DNA from: Chloroflexus sp.
GTDB taxonomy: Bacteria; Chloroflexota; Anaerolineae; Anaerolineales; Villigracilaceae
Assembly (NCBI GenBank): GCA_020723995.1
Contig: DYHT01000001.1
Location: 1 to 64,000 of the forward strand
Direction of reading: 5' to 3'
DNA: 64,000 nt
Below the pieces are notes generated by a model, which searched no databases, was not told the DNA's origin, and worked only from the letters and a program-made list of their open reading frames with translations. Below, in pieces: positions 1 to 64,000 of this stretch (positions are counted from its first letter, which is position 1; each line of letters begins with the position of its first letter). The translations under genes were made by a program, and so were the position numbers.

Positions 1-324
1 CGCTCTCTAGCGCATATAAGTTGAGGTAGGGCAGGTTTCCATACCTGCCAGTGTCTGCGGACGTTAGAGAACGTCCGCTAATCAGAATGAAATCGATCGA
101 AATTCGAGATTGGTGTGCGCTCTCTAGCGCATATAAGTTGAGGTAGGGCAGGTTTCCATACCTGCCAGTGTCGGGGCGGCTATGGAAAGCCGCCCTACTA
201 CGGATATGACCCAACTTATTCACGGAACACACCCACGTTATTTGAGTGTCGGGGCGGCTATGGAAAGCCGCCCTACTACGGATATGACCCAACTTATTCA
301 CGGAACACACCCACGTTATTTGAG
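1..324. repeat. Nested direct repeats: about 55-bp unit (1-55, 118-172) and about 78-bp tandem unit (169-246, 247-324), each with a short palindrome
   Basis: CGCTCTCTAGCGCATATAAGTTGAGGTAGGGCAGG...CCAGTGTC occurs twice; GTGTCGGGGCGGCTATGGAAAGCCGCCC...TTATTTGAG occurs twice in tandem. Confidence 0.9.
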
Positions 325-846
325 CGTGTAACCGCATTGAGGGCAGAAACTATCCGAGATTAAGATGGGATATCCACACTTCGGGCAGAAACCGGCGGCT
401 TTGTCCTTGAGGCTGACGCGCCGTTTGGCGATGATGGCCTCCAGATCTTCATCCGTGAAGGCTGCCTCGGCGGCGGATTTGACGGCCGCGTCTCCCCGGC
501 GGGCGGCAATGGCGGCTTCCAGGCGGTCTTCTGTAGTCTCCCCTCGCCCGCTCGCGGGAGAGGGGTTGGGGGTGAGGGCATCCATTTGACGCAAAACAGT
601 CGCGCCGCGCTGGAGCAGTTTCGTGCGTTGGACAGGGTAATCCTCGGCGGGAATCTTCCCCAAAGAAAAATCGAAATCGAGTTCTTGCAAGGTGTTCAGG
701 ATGCGATCCCGATCGGCCAATAGCACCGAGGCCACGTGCGCTTCCTCTAGCCAAGCGGCAGGCGCGCGTACCATAAACGGGCGCGCCACGAACAGGGCGA
801 TCAGGATCAGCAAAGCCAGGAGCAGTAAAATTGCGCCAATATCCAT
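316..846 (-). CDS. Membrane-anchored zinc-ribbon protein in ccm operon (CcmI-like position)
   Basis: N-terminal TM segment, C-terminal CPKCGYPI...FCPQCGYTLK; adjacent to ccm genes. Confidence 0.75.
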   Translation of the reverse strand: MDIGAILLLLALLILIALFVARPFMVRAPAAWLEEAHVASVLLADRDRILNTLQELDFDFSLGKIPAEDYPVQRTKLLQRGATVLRQMDALTPNPSPASGRGETTEDRLEAAIAARRGDAAVKSAAEAAFTDEDLEAIIAKRRVSLKDKAAGFCPKCGYPILISDSFCPQCGYTLK

Positions 847-855
847 GTTTATCCT

Positions 856-1443
856 TTATTTCTCAACCAACAGCGGGTCAATCGCGGCACGGATTTCGGC
901 CACCGACCCAAACGGACCGATCTTGATAAAGCGCAGGATTCCCTGCTGGTCAATGATGTAGGTTTCAGGCACACCCATCCGGCGATTGAGGGCTTGCGAG
1001 ATGCGCGTGCCCAGGTCTGGGCCGTTCGGGTAAGTAATATCGAACTTGGCAAGATATGCGCGGGCTTCCGGCTCGGTGTCCACGTAATCCACGCCCAGGA
1101 AAATCACCTCGCCGGCCGGCTGGTAGATGCGCCAGGCGGCTTCCAAATCCGGGGCTTCATATTCACACGGCTTGCACCACGAGGCCCAGATGTTGACAAC
1201 CACCACCTTGCCGCGCAACTCAGAGAGACTGACCTGCGGTTGGCTATTGTATTCGTAACCCTTGAACAGCGTCAGGGTAAAATCCGGGATCCCTTTGCCC
1301 ACCTGGACCATGCCCTGTTGGGATTTCAGCAGGCTGATGGCCAGGAGGCCGAGCAAGCCAAGCAATCCGGTCCAGACCAGAATCTGCGCCCACAGCGGAA
1401 CAGGACGTTTGGGAGTAATAGTATTGGTTTGTTTATCTGACAT
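856..1443 (-). CDS. TlpA/CcmG-like thiol:disulfide interchange protein
   Basis: TM plus thioredoxin fold with WASWCKPCEYEAPDLE. Confidence 0.9.
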   Translation of the reverse strand: MSDKQTNTITPKRPVPLWAQILVWTGLLGLLGLLAISLLKSQQGMVQVGKGIPDFTLTLFKGYEYNSQPQVSLSELRGKVVVVNIWASWCKPCEYEAPDLEAAWRIYQPAGEVIFLGVDYVDTEPEARAYLAKFDITYPNGPDLGTRISQALNRRMGVPETYIIDQQGILRFIKIGPFGSVAEIRAAIDPLLVEK

Positions 1444-1526
1444 GAAATCAATACTCCAGTTTTCATTTGCTCTCTACGCCGTCCACGGCGCAGAAGACGC
1501 CGCCGAGGACGGCGGCTCGAACATGG

Positions 1527-2009
1527 TTAACCGCGTTTGCGCAGTTCATTTTCCAGGCGGGCGACATATTCGTCCGCGGTTAGCTCGCCCACTGCGCTCG
1601 CATCATCGGCAGGTTCTTTGGCCAGGGCGCGCCACGAGCGGAAGGCGCGGAATAGGATATACGCGCCAGCCAAAAATGCCAGCGGAGGAAGGAGATAAAC
1701 CAACCAGTTCAGCCCGCTGCGCGGTGGCTCAGCCAGCACGCGCGCGCCGTAGTTATCCACGAAGTATTGCTTGATATAGGCTTCCGATTTGCCCTCAGCC
1801 AGCATTTGGCGGATGAGGTCACGCCACTGCGCACAGGCTTGAGTCGGGCATACGTCTAGGGGCGTGTTCTCACACACCGGGCAGTAGAGTTGTTTGGCGA
1901 TGGCATTCACATCGTCGTCGGAGGGTGTGGGCTGCTGGGCGGAGGCTGTTCTTACCCAGGCTAATGCCAGCATAGTCACAACCAGAATGAACCAAAAATT
2001 ACGTTTCAT
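1527..2009 (-). CDS. ccmH: Cytochrome c-type biogenesis protein CcmH
   Basis: LYCPVCENTPLDVCPTQACAQWRDLIRQMLAEGKS...YFVDNYG. Confidence 0.92.
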   Translation of the reverse strand: MKRNFWFILVVTMLALAWVRTASAQQPTPSDDDVNAIAKQLYCPVCENTPLDVCPTQACAQWRDLIRQMLAEGKSEAYIKQYFVDNYGARVLAEPPRSGLNWLVYLLPPLAFLAGAYILFRAFRSWRALAKEPADDASAVGELTADEYVARLENELRKRG

Positions 2010-2096
2010 AAGCGTGATCCGTGATACGTGATACGTGATGAGTGTTGCGTGTTGCAGGATGCGAGATGCGTAAAGTGTCAGCGCAACTCGCGACTC

Positions 2097-4112
2097 CTAT
2101 CCCGCAACCTGCAACTCTTTCTCTGGCCAGGCAGCTACCAGGGTACCGAAGATGAAGATGACCGTCCCGATCCAGAGCCAGTTGACCAACGGGTTGTGAT
2201 AGACCTTGAAGGTCGCGCCGCTGGCCGAGATCGGCTGCCAGTCCACCAAAATGACGTACAGGTCATCGGCCAGGGTGGAGTACAAGCCGGGGATGGTCAT
2301 TGGCTGGCTGGACTCGTAGTAATAATCGCGGCGCGGGTAAATATCACCCAGATAACGGTCGTCTTTGAAAACGCTGACCACCGCTCGCGTGACGTTGCGC
2401 CCGCCAGTGGTATCGAATTGGGCGACCGAATCAAATTTAACGCGGTAACCGGCGAGTTCGAGCGAGCTGCCCTGTGGGAGGGTGCCCTGGGTCTCGGTTT
2501 GAAAGACCTCGATGCCCAAGATGCCAATCGCCATCAGCACCATGGAGATGTGGATTATATAGCCACCGTAGCGGCGGCGGTTCCGCCCGGCCAATTTCCA
2601 GAGCGCCAGGAAGAAATTTTCGCCCGAGGTCTTGCGCCGTGAAAGAGCCGCGCGCCAAAATTCGTACAGGGTGACGAAAATGACCAGCGCCACAAGCCCA
2701 AAACCAATCAAAGCCACCACGTTATGCACACCCGCCGCAAAGATGACAGCCATAACCAGCCCAGCTGCCAAAGCCGGTTTCCAGACCGCGCGTCCCAAGG
2801 TCTTGATCGTCGAGCCTCCCCAAGCAGAAAGCGGGGCAACGCCCATCAGCAGCATCAACGCACCGAAGAGCGGCGCTGTGGCGCGTTCGTAAAACGGCGG
2901 GCCGACGGTCACCTTCTGGTTGGTGACCAATTCGGAGATGAGCGGGAAGATCACACCCCAGAAACAGACGATCAGCACACCCATGAAGAGCAGATTGTTC
3001 AACGTGAAGAGCGCCTCACGCGAGAACATGGACTTCAGCTCGACTTCGGCCTTGAGGTCATTCCAACGATAGATCAGCAGCGAGACCGAGCTGACGAAGG
3101 TCAGGCCGATGAAGGCAAAGAACATTGGCCCGATAGCGCTCTGGGCAAAGGAATGGACCGAAGAAAGCACGCCGGAACGGGTCAGGAAGGTGCCGAAAAG
3201 TACCAGGTCGAAGGTCAGGATGATGAGCAGCATGTTCCACTGCTTCAACATGCCGCGCTTTTCCTGAATGATGACCGAGTGCAGGAAGGCTGTGCCAGTC
3301 AGCCAGGGCATGAGCGAGGCGATTTCGACCGGGTCCCAGCCCCAGTAGCCACCCCAGCCCAGCACATCGTAAGCCCAGCGTGCCCCCAGTACAAGACCCA
3401 GCGAAAGGAACAGCCAGGCCCACATCGTCCAGCGGCGGGTGATGCGGATCCAACGGTCGTCGCTGCGGCCGGTAATCAGCGCGGCAATGGCAAAGGCGAA
3501 GGGAATGACAAAGGCCACAAAACCCAGATACAGCAGCGGCGGGTGGATGATCATACCCGGATGGCGCAGCAAGGGGTTCAAACCCTGCCCGTCGCGGGGT
3601 GTAAGCGATACCGCGCCGGCCGGGCGGAACATGGCCGCCACCTCGCCAGATGCCGTCTGCCACCAGCTAACAAAAGGGTTTTCAAAGAAGATGATCAGCG
3701 CCAGGAAAAAAGCCAGTGTCACCGAGGAAACCAGGATCACCCAGGGCAAGAACTCGCCGTCGCGCTCCCACTTGCGCAGGGTAATAGCCGAGGTGAAGGC
3801 TGAGAGCAGCCAGGCCCAGAAGAGCAGCGAACCGGCCTGCCCACCCCACAGAGCGGTGATTCTGAGATAGAGCGGCATGGAATTGCTGGTTACAGAGTAG
3901 ACGTATTGAACCTCGTAATGACTTTTAACCAGCAAATAGATCAGCGCCAGGGATGAAAGCGTAATCAGTGGGAAGGTGAGCAGCATGGCTCGCCGGGCGC
4001 TTTCTGCCCACGGGTAGGATTTTGTCAACGCGCCACGCAGCGCGGCGCCCAGGCCGAAGAGCGACAGTATGAAGGTCACCACTAAAACGCCGTAACCGAA
4101 TTGTGCGAACAT
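2097..4112 (-). CDS. ccmF: Heme lyase CcmF/NrfE family
   Basis: WGGQAGSLLFWAW, HPPLLYLG, WAYDVLGWGGYWGWDPVEIASLMPWL motifs. Confidence 0.95.
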   Translation of the reverse strand: MFAQFGYGVLVVTFILSLFGLGAALRGALTKSYPWAESARRAMLLTFPLITLSSLALIYLLVKSHYEVQYVYSVTSNSMPLYLRITALWGGQAGSLLFWAWLLSAFTSAITLRKWERDGEFLPWVILVSSVTLAFFLALIIFFENPFVSWWQTASGEVAAMFRPAGAVSLTPRDGQGLNPLLRHPGMIIHPPLLYLGFVAFVIPFAFAIAALITGRSDDRWIRITRRWTMWAWLFLSLGLVLGARWAYDVLGWGGYWGWDPVEIASLMPWLTGTAFLHSVIIQEKRGMLKQWNMLLIILTFDLVLFGTFLTRSGVLSSVHSFAQSAIGPMFFAFIGLTFVSSVSLLIYRWNDLKAEVELKSMFSREALFTLNNLLFMGVLIVCFWGVIFPLISELVTNQKVTVGPPFYERATAPLFGALMLLMGVAPLSAWGGSTIKTLGRAVWKPALAAGLVMAVIFAAGVHNVVALIGFGLVALVIFVTLYEFWRAALSRRKTSGENFFLALWKLAGRNRRRYGGYIIHISMVLMAIGILGIEVFQTETQGTLPQGSSLELAGYRVKFDSVAQFDTTGGRNVTRAVVSVFKDDRYLGDIYPRRDYYYESSQPMTIPGLYSTLADDLYVILVDWQPISASGATFKVYHNPLVNWLWIGTVIFIFGTLVAAWPEKELQVAG

Positions 4113-4129
4113 AAAGGCTCCTTAAAAGA

Positions 4130-4229
4130 TTATCCACGAAGGCCACGAAGATCACCCTGGCCTAGCCCGCCAGGGCAGGCGAAGTTTTTCTTTTTTCCAT
4201 TCGTGTTCCTTCGTGTACTTCGTGGATAA
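4130..4229. repeat. Intergenic inverted repeat TTATCCACGAAG...CTTCGTGGATAA between ccmF and ccmE
   Basis: 12-bp perfect arms at 4130-4141 and 4218-4229. Confidence 0.7.
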
Positions 4230-4251
4230 AATTTCTTGCTTTTTGTGCAAG

Positions 4252-4827
4252 TTAATTCCCATTCACCTGCGCAGGCACCGCTTCTTCGTATTTGGTCGGA
4301 CATTTAAGCAAGAGTTCGTCCACGTAGAAGATGCCATTTTCGCCAAGCTGTCCGGTCATAATGGCCTGCGCTTCATCTCGCAATAGATCCGGTTTGGGGC
4401 CGTTGTAAATTACCTTTAATCGGGCGCGCTGCGGGTCAATGACGGCCTGGTGTAAAACAGCCGCCAGGCCACCCGCGGCCTCGATTTCTTTATTATCGCC
4501 TGGGATGCTCGCCACTTCGAAAGTAAGATTCAACGTCTGTGGGTCATACTGGATCGTGTCACCAACGATTGCACCTGAAACGCGCAGGTTGCGCCCGATC
4601 ACGCTGTTACCCTTGGCGTGTAATTCGTCCACGGTCATGAAATACTCGGCGTTCGCCCGGGTCGAAGATGCGATCAGATAGACCACCGCGGCCAGAATCA
4701 ACAGGCCGCCGAGGATGAATTTGACTCGTCCAAAATTAGGGCTAGATTGCATCCTTGTTCCTCCAATGTATATCCGTGAGAGTGGGAGTTGCGGACGAGT
4801 GAAGCTGTGCGCAACCCCACATCCCAT
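4252..4827 (-). CDS. ccmE: Cytochrome c maturation protein CcmE (heme chaperone); likely start inside the ORF near 4752
   Basis: KFILGGLLILAAVVYLIASSTRANAEYFMTVDEL...RVSGAIVGDTI; gene context. Confidence 0.85.
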   Translation of the reverse strand: MGCGVAHSFTRPQLPLSRIYIGGTRMQSSPNFGRVKFILGGLLILAAVVYLIASSTRANAEYFMTVDELHAKGNSVIGRNLRVSGAIVGDTIQYDPQTLNLTFEVASIPGDNKEIEAAGGLAAVLHQAVIDPQRARLKVIYNGPKPDLLRDEAQAIMTGQLGENGIFYVDELLLKCPTKYEEAVPAQVNGN

Positions 4828-4947
4828 ATTTTATTAACCGCCTATAGTTTTACACATGCAGATTAAGAGAAACTGAGAAAGCGCCCTATATTTGTGCACA
4901 TGCCCCCACAGGCCCGGGCAGGGCTGCCCATCCCTGAGCAGGCGCAG

Positions 4948-5646
4948 TTAATGCAACTGCACCAACCCGGTGCGGATGGCGAACTTGACCAGTTCCGTGC
5001 GTGAGTGCATGTTCAACTTGTGCATGATGCGCTCGCGGTGACGGGCGATCGTCTTCGGGCTGAGGCCGAGGCCTTCGCCGATTTGCTGGTTGTTCAGCCC
5101 TTGCGCCACCAGCTCCAGTACCTGCCGCTCGCGCTGGCTGAGGGCATCCAGCCCGATTACCTCCCCTTCCCCAGCCTCCGAGGGCAGCGCCTCGAGTTGA
5201 CCAACCTGGCGGGCGAGGCGCTGGTAGTCCTCCAGCAGCCAACGCGCCAGGGCCGGCTGGAGATAAACGTGGCCGGCCGCGACCGTGTGAATGGCGGACA
5301 CCAGCTCATCGGCCGCAGATTGCTTGGTAATATAGCCGGACGCCCCCGCGGCCAGCATTTGCATGAAGTATTGTTTATCGTCGTGAACGGTCAGCGCCAG
5401 GATCAGGCATTCCGGGCACAAGACGCGCAAGCGGCGCGTGGCCTCCATCCCATCCATACCTGGCATGGTGATGTCCATCAGGATGACATCCGGGTGCGCC
5501 TGTAAGGCGCGCGGCACTGCTTCCTCGCCGCTACCGGCCTCGGCCACCACCTCGAAATTTTCCTGTGTCTGTAGGAAGGTTTTCAGGCCAACGCGCACCA
5601 CATCATGGTCATCTACCAGCATCAAGCGTATCTTTTTCATACCCAT
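4948..5646 (-). CDS. NarL/FixJ-family response regulator
   Basis: REC domain (LMLVDDHDVVR...DVILMDITMPGMDG) plus LuxR HTH (LSQRERQVLELVAQGLNNQQI). Confidence 0.93.
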   Translation of the reverse strand: MGMKKIRLMLVDDHDVVRVGLKTFLQTQENFEVVAEAGSGEEAVPRALQAHPDVILMDITMPGMDGMEATRRLRVLCPECLILALTVHDDKQYFMQMLAAGASGYITKQSAADELVSAIHTVAAGHVYLQPALARWLLEDYQRLARQVGQLEALPSEAGEGEVIGLDALSQRERQVLELVAQGLNNQQIGEGLGLSPKTIARHRERIMHKLNMHSRTELVKFAIRTGLVQLH

Positions 5647-5655
5647 ATCTCCTCA

Positions 5656-7149
5656 TCAAGAGAGCAGTTGCGCAGAGAATGGAACGACGACCTCGATTGT
5701 CGTCCCCTCTCCCGGCGCGGACTGGATGCGCAACTTCCCGCCTACCGATTCGACCCGTTCACGCATACCCGCCAGACCCCAGCCGCGCGGCGGGTTGAAA
5801 GTCTCGGTCGGATCAAAGCCGATGCCGGAATCAATCACCCGCAAAGCGGTTTGCTCTGGGGTGTATTCCAATTGGATTTGTGCCTTTTTTGTCTTCGCAT
5901 GGCGAACAACATTGGTGATGGCTTCCTGCGCCACACGGAAGAAGACGGTTTCAAGGATCGGGTCCAGCCTGCGCACTTCTCCATGGACATCGAGGGAAAT
6001 ATCGAAACCTTTGGGAGAAAAATCGCGCTCGAACAGATAATTCAGCGTCGGCACCAGTCCGAGGTCATCCAACTGGGCCGGACGCAAGTCATGCACGAGG
6101 TGGTAAAGTCCCTGTGACATTTGTCTGCTGAGTGTTTGCAGGCGTTCGATCAACATCACCGCATCCGGATGGCCGTGAAGGGTATTTTGCAGCGTGGCCA
6201 GGTCGAGCGCGAAAGCGCTCAATATCTGAGCGGTCTCGTCGTGAAGCTCGCGGGCAATGCGCGCTCGCTCATCCTCTTGTGCCCGAACTGTATGACGGAG
6301 TAACGCCCGGCGCAGTGCCTCGCGTTTGGTCAATTCAACTTGGATCTGCTCCAGCGCCTCCAGGCGGGCCTGTTGAGTCGCCAACAACTGGTTTTGACGT
6401 TCGGTCTCCACTACCTGCGTGGCGCGGATCGTGCCGATCATGACCAATATAGCCATGGCTGAACGGATGACTTGAATAGGCAGGCCGGTAACAGCCAGAA
6501 AGGCGTCTGCATTGATCCAGCGGGCTGGGAACATGTCCACCGGATTGACAAAAATTTGAGTAAGGCCATAGATCCCAAACCCCAAGGCAGCCCATTGTAG
6601 ACTGACCTCCAGCGGGCGACGACCCTCGGCCTTGGCCGCCAGACCTTGAAAGTGCAGACCCTGCGCCGCCAATAACGCCCCCGGCACAGCCAGCAAATAG
6701 CGGATCAGCGCGTCGGTAAAACGCAACCAAATGACTTGGCCGGCCTGGTATGCCACCACCGCATTGATAACAATGACCAGAATAAATATTGCCAATATAC
6801 CCAAACCCAGGGCTGCCATAGGCGCTGATTTTCGCTTCGACAGCCGAAAAGCCTGCACCCCATAATGGATAAGCACAGCAAATGAAATCGCCAACAATCC
6901 TAGTCGCGCCCATGAAAGCCAATCCGGAAGCTTAACCCCCAACCAGACGAACTGAAGCAGAAAAATCTCCAACCATTCGTGCAGGCCATGCAGGAGGCCG
7001 AAGGCCGCCAGGGGGCGCAGCAAATTGGCAGCCGCCAAGGAGGGGGAACGGCTAGTCTCCAATGCCATGGCCAATCCCATTGTAAAGAAAGCCGCTCCGT
7101 AGATGAAGAAGACGATCAGAATATCGAAGTGCAAACCTGTATCAGACAT
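5656..7149 (-). CDS. NarX-type membrane sensor histidine kinase
   Basis: HisKA_3 box ERARIARELHDETAQ, HATPase GWGLAGMRERVESVGG; start MSDTGLHF chosen at 7149, not 7698. Confidence 0.88.
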   Translation of the reverse strand: MSDTGLHFDILIVFFIYGAAFFTMGLAMALETSRSPSLAAANLLRPLAAFGLLHGLHEWLEIFLLQFVWLGVKLPDWLSWARLGLLAISFAVLIHYGVQAFRLSKRKSAPMAALGLGILAIFILVIVINAVVAYQAGQVIWLRFTDALIRYLLAVPGALLAAQGLHFQGLAAKAEGRRPLEVSLQWAALGFGIYGLTQIFVNPVDMFPARWINADAFLAVTGLPIQVIRSAMAILVMIGTIRATQVVETERQNQLLATQQARLEALEQIQVELTKREALRRALLRHTVRAQEDERARIARELHDETAQILSAFALDLATLQNTLHGHPDAVMLIERLQTLSRQMSQGLYHLVHDLRPAQLDDLGLVPTLNYLFERDFSPKGFDISLDVHGEVRRLDPILETVFFRVAQEAITNVVRHAKTKKAQIQLEYTPEQTALRVIDSGIGFDPTETFNPPRGWGLAGMRERVESVGGKLRIQSAPGEGTTIEVVVPFSAQLLS

Positions 7150-7303
7150 GGCAACTATTGGGTATTTTATATCAATCCCTCGATTTCGGTAATTGTGACT
7201 ATTACCGCTATAGACGTGACATTTGTCACAATAGGTTGCCGCGTTTATTAACTTGTTTTTAATATATAATTGGGGGTATAAACCCAATGTGAAACCCAAT
7301 CTC

Positions 7304-7327
7304 TGGAGAGATTGGGTGAATGAGTAT
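7304..7327. promoter_or_regulatory. Leader hairpin ACCCAATCTC-tgga-GAGATTGGGT upstream of the heme operon
   Basis: 10-bp perfect inverted repeat about 100 bp before the start codon at 7424. Confidence 0.5.
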
Positions 7328-7423
7328 GTGCGGAGGTGACCATCGTAAAACCAAATATAATGTGCTAAACAACCCAATTCTAAGGTCGTACTCACTATAT
7401 TCCAAAAAACATGGAGGTGCACA

Positions 7424-8542
7424 ATGAAAAGCAAAATGTTCCTGTTGCTCAATATTCTAGTTCTGGCGACCCTGCTACTCGCAGCCTGCGGCCCCAAAAC
7501 CACCCCCGTCGCGACCGAACTGCCCGCGACTGCCGTCCCCACCGAACTCCCCGCGCCGGCCTGGACCACTCCCGAAGGCGCGCTGGTGGCTATGCCCGTT
7601 GATACCGCCCCGACTCTGGACGGCATGGCCGAAGACCTGTGGGCCAATGCCCAGGAAATCGTCATCCCCGTCAGCGGTGGCATTAACAACAGCGCCACCG
7701 AAGTTCACATCAAGGCCATTTACACGACCGATTCGGTGTACTTCCTCGTCACCTATGCCGACCCGACCGAGTCGCAACTGCGCTCGCCGTGGGTCAAGCA
7801 GGAAGACGGCAGCTGGAAGAAACTGTCCGACCCGAACGATAAGGGCGGCGACAACAACACCGTCTACGAAGACAAGATGTCCTTCATCTGGCCGATTGCC
7901 GACAGCATTCCCAATTTCTCGACCCAGGGTTGCTTCACCGCCTGCCATGCTGGCGAGAATCCCGACCTCAAGCCCTACGGTAACAAATACACTGCCGCTG
8001 AAGGTCAGATGGGCGACATCTGGCACTGGAAATCCGTCCGCAACCTGAACCAGGTGGACGATCAATACCTCGACGCGATCAAACTCGACATCACCAGCGC
8101 CGACTCGATCAAGCAGACCAAGAAAGCCGGCCGTCACAGCGACCCCAAGGACAGCGGCGGCTATGTGGATAACAAGACCGAAGACGGCACGATGCCCGCT
8201 TTCATGGCCCCCAACGGCGGCGACAAGAGCGGCCTGGGCGCCATCCTCGACTCCGAGAAGGTGCCCTTCGACGACGCTCTGTTCGTCCCTGGCAACATGC
8301 TGCCCAGCATCATCATCTCCGAAATCGTCGGCGACCGCGGCAATATTTCCGCCGGTTGGAAATACGAGAACGGCATGTGGACGCTCGAATTCGGACGCCT
8401 GTTGGACACCGCTTCGCAGTACGACGTAGAGTTCACCGACCTGACCGCTACGTACTACTTCGCCGTGGCTGTCTTCGACAATGCACAGGTGCGCCACGCT
8501 TTCCAGGCAGGCGCTACCCCATTCGTCTTCCAGCCTAGATAG
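7424..8542 (+). CDS. Lipoprotein with ethylbenzene-dehydrogenase-like heme-binding domain
   Basis: Lipobox LLLAACGP; DGMAEDLWANAQEIVIPV...VYFLVTYADPTES; CFTACH motif. Confidence 0.75.
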   Translation: MKSKMFLLLNILVLATLLLAACGPKTTPVATELPATAVPTELPAPAWTTPEGALVAMPVDTAPTLDGMAEDLWANAQEIVIPVSGGINNSATEVHIKAIYTTDSVYFLVTYADPTESQLRSPWVKQEDGSWKKLSDPNDKGGDNNTVYEDKMSFIWPIADSIPNFSTQGCFTACHAGENPDLKPYGNKYTAAEGQMGDIWHWKSVRNLNQVDDQYLDAIKLDITSADSIKQTKKAGRHSDPKDSGGYVDNKTEDGTMPAFMAPNGGDKSGLGAILDSEKVPFDDALFVPGNMLPSIIISEIVGDRGNISAGWKYENGMWTLEFGRLLDTASQYDVEFTDLTATYYFAVAVFDNAQVRHAFQAGATPFVFQPR

Positions 8543-8552
8543 TGTGTTGATA

Positions 8553-8584
8553 CTTGTACAGGCCGGAGAAACCTCCGGCCTGTA
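8553..8584 (+). terminator. Hairpin after the 7424 CDS
   Basis: ACAGGCCGGAgaaaccTCCGGCCTGT. Confidence 0.6.
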
Positions 8585-8705
8585 TCCCTGAAATCGCTTA
8601 TTAGTTTTTGCACACAATATCTATTCGGAATCGCGTACAGCGCTCTTGTGTTTCTTTTATCACAAACAATTATAATTCAGCCCGAAATATTGCACGAAGA
8701 ATGCA

Positions 8706-9874
8706 ATGCGTAATACCAGCCAAACCTTTCACCCGCGCCGCGCCTGTATCCTGATCGCTGCTTTTGGGGTTGGGATACTGATTCTGACGCTTGCCAGTCT
8801 GGCCCAATCGGCGGCTGCCTCCGCTGCACCGGTTGCCGCGCAGCAATTAGACGCCGCCGCCTGCCTGGCCTGTCACAGCAAGCCAGGTTTCACGCTCCCG
8901 CTGCCCAGCGGCGAGACGCTGCTATTGAGCATTGACAGTCAGGCCTTCGAAGCTTCCGTTCATGGCGCACAGGCAGTCGGCTGTACCAGTTGCCATACCG
9001 ACATCACTGCATTCCCGCACCCGGCCCTCATAGCCGAGAATCTGCGGGATGTTGCTGTAAAAATGTACACAACCTGCCAGCAGTGCCACAGCGAGCAGTA
9101 CAACAAGACACTCGATAGCGTCCACCAGCGCGCCCTGGCAGCCGGCAACACCAACGCGGCCATCTGCACTGACTGCCACAATCCGCACACCCAGACGCGC
9201 ATCACTGACCCGGATACCGGCCAGATTTTGCCGGACGCCCGCCTGCATATTCCCACTACCTGCGCCCGCTGCCATAGCGCCATTTATGACCAGTATACGA
9301 CCAGCGTACACGGCGCGGCATTAACTGAGGAAAACAACCTGGACGTGCCCACCTGCATTGACTGCCACGGCGTGCATAGCATCGCTAATCCCACCACTAC
9401 AACCTTTCGCACGAACTCGCCGCTCATCTGCGCCAAGTGCCATACTGACCCGACCATCATGGATCAGTATGGCATCTCGACCAGGGTTGTGAACACATAC
9501 GTGGCAGATTTTCATGGCACGACCATCACGCTTTTTGAGAAGACCCACCCCGATCAGGCCACCAATAAACCGGTCTGTTTTGACTGCCACGGCGTGCATA
9601 ATATCCAGAAAGCGGATGATCCGATCTATGGCATTGCCATGAAGGAAAATCTGCTGGTGGCCTGCCAGCGCTGTCACCCGGATGCTAGGCCAATTTCCCG
9701 GATTCCTGGATGAGTCATTACATCCCCAGTACGGAAAAGTACCCGATTGTCTATTACGTCAATCTTTTCTACAAAATCTTTATTCCGGCCGTGCTCGGGC
9801 CGATGGTTCTCTTTGTCTTGAGCGATATTGCCCGGCGGCTGATCAACCGCCGCAAAGGAGCGGCTCACTCATGA
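8706..9874 (+). pseudogene. Nonaheme cytochrome c with C-terminal membrane anchor; apparent frameshift near 9686-9690 (track ORF 8706-9713)
   Basis: Nine CxxCH; anchor ANFPDSWMSHYIPSTEKYPIVYYVNLFYKIFIPAVLGPMVLFVLSDIARRLINRRKGAAHS* is in another frame and overlaps the next ATG (ATGA). Confidence 0.8.
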
Positions 9875-11034
9875 GCAAGAAATCCCGCAGTTATGTTCGT
9901 TTTCCACTGGCCCGCCGCATCGAGCATCTAACCATGCTGCTCTCTTTCAGCACGCTGGGGGTGACCGGCCTGGTACAGAAATACGCCGCTTCCGGTCTTT
10001 CCATTGCTATCGTCAACCTGGTTGGCGGCATTGAAAACCTGCGCGCCATCCATCATGTGGCCGCCATCGTCATGATGTTTGGCACAATGTACCACATCCT
10101 CCTGGCCGGTTATCACGTTTTTGTCAAGCGCAGCCGCCTTTCCATGCTGCCCGCCTTGCAGGATATCAAAGATGGCTGGCAGGCGCTCATGTACAATTTT
10201 GGCCTGGCCAAATCCTACCCACAGATGGGCCGCTACACCTTTGAAGAAAAATTGGAATACTGGGCTTTCGTCTGGGGCACGATTGTGATGGGCTTGACCG
10301 GTTTCATGATGTGGAATCCAGTCACGACTGCCCACATCCTACCCGGTGAGTTCATCCCGGCTGCCAAGGCCGCGCATGGCGGCGAAGCTCTGCTAGCTGT
10401 GCTGGCGATCATCGTCTGGCACATGTACGTAGTACATATCAGACGCTTTAACAAAAGTATATGGACGGGTAAATTCACCGAGGCAGAGATGCTTCATGAG
10501 CATCCATTAGAACTGGCCGACATCAAAGCCGGTATCGCCGAGCCGCGCCTGGACCCGAAAACGCTCCGTAAACGCCGGAAGGTTTACTACCCCGTCGCCG
10601 GTATCCTAACCGTGGTCATGTTGGTGGGCGTGAACAGCTTCGTCAGTGGCGAAAAGACGGCCATCACCACCGTCCTGCCCATCTCCAGCCCGGTGCCGAT
10701 CTACCTTCCGCAGACGCCCACCCCCTCTCCCACCGCTCAACCCACCCCAACCTCGGGCGCGGTCGTCCTGACCTGGGATGGCTCCCTCGGCCCGCTCTTC
10801 CAGACCAAATGCGGCGCCTGCCACGGCACGACGGTCAAGTTGGCCCAACTATCCTTCGCCACTTATGCTGATACACTCAAAGGCGGTCAAGATGGCGTGA
10901 TCATCCTGCCCGGCGAGGCGTCGGGCAGCTCGTTGATCCAAAAGCAGCAGGCGGGAGGCCATCCCGGCCAGTTCAGCGCCGAGGAGCTTGGGCTGGTCAG
11001 CCAATGGATCGCTGCCGGTGCGCCGGAAAAATAA
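9871..11034 (+). CDS. Membrane cytochrome b (formate dehydrogenase gamma / b561-like) fused to a C-terminal cytochrome c domain
   Basis: Multiple TM with His (HHVAAIVMMFGTMYHILLAGYH), C-terminal CGACHG; ATGA overlap with upstream gene. Confidence 0.82.
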   Translation: MSKKSRSYVRFPLARRIEHLTMLLSFSTLGVTGLVQKYAASGLSIAIVNLVGGIENLRAIHHVAAIVMMFGTMYHILLAGYHVFVKRSRLSMLPALQDIKDGWQALMYNFGLAKSYPQMGRYTFEEKLEYWAFVWGTIVMGLTGFMMWNPVTTAHILPGEFIPAAKAAHGGEALLAVLAIIVWHMYVVHIRRFNKSIWTGKFTEAEMLHEHPLELADIKAGIAEPRLDPKTLRKRRKVYYPVAGILTVVMLVGVNSFVSGEKTAITTVLPISSPVPIYLPQTPTPSPTAQPTPTSGAVVLTWDGSLGPLFQTKCGACHGTTVKLAQLSFATYADTLKGGQDGVIILPGEASGSSLIQKQQAGGHPGQFSAEELGLVSQWIAAGAPEK

Positions 11035-11053
11035 ATTGTTGGAGGTGTATGTG

Positions 11054-12751
11054 ATGTTCAAACGAATCAAAGGAGGGCTGAAGCGATTCTTTTTCCCCCC
11101 AGCCGGTTCTCCACGCTGGCTCATGATCCTGCCTTACGCCATTCTGGGTGTGCTCACTCTCTTGCTGCTGGTCGGCGGCGCATACGGCTGGGACTACACC
11201 AACTCGCCCGCTTTTTGCGGTACGACCTGCCACACCATGCCGCCCGAATATGCCGCCTACGAGATCTCGCCGCACGCCCGCGTGGCCTGCGTGGAATGTC
11301 ACATCGGGCGCGAGTTCATCGGCAACCAGATCTTCCGCAAAGCGGGCGATATCGGGCACATCATCGCCACCACGTTCCGCACTTACGACTACCCGATCAT
11401 AGCCGGTAACATGCGCCCTGCTCGTGAGACTTGCGAAAAGTGCCATACACCCGAAAAGTTCTCGGATGACAGCCTGAGAGTGATCACGCACTTCCAGGAC
11501 GATCAGAAAAACACGCCTTCGGACCTCTACCTGATCCTGAAAACCGGAGGCGGCAGCAAACGTGAAGGTCTCGGGCGTGGTATTCACTGGCACATTGTCA
11601 ACCAGGTACTTTATTACGCCACCGACGAATTGGAACAGGATATTCCTTATATCCGCGTTTATAACGATGACGGCAGCACCCAGGAATACGTTGATGTGGA
11701 ATCCGGCTTCGACGCCTCCACCATCAACGACAGCCAGCTCCGTGAAATGGATTGCATCACCTGCCATAACCGGGTCACGCACCGCGTCTACACCCCCCAA
11801 GAGTCTATGGACAGACTGCTCTCACGCGGCAGCATTGATGTAACCATCCCTGAAATTCATCGCAGGGGCATGGAAGTGCTCAGCGCGACTTACGTTTCAC
11901 AAGAAGAAGCGCTTCAGGGCATTGCCGGGCTGGACAGCTACTACAACACCAACTATCCAGAGTTTTACCGCCAAAACAAGGATAAGGTTACTGCCGCCAT
12001 CCAGTTGATCCAGCAGGTTTATTCAGAGTCCGTTTTCATAGACCAGAAAGTGGACTGGAACACACATCCCAACAACCTGGGCCATATTGATGCGCCCGGT
12101 TGTTTCCGCTGCCACGACGGTAAACACCTGAATGACAAACAGGAAGCCATCCGGTTGGAATGCAACCTGTGCCATGCCATTCCGGTAGTTGCAACCGCGC
12201 AGGATTTTGTGACCAAAATCGAGATCAGCCGCGGACTGGAGCCGCAATCCCATCTGAACCCGAACTGGATCACCCTGCACCGCAATGTTTTTGATGCCAT
12301 CTGTTCCAATTGCCACACGACTGCGAATGCTGGCGGCACAACCAACACCTCGTTCTGCTCGAACAGCGCCTGCCACGGAACGGTCTTCACCTTCGCCGGG
12401 TTCGACGCGCCCAAGCTGCGCGAGATCCTCCAGGCGCAATTGCCCACCCCCGCGCCTGCGCCGACAGCCGGCCCCGTGGTCGGCGCGCCGACCTATGCGG
12501 CCAACATCCAGGCGGTCTTCAACACACGCTGCGTTGCCTGCCACAATGCGACGACGGCCTCGGCTGGTCTTGACCTGAGCACCTACGCCGGAGTCACGAA
12601 AGGCGGCCAGGACGGCGCGGTCGTCCTGCCTGGGGATTCGGCCAACAGCCTGCTCGTAAAAATCCAGAGCAGCCAGCATTTTGCCAACCTGACGCCGGAG
12701 GAACTGGAACTCGTCAGGCAATGGATTGACGCAGGCGCATTAGAAAAGTAA
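11054..12751 (+). CDS. NapC/NirT-like multiheme cytochrome c with C-terminal monoheme domain
   Basis: N-terminal TM, CGTTCHTMPPEYAAYEISPHARVACVECHIGREF; eight CxxCH plus one CSNSACH; GGAGG before ATG. Confidence 0.85.
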   Translation: MFKRIKGGLKRFFFPPAGSPRWLMILPYAILGVLTLLLLVGGAYGWDYTNSPAFCGTTCHTMPPEYAAYEISPHARVACVECHIGREFIGNQIFRKAGDIGHIIATTFRTYDYPIIAGNMRPARETCEKCHTPEKFSDDSLRVITHFQDDQKNTPSDLYLILKTGGGSKREGLGRGIHWHIVNQVLYYATDELEQDIPYIRVYNDDGSTQEYVDVESGFDASTINDSQLREMDCITCHNRVTHRVYTPQESMDRLLSRGSIDVTIPEIHRRGMEVLSATYVSQEEALQGIAGLDSYYNTNYPEFYRQNKDKVTAAIQLIQQVYSESVFIDQKVDWNTHPNNLGHIDAPGCFRCHDGKHLNDKQEAIRLECNLCHAIPVVATAQDFVTKIEISRGLEPQSHLNPNWITLHRNVFDAICSNCHTTANAGGTTNTSFCSNSACHGTVFTFAGFDAPKLREILQAQLPTPAPAPTAGPVVGAPTYAANIQAVFNTRCVACHNATTASAGLDLSTYAGVTKGGQDGAVVLPGDSANSLLVKIQSSQHFANLTPEELELVRQWIDAGALEK

Positions 12752-12792
12752 TTCTCGCAGGTGTGCCCTACCTCAATTCGGGAGTGAACAAA

Positions 12793-13272
12793 ATGAAAGA
12801 AAAAGATGAGATTTCTCGACGGGATTTTATGAAAGTCGCCACGTGGTCAATCGGCGGATTGATCGGCCTGGGTTGGGGCATTCCCGCCATCGCCTACGTA
12901 GCCAGCCCGGCCTGGAAGAGTGAACAGGCCCAGGTGTGGATCCGCCTCGGGGCTACGTCCAAAGTAGAGCTTGGCGTGCCGACCCTGTTCAAAGTCAAGG
13001 TAAAACGCCAGACAGGCTGGATCGTCAACGAGGAAGAATTATCGGTTTACGTCCTGACAGAGGATGGACGTAATTACATCGCCATGTCGAACGTGTGTAC
13101 GCACCTCGGCTGCCGCGTGCGCTGGATCGCTGAACAGGATAGATTCTTCTGCCCTTGCCACAATGGGGTTTTCGACCAGCAGGGGAATGTCGTCTCCGGC
13201 CCGCCGCCGCGTCCCTTGAACCAGTATCAGGTCAAGGTCGAGGACGGTCAACTGTTCATCCTGGGAGGCTGA
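12793..13272 (+). CDS. Rieske [2Fe-2S] protein
   Basis: SRRDFMKVATW signal; CTHLGCRVRW...CPCHNGVFD. Confidence 0.95.
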   Translation: MKEKDEISRRDFMKVATWSIGGLIGLGWGIPAIAYVASPAWKSEQAQVWIRLGATSKVELGVPTLFKVKVKRQTGWIVNEEELSVYVLTEDGRNYIAMSNVCTHLGCRVRWIAEQDRFFCPCHNGVFDQQGNVVSGPPPRPLNQYQVKVEDGQLFILGG

Positions 13273-13273
13273 C

Positions 13274-13933
13274 ATGGTAGCGAAATTTGCAAACTGGCTG
13301 GATGAACGGGTAAGCTGGCGTCAGGTCTGGGATGCCATTTTCCTGCGCAAAGTCCCCAAAGTCAACTGGTTCTACACGCTTGGCAGCGCGACCCTCTTCG
13401 TGGCCGTCAACCAGGCGGTGACCGGCATCCTGTTGACGCTATATTACGTCCCCACACCCGATCACGCCTACGACAGCGTACAGTACATCACAACGCAGGT
13501 GCCGGCCGGATGGCTGATCCGCGGCCTGCACCATTGGGGCGTGAGCGCGATGGTCGTCCTGGTCGTGCTGCACATGCTGCGCGTCATCTTTTACGGGGCT
13601 TACAAATACCCGCGCGAAGTCACCTGGTTTAGCGGTATAATCCTGCTGCTGGTCGTGATCGGCTTCGGCTTTACCGGCTACCTGCTCCCCTGGGATCAAA
13701 AAGCCTATTGGGCCACCACGGTCGGCACCCGCATCGCCGGTACGCCGCCCCTCATCGGCGATTATTTGCTGCGCATCCTGCGCGGCGGCGAGGATCTCTC
13801 GGCGGTGACCCTGGCGCGTTTCTTCGGCACGCACGTGTGGGTGCTGCCGGCTACACTGATGCTCTTGCTGGGCATTCACCTGTACCTGGTCATCCGCATC
13901 GGCATCAGTGCAGTGCCCAAGAAGGAGGATTAG
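13274..13933 (+). CDS. Cytochrome b6-like subunit (N-terminal cytochrome b)
   Basis: GSATLFVAVNQAVTGILLTLYYVP...RGLHHWGVSAMVVLVVLHMLRV; GYLLPWDQKAYWATTVGT. Confidence 0.93.
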   Translation: MVAKFANWLDERVSWRQVWDAIFLRKVPKVNWFYTLGSATLFVAVNQAVTGILLTLYYVPTPDHAYDSVQYITTQVPAGWLIRGLHHWGVSAMVVLVVLHMLRVIFYGAYKYPREVTWFSGIILLLVVIGFGFTGYLLPWDQKAYWATTVGTRIAGTPPLIGDYLLRILRGGEDLSAVTLARFFGTHVWVLPATLMLLLGIHLYLVIRIGISAVPKKED

Positions 13934-13936
13934 CCA

Positions 13937-16042
13937 GTGAACGAGCAAGAAAAACGAACCTACCTGGAGAAATACCAGGAAGCCAAGAAGAAGGGCTTCC
14001 CCTTCTTCCCGGACATCGTATTCAAAGATGCCGTTGTCTCCCTGGTTGTGTTCATCGTCCTGATCGCCCTGGCATACTTTGTCGGAGCGCCGCTGGAGGC
14101 GCGCGCCAACCCTGCGGACACGACCTACACCCCACGCCCGGAGTGGTATTTCCTTTTCTTGTTCCAACTCCTGAAGTACTTCCCAGGCAAGCTCGAAGTG
14201 ATCGGGGTGATCGTCTTGCCCACGCTGGCGATCCTGCTCCTCTTTTTTCTGCCCCTTTTAGATCAAAACCCTCGCCGCCATTTCCTGAAGAGACCGGTCA
14301 TTACAACGGCGGCGACGCTGGCAGTGGCCGGCATTGCCTTCCTGACCGTCCAGGCGGTGCGCGAAACCCCGCCGCCGGCCGAGGTCACCTCCGGCGATCA
14401 AACCGCGGCGCTCTACGCGGCGAACTGCGCCCCCTGCCACGGCGCTTCGATCACGGTCCCGCCGGGAACCAACCTGCACCAGGTCATCGCGCAGGGAAAA
14501 CACGAGGGGATGCCGGCTTGGGGCGCGGACCTGTCCACAGACCAAATTGACGCCCTGGCCGGTTTCATCCTCTCGCCAGGCGGCAGCCAGCTCTTTACGC
14601 AGTATTGCGCTGAATGTCACCAGGTGCCCGAACTGGTCGCCAGCAACCCGCTGGAACTCAAGCGCGCCCTGGACGAGGGCCTGACCTACCCGCCCCACGC
14701 CAATGCCAAGATCAGCGATTGGTCAGCCGTCATGAGCGCAGAAGAACGCTCCCGCCTGCTCAACTTCCTGGCCGCGGCGGATGGCGAAAGGCTCTTCGCC
14801 ACCAACTGCTCGCCCTGTCACGGCAGCTCAGTAGCTTTTTCGGGCAGCGAGGCAGAATTGCGCGCCCTCATCTCGAAAGGTGGGCTTCACCTCGAGATGC
14901 CGCCCTGGCAAACGAAACTCAGCCAAACCGAAATCGAAACGCTTGCCAATTACGTGGTTGATCCCAAAGCGGAGCCTTCCGGCAAAAACTTATTCGACCA
15001 ATACTGCAAAACCTGCCACGGCGAACGCGTCCCAACCGCGAACAACCTCGAGCAGGCCCGGCAGATCATTGCCTCTGGTAGGCCTCACCAAACCATGCCC
15101 ATCTGGGGTGATATATTGACCTCGGAACAGCTCGACGCGCTGGTGCAGTATACCCTCCAGGCTGCGCAAGGGACTTCACTCGCAACTGGCCCGCAGCTTT
15201 TCGGGACGAATTGCGCCCCCTGTCACGACGAGTTTGGGGAGGGCGGGCCGAACCCGTCCCTGCCCGGCGACATCATCCCACCCATCAGCTCCTCCGAATT
15301 CCTGAAAACGCACGACGACACCACGCTCCAGGCCATCATCGCCCAAGGCCAGCCCGATCTGGGCATGACGCCTTTCGGGACGGCGTATGGAGGCCCTCTG
15401 GAGGACACTGACATCGAAGCAATCGTGGCTTATATGCGCTCATGGGAAGTCAATCCGCCCGCCGCCCTGCCCCCTCAGGCTCAACCACCGGCCTCCGGCG
15501 GAACGACCCTTTCTGGGGCGGAAATTTACGCCCAGGTTTGTGCGCAATGCCATGGCCTGCACGGCGAGGGCGGCAGCGGCCCGGCTTTGAACGCGCCACA
15601 ATTCCAGGCTGCCAACACCGACCAGGATATCGCCAACACGATCAGCGCGGGACGCCCGTCCACAGCCATGATCGCCTGGGGCGGCTTCCTGACCTCGACC
15701 CAGATCGAGCAATTGGTTAGTTTTATCCGCACGCTGCCATCCAGCTCCGCCAGCCCGGCAGTCCCTTCGTTCGCTGTTGACGTGATGCCCATCCTGCAGG
15801 TGAAATGCGTGCTCTGCCATGGTTCACTGGGAGGCTGGAACGCAGCCAGCTACACGAGCATCATGACCAGTGGAAATCATGTCCCGGTCGTCATTCCCGG
15901 TGATGCCGCCAACAGCTTGTTGGCCCAAAAGCTCTTGGGGACACAGGCTTCTGGGGAAATCATGCCGCCCTCTGGCAAGTTGTCGGATAGCGAGATACAG
16001 ATCATCGTCAACTGGATCAACACCGGAGCACTGGAAAAATAG
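13937..16042 (+). CDS. Cytochrome b subunit IV-like domain fused to seven CxxCH cytochrome c motifs
   Basis: GTG start; RPEWYFLFLFQLLKYFPG; CAPCH, CAECH, CSPCH, CKTCH, CAPCH, CAQCH, CVLCH. Confidence 0.9.
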   Translation: MNEQEKRTYLEKYQEAKKKGFPFFPDIVFKDAVVSLVVFIVLIALAYFVGAPLEARANPADTTYTPRPEWYFLFLFQLLKYFPGKLEVIGVIVLPTLAILLLFFLPLLDQNPRRHFLKRPVITTAATLAVAGIAFLTVQAVRETPPPAEVTSGDQTAALYAANCAPCHGASITVPPGTNLHQVIAQGKHEGMPAWGADLSTDQIDALAGFILSPGGSQLFTQYCAECHQVPELVASNPLELKRALDEGLTYPPHANAKISDWSAVMSAEERSRLLNFLAAADGERLFATNCSPCHGSSVAFSGSEAELRALISKGGLHLEMPPWQTKLSQTEIETLANYVVDPKAEPSGKNLFDQYCKTCHGERVPTANNLEQARQIIASGRPHQTMPIWGDILTSEQLDALVQYTLQAAQGTSLATGPQLFGTNCAPCHDEFGEGGPNPSLPGDIIPPISSSEFLKTHDDTTLQAIIAQGQPDLGMTPFGTAYGGPLEDTDIEAIVAYMRSWEVNPPAALPPQAQPPASGGTTLSGAEIYAQVCAQCHGLHGEGGSGPALNAPQFQAANTDQDIANTISAGRPSTAMIAWGGFLTSTQIEQLVSFIRTLPSSSASPAVPSFAVDVMPILQVKCVLCHGSLGGWNAASYTSIMTSGNHVPVVIPGDAANSLLAQKLLGTQASGEIMPPSGKLSDSEIQIIVNWINTGALEK

Positions 16043-16087
16043 CCTCCAGTCTGAAAACTCGCCCCCCAAAAAAAGATTCGTGGAATT

Positions 16088-16114
16088 AAGAACGCCCTGA
16101 TGAGGGGCGTTTTG
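16088..16114 (+). terminator. Rho-independent-like terminator of the heme operon
   Basis: AACGCCCtgatgaGGGGCGTTTTG. Confidence 0.65.
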
Positions 16115-16172
16115 ATTCACGACGATTAAACCTTCAAAGGGACTTGTGGATTGAACGTCTCTGGATCCCTAT

Positions 16173-17516
16173 TCACAATGTACGATGAAGCCACGCCCCT
16201 CCAACCGCTCTAATCGATGCCCATGAAAGTCCCTCCTGCAGGACCTCACGATAAGAACGATGCGCCGAAACCGCGTTGAATAGCGCCCGATATAAGTCCA
16301 GGTTGTGCTCGGCGGCTTGTAAAATGAGATCCATCATTCCCAGGCGCGGCGCCAGGATGGTGAAATGCCGCATCGCTTGGCCGTAAGGAAGATCACTCAG
16401 AATATCCGTGTTGGCAGAATAATAGCGGGACTGAAACGCGGATTTGGAAATTCCATCGCGCAAAATGACCTGGGCAGCTCGAATGCCTGTCTGGATTGCG
16501 GAAGTGACTCCTTTGCCCTTGAAGGCGCGCACCAACCCGGCTGCATCCCCCACCATGACAAAACGGTCGCCAACAAAATGACGCGCCAATCCCCTGGGAA
16601 ACCACCCTTTAAAATAACGCAGGTCGTTTGAGTTAATTCGGCTCGCGTTTTCGAAATCCGGCAGCACCCGGCGGGTTTCAGGGAAAGCGAGAAAATCATT
16701 CATCAGCGCCGTGTCCACAGAATCTCCCGCGATGTTGATGGTCAAATGGTTGCCCTTGGGAGTAACGCCTCCAAACTCAATACGCGGCGAAGAAGGCAAG
16801 AAGGCGTGGATGCGAGAGCCAAACTTTGTCATTCCAGCCTCGCCCGGATGGTATTTCGTTACGATGGAACTCAGCATTGGCGGGGGGCGGTATCCGACTG
16901 CGCGCGAGAAAATAGCGGCCGAGCCTTCGTCCAGCCCAAAGGCGCCGACGACTACATCCGCCTCGAGAGGAAAGTTTTCGGTATAGACTACCACCTTATC
17001 GGCGTGGAATTCGATATCTGTCGCCCGTGCATGCCAAAGCGTCACTCCGCCTTCATGGGCAGCATCCAGCATATACGCATCGAATTGAACGCGGCGCAGG
17101 GAGACAGAAGGCTCTGATGTGCCATCCAGGATGATTTGCCGCCGCCCGGCGTGGAGAACGTAACCTGTGACGATCCCGCGTTGAAGATGATACGGAAATG
17201 GAATACGAAGTTCCTTTTCCAAGAGTACATCCACCGGTGGGGAAAGCACTCCCACACATTGGTTGTAATGTTGTTCGCCGACGAACTGTTTGCCCTCAAC
17301 GATAATCACTTCCACATCCCTGCCTGCGGATTGGGCTTCCCGTTTGAGAGCAATGGCAGATGCTACCCCACCCGGTCCTCCGCCGAGAATGACGACCCGG
17401 CTGCCATCCTGAAGTGGTCCCAATCCCGACCCTGCGCGTGAGATGTTCATCCGTGCTTGCTCTCCCGAAAACTTTTCCAAATATTCATCAAGGCAGAACG
17501 GCTTAGGGACATCCAA
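16173..17516 (-). CDS. FAD-dependent oxidoreductase, geranylgeranyl reductase-like
   Basis: VVILGGGPGGVASAIALKREA; FVMVGDAAGLVRAFKGKGVTSAI. Confidence 0.8.
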   Translation of the reverse strand: MDVPKPFCLDEYLEKFSGEQARMNISRAGSGLGPLQDGSRVVILGGGPGGVASAIALKREAQSAGRDVEVIIVEGKQFVGEQHYNQCVGVLSPPVDVLLEKELRIPFPYHLQRGIVTGYVLHAGRRQIILDGTSEPSVSLRRVQFDAYMLDAAHEGGVTLWHARATDIEFHADKVVVYTENFPLEADVVVGAFGLDEGSAAIFSRAVGYRPPPMLSSIVTKYHPGEAGMTKFGSRIHAFLPSSPRIEFGGVTPKGNHLTINIAGDSVDTALMNDFLAFPETRRVLPDFENASRINSNDLRYFKGWFPRGLARHFVGDRFVMVGDAAGLVRAFKGKGVTSAIQTGIRAAQVILRDGISKSAFQSRYYSANTDILSDLPYGQAMRHFTILAPRLGMMDLILQAAEHNLDLYRALFNAVSAHRSYREVLQEGLSWASIRAVGGAWLHRTL

Positions 17517-18724
17517 AAAAGATGGCAGTAGGGTTCATCCCCGCTGAACATCCCCCACAAGATGCGAATATGCCTTTGCCGTTGGGGCGGTTGATTGATC
17601 TCGGACGCGACCGCCCTCTCCCAGGCGCGCAGCAAAAACGGGATGTGGCGGGTGATTCCCCAGAGCGAGAACAGCAGCCGCCCATAAAGATTATCGGCAA
17701 CGATTCCTCGACAAATCGGCGCGTAGCCGCGGGCAAAATCCCGCCGCGGAACGCCGCGCTGGATGGCGGTTTGCGCGGCAGCCCGCGCAGTGATGAAAGC
17801 CATCCCAATTCCATTTTTATAGAGACGCGTGACTGCTGCATCGCCCACCGCAACCATGCGATCGGCAAAATAACCGCTGGCTGCCGTCACGGCCACGCGC
17901 GGCGTACACCCGCAGAGCATGTGAAGCCCATCCGGGAATAACGCCGGAAAGTCATTTCCATCCAGGAAATCGTCCACCGCGCCAGGCGGCAAATGCCGAC
18001 CGAGCAGGGAAATATTGGCATAGCGACCCTTGGGAATCAGCGCGCCAAAGATCAAACCGGGCGGGTAATCGAAATAGACATGCACACAGTGACCACACAA
18101 TTCCGTCGGGATAAAAATCTCATCCTGCGCCATGACCTCGCTTCGAGGCGGATGATAACCCCAGGCTGGATCCAACGGCGTGCGGCTGTTGACTCCCGTC
18201 GCCACAATCACCAGGTCCGCTTCGAGGGTTTCCTGTGCGGTAATGACCAGCGGGTGGGGGCTGGGATGAATGGAATGTACCCTCGCACGCTGGACGATGA
18301 CGCCGCTTTCCCTGGCTTGATCCAGCAGCCAGCCGTCAAATGTATTCGGGAAAGGCGGAGCGCCCAGTCGGGGACCGCTGCCCCGGTAAACGCTCATGAT
18401 GCGCCATTCGGAGTCTGGACGATGAATTTGAAATTCCGTTTTATCCATGTGAAGGATGTAAGTATCCAGTTCCGCCTGGATAATTTCATCGGGCAGATTC
18501 AGCCCCAGGGTATGCAGATCCCGCACCAGCGAGGAGGAGAGGATTCCGGCGCACTTGTTGCATCCACCGGGACCGGGACGGGAAAAATCGCGCGGCTCCA
18601 GGATGCGCACTTCCAGCGCTAAACCAGCCTCCCTGGTAAACCGCATCAGGTGTAGCGCGGCAAAACTCCCTGCCGGGCCTCCGCCCACAATCACCACGCG
18701 ACTTCCATTGCTCAACCGCATCAT
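17447..18724 (-). CDS. FAD-dependent oxidoreductase, geranylgeranyl reductase-like
   Basis: VVIVGGGPAGSFAALHLMR; MVAVGDAAVTRLYKNGIGMAF. Confidence 0.8.
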   Translation of the reverse strand: MMRLSNGSRVVIVGGGPAGSFAALHLMRFTREAGLALEVRILEPRDFSRPGPGGCNKCAGILSSSLVRDLHTLGLNLPDEIIQAELDTYILHMDKTEFQIHRPDSEWRIMSVYRGSGPRLGAPPFPNTFDGWLLDQARESGVIVQRARVHSIHPSPHPLVITAQETLEADLVIVATGVNSRTPLDPAWGYHPPRSEVMAQDEIFIPTELCGHCVHVYFDYPPGLIFGALIPKGRYANISLLGRHLPPGAVDDFLDGNDFPALFPDGLHMLCGCTPRVAVTAASGYFADRMVAVGDAAVTRLYKNGIGMAFITARAAAQTAIQRGVPRRDFARGYAPICRGIVADNLYGRLLFSLWGITRHIPFLLRAWERAVASEINQPPQRQRHIRILWGMFSGDEPYCHLFWMSLSRSALMNIWKSFRESKHG

Positions 18725-18825
18725 GGCTGCTCCATCAGGAAGTTACCAGCGAGGAAAAGATAGTCCCCAGAATCAAAAGACGGGGCATGTTCACCTCCAG
18801 TGTGGGGGAATTGTATCATATGGAA

Positions 18826-18872
18826 AACGAATGGCTCCGCGCTGAGGGAAGCGGGGAGCCATTCGTCTACAA
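18826..18872. terminator. Hairpin downstream of the nrfD gene
   Basis: ACGAATGGCTCC...GGAGCCATTCGT. Confidence 0.6.
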
Positions 18873-18889
18873 TGAAAGTTTATGACAGA

Positions 18890-20134
18890 CTATGCTGGAG
18901 CAGGCTTCTTTGCTTCAACTTTCCAATTCTCGTGTTCCTCGACCGTCAAACTGTGATCCACCACTTTCAAATAACGCACCCCCAACGAGAAAGCCAACAG
19001 TCCGTAGCCGACCACGCCAGCGCCGCTGAGCACCTCGATCAACGAGGGGAAATAGTGTGCATATCCAACGATCGGTTCCCCAGGCAGGTACGAGAGCACG
19101 ATCATCAAGCCGGAGAGATTGGTGTCCCAACGATAAGCCACCACGCCGCCCACCACCAGGGCCAAGGCAACCATGCGCCACAGTTGACTCATTCGGGTGG
19201 GGCGATATAACAGCAGAAGCATTGGCGTGACGATGCCGAGCAGTATTTCGCCGACCCAGAAGTTGAAGGACAGCGGCCCAGCGGTCAGCAGGCGCAGGCC
19301 CTCGGTGCGGCCCGGCTGGTAAGTATAGGTCATTGACAAGGTGTCCCAGAAGCGGAAGTAGAGATAAAGCACCAGCGTCCAGCCGATGAAGTACGCGATG
19401 CGCTCCAGCAGGCTGTCATCCACGCTGGCGCGCCGGGTCAGCCGCGCCGAGAGCATGGAGGCGAACACGGTCAGCGCCATGCCGCCAGCAATGGCTAAGA
19501 TGATGAACAACACCGAGAGGTCAGGCCGGTACCAGTATGGGCGTGCTTTAAGCACACCGTATACCGCACCCAGCGAGGACTGGTGCAGCATCGAAAGCCC
19601 TAGACCGGCCACTGCCAGGTAAGGCGCGTAGTGATGCACGTGCGACATCTTCCCGGCCAGTTTCGGCCAGCGCTTCTTCAGCCACTCGAATTGAGCGAAG
19701 ATCGGCATACATTCCAGTATCAGCACCGTCAGGTAGAGTGTGATACACATGGTCACTTCCCAGAGCAAAGAGTGCTTGTTCCAATAAACGACTGCGTGCC
19801 AGAAACGGTCGGGGCGGCCAATATCCAGCAAGAGAGTCAGAAGAGCCATTGTGTAGCCGATCAGACCGATGAAAGTGGCCGTGCGCGCCACCGGCTGGTA
19901 GTGCTTCAATCCCAACAGGTAAACCGCGGCGCACAGCGAGAAAGCCCCGGCGCTCACGGCAATCGAGGACAGGTCAATCGTGATCCACAAACCCCATGGC
20001 ACCAAGTCGGTCAGGTTGGTGACCGACAAGCCCTTCCAGAAGACGATTATCCCTGCGCCGACGCCGGCCGCAATGACTGCCGCTAGGCCGATCGCCCAGG
20101 CCAGCCAGGGAGATAGTTTCAGATGAAGCTTCAT
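18890..20134 (-). CDS. nrfD: NrfD/PsrC-family polytopic membrane subunit (copy 1, full length)
   Basis: VPWGLWITIDLSSIAVSAGAFSLCAAVYLLG...LLLDIGRPDRFWH. Confidence 0.9.
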   Translation of the reverse strand: MKLHLKLSPWLAWAIGLAAVIAAGVGAGIIVFWKGLSVTNLTDLVPWGLWITIDLSSIAVSAGAFSLCAAVYLLGLKHYQPVARTATFIGLIGYTMALLTLLLDIGRPDRFWHAVVYWNKHSLLWEVTMCITLYLTVLILECMPIFAQFEWLKKRWPKLAGKMSHVHHYAPYLAVAGLGLSMLHQSSLGAVYGVLKARPYWYRPDLSVLFIILAIAGGMALTVFASMLSARLTRRASVDDSLLERIAYFIGWTLVLYLYFRFWDTLSMTYTYQPGRTEGLRLLTAGPLSFNFWVGEILLGIVTPMLLLLYRPTRMSQLWRMVALALVVGGVVAYRWDTNLSGLMIVLSYLPGEPIVGYAHYFPSLIEVLSGAGVVGYGLLAFSLGVRYLKVVDHSLTVEEHENWKVEAKKPAPA

Positions 20135-20136
20135 GG

Positions 20137-20458
20137 CTACACACTCTCCTCGGTCGCAGGCAGATAATACACTCGCGGCCCCGTTCCCATATCGGCGCGC
20201 AAACGATACGAGGTGCGCGCTTTGAGCAATTTACTGACGTTGGATTGCGGGTCATTCAGGTTGCCAAAGAAGCGCGCCCCCACCGGGCAAGCCACCACGC
20301 AGGCTGGGGTGGCGTCCGGGTCCACGCCGGGGGTCATGCCCAGGGCCAGGCCGCGGTCAATGCGCTGGTAGCAGAAAGCACATTTTTCGACCACGCCGCG
20401 CGGCCGGCGACCATTATGGTCAAGCGATTGGTGAAAATGAACGCAGCCTAAACGAGAG
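20137..20458 (-). pseudogene. 5'-truncated FeS subunit (PsrB/NrfC/DmsB-like ferredoxin)
   Basis: RRPRGVVEKCAFCYQRIDRGLALG...PACVVACPVGARFFGNLNDP; N-terminal FeS domains missing; in-frame TGA shortly upstream. Confidence 0.75.
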
Positions 20459-20744
20459 TATGGGGCGGACTCTGCTCAGAGGCCGAAGGTGGGCTGTTTT
20501 CGGATAGCTAAACGACGCTTTGAGCAGGCGGATAATGCCCATGTCATGCCGGTTCGGGTGATTTTTTGCTTCAAAAACAGTTCGTAGGGCCGACCAAATC
20601 GAATTCTTAAACACGCTCTCAGGCCTCCCTGTCGGCTTTCGCTGGGCTACTTTCCTCCGTCGTGGCTTTTGTTGGAAAGGGTCGGTTGTTGTCCCTATTA
20701 TCTGCAAAAGGGGAAAACTGTCGAGGAATGAAATGACTTGAACG

Positions 20745-20781
20745 GATCTCACAGGTTTCCAAAAGCGAAACCTGTGAGATC
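20745..20781 (-). terminator. Hairpin immediately 3' of the ABC exporter
   Basis: GATCTCACAGGTTTC/GAAACCTGTGAGATC, 15-bp perfect stem. Confidence 0.7.
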
Positions 20782-20794
20782 TGGGTTCTCCTGA

Positions 20795-22615
20795 TCAACG
20801 GTATCGCTCAGCCTGCATGTTGTAAAGCCGGGCATAGGTTCCCCCAAGTGAAAGAAGTTTGTCGTGTGAGCCATATTCTGTTATGTGCCCATCCTCGAGC
20901 ACGGCGACCACATCGGCCATGCGCACCGTGCTAAAACGGTGAGAGATGAGCAGGCCTGTCCGCCCCTTTACCAACTCGATAAAACGGCTGTAGATATCGT
21001 ATTCCGCCTGAGCATCCAGGGCAGCAGTAGGCTCATCCAGAATGAGCAGGTCGGCGTCACGCATGAACATGCGCGCGATGGCAATTTTCTGCCATTCTCC
21101 GCCAGAAAGATCCACCCCAGCACCATTATCGGCGAACATACAGCTGAGCATGGTTTGATAGCCCTGAGGCAGATTCTCGATAGTATGATGCACACCTGCT
21201 TTTTGAGCCGCCTGCCGAACGCGGGCAATATCAGCGATACGTTCAACATCTCCAATTCCGATATTCTCCTGAGCCGTAAAGTCATAGCACATGAAGTCCT
21301 GAAAAATCACGCCCATGCGGTGGCGTAAATCCTCAGGGGCGAACTCGCGAATGTCAATGCCGTCCCACAGGATTTGTCCCTCCGTAGGATCGTACAGGCG
21401 AGTCAACAGTTTCACCAGGGTAGTCTTGCCGGCGCCGTTCAAGCCGACCAGGGCCAGGCATTTGCCCGCCGGAATAGAAAGGGTGACGTTTTGTAAGACC
21501 CACGGATGCCGTTCTGTATAGCGAAAAGAAACATTGCGTAGTTCAAAAACGGACACCTGTGCTGGAACCGGCCGGGCCGGGCTGACAACTTGCACCGGTT
21601 GCGGCAGGGCCATCAGACTATCGTAATGGGTGAAGAAAAGCGCGTGCTCGTTCAGATTGGAGAGCGCAAACACAATGCCATTCAATGCACCTTGAACGCT
21701 GCGGATGGCACTGGTGTATAGGGTGACATCGCCCAGGCTCAAGCGATTTGCAAAGGCCTGTATCACGACAACCACAAAGGCTGCACTAGAAACAAAAGTT
21801 GAAAGACTCTCCAAGAATAGTTCCCAACGTAGTTCACCGAGTTCCTGACGACATTGGGCTTGATGAATCTTTCGGTAGGTGCTTAGCAGACCGTTTAGAA
21901 AGTGATTGGCCAGACCAAACAGGCGAGATTCCTTAGCCGCCTCAGTGTCAGACAGGAGATGACCAAAGTAAAACGCACGTCGCTCATCTGGGCTAAGTTC
22001 AAAAGCCAGACCAAAGCGTTGGCGGCCGATTTTTAATTGCGTATAAAGCTGGGGCAGGGCTGCCAGGCTAACCAGACCCGCCAAAAGGGGGTTGAAGGCA
22101 ACCAGCGCCCCCAGGAAGCCCGTCAGGATGATAGCATTCTGAAATAACGTCGTGAGGGTGTTGAGACTCTGGATTGGTCCATACTGGGCACCCCGGCTGG
22201 CCAGCCGGAAGGTATCGTAAAACTCGGAGGTTTCGAAATAGGCTATTCCGACAAAACTGCTGATTTTTTTGTACACTGCTGATTGAATGGTGTCGGTCAA
22301 TTTACGCCCCAACTCAGCGTTGAGGTAACCACTGGCAGGGATAATCATCTGGCTTGCGATCAAGAGAACAGCCTGGGCAAGCAAAACAGGCAAGATATCC
22401 CTGGCAAGATTGAGGGTCGTACCTCCCCCCAACCCCTGGGCCAGCAAATCGAATAACACCTTGGTAAGCCAGGCAGTGGCTAAAGGTATGACCCCCTGTA
22501 ACGCCGTTAGCAAGATGAGGCCGATGAAAATAGCCGGTTGAGCCTGCCACGCTAGTCTGAGCATGGCAGTGACGGTCCTGGCGAATCGTGGAGTTTGTTG
22601 GAGCCAGTGCGGCAT
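20795..22615 (-). CDS. ABC exporter (TMD-NBD fusion), peptide/bacteriocin-type; no C39 peptidase domain seen
   Basis: Walker A GLNGAGKTTLVKLL, LSGGEWQKIAIARMFMRDADLLILDEPTAALD. Confidence 0.93.
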   Translation of the reverse strand: MPHWLQQTPRFARTVTAMLRLAWQAQPAIFIGLILLTALQGVIPLATAWLTKVLFDLLAQGLGGGTTLNLARDILPVLLAQAVLLIASQMIIPASGYLNAELGRKLTDTIQSAVYKKISSFVGIAYFETSEFYDTFRLASRGAQYGPIQSLNTLTTLFQNAIILTGFLGALVAFNPLLAGLVSLAALPQLYTQLKIGRQRFGLAFELSPDERRAFYFGHLLSDTEAAKESRLFGLANHFLNGLLSTYRKIHQAQCRQELGELRWELFLESLSTFVSSAAFVVVVIQAFANRLSLGDVTLYTSAIRSVQGALNGIVFALSNLNEHALFFTHYDSLMALPQPVQVVSPARPVPAQVSVFELRNVSFRYTERHPWVLQNVTLSIPAGKCLALVGLNGAGKTTLVKLLTRLYDPTEGQILWDGIDIREFAPEDLRHRMGVIFQDFMCYDFTAQENIGIGDVERIADIARVRQAAQKAGVHHTIENLPQGYQTMLSCMFADNGAGVDLSGGEWQKIAIARMFMRDADLLILDEPTAALDAQAEYDIYSRFIELVKGRTGLLISHRFSTVRMADVVAVLEDGHITEYGSHDKLLSLGGTYARLYNMQAERYR

Positions 22616-23067
22616 TACGATTTTCTTGATCCATCAACATCCGAAGTGGGATCAGCCGTAGCTGTTTGAGGCCGACGAAGAGCTATCTTCCGGATGAGTC
22701 TCATGAGGACAACACCACGGAGAGAATGAAATGGGAGTGGACCCACAGTCATTGAGTCAAGACCCCCGGAATCTCCCATCACGAAGCAGTGATCAGGAGG
22801 AACATGATACACCTGACTATCATGTTTTTCTTGTACCCGTCGTGAGTATACAACAGGAGGTTCGCGCGAGGGAGACGCCAACCCCGCCAGAGCGCATACC
22901 ATGAAGCCAACGTTTCTCCACACATCATAGGCTGACACCGGCCTCTGAGACGAACCAAAACAGTTGCAGGGCGTTTGAATCCCCCTGGCCAGCACGGCAG
23001 TCGAGAAACGCGACACTTCTTTGAAACGAGAAAACACTATTGATCCCCCGCTTCGCTGGCGAACCAT
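22615..23067 (-). pseudogene. Fused remnant: MauE-like fragment joined to an S26 signal peptidase C-terminal fragment
   Basis: VLARGIQTPCNCFGSSQRPVSAYDVWRNVGFMVCALAGL matches 27212-27784; VYHVPPDHCFVMGDSGGLDSMTVGPLP resembles 23037-23594. Confidence 0.8.
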
Positions 23068-23594
23068 CGCAGTTCCTCCGATGGTTCATTCACAGGCATG
23101 GCAGATCCGGCCCGCCGTCGCAGCCGAAACAGGACGAGACCCCGAATACTGTCCGCCGGAATTGAGCCAACCAGCCGCGAGTCCAGGCCGGGCGAATCCC
23201 CCTGGACAAAGTAATGCGCAGGCGGAACATGCCAGACTCGCGGTGAGTGGACATCATTGGTTAACATATTGGTCTGCAAGGCAAGCGGTATCGGCAGGCT
23301 GGCCTCAACGCGGTCGCCAGGCAAACCGGTGATGCGCTTGATGAATAACGCTTGCCGAAGAGATGTTGGAACGTGCGCCGGGTTATCTGCGAGAGACATT
23401 TGCCAGACGACGACCCACCCCCACCGCAGCCAGCGAGCCGGCCAATAGCGCAAGGCCAGCACCCGGTCGCCGTCGTTCAGCGCGGGGTACATACTTTGGC
23501 CGTCCACGCGGATAAGGAACAGCAACCCTCTTGCCAGCACGAGGAGTAAGGCCACAGCGACCAACGAGCCGAGGAGCAAGATAAGCCAACTCAT
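23037..23594 (-). CDS. Signal peptidase I-like (S26) peptidase
   Basis: VDGQSMYPALNDGDRVLALRY; KRITGLPGDRVE; VPPAHYFVQGDSPGLDSR. Confidence 0.9.
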   Translation of the reverse strand: MSWLILLLGSLVAVALLLVLARGLLFLIRVDGQSMYPALNDGDRVLALRYWPARWLRWGWVVVWQMSLADNPAHVPTSLRQALFIKRITGLPGDRVEASLPIPLALQTNMLTNDVHSPRVWHVPPAHYFVQGDSPGLDSRLVGSIPADSIRGLVLFRLRRRAGSAMPVNEPSEELRWFASEAGDQ

Positions 23595-23618
23595 ATCTCT
23601 AACCTTGAACTCCGGACA

Positions 23619-26201
23619 TCACTCATATCTCATCGCCTCTGCTGGTGCTACGCGCGCCGCCACACGCGCCGGGTACAGCGCAGCCAGCGCTCCTATCAGC
23701 CCCGGCACGCCCACCCCGACCAGGACCGCCAGAGCCAGCCCCGGCGCAACCGCACGGTACAGGTAAACGAAGGCCAGGCCACCCAACAGCGCACCCATTG
23801 TGCCCCCAGCCAGGCCCAGCAACACCCCTTCCAGCACAAACAGCCCCATCACCGCCCCCGTGCGCCAGCCCATCGCCTTGAGCACCCCAATCTCCCGCCG
23901 CCGCTCCAACACCCCCGCCAGCAGGTTGTTGGCCGTGGAAAGCGCCGCCAGCCCAAAGCCAATGCCCACGATGGCGTAGTGGAAACCTTGAATGCGCACC
24001 AGGAGGAACTCGCCCAAGAGCGTCCCGCTCAACATCCCCCGCTGCTCCAGTAGCACGGCGACCAGCAGCACTAGCAGCCCGGCAGAAAGCACTGCCGTCA
24101 GGCCCGCCAGCAGCGTCCGCCCCGCCCGGCGCATCAGCCCGCTCCAGGCATACCCCCACACTCCCAAGACCGCCCTGCTCCCCGTGCGCCGATAGTGCAA
24201 TCCCCCCTGCCGGAGGCCAACCAGCGGCGGCGTGCGGGCCGCCAACCAGGCCGGAAGCAAGCTGCCCAGGGCCGAGTCCCCGAGCATGGCCAGCGGCAAT
24301 CCCAGCAGCAGCCAATACGGTGGCCGCTGCCAACCCAAGAGCCACATGACCCCCAGCGCGCCCAGGCTCCCCGCCAACGTTACCGCTGTCCCAATGCTCA
24401 GAACCTGCCCGAGCACTTGTGCGAACACCGTGCGCGAGCGCCAGCCAAGCGCTTTCTGCAAGGCGATGAGACGGCAGCGCGCGACTACCTCTGCCCAGGT
24501 CAGGTCCAGGGCGAACAGCCCACCTGCCACCAGCAGGGTTCCCAGCAGCAGCCAGTTGCCGGCCTGGATGCCCTGCTTGTAGACCAGGCTCACTCCCTTC
24601 TGAATCCATTGCTCCTCGACGTAGCCAATGCCAGGCACGTGGACCAATATGCGGCGGGGTGAAGAGCCGACCATGATGTCCACATCTAAACCGGTTTGGC
24701 GTTGGATCTCGATAGCAATGGCTTCGATCTTGCGCTGGGCTTGTGGGGTGAGTTGGTCAATCCCGCCCACGCGGACACGAATGGCGCTGATAGCCGCCTC
24801 ACCGCGCAGGGCGCGAGCAGCCTCCAGGGTGGTCAGGAGGAGAGGTGGGGGTTGGATGTATCCGGCCAGATTAAGGGTGGGGCGCAACTCGCGGGGCGGG
24901 TCCACGGGTCGCCCTTGCTCGTCATAGCGCAGGATGGCAACCGGCGGGAGGTAGGTCTCCAGCGGCGCGCGGTTCACATCCGCAGGCCTGGACAAGCCTT
25001 CGATGTCAAAGACACCTTTGACATCCCACCAAAAGAGCGCGTTGAACTCGGCCTTCCCAGAGGCTCGGTATTGGGGCCAGCCGTCCTGACCGAGGTGGGG
25101 CTCTTCAATCGCCAGGACCAGCCCCTGGTATAGAAAGGGAGGGGTGCTCTCCCGGTACACCAGCGCGCTGGGATTGCTGAGCGCAGCCCATCCCATTAGG
25201 ATTATATTCCGGGAAGTGAGACTCTCGATCATTTGCTGATACAGCCGCCTGCTATCCACTTGTGTGACGGTCAGCGTCTCTATGGGTAGGCTGTCCAGAT
25301 AGTCGGTGCCGCCACGCGCTAGGATATCCTCCACTGTGGTGACGTCTGGAGGCAGAACCACGCGCTTGAGTTCGGCGTGATTGGTCACGCTTACGTAGTT
25401 GGTCGTGTTGACCAAAACGGATAAGTTAATCGCGGATTCAAGAACCTGGGGGGCTGGATTAAATAACTCAGGATCGATGATCTCGCCAATTTCGTATTGC
25501 GGGTTCAAGGATTCATCGCCTCGCAGGTAGCGCCCTTTTACTATCGTCCGGTTCAGCCCAATCAAGGCCGCTTCTTGAGCGGGATCGATCCCGGCTATTA
25601 ATAATGGGAAGAAAACACCGCCATTTATAGTGTCTTTAGGCAAATTCACATTAAGATTTTCAATCCTGCGAGACAACTTAAAATCATCAAACGTCAGTTC
25701 CTGGGGATTTCGGTCAAAGTAATAGTAATGACGCATCGGGAACCCAGGGACGGTGTAAGTGCGGGCCCCATCATCCAAAGTGGTCATCTCGTCCAAACGA
25801 TAGACTCCGGGGTAGGGCGGAAATCTCATCTCCTCATTGGGGGCTACCCCCGTTAGGTAGCCGAGCATGGCAATAGGCGCTGCTATTTCGACACCTGGGA
25901 TGGCTTTAATGGAGTTGTATTGCTCAAAGGTGATACCCCCCCAGATACCTGAGAGGTGGTTGGCCTCCACCAGGCCGTATTTCTCTTCGATCGGCGAGCG
26001 CGAACCTGCCGGCCGCACCAGGATGTCATAGGTGGTGCGCCAGTAGCGACTAAGCGCTCGGTCGGCTACAACGACCGTGGTTTGGGATGCAGCTGCAACC
26101 AGGAGCACCCCTGCGCCAATGAAAAACAGGCCCACCGCCAGCAAGAATTGGCGAGAGAACCCCTGACCTGGAAAAAGCTCAATCAACCGCATGATTCCCA
26201 A
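23619..26201 (-). CDS. FtsX/MacB-type ABC transporter permease
   Basis: LERRREIGVLKAMGWRTGAVMGLFVLEGVLLGLAGGTMGALLG; C-terminal VAARVAPAEAMRYE. Confidence 0.88.
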   Translation of the reverse strand: MGIMRLIELFPGQGFSRQFLLAVGLFFIGAGVLLVAAASQTTVVVADRALSRYWRTTYDILVRPAGSRSPIEEKYGLVEANHLSGIWGGITFEQYNSIKAIPGVEIAAPIAMLGYLTGVAPNEEMRFPPYPGVYRLDEMTTLDDGARTYTVPGFPMRHYYYFDRNPQELTFDDFKLSRRIENLNVNLPKDTINGGVFFPLLIAGIDPAQEAALIGLNRTIVKGRYLRGDESLNPQYEIGEIIDPELFNPAPQVLESAINLSVLVNTTNYVSVTNHAELKRVVLPPDVTTVEDILARGGTDYLDSLPIETLTVTQVDSRRLYQQMIESLTSRNIILMGWAALSNPSALVYRESTPPFLYQGLVLAIEEPHLGQDGWPQYRASGKAEFNALFWWDVKGVFDIEGLSRPADVNRAPLETYLPPVAILRYDEQGRPVDPPRELRPTLNLAGYIQPPPLLLTTLEAARALRGEAAISAIRVRVGGIDQLTPQAQRKIEAIAIEIQRQTGLDVDIMVGSSPRRILVHVPGIGYVEEQWIQKGVSLVYKQGIQAGNWLLLGTLLVAGGLFALDLTWAEVVARCRLIALQKALGWRSRTVFAQVLGQVLSIGTAVTLAGSLGALGVMWLLGWQRPPYWLLLGLPLAMLGDSALGSLLPAWLAARTPPLVGLRQGGLHYRRTGSRAVLGVWGYAWSGLMRRAGRTLLAGLTAVLSAGLLVLLVAVLLEQRGMLSGTLLGEFLLVRIQGFHYAIVGIGFGLAALSTANNLLAGVLERRREIGVLKAMGWRTGAVMGLFVLEGVLLGLAGGTMGALLGGLAFVYLYRAVAPGLALAVLVGVGVPGLIGALAALYPARVAARVAPAEAMRYE

Positions 26202-26214
26202 GGCCTACCCGAAG

Positions 26215-26251
26215 GCTCAAGGCAATGGCCCAGAGAGCCATTGCCTTGAGC
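26215..26251. promoter_or_regulatory. Perfect hairpin between precursor peptide gene and FtsX gene
   Basis: GCTCAAGGCAATGGC-ccagaga-GCCATTGCCTTGAGC, 15-bp stem, 7-nt loop, no T-tract. Confidence 0.75.
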
Positions 26252-26292
26252 ACAACTGAAAAGCGGCATGGATATTCTCCACACCCTCATCA

Positions 26293-26556
26293 TTAGCAGT
26301 ATACGCAATCGACCCATTCACAACAACCCATCTCTGAATTGGGGTAGCACCAGCAGTAGCCACGCTTCTTCTTCTCCCAACCGCAGGAAGTGCAGTTGTC
26401 ATAGAACGGACCGAAACATATGTAGCCTCCTCCCGTGCATCCTGCCCGCGCACGCACTGGTGAGCCAAGCACTGCTTCTGCCAGCAGAGATACTGCATCC
26501 TGTGTAGTCTCTTTGGCGACCGTGATTGCCCGAGAAATTGTTCTATGCTTCAACAT
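26293..26556 (-). CDS. Putative Cys-rich secreted peptide/bacteriocin precursor (87 aa, 10 Cys in the C-terminal 48 residues)
   Basis: MLKHRTISRAITVAKETTQDAVSLLAEAVLGSPVRARAG-CTGGGYICFGPFYDNCTSCGWEKKKRGYCWCYPNSEMGCCEWVDCVYC; AAAGGAGA RBS before ATG at 26556; track start at 26586 is TTG. Confidence 0.8.
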   Translation of the reverse strand: MLKHRTISRAITVAKETTQDAVSLLAEAVLGSPVRARAGCTGGGYICFGPFYDNCTSCGWEKKKRGYCWCYPNSEMGCCEWVDCVYC

Positions 26557-26636
26557 TTTAGGTTTCTCCTTTCTCTCAAGTTTCAAAAGTCAAATTTGTT
26601 TGGTTGAATTTCCAGTTTCTTCACTTCGTCATCCCA

Positions 26637-27181
26637 TCACCCCCTTCTACTTTGTGAGAGAACTTCCATTTTCTCCCCAAGATCCGACAAACTCACACCC
26701 ACTGCCCGTACCTTCCCTTCGGCGTCAACCAGACAAAAAGATGGTGTCGCCATAGCTTTGTAGTCGGCCAGGAAAGAGGTGCGATCTCGGGGCGCGACCA
26801 GGATGGGCAGTCTCAACTCAAGCTCGTCGGCAAAAGACTGTGTCTCCGCTTCGTCGGCGTCGCTCACCAGAACCAACTCAATTCCAAGCTGTTCAGCCTT
26901 GGGGTGTAATCCTTCGAGCCTGGGAAGCTCCTCACGACACGGTTTGCAGAGTGAGGCGACGTGAAGACGAATGCCACCGCCCGCCGGGCATAGCTCGAGA
27001 GCGTCACCGTCTCGCCTTGTAACGTTTGGGCCGTGAATGACGGGGCCGGCTGCCCGATTTTGAGAAAATCCATCCTGGGTAGACGGGCATTGAGCCGCCG
27101 TGACAGCCCAAGAGTGAGCAGGAGATTGAGCAATATCATAACCCAAAGCAGTACCGAGCTGATAATCAGGATCGTTTCCAT
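26637..27181 (-). pseudogene. MauD/TlpA-like membrane-anchored thioredoxin, apparent 2-nt insertion at the CxxC codons
   Basis: METILIISSVLLWVMILLN...GQPAPSFTAQTLQGETVTLSSYARRAVAFVFTSPH in one frame; CKPCREELPRLEGLHPKAEQLGIELVLVSDADE in another; removing TC from CACTCTGC restores SPHCKPC. Confidence 0.85.
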
Positions 27182-27211
27182 ATTTCACACATCTCCGTGG
27201 AGACAATTGCG

Positions 27212-27784
27212 TCAGGAAGTGGAGAACAGTTCCAAAAATTCTCCCAGGTGAGCCCACAGAACCACGAACACGACGGCCATCAGTCCCAATAAACCCAGCT
27301 CGACCATACTCAGATTCGCCCGCGTGCCAGGCAGTGCCGAGAGAGACACCAACCCCGCCAGAGCGCATACCATGAAGCCAACGTTTCTCCACATATCGTA
27401 TGCAGACACCGGCCTCTGAGACGAACCAAAACAGTTGCAGGGCGTTTGAATCCCCCTGGCCAGCACGGATAGAAGGGCGACACAAAAGATGAGCAAGAGA
27501 AAGATAGCCAGCCAGAACCCAATCGCCAAAAACCTGCCCCCAATGGGCAGTAGCGCAACCACCGCCAGCTCACCTGTCAGGAAGAGACAAGCGGAAAACC
27601 TGACAACTTGCCTGGGCAGGATTTGGAAATTCGCAATGGCGCGTTCAAACGCCGGAAAATTGCGGAGCTTGCCAATGCTCGACGCAGCAAATACTAAGCC
27701 AATGCCTATCCGTGAGAAAGCAAGAAAATATGGCAAAAGGGCAGCCAACATCGCCTCAACCCCCTTGGTCAACCAGCTTCCCAT
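27212..27784 (-). CDS. MauE/DoxX-like redox-associated membrane protein; likely start inside the ORF
   Basis: FSRIGIGLVFAASSIGKLRNFPAFERAIANFQILP...TPCNCFGSS; next to the MauD-like gene. Confidence 0.82.
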   Translation of the reverse strand: MGSWLTKGVEAMLAALLPYFLAFSRIGIGLVFAASSIGKLRNFPAFERAIANFQILPRQVVRFSACLFLTGELAVVALLPIGGRFLAIGFWLAIFLLLIFCVALLSVLARGIQTPCNCFGSSQRPVSAYDMWRNVGFMVCALAGLVSLSALPGTRANLSMVELGLLGLMAVVFVVLWAHLGEFLELFSTS

Positions 27785-28448
27785 CCCGAAGGTGAACCAC
27801 CCGGTCGGCCCGGGAAGCGATGGCCGCGTCGTGGGTCACTACCACGAGGGTGATACCCTGCTCGTTGTTTAGCTGGCGCAGCAGTTCCACGACTTCCTCT
27901 CCGCTTGTGGTATCCAGGTTGCCGGTCGGCTCGTCGGCCAGTATAAGCCGGGGATAATTGATCAGCGCGCGGGAGATTGCCACGCGTTGCTGCTCCCCAC
28001 CCGAAAGCTGGCCGGGCAGGTGGTGCAGCCGCGCCCCCAGGCTCATGCTTGCCAGCAACTCTCGCCCTCGTTTCATCAGGTCGAAAGGTAGTCCCCGGCG
28101 GTAAGGCAAGAGTGGCAGGATAACGTTCTCCAATGCGGTGAGCGTGGGTACCAGGTTGAAGAGCTGGAAGATAAAACCGATCCTGGCGCGCCGGAAGTCG
28201 GCCAGGGCGTCCCCCTTCAATGTGCCGACATCTGTCCCATCAACAACAACGCGGCCAGAGGTGGGACGATCCAATGTGCCAATCACATTGAGCAACGTGG
28301 ATTTGCCTGAGCCCGATGGGCCCTGGACAGCGATAAATTCCCCACGCTCAATTCCCAGAGAGACGCCATCCAGCGCGCGGATTAACGACCCATCAACATA
28401 AGTCTTGGTCAGGGCTTCTGTATGGACGATCAGCCGGTCATCTTCCAT
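27756..28448 (-). CDS. MacB/LolD-type ABC transporter ATP-binding protein
   Basis: Walker [48 protein letters not shown]; start MEDDRL with GGGAGG RBS. Confidence 0.92.
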
Positions 28449-28621
28449 AACAAGTTTTCCTCCCACCGAAAATTTTCCCGATTGTACGCTTTGCACACAC
28501 AAATACAAATCGCAAATTATTTACAGGTCAAATCCCATTCATCCTGAATACCTACCCTGATATGGTATCATTGTACAATAATCCCCCCCCCCGTCAAGGG
28601 CTTTCTCGAAGGGGATTCTGT

Positions 28622-28794
28622 ATTGGACTTTGGACAAATTGTTGGTAGCGCATTTGGAGCGCCAAAACGCTGGCTGAGTAGGCGTTCTGTGCCGTATCGA
28701 AGCCCGTTTTGGCGCAATTCGTGGTCTCGATACGGCAAAAAACGCCTACTTGACCGACGAATTGCGCAGTTCCTTTTTTTGTCCAAAGTCCAAT
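28622..28794. mobile_element. MITE-like element 1 (173 bp)
   Basis: 17-bp perfect terminal inverted repeats ATTGGACTTTGGACAAA/TTTGTCCAAAGTCCAAT; flanking CTGT at 28618-28621 and 28795-28798; nested internal hairpins. Confidence 0.8.
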
Positions 28795-28911
28795 CTGTAA
28801 TAAGAGCTCATTGGGAATCGCCGTGATAAACCAGCACATCTGGCGGTTCAGCGTAAGTCGGATTGCCAATCCGACCATTTGGCGGCGCGTCACGACAACT
28901 CCCAGAGAGCC

Positions 28912-29030
28912 AATAAATCAGGCTGATCGGGGGAATGCTCACCAGGATGCCTTACCAACTCTTGAGGATTAATGCTCCCCGCGGCGTAAGCGCGAACCAC
29001 AGGCGCGGCAGAAAATATCACCCGGCTGGG
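28912..29030. repeat. 119-bp direct repeat, copy A
   Basis: Identical by eye to 35215-35333. Confidence 0.92.
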
Positions 29031-29036
29031 GACTAG

Positions 29037-29216
29037 TACTCTGTCAACCATACTTTGATGGGTAAGTTCTGTTAACCGCAATCTAGGCCAAGTGCATCTT
29101 TCCCCAATATATAATAGGGGTAAACAAGCGACGAACCGCCATAAATACGGGAAAGTCGCAGCTAAAGCACCTTAAGGTTTGGTCGGCTTACCCATCAATC
29201 CATCCTTGACAGAGTA
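29037..29216. mobile_element. MITE-like element 2 (180 bp) flanked by CTAG
   Basis: About 30-bp imperfect terminal inverted repeats (TACTCTGTCAA...TTGATGGGTAAG, 25/30 matching); CTAG at 29033-29036 and 29217-29220. Confidence 0.8.
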
Positions 29217-29363
29217 CTAGGTCTATATTTCGGACGCAAGCTGATCGAAGCCCAAAAGGGAGAAATCGGCTTCATTTCCCCCATCTGGGATGATCTCAAA
29301 GCCCCCGGCAGCGAGTTCTACATCCTCATGCCCATCGCCCAAGCCCCGGAGGATAAGCTGTAA
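29217..29363 (+). pseudogene. C-terminal remnant of a sensor histidine kinase (HATPase G2 box to stop)
   Basis: LGLYFGRKLIEAQKGEIGFISPIWDDLKAPGSEFYILMPIAQAPEDKL*; TAATG coupling to the response regulator. Confidence 0.82.
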
Positions 29364-30046
29364 TGCCAGCCTTGTTGTTGATTGATGATGATAAAAGCCT
29401 GACGCAACTGTTGAGCGAATATCTGGCCAGACATGGCTACGGCGTTCGCAGTGTAGAAAACGGGCAGCGGGGCCTGCGTGCTATCTACGAGCGCCAGCCC
29501 GACATCATTCTACTGGACGTGACCATGCCCGAAAAAGACGGCTGGGAAACGCTCAAACGCATCCGCGAGGTAAGCGGTGTGCCGGTCATCATGCTGACGG
29601 CGAGCGGCGACGAAACCGATATTCTGCACGGTTTTTCGCTCGGCGCGGATGACTACATTACCAAGCCGTTTTCTTTTGCCCAGCTTGCGGCGTGCATCAA
29701 CGCTGTGCTGGCCCGCGCTGGCCAGGGAAGCGCTGCCGAGGGCAAACTCTCCGCGGCCGGGCTGGAAGTGGATTTGGGGTCGAAACGCGTCTGGCGCGAT
29801 GGCCAGCCGTTAGCGCTCACACCGACGGAATTCAAACTGCTGGTCACGCTCATGCGCCGCGCCGGGGAAGTCGTCTCGCCGGAGGAACTGGTCAAGGAAG
29901 TCTGGGGCTCGCAGTATGCCAGCGAAGTCGGTCACGTGCGCCGCTACATCTGGCATCTGCGCCAAAAAGTGGAACCTGACCCCGAAAATCCGCGCTTTAT
30001 CCACAATGACCGAGGATTCGGCTATCGTTTTCAATCTTCGGAGTAA
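29363..30046 (+). CDS. OmpR/PhoB-family response regulator
   Basis: LLIDDDKSLTQLL...DIILLDVTMPEKDGWE; winged-helix C-terminus RRYIWHLRQKVEPDPENPRFIHNDRGFGYRF. Confidence 0.93.
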   Translation: MPALLLIDDDKSLTQLLSEYLARHGYGVRSVENGQRGLRAIYERQPDIILLDVTMPEKDGWETLKRIREVSGVPVIMLTASGDETDILHGFSLGADDYITKPFSFAQLAACINAVLARAGQGSAAEGKLSAAGLEVDLGSKRVWRDGQPLALTPTEFKLLVTLMRRAGEVVSPEELVKEVWGSQYASEVGHVRRYIWHLRQKVEPDPENPRFIHNDRGFGYRFQSSE

Positions 30047-30159
30047 TCATCTCATCTTATTGCATTTCATCGCCCAGGAACAAATCTCGCAGGGTCTCGT
30101 GTTCCTCTGCCGGCCTGCCCTGAGTGAAGTAAAGATTTAGAGAGGGGGTAGGTGAGGGT

Positions 30160-30197
30160 AAATCATCAGGCCGCCCAAGAGGGCGGCCTGATGATTC
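30160..30197. terminator. Bidirectional terminator hairpin between convergent genes
   Basis: AATCATCAGGCCGCCCaagaGGGCGGCCTGATGATT. Confidence 0.8.
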
Positions 30198-30229
30198 TAT
30201 GGGCGTGGTTTCAGGCTGAAGCAGTCTCC

Positions 30230-31612
30230 TTAAGTAAGATATGCTTCTGTCTCATGAACTTCCACCGCCCGATGATCCACCACTTTCAAGTAGCGCGCCC
30301 CCAGCGAAAAAGCCAGCAAGCCATAGGCAATGACACCCAACCCCGCCAACCACTCGACCAGCGAAGGAATGTAATGGGTATAAGCCACTGATGGTTCCCC
30401 AGGCAGATAGGATAGCACGATTATCAAGCCGGAAATATTGGTATCCCAGCGATAAGCCACCACACCGCCCACCACCAGGGCTAAGGCAACCATGCGCCAC
30501 AGTTGACTCATTCGGGTGGGGCGATATAACAGCAGAAGCATTGGCGTGACGATGCCGAGCAGTATTTCGCCGACCCAGAAGTTGAAGGACAGCGGCCCAG
30601 CGGTCAGCAGGCGCAGGCCCTCGGTGCGGCCCGGCTGGTAAGTATAGGTCATTGACAAGGTGTCCCAGAAGCGGAAGTAGAGATAAAGCACCAGCGTCCA
30701 GCCGATGAAGTACGCGATGCGCTCCAGCAGGCTGTCATCCACGCTGGCGCGCCGGGTCAGCCGCGCCGAGAGCATGGAGGCGAACACGGTCAGCGCTATG
30801 CCGCCTGCCAGACCCAGTAAACCGGCCAACCCGGCAAATCCAAACGGACTGACTGGAGAAGGCGACTCAGCAAGTGATTTTCCGATCGTTATTTCCGGCG
30901 CTGGCATTTCTGCTGCCGGAACAGCAGCCGTCTCAGTCGAGCTGTGCATTTGGTCGGCATGACAGGCGTTGCAGGTGGCCAGGCTGGCGTTGAAACTGTG
31001 GTCTGGCATGGTGTGTGTTTCATCTGAGCCATTCTCCTCAAGGTGACGCAAATGGCAATCCACGCACGAGACACTGGCCTGATGATGTTTGGAATATGGG
31101 AAATTCATCGAGACTTCACTGTGACAGTTGATGCACAGACCTGAAGGTCCCAATGCCTGTCCGTCAGCGATTACAATTGTCTTAAGCCCAGCCGAATGCG
31201 CGTCGTGACAGACCGTGCAGGACATGTTGCGCTGGTAATGCGCACTGATCTGCCATTCATCCCAGCCGAAGCGCGTATCGCTGTGGCAATGCCCGCACAG
31301 GTCGGGTGAGCGGTCAACCGGCACCGGGTTAGTGGCCGGATTGACAACATGCTCAGCAGGGATTGGATTATGACAGGCCTCGCAAGCCACCCCGTCTTTG
31401 CGCCAAGTGGCCGTGGCTGGATCGTAGCCGGTAACGTGGCAAACCAGGCAGGCGCCCGGTTTGCCCTGGCTTGCCCAAGACTGTTCAAATATCGGGTCAA
31501 CGGTGGCGCGTCCGTGCGCGCCCGCGGCCCAAGAATCCTGGAATTTCGGATGGCACATCAAGCATTCCGGTTGCTGTTGCTGGGCAGGCGCGAAGTTATC
31601 AGATTTCGGCTG
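30230..31612 (-). CDS. Chimeric octaheme cytochrome c :: C-terminal half of NrfD (copy 2)
   Basis: Eight CxxCH (CLMCH...CNACH), then IALTVFASMLSARLTRRASVDDSLLERIAYF... matching NrfD copy 1; track ATG at 31561 lies inside the first heme motif. Confidence 0.75.
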   Translation of the reverse strand, partial: QPKSDNFAPAQQQQPECLMCHPKFQDSWAAGAHGRATVDPIFEQSWASQGKPGACLVCHVTGYDPATATWRKDGVACEACHNPIPAEHVVNPATNPVPVDRSPDLCGHCHSDTRFGWDEWQISAHYQRNMSCTVCHDAHSAGLKTIVIADGQALGPSGLCINCHSEVSMNFPYSKHHQASVSCVDCHLRHLEENGSDETHTMPDHSFNASLATCNACHADQMHSSTETAAVPAAEMPAPEITIGKSLAESPSPVSPFGFAGLAGLLGLAGGIALTVFASMLSARLTRRASVDDSLLERIAYFIGWTLVLYLYFRFWDTLSMTYTYQPGRTEGLRLLTAGPLSFNFWVGEILLGIVTPMLLLLYRPTRMSQLWRMVALALVVGGVVAYRWDTNISGLIIVLSYLPGEPSVAYTHYIPSLVEWLAGLGVIAYGLLAFSLGARYLKVVDHRAVEVHETEAYLT

Positions 31613-31935
31613 CTAGGCATAGGCGCCTGGCGGAACATGTCACACCCCAGGCAGGATTCGCGCAGCCGGCCATCCCTGGAGCGAAAGACCTGCCAGCAGG
31701 GTACTTCGGGTTGCGCTGCCGCCGGACATTTTTTGCGTTTTTCCTCGGCGCAGCCCTTGACCTCCCAACAGGGCTTGCCGGTTGGGGCGACCGTTGTCAT
31801 GAATGCGGCCTCTCTCTGCCAGCGCTGGTCAAGGCAGCGGAGCAGATAGACGACCCCGGCGGTCACTGCCATCGGGATGCCGATCCGCAAGACCAGGCCG
31901 AGGGCAACAGCAAGAAGGGCATTTAACCCTTCCAT
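31558..31935 (-). CDS. Small membrane-anchored Cys-rich protein (possibly the N-terminal part of the octaheme cytochrome)
   Basis: TM VLRIGIPMAVTAGVVYLL; KPCWEVKGCAEEKRKKCPAAAQPEVPCWQVFRSRDGRLRESCLGCDMF. Confidence 0.6.
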   Translation of the reverse strand: MEGLNALLAVALGLVLRIGIPMAVTAGVVYLLRCLDQRWQREAAFMTTVAPTGKPCWEVKGCAEEKRKKCPAAAQPEVPCWQVFRSRDGRLRESCLGCDMFRQAPMPSSRNLITSRLPSNSNRNA

Positions 31936-32063
31936 CAGGCGCCTCGCAGATTGCCTGACCTCTCGTTATGACGTCGAACTGCTTCGCCAATCGTCAGCAG
32001 AACGGTTAGGGGTACTCCCACTCGCAAGATCAGCAGGGCGATCATAATCAATGCGCTTGTCAT
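31935..32063 (-). CDS. 42-aa single-TM protein upstream of the Cys-rich gene
   Basis: MTSALIMIALLILRVGVPLTVLLTIGEAVRRHNERSGNLRGA*; start/stop overlap with next ORF. Confidence 0.5.
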   Translation of the reverse strand: MTSALIMIALLILRVGVPLTVLLTIGEAVRRHNERSGNLRGA

Positions 32064-32326
32064 GGCAACCTCCTTTCGAGAGTCGTTCTATTCGGTCATC
32101 TTCAGTTTAGCCATTCCACGGCGCGAAGTAAATTCGGTGCACAGCCAATCTTTTCTATGGGATTGCCGCCCCATATTGCCATCTGATTTGGAGGCTGTCT
32201 ACTCTCGCCACCCCATACGGGCGAGGGTGGGTTGGGTCACGATTGAGTCGAATACCCCAGTAGCTAATTCCGGCTTGTCCGGGTTAGGGATAGAGTATAA
32301 TGATTGCAGGAGGTAGGATAGCCCCT

Positions 32327-32734
32327 ATGGCAATTCAGCGTTCGAAGCGCGAGAAAGCAGACATCGTTCAGCGTTTGCGGCAGATTTTAAGCGCCCGGCA
32401 AGAAATCTTTTTTGCGTACCTGCACGGCACCTTTGTGGATGAAGTGCCGTTCAATGACATTGACGTTGCCGTTTATCTGGCTGCACCTATAGAGGATAGT
32501 TTCGATTACGCAATGCGCCTCAGCGTCGAATTGACCCGCGAACTACACCTTCCGGTAGACGTGCAGGTTCTCAACGGCGCTCCTTTGTCTTTTCAACACC
32601 CGGTGCTGCAAAGCGGGGTGATTTTGCTAGGGAAGGATGAGGATTTTCTGGCAGATTACATCGAACGGCTCTCATTAGACTACATGGATTTCTCTCACCA
32701 CCTGTCTGCATACTTGGAGGCATTGAGGATATGA
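32327..32734 (+). CDS. MntA-like nucleotidyltransferase antitoxin
   Basis: HGTFVDEVPFNDIDVAVYL; AGGAGG RBS; overlaps HepT-like gene. Confidence 0.8.
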   Translation: MAIQRSKREKADIVQRLRQILSARQEIFFAYLHGTFVDEVPFNDIDVAVYLAAPIEDSFDYAMRLSVELTRELHLPVDVQVLNGAPLSFQHPVLQSGVILLGKDEDFLADYIERLSLDYMDFSHHLSAYLEALRI

Positions 32735-33174
32735 AACAGAGAGTGAATATTGAGCTGCTTCGCGCCCGGATGGGCGAGATTCGGGAGAGTGTAGAGAAAA
32801 TCAGAGCTTACGCCGCGCTTTCCGATGAGAAATTCTTCGCCGATGAACGCAATCTCCACACGGTCAGCCACTTGCTGCTCGTGTGCATCGAGGCAGTGGC
32901 GGTAATATGCAACCACTTGCTGGCTCGCTTGGCGAAAAAAGCCCCTGCCAGTTATGGTGAATGTTTCGAGGGCTTGAAAGCGTTGGGGATTCTGGACGAT
33001 GCGCTGACGGACAACCTCACCGGTATGGCGCGTTTCCGCAACATCCTTGTCCACCGTTATTGGGATGTTGATCCTCAACGTGTCTTACGTTATGCCCGCG
33101 AGAATCTGGGGGACTTCGAGGCGTATAACGAACAAATTGCTCGATTTATTGCCCAGCAGGCTAAGGTTTTATAA
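32731..33174 (+). CDS. HepT-like HEPN toxin
   Basis: RFRNILVHRYWDVD (Rx4H HEPN motif). Confidence 0.85.
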   Translation: MKQRVNIELLRARMGEIRESVEKIRAYAALSDEKFFADERNLHTVSHLLLVCIEAVAVICNHLLARLAKKAPASYGECFEGLKALGILDDALTDNLTGMARFRNILVHRYWDVDPQRVLRYARENLGDFEAYNEQIARFIAQQAKVL

Positions 33175-33811
33175 TCCCCTTGCGGATGGCGTAACGCACC
33201 AAATCTGCACGGGAATGCAGATTTAGTTTTCTCATGATGTTTTCACGATGACGCGCCACAGTTTTCGGGCTGATGACCAACACTTCGGCAATCTCGTCGT
33301 TTGCCGCCCCGTCAGCCAAGTATCTCAGCACTTCCTGCTCCCGCTCGGTCAGGCCGTCGAGGCCAGCAGCTTCGCCGCCGCCCCGATCCTGGGCTAGGAA
33401 ATCTTTTACCAGCAGTTTTGCCAGGGATGGATAGAGATAAACCTCACCGCTGGCCGCCGCCCGGATGGCGGTCAATAGTTCTTCCGGCGCAGCGCGCTTG
33501 GGCACGTAGCCATTCGCCCCGGCTTCAAGCATTTTAAAGAAATATTCCTCGTCCTCGTGGATGGTCAGCGCCACGACAGCTACTTCTGGATAGAGGCGCT
33601 TGATCTCACGCGTCGCTTCGATGCCAGACATATCCGGCAGGCCGATATCCATAAGCACGATATTCGGCTTTAGTTGCGGTACTGCCTCGAGCGCCTCTTT
33701 GGCCGTGCCCGCCTCACCGACAATCTCCACGTCGCTTTCGCCACTCAGCAACATGCGCAGACCAGAACGGACAACTTGATGATCATCCACCAGCAGAAGA
33801 CGTATTTTCAT
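33161..33811 (-). CDS. NarL/FixJ-family response regulator
   Basis: LLLVDDHQVVRSGLRMLL...NIVLMDIGLPDMSG; LTEREQEVLRYLADGAANDEI. Confidence 0.93.
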   Translation of the reverse strand: MKIRLLLVDDHQVVRSGLRMLLSGESDVEIVGEAGTAKEALEAVPQLKPNIVLMDIGLPDMSGIEATREIKRLYPEVAVVALTIHEDEEYFFKMLEAGANGYVPKRAAPEELLTAIRAAASGEVYLYPSLAKLLVKDFLAQDRGGGEAAGLDGLTEREQEVLRYLADGAANDEIAEVLVISPKTVARHRENIMRKLNLHSRADLVRYAIRKGIIKP

Positions 33812-33820
33812 ATGTCACCT

Positions 33821-35245
33821 CTACATCCTCTTGCCGCCCGGACGTGACCGCAACGAGAACTTGCCGCCTAAAAGGGTGGCGCGCTCACGCATGCCCGTCA
33901 AGCCCCAGGAAATCCGCTCGGATGAGGTCATTGATCGGGTATCAAATCCCTGGCCATCGTCCGTCACTTGCACCCGCACCGCGCTGGAGCCGTAGGTCAA
34001 GTTGATGCTGGTGTTCTTGGCGTTGGCGTGTTTGACTACGTTGGTCAAGGCTTCCTGGACAATGCGGAACAAAGCGGTTTTCACCGCCCCTGAGATGGAG
34101 CGCTCCTGACCACTGATCTCAACTTGAACGTACAACTGGGCGCGTTCCTGGATATCGTGTGCATACCAGCGCAGAGCCGCCGAAAGACCCAGATCATCCA
34201 GGTGGGAGGGACGCAGGTCGGCGATCAGACGCTGCAACTCGTTCAAGGAATGGGCGGTTAGATCCTGCAATTGCCTCAATGTCTGGTGGGCGCGGTTTTT
34301 ATCCTCGCTCTCCATTCTCGTAGTCAAGCCACGCAACCCCAAGCCGATGGCGGTCAACGCCTGACCGGTCTCGTCGTGCAGCTCACGGGCGATGCGTTGG
34401 CGTTCATTTTCCTGAGCGGCCACCACCCGTTTGAAGAGTTGCCCGCGCAGCGACTCGCGCTGTTCAGCTTCTTTCAGGCGCGCCTCCTGAAGACCGGCGA
34501 TCTGGTGTTCGATTTCCACTTGGAAAGCGCGCAGGAAGCGGATAACAAAGAAGGATGCCACCATTGCCATCCCGGCCCGGAACAACTGTACCGGGAACCC
34601 GAATAGATTTATGAACAAGGCTTGGTTGATGACATTCGAAGGAGGCAAGGGTGTCGCCTGGGAGAATAATTGGCCGATCAGGCCATACCAGCCAAAAGCC
34701 ACCGCCGCCCACAGTGCATCCCGGCCAAAGGAAATCAGGCCGGCTTGCCTGAAGACGCGTTGTTGAACGACCAACCCAATGGCGGCCAGCAGTGCAGCCG
34801 GGATGGCCAGCGAATAGCGCGTCCAGACATCGGCCACGTTCCAGAGCAGGTAAGCCGGATAATTTCCTTTCAGAATAAATAGGCCAAACACCCATACGGT
34901 TTCCAGGCCAAGCGGAACAACCAAAATCAGACGCGAGGCAGTCGGGGAAAGAGCCAACAGGTAGCTGCCGAAGGCTGCCAATGAGACGAATGAAAAGGCC
35001 AGCATTGCCAGGCGCAGGCCGGAAAGCTAGCCAGATATCGGCTGTTCGATAAGCAATGCGATCCCCTCAAACATTTCAATCCATTCATTGGCCGCATGCA
35101 CCAAGCCAAAAGCTACCAGCGGGCGCAGTGCGCGCCGCAGGCGGGCATCCGTAGAACGCCCGCCTTCGACCATTACCAACAAGCCCATGCTGAAAAAAGC
35201 CAGGCCGTAGAAGAAATAAATCAGGCTGATCGGGGGAATGCTCAC
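33821..35245 (-). pseudogene. NarX-type histidine kinase interrupted by an in-frame TAG at 35027-35029
   Basis: Track ORFs 33821-35005 and 35027-35245 are in the same frame; ERQRIARELHDETGQ; paralog of 5656-7149. Confidence 0.85.
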
Positions 35246-35333
35246 CAGGATGCCTTACCAACTCTTGAGGATTAATGCTCCCCGCGGCGTAAGCGCGAAC
35301 CACAGGCGCGGCAGAAAATATCACCCGGCTGGG
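35215..35333. repeat. 119-bp direct repeat, copy B (3' end of zinc-ribbon gene plus start of histidine kinase gene)
   Basis: Identical by eye to 28912-29030. Confidence 0.92.
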
Positions 35334-36297
35334 CGCGCCGTCCGCATTGGTGACAGTAAACGGCTCCGCTTTGCTCACCCGATAGACCTTGCGCAGCACC
35401 TCCCGCAAGGACATCGGGACGATGTACTCGGTCGGCAGCCGGCTCGCGGCGCGAGCCATGGCGCTTACGCTCCCCAGCAACCGAACCCCTGGCGCGGCCA
35501 TGCCACGACATCAAGCCCGCGATCAAGCCAAAGAGGACTAACAGCGCCCCCAATATTCCCAAAACCCAAGGCACATATTTCGTCATAGTAATCCGGCCGG
35601 TTGCATTGGCAAGATTTTCTACCGGTTGAACGATCGGGTTAGATGCGCTCAAAGTATCCGTCGTCTTCTGGTAATCCACCTGTAGCGAAAAATCCTGGCC
35701 GGCAGGTAGAGAGCCGAAATCCGCAGCGTAGTAAGTTAAACCAAAATTCCCAGCAAAACTGGTGGAAAGCGCCGGTGTGGTTTGCAATTCAGACCCATCC
35801 ACTGGCATTTGAAAGCTGATCGAAAAGGAATCCACTGAATAATCGCCCGGCCAGCGATAAAGATACTGCCGCGCGTTTCCTTGTTTCTGCAGATTATCGT
35901 AATATTCTATGCGTACAACGTGTTGGCTAACGTTTTTAATGGACACCGTCGTCCATTGACTACCTGCATTAACATTGTAAATGACCCCCTTATCGCTGAC
36001 CGTTTCTGGCGTTAGACCGATCGCGATCACATGTACTGTTCCATTGGCAGGGATGCGGAAATTTAGATCCAATGGGAGAGTGGTATCCTCAGAAAGCGCG
36101 ATTTCGTATATTACCAGCATACTGGGCTTATCGAACTCCGGCCACAGTTGGACAGATACCCAGCTCAATTTGACTTCTGTCTTGGCTCCAGCTCCGATAG
36201 GCAAGAAAAAGCTGGCTATCAAGGCCAAAATAAAGAACCACCTGCGCATCCAACACCTCCAAAAAAAGAACTGCCTATATCTTACCATGCCTGACAT
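35272..36297 (-). CDS. Membrane protein with C-terminal zinc ribbon; likely start near 36249
   Basis: Signal MRRWFFILALIASFF; YCHQCGRRAQPGDIFCRACGSRLRRGEH. Confidence 0.7.
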   Translation of the reverse strand: MSGMVRYRQFFFWRCWMRRWFFILALIASFFLPIGAGAKTEVKLSWVSVQLWPEFDKPSMLVIYEIALSEDTTLPLDLNFRIPANGTVHVIAIGLTPETVSDKGVIYNVNAGSQWTTVSIKNVSQHVVRIEYYDNLQKQGNARQYLYRWPGDYSVDSFSISFQMPVDGSELQTTPALSTSFAGNFGLTYYAADFGSLPAGQDFSLQVDYQKTTDTLSASNPIVQPVENLANATGRITMTKYVPWVLGILGALLVLFGLIAGLMSWHGRARGSVAGERKRHGSRREPAADRVHRPDVLAGGAAQGLSGEQSGAVYCHQCGRRAQPGDIFCRACGSRLRRGEH

Positions 36298-36298
36298 A

Positions 36299-37222
36299 TC
36301 AGGGGAAGAAAGCAGGGCTCATTTCCGTGGCGCGCACAAGTTGCCACATCAGCCGGTTGACCGGTGTCGGCACGCCTGTAGTTTCCCCGGCTTGGACGAC
36401 TGCCCCGCAGATGGCATCAATCTCGGTCGGCGCGCCGCGCAGCACATCCTGAAGCATGGACGAACGATTGGCTGCCGTCCGCCGCGCCACCTCTTCGACG
36501 GCGCTCTCCGCAGCCTCTAACGGCATGTCCACCCCTTGCGCCCGCGCCACCGAGGCGGCTTCGCGCGCCAGTTCGCCCATCAAGATGCGCGCTGTCGGTC
36601 GCTGGAGCAATTCGCCATTTGGCAGGCGCAGTAAGGCAGTCAGCGGATTGATGGCTGCATTGACCACTAACTTACCCCACAGCAGCGAACGAGCATTGGC
36701 CACCACATTGACCGCGAATCCGGCCGCACGCAGCATTGCCTCCCAAGCTTCAAGACGCGGGTGCGCTTCCAGCGAGAGCGTCCCCTCGCCGCCCAGGCGG
36801 GCAAGGCCGGGGCCGAGCAGGGTGGCGCCGGTGGTGGTCACGCCGAGAGCCACGCGCCCAAGCCCCAGGTTCTCCGAGAGTATCTCGCGGTTGCCCAGGC
36901 CGTTCTGCAGGGTCAGTGCCAGGCCTTCTTCAGCCAGGCAACAGGCCAGTTGCCGGGCCGTGCGTTCGGTCTGCCAGGCCTTGACCAGTACCAGCGCCGA
37001 GCGCGCCGCGCGACATTCGGCCGGGTCGTCTATAACGCGGACTGGATATGCCCGTTCGACTCCATCCGCACCGACCAGGCGCGCCCCCTCCGTACGGAGC
37101 GCATCCAACCCGGCCGGCCATGTTCCCAGCATGGTCACGCCCACGCCAGCTGCCGAAAGCCGGGCGGCAAACAGTGTTGCCAGCGCGCCGGTTCCCATAA
37201 TAAGAATCGATGAAGCCTTCAT
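36299..37222 (-). CDS. panE: 2-dehydropantoate 2-reductase
   Basis: ILIMGTGALATLFAARLSAAGVGVTMLG; LLWGKLVVNAAINPLTALL. Confidence 0.92.
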   Translation of the reverse strand: MKASSILIMGTGALATLFAARLSAAGVGVTMLGTWPAGLDALRTEGARLVGADGVERAYPVRVIDDPAECRAARSALVLVKAWQTERTARQLACCLAEEGLALTLQNGLGNREILSENLGLGRVALGVTTTGATLLGPGLARLGGEGTLSLEAHPRLEAWEAMLRAAGFAVNVVANARSLLWGKLVVNAAINPLTALLRLPNGELLQRPTARILMGELAREAASVARAQGVDMPLEAAESAVEEVARRTAANRSSMLQDVLRGAPTEIDAICGAVVQAGETTGVPTPVNRLMWQLVRATEMSPAFFP

Positions 37223-37254
37223 TCTCTACCGCCAAGTCACAAAGACACCAAGAT

Positions 37255-38175
37255 TTAATCCCTTTGTGACTTCGTGCCTTTGTGTTTCAGTTCCCGAAGA
37301 AGAGACTCCCATTCTTCTTCCGGCATTTCGATCGAATGTTCTTGCGCCGGGAAGGATTTAGCTTCGATGTCAGTGATGAATTCATGGAAGGCGCGTTTCA
37401 TCTCGGCGTGGAAGTCGGCGTACTTCTTGACGAACTTGGGCGTGAAGCGGTCGAACAGGCCGAGCAGGTCATGTGTGACCAGCACCTGCCCATCGCAGCC
37501 CAATCCCGCCCCGATGCCGATGGTGGGTATCTGCAGCCGCCGGGTGACCAACTCCGCCAGTCGCGCCGGGACGGATTCCAGCACCAGGCTGAAACAGCCG
37601 GCTTCTTCGAGCAGAATGGCATCCTCAAGCAGGCGCTTGGCCGCGGCCGCTGTGCGTCCCTGCGGACGGAAGCCGCCCAACTGATGCACCGACTGCGGCG
37701 TCAGGCCCAGGTGTCCCATCACCGGGATGCCCGCGCCGACGATGGCGCGCACGGCCTCCAGGCGCTCACGCCCGCCCTCCAGCTTGACCGCGTCCATGCC
37801 GCCTTCCTGCAGGAAACGTCCGGCATTGCGCACGGCATCTTCTGCTGAAATCTGATAGGACATAAACGGCATATCCCCGATCAGCAGCGCGGACTTCGCC
37901 CCGCGCACCACCGCCCGGCAGTGGTGCAGCATCTCTTCCATCGTTACGGGCAGGGTGTTCGGGTAGCCCAGCACCACCATGCCGAGTGAATCGCCGACCA
38001 GGATGGCATCCAACCCGGCCTGATCCATTGCCAGAGCGGTGGGGTAATCATAAGCCGTCAACATGCTGATTGGCTCGCGGCGCGCTTTTTTTTGGCGCAG
38101 CGTCAGCGTGGTGACTTTCTTACATTCAGAAGTCGAAACAGAATCAAGAGAAAGTGTGGACAAGGTACCCTCCAT
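37255..38175 (-). CDS. panB: 3-methyl-2-oxobutanoate hydroxymethyltransferase
   Basis: ISMLTAYDYPTALAMDQAGLDAILVGDSLGMVVLGYPNTLPVTMEEM. Confidence 0.96.
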   Translation of the reverse strand: MEGTLSTLSLDSVSTSECKKVTTLTLRQKKARREPISMLTAYDYPTALAMDQAGLDAILVGDSLGMVVLGYPNTLPVTMEEMLHHCRAVVRGAKSALLIGDMPFMSYQISAEDAVRNAGRFLQEGGMDAVKLEGGRERLEAVRAIVGAGIPVMGHLGLTPQSVHQLGGFRPQGRTAAAAKRLLEDAILLEEAGCFSLVLESVPARLAELVTRRLQIPTIGIGAGLGCDGQVLVTHDLLGLFDRFTPKFVKKYADFHAEMKRAFHEFITDIEAKSFPAQEHSIEMPEEEWESLLRELKHKGTKSQRD

Positions 38176-38563
38176 GAAAGGTAGGGGCCGGGCCGGACTT
38201 TGGGCTGGGAAACCTCTTCCCCTTATCCCTTACCTGTAGCCGGACAGCCACAAATGGGGTTGAAAGTCGAAAGGTTGCACCGTCGCGTTCGAACCAGTAC
38301 GCATAGCTTGATACGCGCGGTGGACTTATTATTCCACAAATGGGATAGAATGGCAACCTTCCATTTTGCCTAATATGCACTCAAAGATTATCAGCCAATC
38401 TGCCTCCTTCCCCCGCCTTCCCCAAAATCAACCCCGCCAAGAACGCGGGGCAGGCAACCGGATTTGGGGGAAGGGGCTAAAAAAATTACGATGCAACCAA
38501 TGCTCTATGATGATAAAATACGTTTTGAGCTTTTCGCTTCAATTTTTCCAAAGGAGTAGAACT

Positions 38564-38785
38564 ATGCGACGGATACTGAGTTTCTTCATCGGCGTGATCC
38601 TGGGAGGCCTGGCCGGGGCGGTCATTGCCTTGTTCTTCGCCCCTGAATCCGGTCTAGAGATGCGCACCAGATTGCGCGAACGCGCCGATACCCTGGCCGG
38701 TGAAATCCGCCAGGCGGCTGCGACCAAGCGTATCGAATTGCAGGAACGGCTGGACACGCTGCGCGCACCCAAGGCTCAAGCGTAA
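38564..38785 (+). CDS. YtxH-like small membrane protein
   Basis: FFIGVILGGLAGAVIALFFAPESGLEMRTRLRERAD; AAAGGAG RBS. Confidence 0.75.
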   Translation: MRRILSFFIGVILGGLAGAVIALFFAPESGLEMRTRLRERADTLAGEIRQAAATKRIELQERLDTLRAPKAQA

Positions 38786-38825
38786 AACGTAAGCACATCA
38801 CTCATTACGTTTCACGCATCACGTA

Positions 38826-40022
38826 TCACGTACCACGTACCACGTTCTCGTAAAATCCATCCACTTGCGCCATACAGCGCTGGTAGTCGGCGCGCTCGGC
38901 AAGGATGCGGGCATTTTGCCTGGCCGCCCGACTGCGCAGATCAGCATCCCCCAGCGCAGCCAGGATGGCTTCCGCCAGGGTAAACGGATCGGCGGGATTG
39001 ACCAAGAAGCCGTTCACGTCGGGCGTGATCCACTCGCGCAGGGACTCGATATCCCCGGCAATCGGGAAACATCCGCAAGCCATGGCTTCGAGCAGCGAGT
39101 TGGGCGTCCCATCGTGGGCGCTGGGCGAGACGAACACCTGCGCCCGCTGAAAAAGCGCCCAGAGTTGTGGCTGTGATAGGCGCGGCCACAAGCGCACGCT
39201 GGCCTCGATCCCCAGCGAGGCGACCCAGTGTTCGGCTTGCGGGTCACCGGACAGCGGCGGACAGACGAAACAGGCCTGCGGGAATTTTTGGACAACAAAA
39301 GGAATGGCGCGAAAGAAAGTGTCGTTGCGCAGGCTGCCCGGGCGCCAGCCGCGCGGGTTGACGATCAGCGGCGCACCCGCCGGCAGGTCAGGCAAAGGTT
39401 CGGATTCAGATACGGCGCGCCGGATTTCGTCGAAGCGAATGCCACCGGCCCCAGGTACAACCAAGGACGGCTTATCGGCTGAGAAACCCCATTCACGCCC
39501 TAGGCGGATGTCGCGACGGGTGTCTGCCATGAGACCATGCGCCCGGCGGAGAGTCCGGCGGGTGAGCCAATTCATCAAGAAAGAGCCGTAGGCGTGAAGG
39601 GTAAGGTCGTTGCCCCAAATGGAGACGATAAGGGGCGCTTCCCCGTGCGCGGAGGCGGCTAACATCCCCTCGAAGGGGATGCGCAGCGCATGGATCAGGT
39701 CCGGCCTGAGCGCAGCAACCAGGGCGCGGAAACGCCGCTGGTAGGGCAGCAGGCTCACGGGTCCGAGATAGTAGCGCAGGGGCCGCAGCAGGTTGCGAAA
39801 ACGTCCGACCAATCCCTGTTTTGGGGCGGGCGAGGTGTGCCCCGCCTGTCCTCCACCCAAAGCGCCGAACGCCACCGGTAAGACGTGGAATGAGGCCAAC
39901 CCAGGCGGCACCTCGCACGGGAACGTCGAAACGAGGTGGACTTCATCCCCGCGCTCGATCCAGTGACGCAGCCAGCTCAGGGTGATCGGTGAACGGCCAT
40001 CGGCGACGAAAAGCAGGCGCAT
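38826..40022 (-). CDS. Glycosyltransferase family 4-like protein
   Basis: VFVSPSAHDGTPNSLLEAMACGCFPIAGDIESLREWI. Confidence 0.88.
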   Translation of the reverse strand: MRLLFVADGRSPITLSWLRHWIERGDEVHLVSTFPCEVPPGLASFHVLPVAFGALGGGQAGHTSPAPKQGLVGRFRNLLRPLRYYLGPVSLLPYQRRFRALVAALRPDLIHALRIPFEGMLAASAHGEAPLIVSIWGNDLTLHAYGSFLMNWLTRRTLRRAHGLMADTRRDIRLGREWGFSADKPSLVVPGAGGIRFDEIRRAVSESEPLPDLPAGAPLIVNPRGWRPGSLRNDTFFRAIPFVVQKFPQACFVCPPLSGDPQAEHWVASLGIEASVRLWPRLSQPQLWALFQRAQVFVSPSAHDGTPNSLLEAMACGCFPIAGDIESLREWITPDVNGFLVNPADPFTLAEAILAALGDADLRSRAARQNARILAERADYQRCMAQVDGFYENVVRGT

Positions 40023-40161
40023 AAGTCAACTCCATGAGCAATATACCACAATGGTAGCCTACGGGCTACCACAATCTTCCGGTCATAAACCATTTGACGA
40101 AACCGGCCAGTTTGGGTATAGTGTTGAAGTTGGGTAGAAATTCACACAAGCGAGGTCATCC

Positions 40162-41463
40162 ATGAAACAAATCTGCGTCATTGGCGTCGGTTATGTCGGT
40201 TTGGTGACCGGCGCCTGCTTTGCCGACCTAGGCAACCGCGTCATTGCCCTGGACATCAACGAGCAGCGCATCGCGGGTTTGAAGAAGGGCATCATGCCCA
40301 TCTACGAACCCGGCCTGGAAGAACTGGTCAAGCGCAACGTCAAGGCTGGAAGGCTCTCCTTCACGACATCCTATGCGGAAGGATTAAAAGGGACAGAATA
40401 CGCCTTCATCGCGGTTGGCACGCCCTCGGGGGTCAACGGCGAAGCGGACTTGCAGTACGTGGCCTCAGCTGCCCGCTCCATCGCTGAGAACATGACCGAA
40501 CCGTTGGTCATCATCAACAAGTCCACCGTGCCGGTCGGGACCGGAGACTGGGTCGCCGATATCGTCAGCCGCGCCCTGCCGAAGCCGATCCCATTCTCGG
40601 TCGTCTCATGCCCGGAGTTCCTGCGCGAGGGTTCGGCCATCGGCGACTTCATGCAGCCGCACCGTACCGTGCTGGGTTCGCTGGAGCGGGAGGCCGCGGA
40701 AAAAGTGGCGCAACTACACCTGCCGCTGCGCGCCCCGATCATCATTACCGACCTGCGCACGGCGGAGATGATCAAATACGCCTCCAATGCCTTCCTGGCC
40801 ACGAAGATTTCTTTCATTAACGAGATCGCCGATATTTGCGAAAGCCTCGGCGCGGACGTGAAAGAGGTGGCGGCCGGCATGGGTTACGACAAGCGCATCG
40901 GCCCGGCTTTCCTGGATGCCGGCCTGGGCTGGGGCGGCTCGTGTTTTCCCAAAGATGTCAAGGCGCTGGCGCACATGGCTGACGAAAGGGGGCTTCATCC
41001 GCAACTCTTACGCGCCGTGATGGATATCAACTACGACCGGCGCAAGGCAATCGTCAAGCACGTCGAAGATATGCTGGGCGGTTTGCAGGGCAAGGTGATT
41101 GGCTTGCTGGGGCTGGCTTTCAAACCCAACACCGACGACATGCGTGAGGCCCCTTCCATTGACATTGCCCAGGATTTGACCGCCGGCGGCGCAAGCGTGC
41201 GTGCTTTTGACCCGATCGTCTGTGAGACTGCACAGGATATATTACCGGCCGTCGAAATGTTCGACGATCCATATCTGATGGCCAAAGGTTGTGATGCAAT
41301 GGTGGTCATTACTGAATGGAACGAATTCAAACACCTCGACCTGGAATGTATCCGCGACCTGATGAAACAACCGGTACTCTTCGACGGACGCAACATTTAC
41401 GAACCCGAGTATATGTGCCTGCTGGGATTTACCTATCGCGGCGTGGGGCGGGGACAAGAATGA
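40162..41463 (+). CDS. ugd: UDP-glucose/nucleotide-sugar 6-dehydrogenase
   Basis: [42 protein letters not shown]. Confidence 0.95.
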
Positions 41464-41467
41464 CTAC

Positions 41468-42376
41468 ATGACCACTCCCCCAGTCTGCGATTACGAAGGC
41501 TCCGATTACCAATGCTCGTTCTGGGATAGCGGAGGCCGCGCATACGAGGACCGTTGCGAAGCCATCGCGCTGAAACGCCTGCTGCCCAAAAGCGGGAAAC
41601 TGATGCTTGAACTGGGCGCGGGCGCGGGGCGAAACACGCCGCGCTATACCGGTTTCGAGCGCGTCGTGTTGCTGGATTATTCACGCACGCAACTGGAACA
41701 GGCGCAGGAGCGCCTGGGGCGCAGCGACCGCTATATCTACGTCGCCGCCGATATTTACCGCCTGCCGTTCGTGGACGGATTATTCGACGCCGCCACGATG
41801 ATCCGAACCCTACACCACATGGCCGATGCGCCCGCCACCCTGCGCCAGGTGCAGAATGTTCTCCACCCGGGTGCGGCGTTTGTCCTTGAATTTGCCAACA
41901 AGCACAATCTAAAGGCTATCCTGCGCTTTATCTTGCGGCAGCAAGAATGGAGCCCGTTCACGCTCGAGCCGGTGGAATTTGCCGAACTCAACTTCGATTT
42001 TCATCCCAAAGCCGTGCGCGGCTGGCTGGAAGAAATTGGCTTTACGATTGAGAGGACGCTGACTGTTTCACATTTCCGCCTCGGCCTGCTCAAGCGGCTG
42101 GCGCCGGTGCACGTCTTGGCTGGAATGGATTCGCTCTTTCAGTGGACGGGCACACTGTGGCAGGTCACGCCCAGCGTGTTTGTCAAAGCAAAAGCCGTAG
42201 GGCGGGATTCTATCCCGCCGCTCGTAGGACAAAATGACATTTTGTCCTACTTCAAATGCCCCGCATGCGGACATGCGCCGCTGGAAGAAAAGAAGGGTTA
42301 TCTCGCCTGTTCATCATGCAAACGCAAATGGGCGGTGAAGGATGGGATTTATGATTTTCGCGAAGCAATCCACTGA
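41468..42376 (+). CDS. SAM-dependent methyltransferase with C-terminal Trm112-like zinc ribbon
   Basis: LMLELGAGAGRNTPRY; CPACGHAPLEEKKGYLACSSCKRKWAVKDGIYDF. Confidence 0.85.
   Translation: MTTPPVCDYEGSDYQCSFWDSGGRAYEDRCEAIALKRLLPKSGKLMLELGAGAGRNTPRYTGFERVVLLDYSRTQLEQAQERLGRSDRYIYVAADIYRLPFVDGLFDAATMIRTLHHMADAPATLRQVQNVLHPGAAFVLEFANKHNLKAILRFILRQQEWSPFTLEPVEFAELNFDFHPKAVRGWLEEIGFTIERTLTVSHFRLGLLKRLAPVHVLAGMDSLFQWTGTLWQVTPSVFVKAKAVGRDSIPPLVGQNDILSYFKCPACGHAPLEEKKGYLACSSCKRKWAVKDGIYDFREAIH
42201..42250. repeat. In-CDS double palindrome inside the methyltransferase
   Basis: GGCGGGAttctaTCCCGCC (42201-42219) and GTAGGACAAAATGaCATTTTGTCCTAC (42224-42250). Confidence 0.85.
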
Positions 42377-42383
42377 AAGCAGC

Positions 42384-42416
42384 AACGGCCATTCAGCCAG
42401 GGATGGCCGTTGTTTT
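42384..42416 (+). terminator. Rho-independent terminator
   Basis: AACGGCCAT...ATGGCCGTTgttttttaa. Confidence 0.75.
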
Positions 42417-42513
42417 TTAACCCAACCGCGAGAAAACCGTACCGCATAACTGCGCGTTTTTGGGTCATTTATGCTGTACTGAAAAACACGGCTCAATCAG
42501 GTGTGGGATTGGC

Positions 42514-42720
42514 ATGAAACCAGTAGTTATCAGAAACTCCATTTTGCATTCCCCTCACGATGAACTCCAGCGCGCCCTGCTGGCCGAGATAGACGAGTCC
42601 GCCGGGAGCGCGCTGTACTCCACGATATCTTATCCCTTTGACCCACCGAAGTCCGGAAAGATTGCGGTGAAGGTGATTAATCGCGACGGGGATGAGGTGT
42701 TGAAGGTGTATGAGACATAG
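42514..42720 (+). pseudogene. Short C-terminal remnant (DNA methylase/helicase-like tail)
   Basis: SYPFDPPKSGKIAVKVINRDGDEVLKVYET, near-duplicate at 43741-43833. Confidence 0.55.
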
Positions 42721-42729
42721 AGGCAAACT

Positions 42730-43725
42730 ATGGATACTATTCTGATTGCCCTGCTGATTGTTGTACTGTTCGTTCTTCTGGTATTGATTGGGGCAGTCGC
42801 CTGGTTAGCCCTGCGCGTCTCGCGCACAAATCAACCAGGCAATGAACAAATCGCCAATCTGGCAGGAAAACTGGATGCTATCCAAAAACAGGTTGACAGC
42901 AGTTTGCAATCAGTCTCCAATCAAGTTTCGGCTTTTGGCGAAGTCAAAGAAACACTTGGTAAAGTCACAGCAGCAACCGATCGAGTCGCTGAACTTGGGG
43001 AAGATATCACCAAATTGCAGACTATCTTTCAATCTGGCCTCAAACGAGGCGGTTTCGGTGAAATCTTGCTCGGCAATCTTCTCGCCCAGGTTTTGCCCGA
43101 AAAGCATTTTCGCATGCAATATACTTTTTGTGACAACCAACGCGTGGATGCGGCTATCTTGCTTGGAGAGCGCATCCTCCCGATTGACTCCAAGTTCCCA
43201 TTACAGGGCTTTGATGGAGAAGGCGCCTCAAAAAGTAGTTTTGTGCGCAATGTCAAGAGCCGTATTGACGAAACAGCAAAATACATTCGCCCTGTAGAGG
43301 GAACCTTTGAATTTGCAATGATGTATATCCCCGCCGAAAATATCTACTACGAAATCATTTCTAATGGCGACCTATTCAATTACGCCATGGAAAGAAGGGT
43401 CATTCCAGTTTCACCAAATTCATTTTATGCCTACCTGCAAGTAGTTGTCTTCGGCTTGCACGGTATGCAAATTGAAGAAAATGCCCGCTTGATTTTGGAA
43501 CGTATCTCGTCTTTAGGGATTGCATTGAATAATGTCCAAGAGATTTACGAAAAACTCGGCACAAATATCACTGGCACCCAAACCAAATACAACGAATTGG
43601 GAAAAAAGTTGGGCAAATTCGCGGATCAATTTGGGGGACTCTCTGCCGACGTTCTCCCAGAGGACACAACTCCGCCATTGTTAAAAGATGGCGAATCCAT
43701 CATCTATCCACAGAAAAGTGAATAG
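42730..43725 (+). CDS. rmuC: DNA recombination protein RmuC
   Basis: RGGFGEILLGNLLAQVLPEKHFRMQYTFCDNQRVDAAILLGERILPIDSKFPL. Confidence 0.88.
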   Translation: MDTILIALLIVVLFVLLVLIGAVAWLALRVSRTNQPGNEQIANLAGKLDAIQKQVDSSLQSVSNQVSAFGEVKETLGKVTAATDRVAELGEDITKLQTIFQSGLKRGGFGEILLGNLLAQVLPEKHFRMQYTFCDNQRVDAAILLGERILPIDSKFPLQGFDGEGASKSSFVRNVKSRIDETAKYIRPVEGTFEFAMMYIPAENIYYEIISNGDLFNYAMERRVIPVSPNSFYAYLQVVVFGLHGMQIEENARLILERISSLGIALNNVQEIYEKLGTNITGTQTKYNELGKKLGKFADQFGGLSADVLPEDTTPPLLKDGESIIYPQKSE

Positions 43726-43734
43726 ATGATGCCC

Positions 43735-43833
43735 GCGACATCCTATCCCTTCGACCCGCCGAAGTCCGGCAAGATCGCGGTCAAGGTTATCAATCACTAT
43801 GGGGATGAGGTGTTGAAGGTGTATGAGGTGTGA
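43735..43833 (+). pseudogene. Second copy of the short C-terminal remnant
   Basis: SYPFDPPKSGKIAVKVINHYGDEVLKVYEV*. Confidence 0.55.
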
Positions 43834-43837
43834 CTTT

Positions 43838-43978
43838 CTACTTCTCCACCACCCAAAAATGCGACAGCCCCAGCGCCTTCAGCGGGGTCTTTTCGAGCGT
43901 TTGCAGCACCCAGCGCAAGGCATTCCCCAGCCTGCCAAAGCGGGCGATGAGATTATCGTACGCGCCGAAGACAATCAT
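43838..43978 (-). pseudogene. C-terminal remnant of a methyltransferase paralogous to 44757-45491
   Basis: VFGAYDNLIARFGRLGNALRWVLQTLEKTPLKALGLSHFWVVEK* vs VFGAYDNVIARFGRLGKALCWLLQWLEKTPLEVLGLSHFWVVEKV. Confidence 0.85.
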
Positions 43979-44011
43979 TCAACCAAACAAATGCACCGGC
44001 AAAGGCATACC

Positions 44012-44407
44012 TCAATACGGTCTTTCGGCTTGGAGATCAGAAAACGGGGCAAAATGCTTGAGGTTCAGCGTTGCCAATGACAATCCATTTTTTATCGCGG
44101 TTGCCGCAATCAGACAATCCAGAAAACCAATATTGTGGCTCAAATGGAAGCGCTTGTAGGATTCCAGGGCGGACGCGGAAATATCCTCCGCCACCCAAGC
44201 GATTTCATAGAGATCAAGTTCACGCTCGACGGCGCGTTGTTCGGCACGGTTGCGGCAGCCTGCCAAGAGTTCCGCTGCCGTAATCACCGAAATCGTACCT
44301 GCACTTTCGGGAAGCGAGTCAATCCAATCGCGCGCCGGCTCGGAACCGCGCATCAAATCAACAAGGATCGTCGTATCGAGCAGCCATCTACTTGCTGGGG
44401 TAGCCAT
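44012..44407 (-). CDS. vapC: VapC-like PIN-domain toxin
   Basis: WLLDTTILVDLMRG...ISVITAAELLAG...IGFLDCLIAATAI. Confidence 0.9.
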   Translation of the reverse strand: MATPASRWLLDTTILVDLMRGSEPARDWIDSLPESAGTISVITAAELLAGCRNRAEQRAVERELDLYEIAWVAEDISASALESYKRFHLSHNIGFLDCLIAATAIKNGLSLATLNLKHFAPFSDLQAERPY

Positions 44408-44648
44408 CTGCCCGCATCTCCATTCGGCGTCTTAGCTCCGTGGCGAAAGAGACCGCATCGGCGATATCGGTTCGTCCAGCCCAGATGCCGAAAGCAGGGT
44501 GCGCTGAACCGCGCCGCACAGGTCGTTTGAACTTGTCAGATACTTGCAACAGGATCACTTCGACCGCGCCGGCTGCCACATCGCTAGGAATTTCGATAAT
44601 CAAGCGACGGTCGCGCGTAATTTGTCCTTTGAGTTTGGTCGCGTACAT
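44388..44648 (-). CDS. Cognate antitoxin (VapB-like position)
   Basis: Overlaps the PIN gene start; small protein MYATKLKGQITRDRRLIIEIPSDV. Confidence 0.75.
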   Translation of the reverse strand: MYATKLKGQITRDRRLIIEIPSDVAAGAVEVILLQVSDKFKRPVRRGSAHPAFGIWAGRTDIADAVSFATELRRRMEMRADGYPSK

Positions 44649-44756
44649 CGCGCCTCCTTTCTACAGAGATTATACTTCAATCAGCCAATACGAAAAAAAG
44701 CCAAGCATCTCGTTCGAGAGAGTTTGTTGAACAAGACCAGGTACGACAGTGCCAAG

Positions 44757-45491
44757 TTATACTTTCTCCACCACCCAGAAATGCGACAGACCCAACACTT
44801 CCAGCGGCGTCTTTTCCAGCCATTGCAGCAGCCAGCACAGGGCTTTCCCCAGCCTGCCAAAACGAGCAATAACGTTATCGTACGCGCCGAAGATGACCGT
44901 GCGCTCAAGAACACAAATGGGAAAATCAGCAAATAGTCTTTCGATGTCACTTTTAGAATAGACGCGCACGTGCGGAGCAAGTCTATCCCGCCACTGGCGC
45001 GGTAAATAATTGACCAGCGGGATGTTACCAAAGCGATATTTCCCGCGCCAGTAGATACCGTGCGTCTCGAAGGGATAGCCGCGATTGGGGACGAAGAGGG
45101 CCAGCCGCCCGCCGGGTTTCAGCGTGCGGACGATCTCGCGCACGGCCTGGGCGTCGTCGCGCACATGCTCGAGCACCTCGTGACTGAGGATCAGGTCGAA
45201 GGTTTCGCTGGAATAGGGCAGCTCCTCGCCGGCCGCGCAGGCCAGCAGGTCCGAGCGCTGATGCGCCTCATGCACGCGCTCGAAGTCGTATTCCAGGCCA
45301 AAGACCTGTCCACCGAAAGGCTGGAGGTGGGCGACGTACATCCCCACCCCGCAACCATCTTCGAGAATACGGCCTTTGATGCGTCCACCCGCGGCGCGCA
45401 AGATCATCTGTAAGCGTCGTTCCTGCCCTGCCCTCCAGACATAGGAGGGTTCTCCACGCAGGGCGGCTTTTTCGAGGTTGCGTAATTCCAT
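44757..45491 (-). CDS. SAM-dependent methyltransferase (class I)
   Basis: ILEDGCGVGMYVAHLQPFGGQVFGLEYD...DLILSHEVLEHVRDD. Confidence 0.88.
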   Translation of the reverse strand: MELRNLEKAALRGEPSYVWRAGQERRLQMILRAAGGRIKGRILEDGCGVGMYVAHLQPFGGQVFGLEYDFERVHEAHQRSDLLACAAGEELPYSSETFDLILSHEVLEHVRDDAQAVREIVRTLKPGGRLALFVPNRGYPFETHGIYWRGKYRFGNIPLVNYLPRQWRDRLAPHVRVYSKSDIERLFADFPICVLERTVIFGAYDNVIARFGRLGKALCWLLQWLEKTPLEVLGLSHFWVVEKV

Positions 45492-45610
45492 GCGGGTAAT
45501 TATAACCTTGCACGTTGGGGTCATGTGTGCTAGAATCCCACCCGTCGTAGTGCCAATACCGCAAACACCGAAAAGTGGGCGACCCCCACTTTTCTGCGTG
45601 TATAACAGGG

Positions 45611-45698
45611 TGTCATTGCGAGCGACCGAAGGGCGCGAAGCAATCCCCTGGAAAATTAGGAGATTGCTTCGCGGCACAGAGCGCCGCTCGCAATGACA
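45611..45698. repeat. Nested palindromic repeat upstream of nusA
   Basis: TGTCATTGCGAGCG...CGCTCGCAATGACA outer arms; GCGAAGCAATC...GATTGCTTCGC inner arms. Confidence 0.85.
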
Positions 45699-45724
45699 GA
45701 ACAACTCTGGGGAGTAGTTTGAAC

Positions 45725-47584
45725 ATGAAGAACGAATTTAGCCTGGCTTTCAACGAAGTACTGGAAGATAAGCAATTGCCGAAGGAAATTATCCTTCAGG
45801 CGGTGGAGTCTGCCATGGTTTCGGCCTACCGACGCTCGGTTAATGCTTCCACCGCCCAGCTCGTTGAAGCAAAAGTTGACCCTGAGACCGGCAAAATAGC
45901 CATCTATGCTGAAAAAGAGGTGGTCGAGGATGTTCAGGATGAACGCACCGAGGTCTCGCTGGAGGCTGCCCAGCAGATAAATCTAGAAGCCAACCTCGGC
46001 GAGATGGTCATGGTCGAATCCACGCCCGCCGATTTTGGCCGCGTCGCGGCGCAGACGGCTCGTCAGGTCATCCAGCAGCGCCTGCGCGAGGCCGAGCGCC
46101 AGGTGCAGTCGCAATACTTCGAGAAGCAGATCGGGGAGATCATCAGCGGCGTGGTGCAGGCTGCCAACAACGTCCAGGGTATAACCATTGGCCTGGACAT
46201 GAAGGCCGAAGGAATCATGCCGCCCAACCAAAAGATCCCGGGCGAGCATTTCAAGGTGCACGACCGCGTGCGCGCCATCGTGCTGGAAGTCAAAGACAGC
46301 CCGCGCGGCCAGCAGATCATCCTCTCCCGCTCGCATCGCAACTTCCTGCGCCGCCTGCTCGAAAACGAAGTCCCGGAAATCTATCACGGCATCGTTGAAA
46401 TCCGCGCCATCGCCCGTGAACCTGGCCAGCGCGCCAAGGTGGCCGTCTCGGCTAGCCAGCCCAACGTGGACCCAGTCGGCGCGTGTGTCGGACAACGCGG
46501 CGTGCGCATCCAGCAAATCGTCAAGGAACTCCACGACGAGAAGATTGACATCATCGAGTGGAATCCGGACCCGGTGATTTATATCTCCAAGGCTATCAGT
46601 CCCGCGCGTGTCAACGGCGTATATCTGGCTGAAGGCGATAAGACTGCCACGGTCATTGTCCAGGAAGATCAATTAAGCCTGGCTATCGGACGAGACGGGC
46701 AGAACGCGCGCCTGGCCGCCAAGTTGACCGGCTGGCGCATTGACATCAAGTCCCTGGCCGAAGCCGCGGCGGATGCCATTGCCAAGTTGCAAAGGGATGC
46801 CTCGCTGGCCGCGCTGGCTGAAGTCGAGAAGCAGCACGTCTCGATCGTCGAGGATATCCTGACCAAGAAGGCTGAAGGCCGCCCGGTTACACCTGAAGAA
46901 TACACGACGTTGATTCAGTTTGTGGATCGTGTCGAGCGGCGCACGGTGGAAAAGAAGAAGGCGGATCAGGCTGCAGAAGAGGAACGCACCTCTGCGGCCC
47001 GGGCTGAAATCCCGGCTGTCGCTTTCGAGACGCCCATCGAGGAACTTGGCCTGGCCGAGCATATCGTCAACCTCCTGACCGGAGCCGAGCACCGCACCAT
47101 CGGCGATCTGATGCTGGCGATGAAGCTCGACCGGGATAGCGTTTTGGGCCTGGCCGGCATCGGCCCCAAGTCCATGCAAGCCATCGAGAATGCGCTCGCC
47201 AGTGTCACCTTCCCTGAGCCAGCGCCTGTGGTCGAACTGCTTGTGGAAGTTGGGATTACTGAGGCTCCTGCCAAAGCTGTGATTGAACCCGCGATCTTCA
47301 CGGAAGCCGCGCCTGTGGTGCCAGAAGCAGCCGTACAGCTCGAAGAGATCGCCGAGGTTGAGGCAACCATCGCGGAAAAGCCGCTCGAAGAGATCTTTGC
47401 CCTCAAGCCTGAGATGCTGCAACCCGTTGTCGTAACAGAAGACGAGGTAGAATCCTCGGACGCAAAGAAGAAAAAGAAGAAAAAGAAGCACGTCGAAATC
47501 GTGTATGATCCCGAACAAGATCAGACCATTGCCCACAAGAAGCACAAGCGTGGCGATGCAGGCTGGGAAGAATGGGAAGCATAA
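45725..47584 (+). CDS. nusA: Transcription termination/antitermination factor NusA with C-terminal extension
   Basis: [72 protein letters not shown]. Confidence 0.97.
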
Positions 47585-47650
47585 AGCTTGTAGCCACGCG
47601 GGCTTCCCCCGCCTGCGGCGAGCATGTGAGTAGTCCCTGCGGAAAATAAG

Positions 47651-47959
47651 GTGTCTGGAAAAACTGTAAAACGTCCCAAGCATATTCCCCAGCGTACCTG
47701 CGTGGGTTGTCACACAGTGCTTCCCAAGCGGTCGCTGACCCGCCTTGTATGCCGGCCGGAAGGCGTGCAAATTGACCCAACCGGTAAACTGGCCGGGCGC
47801 GGGGCGTACCTTCATAATCATCGTTCCTGCTGGGAAAGAGGCCTCAAAGGGCCGCTGTCCCATGCCTTGAAAATGGATCTGACGCCTGCCGAAATCGAGC
47901 GCCTCCGCGAATTCATGTCCACCCTGCCAGAGGATAGCGAGGCAGCAGGTGCAGGTTAG
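47651..47959 (+). CDS. YlxR-family protein
   Basis: IPQRTCVGCHTVLPKRSLTRLV...GRGAYLHNHRSCWERGL. Confidence 0.9.
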   Translation: MSGKTVKRPKHIPQRTCVGCHTVLPKRSLTRLVCRPEGVQIDPTGKLAGRGAYLHNHRSCWERGLKGPLSHALKMDLTPAEIERLREFMSTLPEDSEAAGAG

Positions 47960-48203
47960 CAAGGGTATTATGGGCTGACGAGATATCTCTCTCGCCGATC
48001 GCTCAGTTGCGCAGCACTCTTCGAGCAGGCACGCAAGAATTCCAGGCTTGCATTGCACCACTCAACAAGTGGAACTGCGCGCGCAATGGTAGCCAGCCTA
48101 GCCCTGCCTGCACCGAACGCAGGACGGTGTGGCGCAGGCACAGGTGGCGGGCTGGGCCAGGGTAGGCTTCCACAATCAGGTTGCACACCTTAGGAGGTGC
48201 CGT

Positions 48204-49988
48204 ATGAGCGATAACGAGCATAAAAAAATAATATTACCGGCAAATATCACCGTCCGCGATTTGGCATCGTATATTGATGCCAGCGCAATCCAGATCATTA
48301 AAAGCTTGATGTCCAATGGCGTGATGGCCAATATCAACCAGCAGATAGACTTCGATACCGCCGCCATTGTCGCCGCTGAAATGGGCTACGAGGCGATCCT
48401 CGAAGACCAGGAAGCGCCCGAAGAAGAAGAGGCCGGTGAAGTGCCTCTCTGGCGGAGGATGATTGCCGGTGAAGACAAATCGCTTCTGATGCCGCGAGCG
48501 CCGGTCGTGACCATGCTGGGCCACGTGGACCACGGCAAGACCTCTTTGTTGGATGTCATCCGTCACACCAATGTTGCGGAAGGCGAAACAGGCGGCATAA
48601 CCCAGCACATCGGCGCGTACCAGGTTGAGCACAACGGTCGCCCGATCACTTTCCTGGATACGCCCGGCCACGCGGCTTTCACCGCCATGCGCGCCCGCGG
48701 CGCACAGGGGGCGGATATCGTCGTTCTGGTCGTCGCTGCGGATGATGGCGTGATGCCCCAGACCAAAGAAGCCATTGCCCACGCCAGAGCGGCGCGCGTG
48801 CCCATCCTCGTGGCTTTGAACAAGATTGACAAAGCCAACGCCAATCCAGAAATGGTAAAGCGTCAACTCGGCGATAACGGCCTCGTCCCAGATGAATGGG
48901 ATGGGACAACGATTGTTGTGCCTGTCTCTGCCAAACAGAGACAAGGCATCGAGGACTTGCTGGAGGCCATCCTGTTGGTAGCGGATAACACCGACATTCG
49001 CGCCAACCCCAAGGGTCGCGTCATCGGCACCGTCATCGAAGCGGAGCTGGACAAGACCAAGGGTGTGATCGCCACCTTACTGGTGCAGAATGGCACGCTG
49101 GAGGTCGGAGATTTAGTGGTCGCCGGTAACGCCTACGGCCATCTGCGGGCGATGTTCGATTATCATGGCCGCAAAGTACAAAAAGCCGGGCCGTCCGTTC
49201 CCGTCTCAGTGATGGGGTTGAACGAGGTACCTACCGCAGGTGACTTGTTCCGGGTCGTGACGACGGAGAAGGAAGCCCGTCAGATCATCCTGGAGCGCAA
49301 CGAGGCAGCCCGGAAAATGGCTGTCGCGCCCAAAAAGGCTACCCTGGAGGAACTTTTTGCCAACTACCAGGTCGGTGAAACCAAAGAACTACGCCTGATC
49401 CTCAAGGCCGATGTGCAAGGCTCGCTGGAGCCGATCGTCAACTCACTCAACGAACTGAGCAAAGGCGATATCTCCGTCAACATCCTGCACGCTGAAACCG
49501 GTAACATCAGCGAAAATGACGTGATGCTGGCCTCGGCCTCCAAAGCCATTATCGTTGGTTTCAACGTACAAGCCGATGTGTCTGCCCGCCGCCTGGCTGA
49601 CTCGGAAGGCGTCTCGATCCGCTTGTACGACATCATCTATCGTATGATCGAGGATGTGGAAAAAGCTCTCAAAGGCATGCTCGCGCCTGAACTCATCGAA
49701 AAGCTCATCGGCAAGGCTGAGATCCTGCAAATCTTCTCCATCTCGAAGGTCGGTAAGATAGCCGGCTGTCGCGTGCGTGAAGGCGACATTCGGCGTAACG
49801 GCAAGGTGCGCCTGTATCGCGGCCAAGATATCCTTTACGAAGGCGAGATCTTCTCACTCAAGCACGAGAAAGAAGACGTGCGCGAAATCCGTCAGGGTTT
49901 TGAGTGTGGTATTAGCCTGAAGAACTTCAATGATATCCAGGTCGGCGATGTAATTGTGTGCTATATCTTGGAAAAGAAAATCGAATAA
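48204..49988 (+). CDS. infB: Translation initiation factor IF-2
   Basis: [41 protein letters not shown]; start with TAGGAGG. Confidence 0.98.
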
Positions 49989-50000
49989 GTAAATTGAACC

Positions 50001-50354
50001 ATGCCATCCAAAGTTCGTATTCAACGCATAGCGGATCGAATCCGCCAGGAACTCTCGGAGATGCTCATCCGCGAGATCAGCGACCCGCGCCTGAAGCAGA
50101 TCTTCATTACCGACGTGAGTGTGGATCGCGAGCTGGCTTACGCCGATGTGTACGTCTCGGCGGTGGAAGGGGCTGCGCGTTCCGGCGAAATCCTGAAAGG
50201 TTTGAAGCATGCCAGTCGTTTCCTGCGACACGAACTGGCCGCCCGCGTGGAATTGCGCGCCATTCCACAATTGCGCTTCCACTGGGATCCAACGCCCGAG
50301 AAAGCTGATCACATCGAACAGTTGCTGGCGCAAATCAGCAATCAAAAGTCGTAA
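50001..50354 (+). CDS. rbfA: Ribosome-binding factor A
   Basis: RIQRIADRIRQELSEMLIREISDPRL; gene order. Confidence 0.95.
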   Translation: MPSKVRIQRIADRIRQELSEMLIREISDPRLKQIFITDVSVDRELAYADVYVSAVEGAARSGEILKGLKHASRFLRHELAARVELRAIPQLRFHWDPTPEKADHIEQLLAQISNQKS

Positions 50355-50393
50355 ATCCTTTGCAAAAATGCGCTCGAAGGAAATTCTCTATAT

Positions 50394-51383
50394 ATGGATC
50401 AAGGTATAATCGCGGCCATTAAAGAACGTTTATCGGTCGCACAGAGGATACTCATGGTTTCCCACGTGCGCCCGGATGGGGATGCCATCGGTTCGTTGCT
50501 GGCGTTCGGCCTGGCGCTTCAAGAGGCCGGCAAAGAGGTCCAGATGGTGCTGGCTGACGGCGTGCCGTCCTCTTTCCGGCATTTGCCCGGCAGTGAGCAG
50601 GTGCGCAAGTCAGCGCAAGGAGCTTTCGACCTGATCGTCACGCTGGACTGCGCCGACTTGAAACGCGTCGGCAAGGTGTTGGAAGGTTTCGGCAAACCGG
50701 ATATCAATATTGACCACCACACTACCAATGAGCTTTTCGGCGCGCTCAATCTGATCGAACCAGAGGCGGTGGCGACTGCGAGTATCCTGTTCCGCCATTT
50801 TCCCGAATGGGGATACATGATTACCCAGCCTGTGGCGGTCAACCTGGTGACCGGGATCGTGACCGATACGCTGGGTTTCCGCACCACCAACACCACCCCG
50901 GAATCGCTGCGCCAGGTCGCCGCCTTAATGGAACTTGGTGTGGATATGACCAACTTGTATTATCGCGGACTGGTGCGGCGTTCCTTCCCGGCGGCGAAGT
51001 ACTGGGGATTGGGCCTTGCCAGCCTGCAACGTGCGGATGGAATCGTATGGGGTATAATGACGCTTGCAGACCGAAAAAATGCCGATTATCCCGGCAACGA
51101 CGACGCCGACCTCATCAATGTGATTTCATCCATTGACGAAAGCGACATCACCATGATCTTCGTTGAACAGAAGCACGGGACGGTAAAAATATCCTGGCGA
51201 ACGCAAAACCCAGGACTGGACGTTTCGCAAATCGCCAGGCAATTTGGCGGCGGCGGGCATCCGGGCGCGGCCGGCGCCGACGTCCCCGGGCCACTGGCCG
51301 ATGTCCAGGAACGCGTCCTGGCAGCGACGCGAGATACATTGAACAAATTTCACAAACTATACTCGCAAGGGAACGAGTCATAA
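50394..51383 (+). CDS. nrnA: DHH-family phosphoesterase (NrnA-like)
   Basis: MVSHVRPDGDAIGSLLAFGLAL; INIDHHTTN; FGGGGHPGAAG. Confidence 0.92.
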   Translation: MDQGIIAAIKERLSVAQRILMVSHVRPDGDAIGSLLAFGLALQEAGKEVQMVLADGVPSSFRHLPGSEQVRKSAQGAFDLIVTLDCADLKRVGKVLEGFGKPDINIDHHTTNELFGALNLIEPEAVATASILFRHFPEWGYMITQPVAVNLVTGIVTDTLGFRTTNTTPESLRQVAALMELGVDMTNLYYRGLVRRSFPAAKYWGLGLASLQRADGIVWGIMTLADRKNADYPGNDDADLINVISSIDESDITMIFVEQKHGTVKISWRTQNPGLDVSQIARQFGGGGHPGAAGADVPGPLADVQERVLAATRDTLNKFHKLYSQGNES

Positions 51384-51402
51384 ATCTCAGGAGGAATTGA
51401 AA

Positions 51403-52323
51403 ATGGAAAGTCGAGATATCAAAAATGCCATCTCGGGTATCCTGGTAGTGGATAAACCAGTCGGTCTGACCTCACATGACGTGGTGCAGATCATCCGCAC
51501 CGGTACCGGCATCCGCCGCGCCGGACACACCGGCACGCTCGACCCGCGCGCCTCAGGCGTGCTGGTCGTCCTGATCGGCCCGGCCGTACGTTTGAGCGAG
51601 TTCGTTTCGGCTTCGGACAAACGCTACCAGGCCATTCTGCGCCTGGGCAGCACCACCGATACCTACGACGCCGAGGGTCGTTTTACCCACCAGCCATCCG
51701 CGCCGGTGGATGTCACCGAGGAAAAGTTCGAGGAAGCGCTCAAACAGTTCATTGGCGAGATCGAGCAGACGCCGCCGCCTTTTTCAGCGGTCAAGCTGCA
51801 CGGGCGCAAGGCCTATGAAATGGCGCGCCAGGGCGAAGAGGTCAATCTGGCTCCACGCAAGATCCAGGTCTATCACCTGGAGGTGCTGGAATGGGCGCCG
51901 CCGGAAGTGGTGATAGATGTGCATTGCTCGTCGGGCACTTACGTGCGCTCGCTGGCGAACGACATGGGCAACGTGCTGGGTTGCGGCGCCTATTTGGTCG
52001 GCCTGCGCCGCACCAAGAGCGGGCGATTCAGCCTGCGCGACGCCGTCCCCCTGCGCAAGTTGCAGGACGCCTTCAACGCCGGCAACTGGTACCAATACCT
52101 GATCCCGGCCGCCGAAGCCCTGGCGGATTGGCCGGCCGTTGAACTCAATCCCGACGAGGTCGAAGAAGTCACGCACGGGCATCGCGTCAAGGCCGCGCCG
52201 GATGCCAAGCCCGGACTGGTACGCGGGATCAGCATGGCTGGTGAATTGATTGCCATCATAGAATTGGCCCAGGGTGAAGACGGCAGCCCGGAGTGGCAGC
52301 CTAAAAAGGTGTTCTTCTCATAA
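51403..52323 (+). CDS. truB: tRNA pseudouridine(55) synthase TruB
   Basis: GILVVDKPVGLTSHDVV; GHTGTLDPRASGVLVV. Confidence 0.97.
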   Translation: MESRDIKNAISGILVVDKPVGLTSHDVVQIIRTGTGIRRAGHTGTLDPRASGVLVVLIGPAVRLSEFVSASDKRYQAILRLGSTTDTYDAEGRFTHQPSAPVDVTEEKFEEALKQFIGEIEQTPPPFSAVKLHGRKAYEMARQGEEVNLAPRKIQVYHLEVLEWAPPEVVIDVHCSSGTYVRSLANDMGNVLGCGAYLVGLRRTKSGRFSLRDAVPLRKLQDAFNAGNWYQYLIPAAEALADWPAVELNPDEVEEVTHGHRVKAAPDAKPGLVRGISMAGELIAIIELAQGEDGSPEWQPKKVFFS

Positions 52324-53244
52324 GTGGCACATTTCCGCTCCCTCGACGACCTCACCCTCCAAAACGCCTGGTTGACGATCGGCGTCTTCGATGGCGTCCA
52401 TCGCGGCCATCAAGAGATCGTCCGTCAACTCACGACTGGCGCTCATGCAGACGGGGCGACTGCTGTTGTATTGACTTTCTCTCCCCATCCGGCCGAGATC
52501 CTGGGGGGAAAAGCGGATTTCAAAAGCCTGACCACGCCCGAGGAACGCGCCGCGCTGCTGGAATCGCTGGGCGTTGACTTGGTCATTACCCAGACCTTTG
52601 ACCACACCCTGGCCAATCAAACCGCAGAAGAGTTCATGCACCACGTTGCGCACAACCTGGGCCTGCGCCGCCTGCTCGTCGGCTACGACTTCGCTCTCGG
52701 CCACGCACGTGAAGGCAATGTGGCCCGCCTGACCGAATTGGGAAAAACCCTAGGGTACGAAGTTCAGACCATTGCACCTGTGACCAACGGGCAGGAAACC
52801 ATCTCCTCCACGCGCATTCGCCAGCAGATCGCTGCGGGCGAGGTAGCGGCAGCCGCCGCCAGTTTGGGCCGCAACTACGCTGTAACCGGCCCCGTCATCC
52901 ACGGCGACGGGCGCGGCAAGAAAATCAACATCCCCACCGCCAACCTGGAAATCCCGGCTGGGAAGGTCATCCCTGCCAATGGCGTTTACGTCTGCTGGGC
53001 ATGGGTGGGCAGCAAGAAATATCCCTCGGTAACTAACATCGGCATCCGTCCGACTTTCACACCCGAAGAATATGCCCCGCACGTCGAGACCCACCTGCTC
53101 GATTTCGACCGCGACCTGTACGGGCAGGAAGTCAGGCTGGAATTCATGGAGCGGCTGCGCGAGGAGCGCAAGTTCCCGTCCGTGGAGGCGCTGGTGGGAC
53201 AAATCCAGGCAGATATTGGGCAGGCAAGAAAAATTCTCAGGTAA
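52324..53244 (+). CDS. ribF: Bifunctional riboflavin kinase/FAD synthetase
   Basis: TIGVFDGVHRGHQEIV; GPVIHGDGRGKKINIPTANLE. Confidence 0.96.
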   Translation: MAHFRSLDDLTLQNAWLTIGVFDGVHRGHQEIVRQLTTGAHADGATAVVLTFSPHPAEILGGKADFKSLTTPEERAALLESLGVDLVITQTFDHTLANQTAEEFMHHVAHNLGLRRLLVGYDFALGHAREGNVARLTELGKTLGYEVQTIAPVTNGQETISSTRIRQQIAAGEVAAAAASLGRNYAVTGPVIHGDGRGKKINIPTANLEIPAGKVIPANGVYVCWAWVGSKKYPSVTNIGIRPTFTPEEYAPHVETHLLDFDRDLYGQEVRLEFMERLREERKFPSVEALVGQIQADIGQARKILR

Positions 53245-53297
53245 ATGCTTTCTTGAACGTGTTATACTTACCGGACGATCTCCTTGGGAGTTATGCC

Positions 53298-53504
53298 ATG
53301 AAATACAAAGTCAAACTAGAAAAAACAGATGAAGGGTATGCTATCTGGTGTCCCGGCTTGCCAGGCTGCTGGTCACAGGGGCAGACCGAAGAAGATGCCT
53401 TAGAGAATATCAAGGATGCCATCCAAACCTACCTGGCGACCGTCGAAGAGTTGACCAAAGATAAAATCACGCGACTGGTCGAGGTATCCGCAAGCCATGC
53501 CTAA
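53298..53504 (+). CDS. hicB: HicB-like antitoxin
   Basis: YKVKLEKTDEGYAIWCPGLPGCWSQGQTEEDALENIKDAI. Confidence 0.85.
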   Translation: MKYKVKLEKTDEGYAIWCPGLPGCWSQGQTEEDALENIKDAIQTYLATVEELTKDKITRLVEVSASHA

Positions 53505-53628
53505 ACTTCCTGGCATATCACACCAACGCGCGGTAAAGGCATTTCAGAAAGCCGGTTTCCGGGTCATACGCGAAGGCAAGCACATCTCCATGACGGATGG
53601 CGAACGCATTATCATCATCCCACTTTAG
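53497..53628 (+). pseudogene. Truncated HicA-like toxin (43 aa)
   Basis: MPKLPGISHQRAVKAFQKAGFRVIREGKHISMTDGERIIIIPL*; ends before the expected C-terminal part; not in the ORF track. Confidence 0.75.
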
Positions 53629-53645
53629 TCGCACTATCACCAGAG

Positions 53646-53672
53646 AGCGCCCCGTTGACGGACGGGGCGTTT
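53646..53672 (+). terminator. Rho-independent terminator
   Basis: CGCCCCGttgacggaCGGGGCGTTTT. Confidence 0.75.
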
Positions 53673-53727
53673 TCGTCTATATTTCTCCCAACCTTACGTT
53701 TCACGCATCGCGTTTTACGAGTTTCTC

Positions 53728-55167
53728 ATGCCCCGCCGCCAAATCTACCTGCTCTCCCCCAAAGAACTCTCCCCCGAAACCATCGCGGTCGCCTTTGCCA
53801 AGACATCCCGCTCGCCGGAATCCTTCCGCGAGATCGCGGCCGAACTGAGCGACGAGCAGAGCGCCCAGTTCCACGAGAAGTGGGTGGTCGGTTACGGGCA
53901 CGCTTCGGTGGCCGAACATGCCGTGCTGCACCTGGCGATCGAAAATGTCTCGCGGCTGGCGGTGGAGAGCATTGAATCCAACCGTCTGGCTTCTTATACC
54001 GAAAAGTCCACCCGTTACCAAAAATGGGGCCGCGAAGATTTCTACATCCCGCCCGAACTGGACGGCCACCCGCTGCGGGAAGGCTACATCCAGACCTGTC
54101 GCCTGCTTTTTGATACCTATGTACAGTCTCTGACGCCGGTACGGGAGTTGATCGAGCGCCAATCCCCGCCCCGCCCCGGCGAGACGGAAGAGGCCTACGA
54201 CCGGCGCATCCGCTCGCAATACGCCGATATGTGCCGCTTCCTGCTGCCGGCCGCCTCGCTGGCCAACCTGGGCATGACCGCCAACGCCCGCGTGCTGGAG
54301 AACGCCATCCGCAAGATGCGCTCGCATCCGCTGGCTGAGGTGCGTCAGATCGGCGAGGAGATCAAGCGCGTCGCGCAGGGCGAAGCGCCGACGCTGGTCA
54401 AGTACGCCGAGGCCGTGCCATATCTGATCGAGACTGGCGAAGATTTTTACCACCAGAACACCCTCAACCTTCGCCCCTCTCCGAATGGGAGAGGGGATGG
54501 GGTGAGGAATTGGTGTCAATTAATTGACTATGACCCTGACGGTGAGACGAAGGTGCTGGCTGCGGCCTTGTACCGCTTTGGGGATATGACCTACACCCAG
54601 GCGCTGGCGAAGGTGTGTTCCGCCCCCGAACCGGAGCGCGTTAAACTGGCTGCATCCCTGCTGGGACGCATGAGCCGCTACGACATCCCCCTGCGCGAGC
54701 TCGAACACACCTCCTACACCTTCGACCTGCTGCTCGACCAGGGTGCCTACGCCGAATTCAAGCGCCACCGCATGATGACGCAGACTCCGCAGGCGTTGAC
54801 CGCGCGGCTCGGATACGCGCTGCCGCGTCGGGTTGCGGAAGCGGGCTTCGAGGTCCCGTACCGCTCTGCCATGGAAGCCGCCGCTGAGATGTACGAGAGA
54901 CTGGCTGCCTGGAATCCACATGTCGCCGCGTACATTGTCCCCAATGGCTTCAATCGTAGAGTGCTTTTTACAATGAATTTGCGCGCAGCCTACGCCTTCT
55001 GCCAGTTGCGCGCTGCCGCCAACGCCCACTTCTCGATCCGTCGAGTGGCGCTGCGCGTGGCGGGGGAAATCGCCCGCGTGCATCCGCTGCTGACGAAGTA
55101 CATGCACCTGCCTAAAGAGGAGAGCTGGCAGAGCATCGAAGAGCAATATTTCGCGGCAGTTGCATAA
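53728..55167 (+). CDS. thyX: FAD-dependent thymidylate synthase ThyX (long form)
   Basis: YGHASVAEHAVLHLAIENVSRLAVESIESNRLASYTEKSTRYQ; C-terminal FKRHRMMTQTPQALTARLGYALP. Confidence 0.9.
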   Translation: MPRRQIYLLSPKELSPETIAVAFAKTSRSPESFREIAAELSDEQSAQFHEKWVVGYGHASVAEHAVLHLAIENVSRLAVESIESNRLASYTEKSTRYQKWGREDFYIPPELDGHPLREGYIQTCRLLFDTYVQSLTPVRELIERQSPPRPGETEEAYDRRIRSQYADMCRFLLPAASLANLGMTANARVLENAIRKMRSHPLAEVRQIGEEIKRVAQGEAPTLVKYAEAVPYLIETGEDFYHQNTLNLRPSPNGRGDGVRNWCQLIDYDPDGETKVLAAALYRFGDMTYTQALAKVCSAPEPERVKLAASLLGRMSRYDIPLRELEHTSYTFDLLLDQGAYAEFKRHRMMTQTPQALTARLGYALPRRVAEAGFEVPYRSAMEAAAEMYERLAAWNPHVAAYIVPNGFNRRVLFTMNLRAAYAFCQLRAAANAHFSIRRVALRVAGEIARVHPLLTKYMHLPKEESWQSIEEQYFAAVA

Positions 55168-55186
55168 GGTTAGAACGCAGAACTCT

Positions 55187-55861
55187 TCAAGCAGCGAATT
55201 CGACCGTCCGCCGCATACGCAGGATGACGCCGATAGCCAGCCCCAGCGAGAGCAGGTAGAGCGCCCCGTAGATCGTCATGAAGCCTTTGCTCATGATATA
55301 GACCAATACGGTGAAGATCACGAACAGGGCTGCCTGGATGATCGTCCAGACGCGCAGGGTACGCCGATAGCCGCCATCGGTCTTTTGCTTGCGCGCCAGA
55401 ACGTCGAGTGCCACGAAGAACAGCGCGAAGAACAGGAACTCGGCCGGCAGCATCAACTTGTCCCACCAGACAGGCGGGGCGACGCCGCTCCAGAAATTGA
55501 GCCACAGCGGCAGCGGCCACAGGATCGCCACGCCTTTGAACCAGATCAGCAAATCGAGCAGAATGTGCATCAAAATGCCGATGCCCAGTCCCAGCCCCAG
55601 GTTGCCCCACTGCGGGCGTTTGGCAATCAACTGAACGAGGTAGAAGACAGCGATGACAACAATGACGGTGAACAGGCTGTGCGTGAAAGTGCGGTGCAAC
55701 CCTTCAGTGGGTAATTTTGCCACCACGGCGACTGCCACCGCCAGGTTATCGGTGTCGGGCAGTAAATTGCCGAGCAGGATGCCCAGCATCAACCAGGTTC
55801 GGGCCGGCGTCCATTTACGAACCGCCAAACCCAACAAAGCGTGAATCCCGGCTTGCGCCAT
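55187..55861 (-). CDS. YdjM-like membrane-bound metal-dependent hydrolase family protein
   Basis: MAQAGIHALLGLAVRKW...LPDTDNLA...HRTFTHSLF. Confidence 0.75.
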   Translation of the reverse strand: MAQAGIHALLGLAVRKWTPARTWLMLGILLGNLLPDTDNLAVAVAVVAKLPTEGLHRTFTHSLFTVIVVIAVFYLVQLIAKRPQWGNLGLGLGIGILMHILLDLLIWFKGVAILWPLPLWLNFWSGVAPPVWWDKLMLPAEFLFFALFFVALDVLARKQKTDGGYRRTLRVWTIIQAALFVIFTVLVYIMSKGFMTIYGALYLLSLGLAIGVILRMRRTVEFAA

Positions 55862-55888
55862 AGATTACCCTCCTTCCCTAAAACAGGT

Positions 55889-56518
55889 TTACCGGAAAAC
55901 CCAGTAATCGAAGACAATACCGGTAAATGGCACGCCGCCACGGTACTGGCGCGCCACGATAAAGCCAATGCGCCCTTCATTCGAGAAAAAGCACATATAC
56001 ATGTCTGTTTGCACGGCCAGATCCCCCAGCTCATAGCGGCCAGCAGTGCAATGACTGCGCGTTGGCGGCGAGAGAGTAACGTAGCCGGAAATGCGCGCCC
56101 CGTTCATCTGGCGAAAAAGGGCTGGCTCAACTAGCCAGACGTCGCACTGGGCGTCTGGGGCAGTGATCTGACCATTGTCGAAGTTAAAACATTCGCCGTT
56201 GTTGAGGATAATACCGGTGTGCGTCATCGGCAGCGGATCGGGGGCGATCTCCTCCGGTATGGACGTGGGCGAAGCCGGCGGCGGGGAGGGTATGACTGGC
56301 GATGGCGTGGAAGGTATGACTGACGGCGGAGGCGGAGTCTGGGACGCGCCCGCGGCCTGGGTCAGCGCGGCCTCGACGGTGTGGGCGGCCAGGGTCTGGG
56401 CCACGATGAGATTAATGTCGTGAGTCGGCGTAAGAGTCGGAGCGGGAAAGCAGCCGCCAGCCAGCAAAGATATGCCGACGAGCATCACTGTAAGAACAAT
56501 ACTTTTTGACGTTTTCAT
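55889..56518 (-). CDS. Hypothetical lipoprotein
   Basis: Lipobox ISLLAGGCFP; Pro/Thr/Ser-rich linker. Confidence 0.7.
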   Translation of the reverse strand: MKTSKSIVLTVMLVGISLLAGGCFPAPTLTPTHDINLIVAQTLAAHTVEAALTQAAGASQTPPPPSVIPSTPSPVIPSPPPASPTSIPEEIAPDPLPMTHTGIILNNGECFNFDNGQITAPDAQCDVWLVEPALFRQMNGARISGYVTLSPPTRSHCTAGRYELGDLAVQTDMYMCFFSNEGRIGFIVARQYRGGVPFTGIVFDYWVFR

Positions 56519-56528
56519 TTTTTCCACA

Positions 56529-56735
56529 TTATCCTTTTGAAAGGACGCGAATACGCTCTTTAACAGGTTGAGCATTCTTTTTCACTAGGATTTTCGGGTT
56601 GACTGCCAGCGCCATTTCGGTGAACTCGTTCAGCATTTCAGCGCGCTCGATCATCGAGAGCGAGCGAAACCAGCGCGTCTTCTCTTCTATCGTTTCGGCG
56701 CGGCGGTCGTGGGTTATGGTCTTGTGCATAGGCAT
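56529..56735 (-). CDS. Small hypothetical protein (possible antitoxin-like)
   Basis: Charged about 68 aa ORF MHKTITHDRRAETIEEKTRWFRSLSMIERAEMLNEF. Confidence 0.4.
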   Translation of the reverse strand: MPMHKTITHDRRAETIEEKTRWFRSLSMIERAEMLNEFTEMALAVNPKILVKKNAQPVKERIRVLSKG

Positions 56736-56762
56736 CGCACCGGATTGTATCATGCAACCGAC

Positions 56763-57329
56763 TCACTCGTGGAATTCCTCCACTTGATAGACAAGCACTT
56801 CAACATGTTTCTGTCGCCACAAATCCGGCGCTGCACCCATCTTGAGACACAAATGGCTGAGGAATTCTTCTTTATCCGTCACCTTCTCCCAGACCTGCGG
56901 CAAAAAGGTCGCCCGGTGAAAGCCATCCCTTAGTATGACGCCGTCCACGCCGGGGTGCAGTTTGGCGAGCAAGTCGGCGGGTGTGGTGTAGTCGAGCGGT
57001 TCCGGCAGGGTCAAGCGCGAGATCTCGATCTCGATAAGTGGAAGCTCGTGCGCTTCCACCGGCGGGAATCGGTAATCCTGCAGCGCCGCGGCGACAGCGT
57101 GTTCGCGCACATCTTCAGCCAGAGATTGGTAAGGCTCCAACGCGCCGATGCAGCCGCGCAGTTCGCCTTGCACGGTCAGAGTGACGAATGAGGTGCCATC
57201 CGCTCGCAAGGCTGGTGTCAAAGCCGCAGGTTCCAGCGCAGGCAGGGGGTGGCCGCGCACGCCGTTTTCGAGCGCCTGGCGGGCCAGCCGGAGCAGAGTT
57301 TGCTTTTCTTCGAGCGTGAGAGCAGACAT
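56763..57329 (-). CDS. AMMECR1 / AmmeMemoRadiSam system protein A-like
   Basis: FVTLTVQGELRGCIGALEPYQSLAEDVREHAVAAALQDYRFPPV. Confidence 0.9.
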   Translation of the reverse strand: MSALTLEEKQTLLRLARQALENGVRGHPLPALEPAALTPALRADGTSFVTLTVQGELRGCIGALEPYQSLAEDVREHAVAAALQDYRFPPVEAHELPLIEIEISRLTLPEPLDYTTPADLLAKLHPGVDGVILRDGFHRATFLPQVWEKVTDKEEFLSHLCLKMGAAPDLWRQKHVEVLVYQVEEFHE

Positions 57330-57571
57330 GATTACGATTTACGCTTGGTTAGTAGACCAAAGGTTACAGTAACTTGCAAAACTACCCTTTGCTTGGCCTC
57401 ATCATACATGCAGGAGTGCCTGGCGTCAAGTCTTGGCTTTTATTAATTATGATTGCAGTAGTAATATTGACCCTTTCCACGCGGGTACAATCTCCCGAGG
57501 CGGAGGGGCAATAAGATGCCGGTAATCAGCCTCTGAAAAGGCTTGCTATCCAGAGGTATATTAAGGTACTA

Positions 57572-58387
57572 TTGCGGTATCTTATGGAAACTCCTCCGCC
57601 TCCTTCGTCTCCATACCTCATGAAACGCCCGCAGGATAGGCCGCGTAGTGGGCGCATCCTGCAGACCACGCTCAGCGTCGCCATCCTGCTGGCAACCCTA
57701 TTCACTGGCTTCTCGCCGAAGATGCTGACAGGCGACCTGAGCGATAAATTCAATCTGCTGCTCACCCCCCGGTCGGGAGCTAATCCAGCCATTCCGGCCT
57801 CCGAGCGGAGGTTGCGCATCGGCATCGTCGCCGGGCACTGGGGGCATGATTCAGGTGCTGTCTGCGGGACGGAATTGAATAACACGGAAGAAGTCGAAGT
57901 AAACTATAAGATTGCCTACCTTGTTCAACAAGAACTAATCACCCAGGGGTTCCAGGTAGACTTGATGCAGGAATTCGATCCGCGCCTGAACGGCTACCAG
58001 GCCGCCGCGCTGGTTTCCATCCACAACGACTCGTGCACGTATGTCAATGAAGAGGCGACCGGTTTTAAAGTTGCAGCCGCGCAGAGCAGCCATGACCCTA
58101 ACCTTGCCAATCGTCTGACCGCCTGTTTGTCTGACCGCTATGGGCGGGTCACCGGCTTGCCCTTCCACGCCGGCAGCATTACCAACGATATGACCGGATA
58201 CCACGCCTTCGATGAAATTGATGCGCGCACCACGGCAGCCATCATCGAGACTGGCTTTCTCTACCGGAATTACGACATCCTGACCCAGCATCCCGACCTG
58301 ATCGCGAAGGGCGTCGTTGCCGGCATCATCTGCTTCGTCAATACCGAAAGCGTCGAACCGACACATCTGCTTCCCCTTACCCCATGA
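57572..58387 (+). CDS. N-acetylmuramoyl-L-alanine amidase
   Basis: RIGIVAGHWGHDSGAVC...AALVSIHNDSC...TAAIIETGFLYRNYD. Confidence 0.88.
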   Translation: MRYLMETPPPPSSPYLMKRPQDRPRSGRILQTTLSVAILLATLFTGFSPKMLTGDLSDKFNLLLTPRSGANPAIPASERRLRIGIVAGHWGHDSGAVCGTELNNTEEVEVNYKIAYLVQQELITQGFQVDLMQEFDPRLNGYQAAALVSIHNDSCTYVNEEATGFKVAAAQSSHDPNLANRLTACLSDRYGRVTGLPFHAGSITNDMTGYHAFDEIDARTTAAIIETGFLYRNYDILTQHPDLIAKGVVAGIICFVNTESVEPTHLLPLTP

Positions 58388-59499
58388 ACCGCGAACCGAT
58401 CAGCGCACGCCAGGCAATCCAAAACGCCAGGCAGGAACTGCAAGACGGAAACCGTCGGGCAGCCAGGCGCTGGGCGGAGCTGGCTGCTTCGGTTGCCCCC
58501 GATCTGGAGACGCCCTGGCTGATCCTGGCTGGGTTGGCCAGTCCGCGCTCGAGCATAGCCTACCTGAAGCGGGCGCTTGAAATCAACCCGAATAGCGAAC
58601 GCGCCCGCCAGGGGATGCATTGGGCGATCAACCGCCTGAAGGAAGAAGAGGCCCGGCGCGCCAAACCGACCCCATCCCCTCAGACTCAGCCAGTCGCAGC
58701 AGCGAGGCTGCAGGCTGAAGCCTCGCGCCAATCCCCTGTCATCCAGGCGACAGCCCCCTGGCCTGTTGGCCAGGACAGGCTGGCGGCGCGGCGGCGCTCC
58801 TTCCTGCCGTTGCTGATTTTCCTGGCCTGTGTTACCATCGCTTGGGCTATCTGGCCGGGGAATGCCTCGCCGGCCCTGGCTTTCCTGCGGGAAAACCTCA
58901 GTCTCCCGCAGACTACAGCCACACTGCCCGGCGCAGCAGCCGACTTGCCCAAGCCGACCTACACGCCGACCTTTACCCCGACCTCCACGCCCACGCCGAC
59001 TGCCACACTGACGCCGACGCCCACTGATACACCCACGCCGACGCCGACCCATACATCCACACCCACGCCGCTGCCGACGGATACACCGCTGGTAATCCCC
59101 ACTTTGGAACCAGCGACGCCCGTCCCACCCATCCTGGGAGGAGACGGCGAGCGCTGGATTGACGTGGACCTTTCGCAGCAGCGCGTTTACGCCTATGAAG
59201 GCAATGTCATGGTCAATAGCTTTATCGTCTCGACCGGCACCTGGAAAACCCCGACCGTGACCGGCCAATTTCGTGTCTATGTCAAATATCGTTACACGAA
59301 TATGTCTGGTCCTGGCTACTATCTGCCCAACGTGCCGTACACGATGTATTTCTGCAAGGGCTATGCCCTGCACGGCACGTATTGGCACAACAATTTTGGC
59401 ACGCCGATGAGCCGCGGTTGTGTCAACTTGAGTATTCCCAACGCGGGATGGCTGTATAACTGGGCTTCGGTTGGGACGTTGGTGAATGTACACTATTAG
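58384..59499 (+). CDS. L,D-transpeptidase with Thr/Pro-rich linker
   Basis: YKKD-type domain DVDLSQQRVYAYEGNVMVNSFIVSTGT...HGTYWHNNFGTPMSRGCVNLS. Confidence 0.9.
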   Translation: MNREPISARQAIQNARQELQDGNRRAARRWAELAASVAPDLETPWLILAGLASPRSSIAYLKRALEINPNSERARQGMHWAINRLKEEEARRAKPTPSPQTQPVAAARLQAEASRQSPVIQATAPWPVGQDRLAARRRSFLPLLIFLACVTIAWAIWPGNASPALAFLRENLSLPQTTATLPGAAADLPKPTYTPTFTPTSTPTPTATLTPTPTDTPTPTPTHTSTPTPLPTDTPLVIPTLEPATPVPPILGGDGERWIDVDLSQQRVYAYEGNVMVNSFIVSTGTWKTPTVTGQFRVYVKYRYTNMSGPGYYLPNVPYTMYFCKGYALHGTYWHNNFGTPMSRGCVNLSIPNAGWLYNWASVGTLVNVHY

Positions 59500-59550
59500 G
59501 CGGGATAGAATCCCGCCCTACGGTTAGGCGGGATGGAATCCCGCCCTACG
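59498..59550. repeat. Tandem pair of AGGCGGGATRGAATCCCGCCCTACG palindromes
   Basis: Two near-identical copies at 59498-59522 and 59526-59550. Confidence 0.9.
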
Positions 59551-59563
59551 ATTGAAACATAAA

Positions 59564-60595
59564 ATGTCCGATTTTCGCATTTCCAGACGTGACTTTCTCA
59601 AACTGAGCGGGGCAGGGTTGCTGGGCCTGTTCCTGCCCCAGTTCAACCTCGAACCGGCCTCGGCCCAATTTATCCCCGACCAGCAGGGTCGCGTCACTAT
59701 CGCGACCCTCAATGGTTACGACGCGCCAGCGCTCACCGGCAAAGTCGTTAAAACCTACTGGCGCGATCTCGTCCTGCCGATCACCGCCACCATTATCAGC
59801 GAAGATGAAACAGCTTACAATCGCGTTTGGTATAAGATTGGCGAGGACAGTTACGTTTATTCCGGCTCGATCCAGCCGGTGCGGACGGTGCTGTACGAGC
59901 CGGTCAGCGACCTGCCGGAAGAAGGCGCGCTGGCTGAGGTGACCGTCCCATACACCGACGTCCGTTGGGCTGCGGGAAAGGATGCCAGGTTCGCTTATCG
60001 TTTTTATTACGAGACCACGCACTGGGTCACCGGGCGGGTCCATGATGGCGATGGCAATCCGTGGTATCGTGTCTATGATGATAAGTGGAAATTCCATTAT
60101 TATGCCCAGGCCAACCACCTGCGCATCGTCCCAACCGAAGAACTGGCTCCGCTCTCCCCGGATTTTCCCGCCCAGCTCAAACGCATCGAGGTGCGCCTGA
60201 ACCAGCAGCTTGTCATTGCGTACGAGGATAAAAACCCCGTCTTTATGGCGCGCATCGCTTCGGGTGGGCGGTTCAGTAATGGCACCTATTCCACACCGGT
60301 CGGCCGCCACATGACCTATCACAAGCGCCCCTACCGGCATATGGCGGCAGGCGACCTGGCTTCCAACGGTTATGACCTGCCCGGCGTGCCATGGGTCTCA
60401 TACATCACCGAAAGCGGCGTCGCCTTGCACGGCACGTACTGGCACAACGATTTCGGCCGCCCGCGCAGTCACGGCTGCATCAACCTAAGCTCACAGGCTG
60501 CCAAGTGGCTCTATCGCTGGACTCAGCCGGTCGTCCCGCCCAATGAGCAAATGGTCTACGAAAGCTACGGCACGGGGGTGGATGTTTTTGAATAG
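59564..60595 (+). CDS. L,D-transpeptidase with Tat-type signal
   Basis: SRRDFLKLSGAGLLGLF; HGTYWHNDFGRPRSHGCINLS. Confidence 0.9.
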   Translation: MSDFRISRRDFLKLSGAGLLGLFLPQFNLEPASAQFIPDQQGRVTIATLNGYDAPALTGKVVKTYWRDLVLPITATIISEDETAYNRVWYKIGEDSYVYSGSIQPVRTVLYEPVSDLPEEGALAEVTVPYTDVRWAAGKDARFAYRFYYETTHWVTGRVHDGDGNPWYRVYDDKWKFHYYAQANHLRIVPTEELAPLSPDFPAQLKRIEVRLNQQLVIAYEDKNPVFMARIASGGRFSNGTYSTPVGRHMTYHKRPYRHMAAGDLASNGYDLPGVPWVSYITESGVALHGTYWHNDFGRPRSHGCINLSSQAAKWLYRWTQPVVPPNEQMVYESYGTGVDVFE

Positions 60596-61658
60596 AGACA
60601 TTGTGCTCTCCCGACGCGATTTTCTCAAAGTGAGCGCTGCGGGGTTGGCCGGCTTGCTGCTCTCGGAACGTCTCTTTGAACCGGCGCGGGCGGCGGCTAT
60701 CCGGCAGGGACGCGTCGCCTATCTCCAGATCTCGGCCTACAATATCCCTTCCAGGAAGGGTGTAAAAGTCAATATGTACAAACGCGACTCGATCCTGGAC
60801 ATCCGCGAACAGGTGACCGGTGGGGACGCCAGTGATTACAACCGCGTCTGGTACCGCATCGGCGATGAGAGTTACGTTTACTCTGGCGGGATACAGCCGG
60901 TGGAAACGCGCCTCAACCCGGTCGTGACGGACATCCCCGCAGCGGGCGTGGTCGGCGAGATCACCGTCCCTCATTCGGAATCCTGGTGGGCTATCAATCG
61001 CAATCCGTTCCCGGGCGCGCGCCTGTATTATGCCAGCACGCACTGGATCCAGGGCATCCTGGTGGACAAGCGGGATGGCAGCCTATGGTACCGCGCCTAC
61101 AACCACCTCTATTCGGCCTATTATTTCATCCGCCCTTACAACGTTCATATTTTTCCGACGGACGAACTGACCCCGCTCTCGCCGGAAGTCGAGCCTGAGG
61201 ACAAATTCATCCAAGTTCGTCTGGACGAGCAGGTAGTCCTGGCTTACGAGGGGGCGCGCCTGGTCTTTAGGGCACGCACCTCCACCGGAAAGGGCGAGTT
61301 CAACACTCCGACCGGTTGGTTCAAGACCTTCCACAAGCGCCCGACCGCCCACATGGTCGGCGGCGAGAGTGAGGCAACGCTCTACGACCTGACCGGCGTG
61401 CCGTGGGATTGCTATATCACCGAAAATGGAGTTGCATTTCACGGCACCTTCTGGCATAATGATTATGGCACGCCTCGCAGTCACGGTTGCATCAACCTTA
61501 CTCCTCAAAATGCCAAATGGCTGTATCGCTGGACCCTGCCGGCCGTCCCGCCCGACCAGCGCTACATTTATGAACCCGGCAGCGGCACCGACGTGCAGGT
61601 CGTCGAACACGCCCAACCCATAAGGAGGCTCAATGAATCCCGCATTTTCATGGACTAA
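60582..61658 (+). CDS. L,D-transpeptidase with Tat-type signal
   Basis: SRRDFLKVSAAGLAGLLL; HGTFWHNDYGTPRSHGCINLT. Confidence 0.9.
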   Translation: MFLNRDIVLSRRDFLKVSAAGLAGLLLSERLFEPARAAAIRQGRVAYLQISAYNIPSRKGVKVNMYKRDSILDIREQVTGGDASDYNRVWYRIGDESYVYSGGIQPVETRLNPVVTDIPAAGVVGEITVPHSESWWAINRNPFPGARLYYASTHWIQGILVDKRDGSLWYRAYNHLYSAYYFIRPYNVHIFPTDELTPLSPEVEPEDKFIQVRLDEQVVLAYEGARLVFRARTSTGKGEFNTPTGWFKTFHKRPTAHMVGGESEATLYDLTGVPWDCYITENGVAFHGTFWHNDYGTPRSHGCINLTPQNAKWLYRWTLPAVPPDQRYIYEPGSGTDVQVVEHAQPIRRLNESRIFMD

Positions 61659-62214
61659 TTATCTGCTCAAACGCCAAGTCTTTGCCCTGACCGGCAAACT
61701 GCGCTTCTACAACCCACACAACGAACCAGTGCTTTACGTCGAGCAAAAGATGTTCCGCCTGCGCGAAGACATCCGCGTCTTCAGCGACGAAAGGAAAACA
61801 CAAGAACTTCTCTTAATCCAGGCGCGCAATATCATTGATTTTGCAGCGGCTTACGACGTGATCGATTCAACCACCGGCCTAAAGGTTGGCGTCTTGCGGC
61901 GCAAGGGCTTGAGATCCATGCTGCGCGATGAGTGGGAAGTACTGGATGCCGGCGACCGGCCGATCGGAATGCTGTTTGAAGATAGCGTTGGCCAGGCGTT
62001 ACTGCGTCGTTTCCTGCTCGGCTCCCTGCTGCCTCAGAATTATGACCTGACCATCGGCGCTCAACGCGTGGCCGACCTGCGCCAGAAATTTTCCCTCTTT
62101 GGCTACCAGATGCTCCTGGATTTCAACATGGATCCAGGTGGAAAACTGGACCGTCGCCTGGGCATCGCGGCCGGCACCCTGCTGGCGATCATTGAAGGCA
62201 AGCAGAGCAATTAG
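61633..62214 (+). CDS. LURP-one-related/scramblase-like protein
   Basis: KLRFYNPHNEPVLYVEQKMFRLREDIRVFSDE...VIDSTTGLKVGVLRRKGLRSMLRDEWEVLD. Confidence 0.75.
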   Translation: MNPAFSWTNYLLKRQVFALTGKLRFYNPHNEPVLYVEQKMFRLREDIRVFSDERKTQELLLIQARNIIDFAAAYDVIDSTTGLKVGVLRRKGLRSMLRDEWEVLDAGDRPIGMLFEDSVGQALLRRFLLGSLLPQNYDLTIGAQRVADLRQKFSLFGYQMLLDFNMDPGGKLDRRLGIAAGTLLAIIEGKQSN

Positions 62215-62230
62215 ACATAGCGACGACTTT

Positions 62231-62656
62231 ATGCCACGCCAACCCCTCTTCGCTGGTTTAGTGGTTGATGAAAACGACAACCCGGTCGAGACCGCCTACG
62301 TGGGCGAAGATCCCTGTTATGTGGTAAACGACGCCGGATTCCGCCGTCACATCCTCTCCGAGGGGGTGGACCGTCAGGTGCTGGAGAGGCTGCGCCAGCA
62401 AATCAACGGCCATGAAGACCTGCTCAGCGAGCAGGCCGCCAAAATGCTCGGCACGGAAGACATCTTCTCGAAAGCCATGATCGAGACCCAACTCAAGAAC
62501 ATAGACCAGCAGTTCAACAACCTGCTGCAAACGGGCATACCCGAGGAGGGGCGCGCCTACATGGGATTGATCGGTTTCCGCATTGTGATTGATCTCCACG
62601 GTAACGTGGTAAGAGTTGACCAGCCGTCGGCCATAGATGATGGGGGCGGAGAGTAG
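62231..62656 (+). CDS. Conserved hypothetical protein
   Basis: ORF MPRQPLFAGLVVDENDNPVETAYVGEDPCYVVNDAGFRRHI. Confidence 0.6.
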   Translation: MPRQPLFAGLVVDENDNPVETAYVGEDPCYVVNDAGFRRHILSEGVDRQVLERLRQQINGHEDLLSEQAAKMLGTEDIFSKAMIETQLKNIDQQFNNLLQTGIPEEGRAYMGLIGFRIVIDLHGNVVRVDQPSAIDDGGGE

Positions 62657-62691
62657 TTCTATATAACGATCACCATTCCGGGAGGTGTACG

Positions 62692-64000
62692 ATGCTCATT
62701 GTAATCAGCGACCTTCACCTGGTAGATGGCACCTGCGCGAAACCCATCTCTGCCAGCGCTTTCCGGCTCTTTGCTGCCCGGTTGAATGAAATGGCTTTCA
62801 ACGCCTCCTGGCGCGCAGACCAGTCCTACCGCCCGTTGGACGGCATTGACATCTTATTGCTGGGCGATATCCTCGACCCGCAACATTCGACACTATGGTT
62901 GGATACAAACCCTGGCGATGCCGGTTACGTGCGCCCGTGGACCGATTTTCATGCCCCGCAGTATGCCGAAAAACTCAACGCCATCAACCAAGCCATCCTC
63001 AAATACAATGCTGAGGCCATCGAGATCCTGCGCCACATCGCGGATGGGAAAGCCGTCCGCTTGCCGCCCGCAGATAAACGCGGCCGCGCCGCCTTCGACA
63101 CCCAAGAGCAGGCGGCGGTACCCGTGCGCATCCATTATATGTCCGGCAACCATGACTGGTACTACCACATCCCCGGTCCGGCTTTCGATCGCATCCGCCA
63201 GGAAACCATCCGGGCTATGGGTCTGGTCAATCCAAGCACACCCTTCCCACATGAAGTCAAAGAGTCAGAAACTCTTCAGCGGCTATTCGCAGCCCACAAG
63301 GTTTATGCTCAACATGGCGACCTGTACGACTCGTTTAACTACAACAAAGACAAAGGCCGGGATGCCGCCACGCTGGGGGATGTTTTTGCGGTCGAGGTGC
63401 TCAACCGCTTCCCGGTCGAGGCGCAGCAACGCCTGGGGCAGGAAATGCCCACAGGCATCATGGATAGCTTGCGCGAACTGGTCAACGTCCGCCCGGCATT
63501 AGCCACGCCTTTATGGATCAGCAGCCAGTTGCGGCAGAACAATGTCAGCCTGGCTGAACAGAAGAAAATAAAAGAGGTCTGGGATGAAATGAGCAACGAG
63601 TTTCTGGCCCTGCCTTTCGTCCGCGCAGCCGATCGGAAGTTCAAACTTGACCTCGTGGATGGGCTGGAATTGATCGTCAAACTTACCGACCGCTTCTCGT
63701 TCAAGACCATTGATGACGTGGTGGTCTGGATGCGCAAGCAATTTGGGTCGGATGAGATCACCTTTGCCAAACACGCCCTGAGAGAAGATGCTTTCCTCAA
63801 CCGCTCGGCGCAATTCATTGTTTACGGGCACACGCACCACCACGAGATCGTTCCGCTGGATTCTATCCCGACCACACCCCACCCCACCAACCAGATATAC
63901 CTGAACTCAGGCACCTGGCACCCTTACTACGACCTGGCCGTCTTCAAGCCCGAAGAACAGAAATTCGTCCCATACCAGGTGCTCACCTACCTCTCGTTCT
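62692..64000 (+). CDS. Metallophosphoesterase (calcineurin-like), runs off window end
   Basis: MLIVISDLHLVDG...GDILD...MSGNHDWYY...VYGHTHHHEI; GGGAGGTG RBS. Confidence 0.88.
   Translation, partial: MLIVISDLHLVDGTCAKPISASAFRLFAARLNEMAFNASWRADQSYRPLDGIDILLLGDILDPQHSTLWLDTNPGDAGYVRPWTDFHAPQYAEKLNAINQAILKYNAEAIEILRHIADGKAVRLPPADKRGRAAFDTQEQAAVPVRIHYMSGNHDWYYHIPGPAFDRIRQETIRAMGLVNPSTPFPHEVKESETLQRLFAAHKVYAQHGDLYDSFNYNKDKGRDAATLGDVFAVEVLNRFPVEAQQRLGQEMPTGIMDSLRELVNVRPALATPLWISSQLRQNNVSLAEQKKIKEVWDEMSNEFLALPFVRAADRKFKLDLVDGLELIVKLTDRFSFKTIDDVVVWMRKQFGSDEITFAKHALREDAFLNRSAQFIVYGHTHHHEIVPLDSIPTTPHPTNQIYLNSGTWHPYYDLAVFKPEEQKFVPYQVLTYLSF

Follow-up and report, generated by a model that had tools for sequence, protein, structure and literature searches.

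What a MauE homolog and a MauD-like protein are doing beside a short cysteine-rich open reading frame (ORF) is the question raised by a locus in the 64,000-nucleotide stretch of Chloroflexus sp. DNA analyzed here (the window). The seven genes of the cluster are all co-directional on the minus strand, between positions 28448 and 20795. The seven functions attributed to them in the initial annotation were all recovered close to where they had been placed, with HMM support for MauE, S26, FtsX, the ABC exporter, and the LolD/MacB-type ATPase, and the 87-aa ORF with 10 Cys described there is present between MauE/MauD and a large permease. The picture of an intact cluster holds for the seven functions but has to be amended, since a 2-nt insertion in the MauD gene and a chimeric MauE/S26 remnant had been missed. 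We consider it likely that the locus specifies a secreted, disulfide-crosslinked peptide, most probably a bacteriocin, along with its own folding, cleavage, export, and self-protection genes.

The putative precursor peptide (26293..26556, minus strand) is composed of a leader spanning residues ~1-38 and ending in ARA, and a core of ~49 residues (~39-87) carrying 10 Cys. No Pfam or NCBIfam family was found to match this 87-aa ORF. The AF2 model of the precursor (pLDDT 67, about 57-68 in the core) shows a low-confidence three-stranded core for which no fold relative was found in the PDB, and searches of the PDB sequences with precursor profiles yielded chance matches only. Searches of viral contigs and genome contigs with the single precursor sequence gave no matches; the homologs were reached via MauE and permease searches. 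Four weak precursor matches (L003, L004, L007, and L009) were rejected on inspection as apparent out-of-frame noise. A suspected relation to fulvocin C was also abandoned, as no NCBIfam match and nothing useful in the literature were found.

The MauE homolog (27212..27784, minus strand), a membrane thiol-redox protein with a CxCF motif, matches PF07291 with a score of 94 bits (cutoff 27). The pattern CxCF(G/S) is kept in the Chloroflexota homologs and reads CRCFG in most of the actinobacterial ones. The MauD-like protein (26637..27181, minus strand) belongs to the AhpC/TSA thioredoxin fold and scores 39.7 bits against TIGR02661, which is below the cutoff of 188.6 and places it outside this equivalog. 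Its gene is frameshifted: 2 nt are inserted at ~26953, immediately ahead of the codons for the CxxC motif, which is thus out of the reading frame. The two inserted bases were present in none of the five Chloroflexota homologs with which it was aligned (L010, L090, L091, L094, and L096), all of which are intact; the motif region reads, for example, SPHCQPCREE in an intact Chloroflexota protein, and all other non-degraded MauD-like proteins that were checked retain the CxxC. Because of this frameshift, the window copy of the cassette may not be fully functional.

MauE and MauD-like proteins also adjoin a small Cys-rich protein in the mau cluster, and the peptide might, on this analogy, be a cofactor subunit resembling that of methylamine dehydrogenase (MADH), served by MauD and MauE as it is there. 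The two homologs and the small Cys-rich protein are what speaks for this explanation, to which we give hardly any credence: as the initial annotation had pointed out, MADH subunits are absent from the cluster, which has no catalytic large subunit, and the precursor has no match to PF02975. The MauD match, well under the TIGR02661 cutoff, is another difference from the mau cluster. Homology between the precursor and the MADH light chain was not supported. A genome search for PF02975 and PF06433 returned no match, and the control genomes were equally silent.

The S26 signal-peptidase-like protease (23037..23594, minus strand; Peptidase_S26) matches TIGR02227 with 64 bits (cutoff 47), and the motifs containing the Ser (GQSMYP) and the Lys (FIKRITGLPGD) were seen by eye. 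Between this gene and the exporter lies the chimeric remnant (22615..23067, minus strand), in which a C-terminal fragment of MauE (PF07291, 29.1 bits; 87% amino acid identity) is combined with the diverged C-terminus of a second S26 protein (19.1 bits), without the catalytic region. The ABC exporter (20795..22615, minus strand) is a fused TMD-NBD protein with MsbA/HlyB-type HMM matches, and no C39 peptidase domain was present among these matches, as initially annotated; the exporters of two related loci (L090 and L094) are 65-68% identical to it. A partial duplication of an NrfD-like membrane protein was also observed in the window (18890-20134 and 30230-31561, minus strand), where the C-terminal half of the second copy is joined in frame to a multiheme-cytochrome-like N-terminus. 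This duplication and the MauE/S26 chimera suggest that recombination, or misassembly, has occurred within the contig. The source assembly amounts to 2.1 Mb in 82 contigs and is 85% complete.

The window copy could accordingly be viewed as a decaying, non-functional remnant, which would be compatible with the preferred explanation of the family. The MauD frameshift at the CxxC, the chimera, and the broken copies encountered elsewhere (L033, L103, and the exporter of L096) point in this direction, but the other six genes are intact, as is the precursor, the MauD frame is open apart from this shift, and one indel might have arisen in assembly; we hold decay to be possible but rather doubtful. In the preferred explanation, the family is functional and the window copy may be a member of it that was damaged recently or mis-sequenced. 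The broken copy L033 (G234:C138, 1992-4564) is a degraded second cassette in which MauE is intact, MauD is truncated and disrupted just before the CxxC, and the precursor and the permease N-terminus have been lost. At the thresholds used, neither the precursor nor MauE nor the permease was found in any of the roughly 20 listed genomes of the same family, one of which is 94% complete and belongs to the same genus; the distribution of the cassette is therefore patchy.

The related loci were gathered by MauE searches, permease searches, and a GTDB scan with the permease profile. The search of the class with the window precursor yielded one true homolog, in genome G234 (L002/L010), where MauE, an intact MauD, a 74-aa peptide with 10 Cys, and the permease are found together. 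Among the Chloroflexota loci with a non-Sec leader, which we call type I, L090 (Anaerolineales MAG_12) carries all seven genes in the order of the window, its MauE being split over two frames, and L094 and L096 (Anaerolineae MAGs) carry near-complete sets, with a split exporter in L096. The order MauE-MauD-precursor-permease is shared by L010, which runs off the contig end, and L091, which has no S26 or exporter. The 87-aa ORF is not a chance one: wherever the precursor slot of a type I locus was readable, it is occupied by an ORF with eight or more Cys, and such ORFs also precede most of the related permeases (see below). The leaders have the form MLKEYLxEAxSLLxEAxLGxPxxAxA, and the motif LL.EA.LG.P..A.A is common to the window, L010, L090, L091, L094, and L096. 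The type I leaders show a mean identity of 65%, as compared with 38% in the cores (24% when Cys are disregarded), and this conserved leader, the variable core, and the clustered maturation and export genes are those expected of a RiPP precursor.

The second type of locus (L044, L073, L074, L076-L079, L086, L106, and L107) encodes a peptide with a Sec-like signal, adjacent to a CxxC-containing TlpA/MauD-like protein and a permease, with the ATPase in view in most cases; in L077, where the contig ends, the TlpA/MauD-like protein was not seen. None of the inspected type II loci has MauE, S26, or the exporter. In a tally made by hand, MauE was present in 5/6 type I and 0/10 type II loci (p = 0.001) and S26 in 4/5 type I and 0/7 type II informative loci (p = 0.01), these p-values being optimistic because the counts include related sequences. 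MauE, S26, and the exporter thus go with the non-Sec leader, and MauE occurs only in type I and in the actinobacterial form described below. The core of the window precursor aligns significantly with Sec-type cores (L073c, z = 8.0; L077, z = 5.6) and weakly with the type I cores, which indicates that a core family has been combined with both kinds of leader and that the export genes follow the leader. The initial reading of a Cys-rich secreted peptide accompanied by oxidoreductases, S26, and an exporter is upheld by the conserved gene order, the AxA leaders, and the even Cys numbers, but the pairing of MauD with MauE stands only in part: MauD is kept throughout and is the constant oxidoreductase, whereas MauE is absent beside Sec peptides with homologous cores and hence not essential for them.

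The number of Cys is even in 28 of the 29 cores, related sequences included, as predicted by paired disulfides; L212, an actinobacterial candidate outside these 29, has 5 Cys. The leader ends in AxA or VxA in all 29 cases, which is a description rather than an independent test, because these motifs were used to set the boundary by hand. The high density of Cys and the CxxC pairs could also be those of a secreted Cu- or Zn-binding peptide whose thiols are kept reduced by the oxidoreductases, and TlpA-type proteins can indeed be reductants. This possibility is a distinctly improbable one, as no conserved His/Cys metal motif was seen across the cores, the total number of Cys is even while their spacing shifts, and no metal genes were noticed in the inspected loci. 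In the mau system, moreover, MauE is thought to help disulfide formation, according to the decRiPPter study (PMC7794033).

The other genes common to both types of locus are those of the ATPase and the permease. The ATPase (27756..28448, minus strand) is of the LolD/MacB type found in type VII ABC transporters: it scores 230 bits against TIGR02211 LolD (cutoff 307.75), below threshold against MacB, and 191 bits against TIGR03608 bacteriocin ABC, below the cutoff of 255. The permease (23619..26192, minus strand; PF02687) has 857 aa and a large extracytoplasmic domain, and its AF2 model resembles LolCDE, MacB, and YbbAP in the PDB. An FtsX-fold permease with a separate LolD-like ATPase is the make-up of a type VII ABC transporter, and the ATPase adjoins the permease in the homologous loci too. 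A Cys-rich ORF (50-130 aa, at least eight Cys, no more than 700 bp upstream, same strand) precedes 17 of the 27 related permeases with enough upstream sequence, vs. 4/177 control genes from the same loci (Fisher 1.6e-14, an optimistic value given the related sequences). One of the four control positives is itself a precursor, and in the case of the truncated L073 permease, one of the 17, the reported ORF is an overlapping one and not the precursor, which is there too. The remaining 10/27 permeases have no such ORF upstream, a point against the preferred explanation. For most of the Micromonospora and Jiangella relatives of the permease among L110-L137, the filters used revealed no Cys-rich partner. 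No Cys-rich neighbor was found, either, for the permease/ATPase pairs in L081-L084, L075, and L092; these pairs possibly provide orphan immunity or act on another substrate.

The substrates of type VII transporters are located at the membrane or outside it. Since the Sec-type loci keep the ATPase and permease without a dedicated exporter, export is unlikely to be the function of this pair, and its persistence where Sec exports the peptide strengthens the immunity reading. Type VII permeases can also be sensors, and a two-component response regulator is encoded upstream of the cluster (29363-30046): the disulfide-rich peptide might be a signal, sensed by the ATPase and the permease with its large extracytoplasmic domain, as peptides are by BceAB-type pairs. 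We find this unlikely: the response regulator, which is divergent, was not observed next to the homologous type I clusters that were inspected, and the highly variable cores are more typical of toxins. The two permeases of L073, each with its own peptide ahead, and the permeases without a peptide fit immunity. The ATPase and permease probably protect the producer.

The cassette is not restricted to Chloroflexota. In Asanoa hainanensis, a cultured strain (L116), the precursor, MauD, ABC exporter, S26, MauE, permease, and ATPase are all present. In this strain (CGMCC 4.5593), the core has 45 aa and 6 Cys, and cleavage is expected after ASA. Of the 201 Micromonosporaceae genomes sampled, 80 gave a MauE match, and of the best 20 neighborhoods 15 include MauD and the exporter and 14 include S26; at least 10 of these 20 encode a Cys-rich peptide with the leader DRLLxxxVPKAxAxA, and there are two further candidates. 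L203 also carries the permease. The initial annotation had proposed looking for the co-occurrence of the precursor with MauE, MauD, and S26 in other genomes, and both the order and the composition proved to be conserved across genomes and phyla. In a Nocardioides MAG (L125), MauE, MauD, the ATPase, and the permease accompany a Cys-rich peptide of the twin-arginine type. Twin-arginine-type signals, two of them with sub-threshold or weak TAT matches, were also observed in 12-15-Cys peptides located beside MauE or MauE/MauD in other loci of the class, L037, L040, L041, and L042 (G175, G011, G034, and G138), as a further export route. An ATP-grasp gene lies beside MauE and MauD in L035 (G083, 7957-11478) and L221 (6595-10772). 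That of L035, the one tested, scores on RiPP peptide-maturase families (best TIGR04187, 263 bits of the 350 cutoff). A 75-aa ORF with 8 Cys was also noted in L035, and the combination with MauE, MauD, and ATP-grasp suggests a graspetide-like variant with disulfides.

The genes of the cassette appear to provide for the synthesis of a small disulfide-bonded peptide, probably antibacterial, and for its oxidative folding, trimming, and secretion. The precursor, with its amphipathic leader ending in AxA and its ~49-residue, 10-Cys core, would be carried across the membrane by the dedicated ABC exporter and cleaved after the AxA by the S26 peptidase of the cluster, these two proteins standing in for the Sec route in the case of non-Sec leaders. 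MauD, via its CxxC, would form the disulfides outside, and membrane-bound MauE, with its CxC, probably recycles MauD, in the presumed direction of electron flow. The ATPase and the type VII permease would act on the extracytoplasmic peptide, most likely for self-protection.

Several known systems share features with this one. Secreted bacteriocins of the lactococcin 972 type are also accompanied by a MacB/LolD-like ATPase and a permease, but lactococcin 972 is not known to be Cys-rich, and the window ATPase is under the TIGR03608 cutoff and the precursor without a Pfam match. Sublancin depends on BdbA/B, a glycosyltransferase, and an exporter of the C39 kind; the window cluster, with a separate S26 and no C39, is not a C39-exporter bacteriocin cluster of the sublancin/glycocin kind. 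TMcin has one disulfide, a DsbA-type oxidoreductase, TmcD, and an S2P protease (PMC13252029). Like the window cluster, those of TMcin and the sublancin type comprise a CxxC oxidoreductase of their own together with a leader protease and an ABC exporter, whereas 4-7 potential disulfides, MauD/MauE, and S26 are found here. The closest likeness is with the Streptomyces candidate RiPP families of decRiPPter, which combine MauE, and in one family MauD, with precursors having at least eight Cys and no other mau genes, and are characterized by these features only in the part of that study devoted to them (PMC7794033). The window has the same combination outside a mau cluster, and differs from that description in its Chloroflexota host, conserved leader, S26, ABC exporter, type VII permease, and Sec-leader sister form. 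The cluster was initially presented as undescribed, which is right only in part: the literature searched contained nothing on the Chloroflexota cassette, its leader families, or the permease link, but Streptomyces MauE(/MauD) candidates had been flagged, as the same account indicates.

There may be an even chance that these loci form a single class of disulfide-only peptides across Chloroflexota and Actinomycetota, in which hypervariable even-Cys cores are swapped between Sec and non-Sec export routes, every peptide being paired with an immunity transporter of the type VII ABC kind, and in which the non-Sec leader is accompanied by an S26, an ABC exporter, and a MauE of its own. If so, a large number of stable, disulfide-rich bacterial peptides, provided with their own folding genes, would have escaped annotation so far, a single core family would use two secretion routes, and MauE/MauD would have a general role beyond methylamine dehydrogenase. 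The cassette is held by most of the best 20 Micromonosporaceae MauE neighborhoods, and the role of MauE/MauD is testable in a cultured strain, Asanoa hainanensis.
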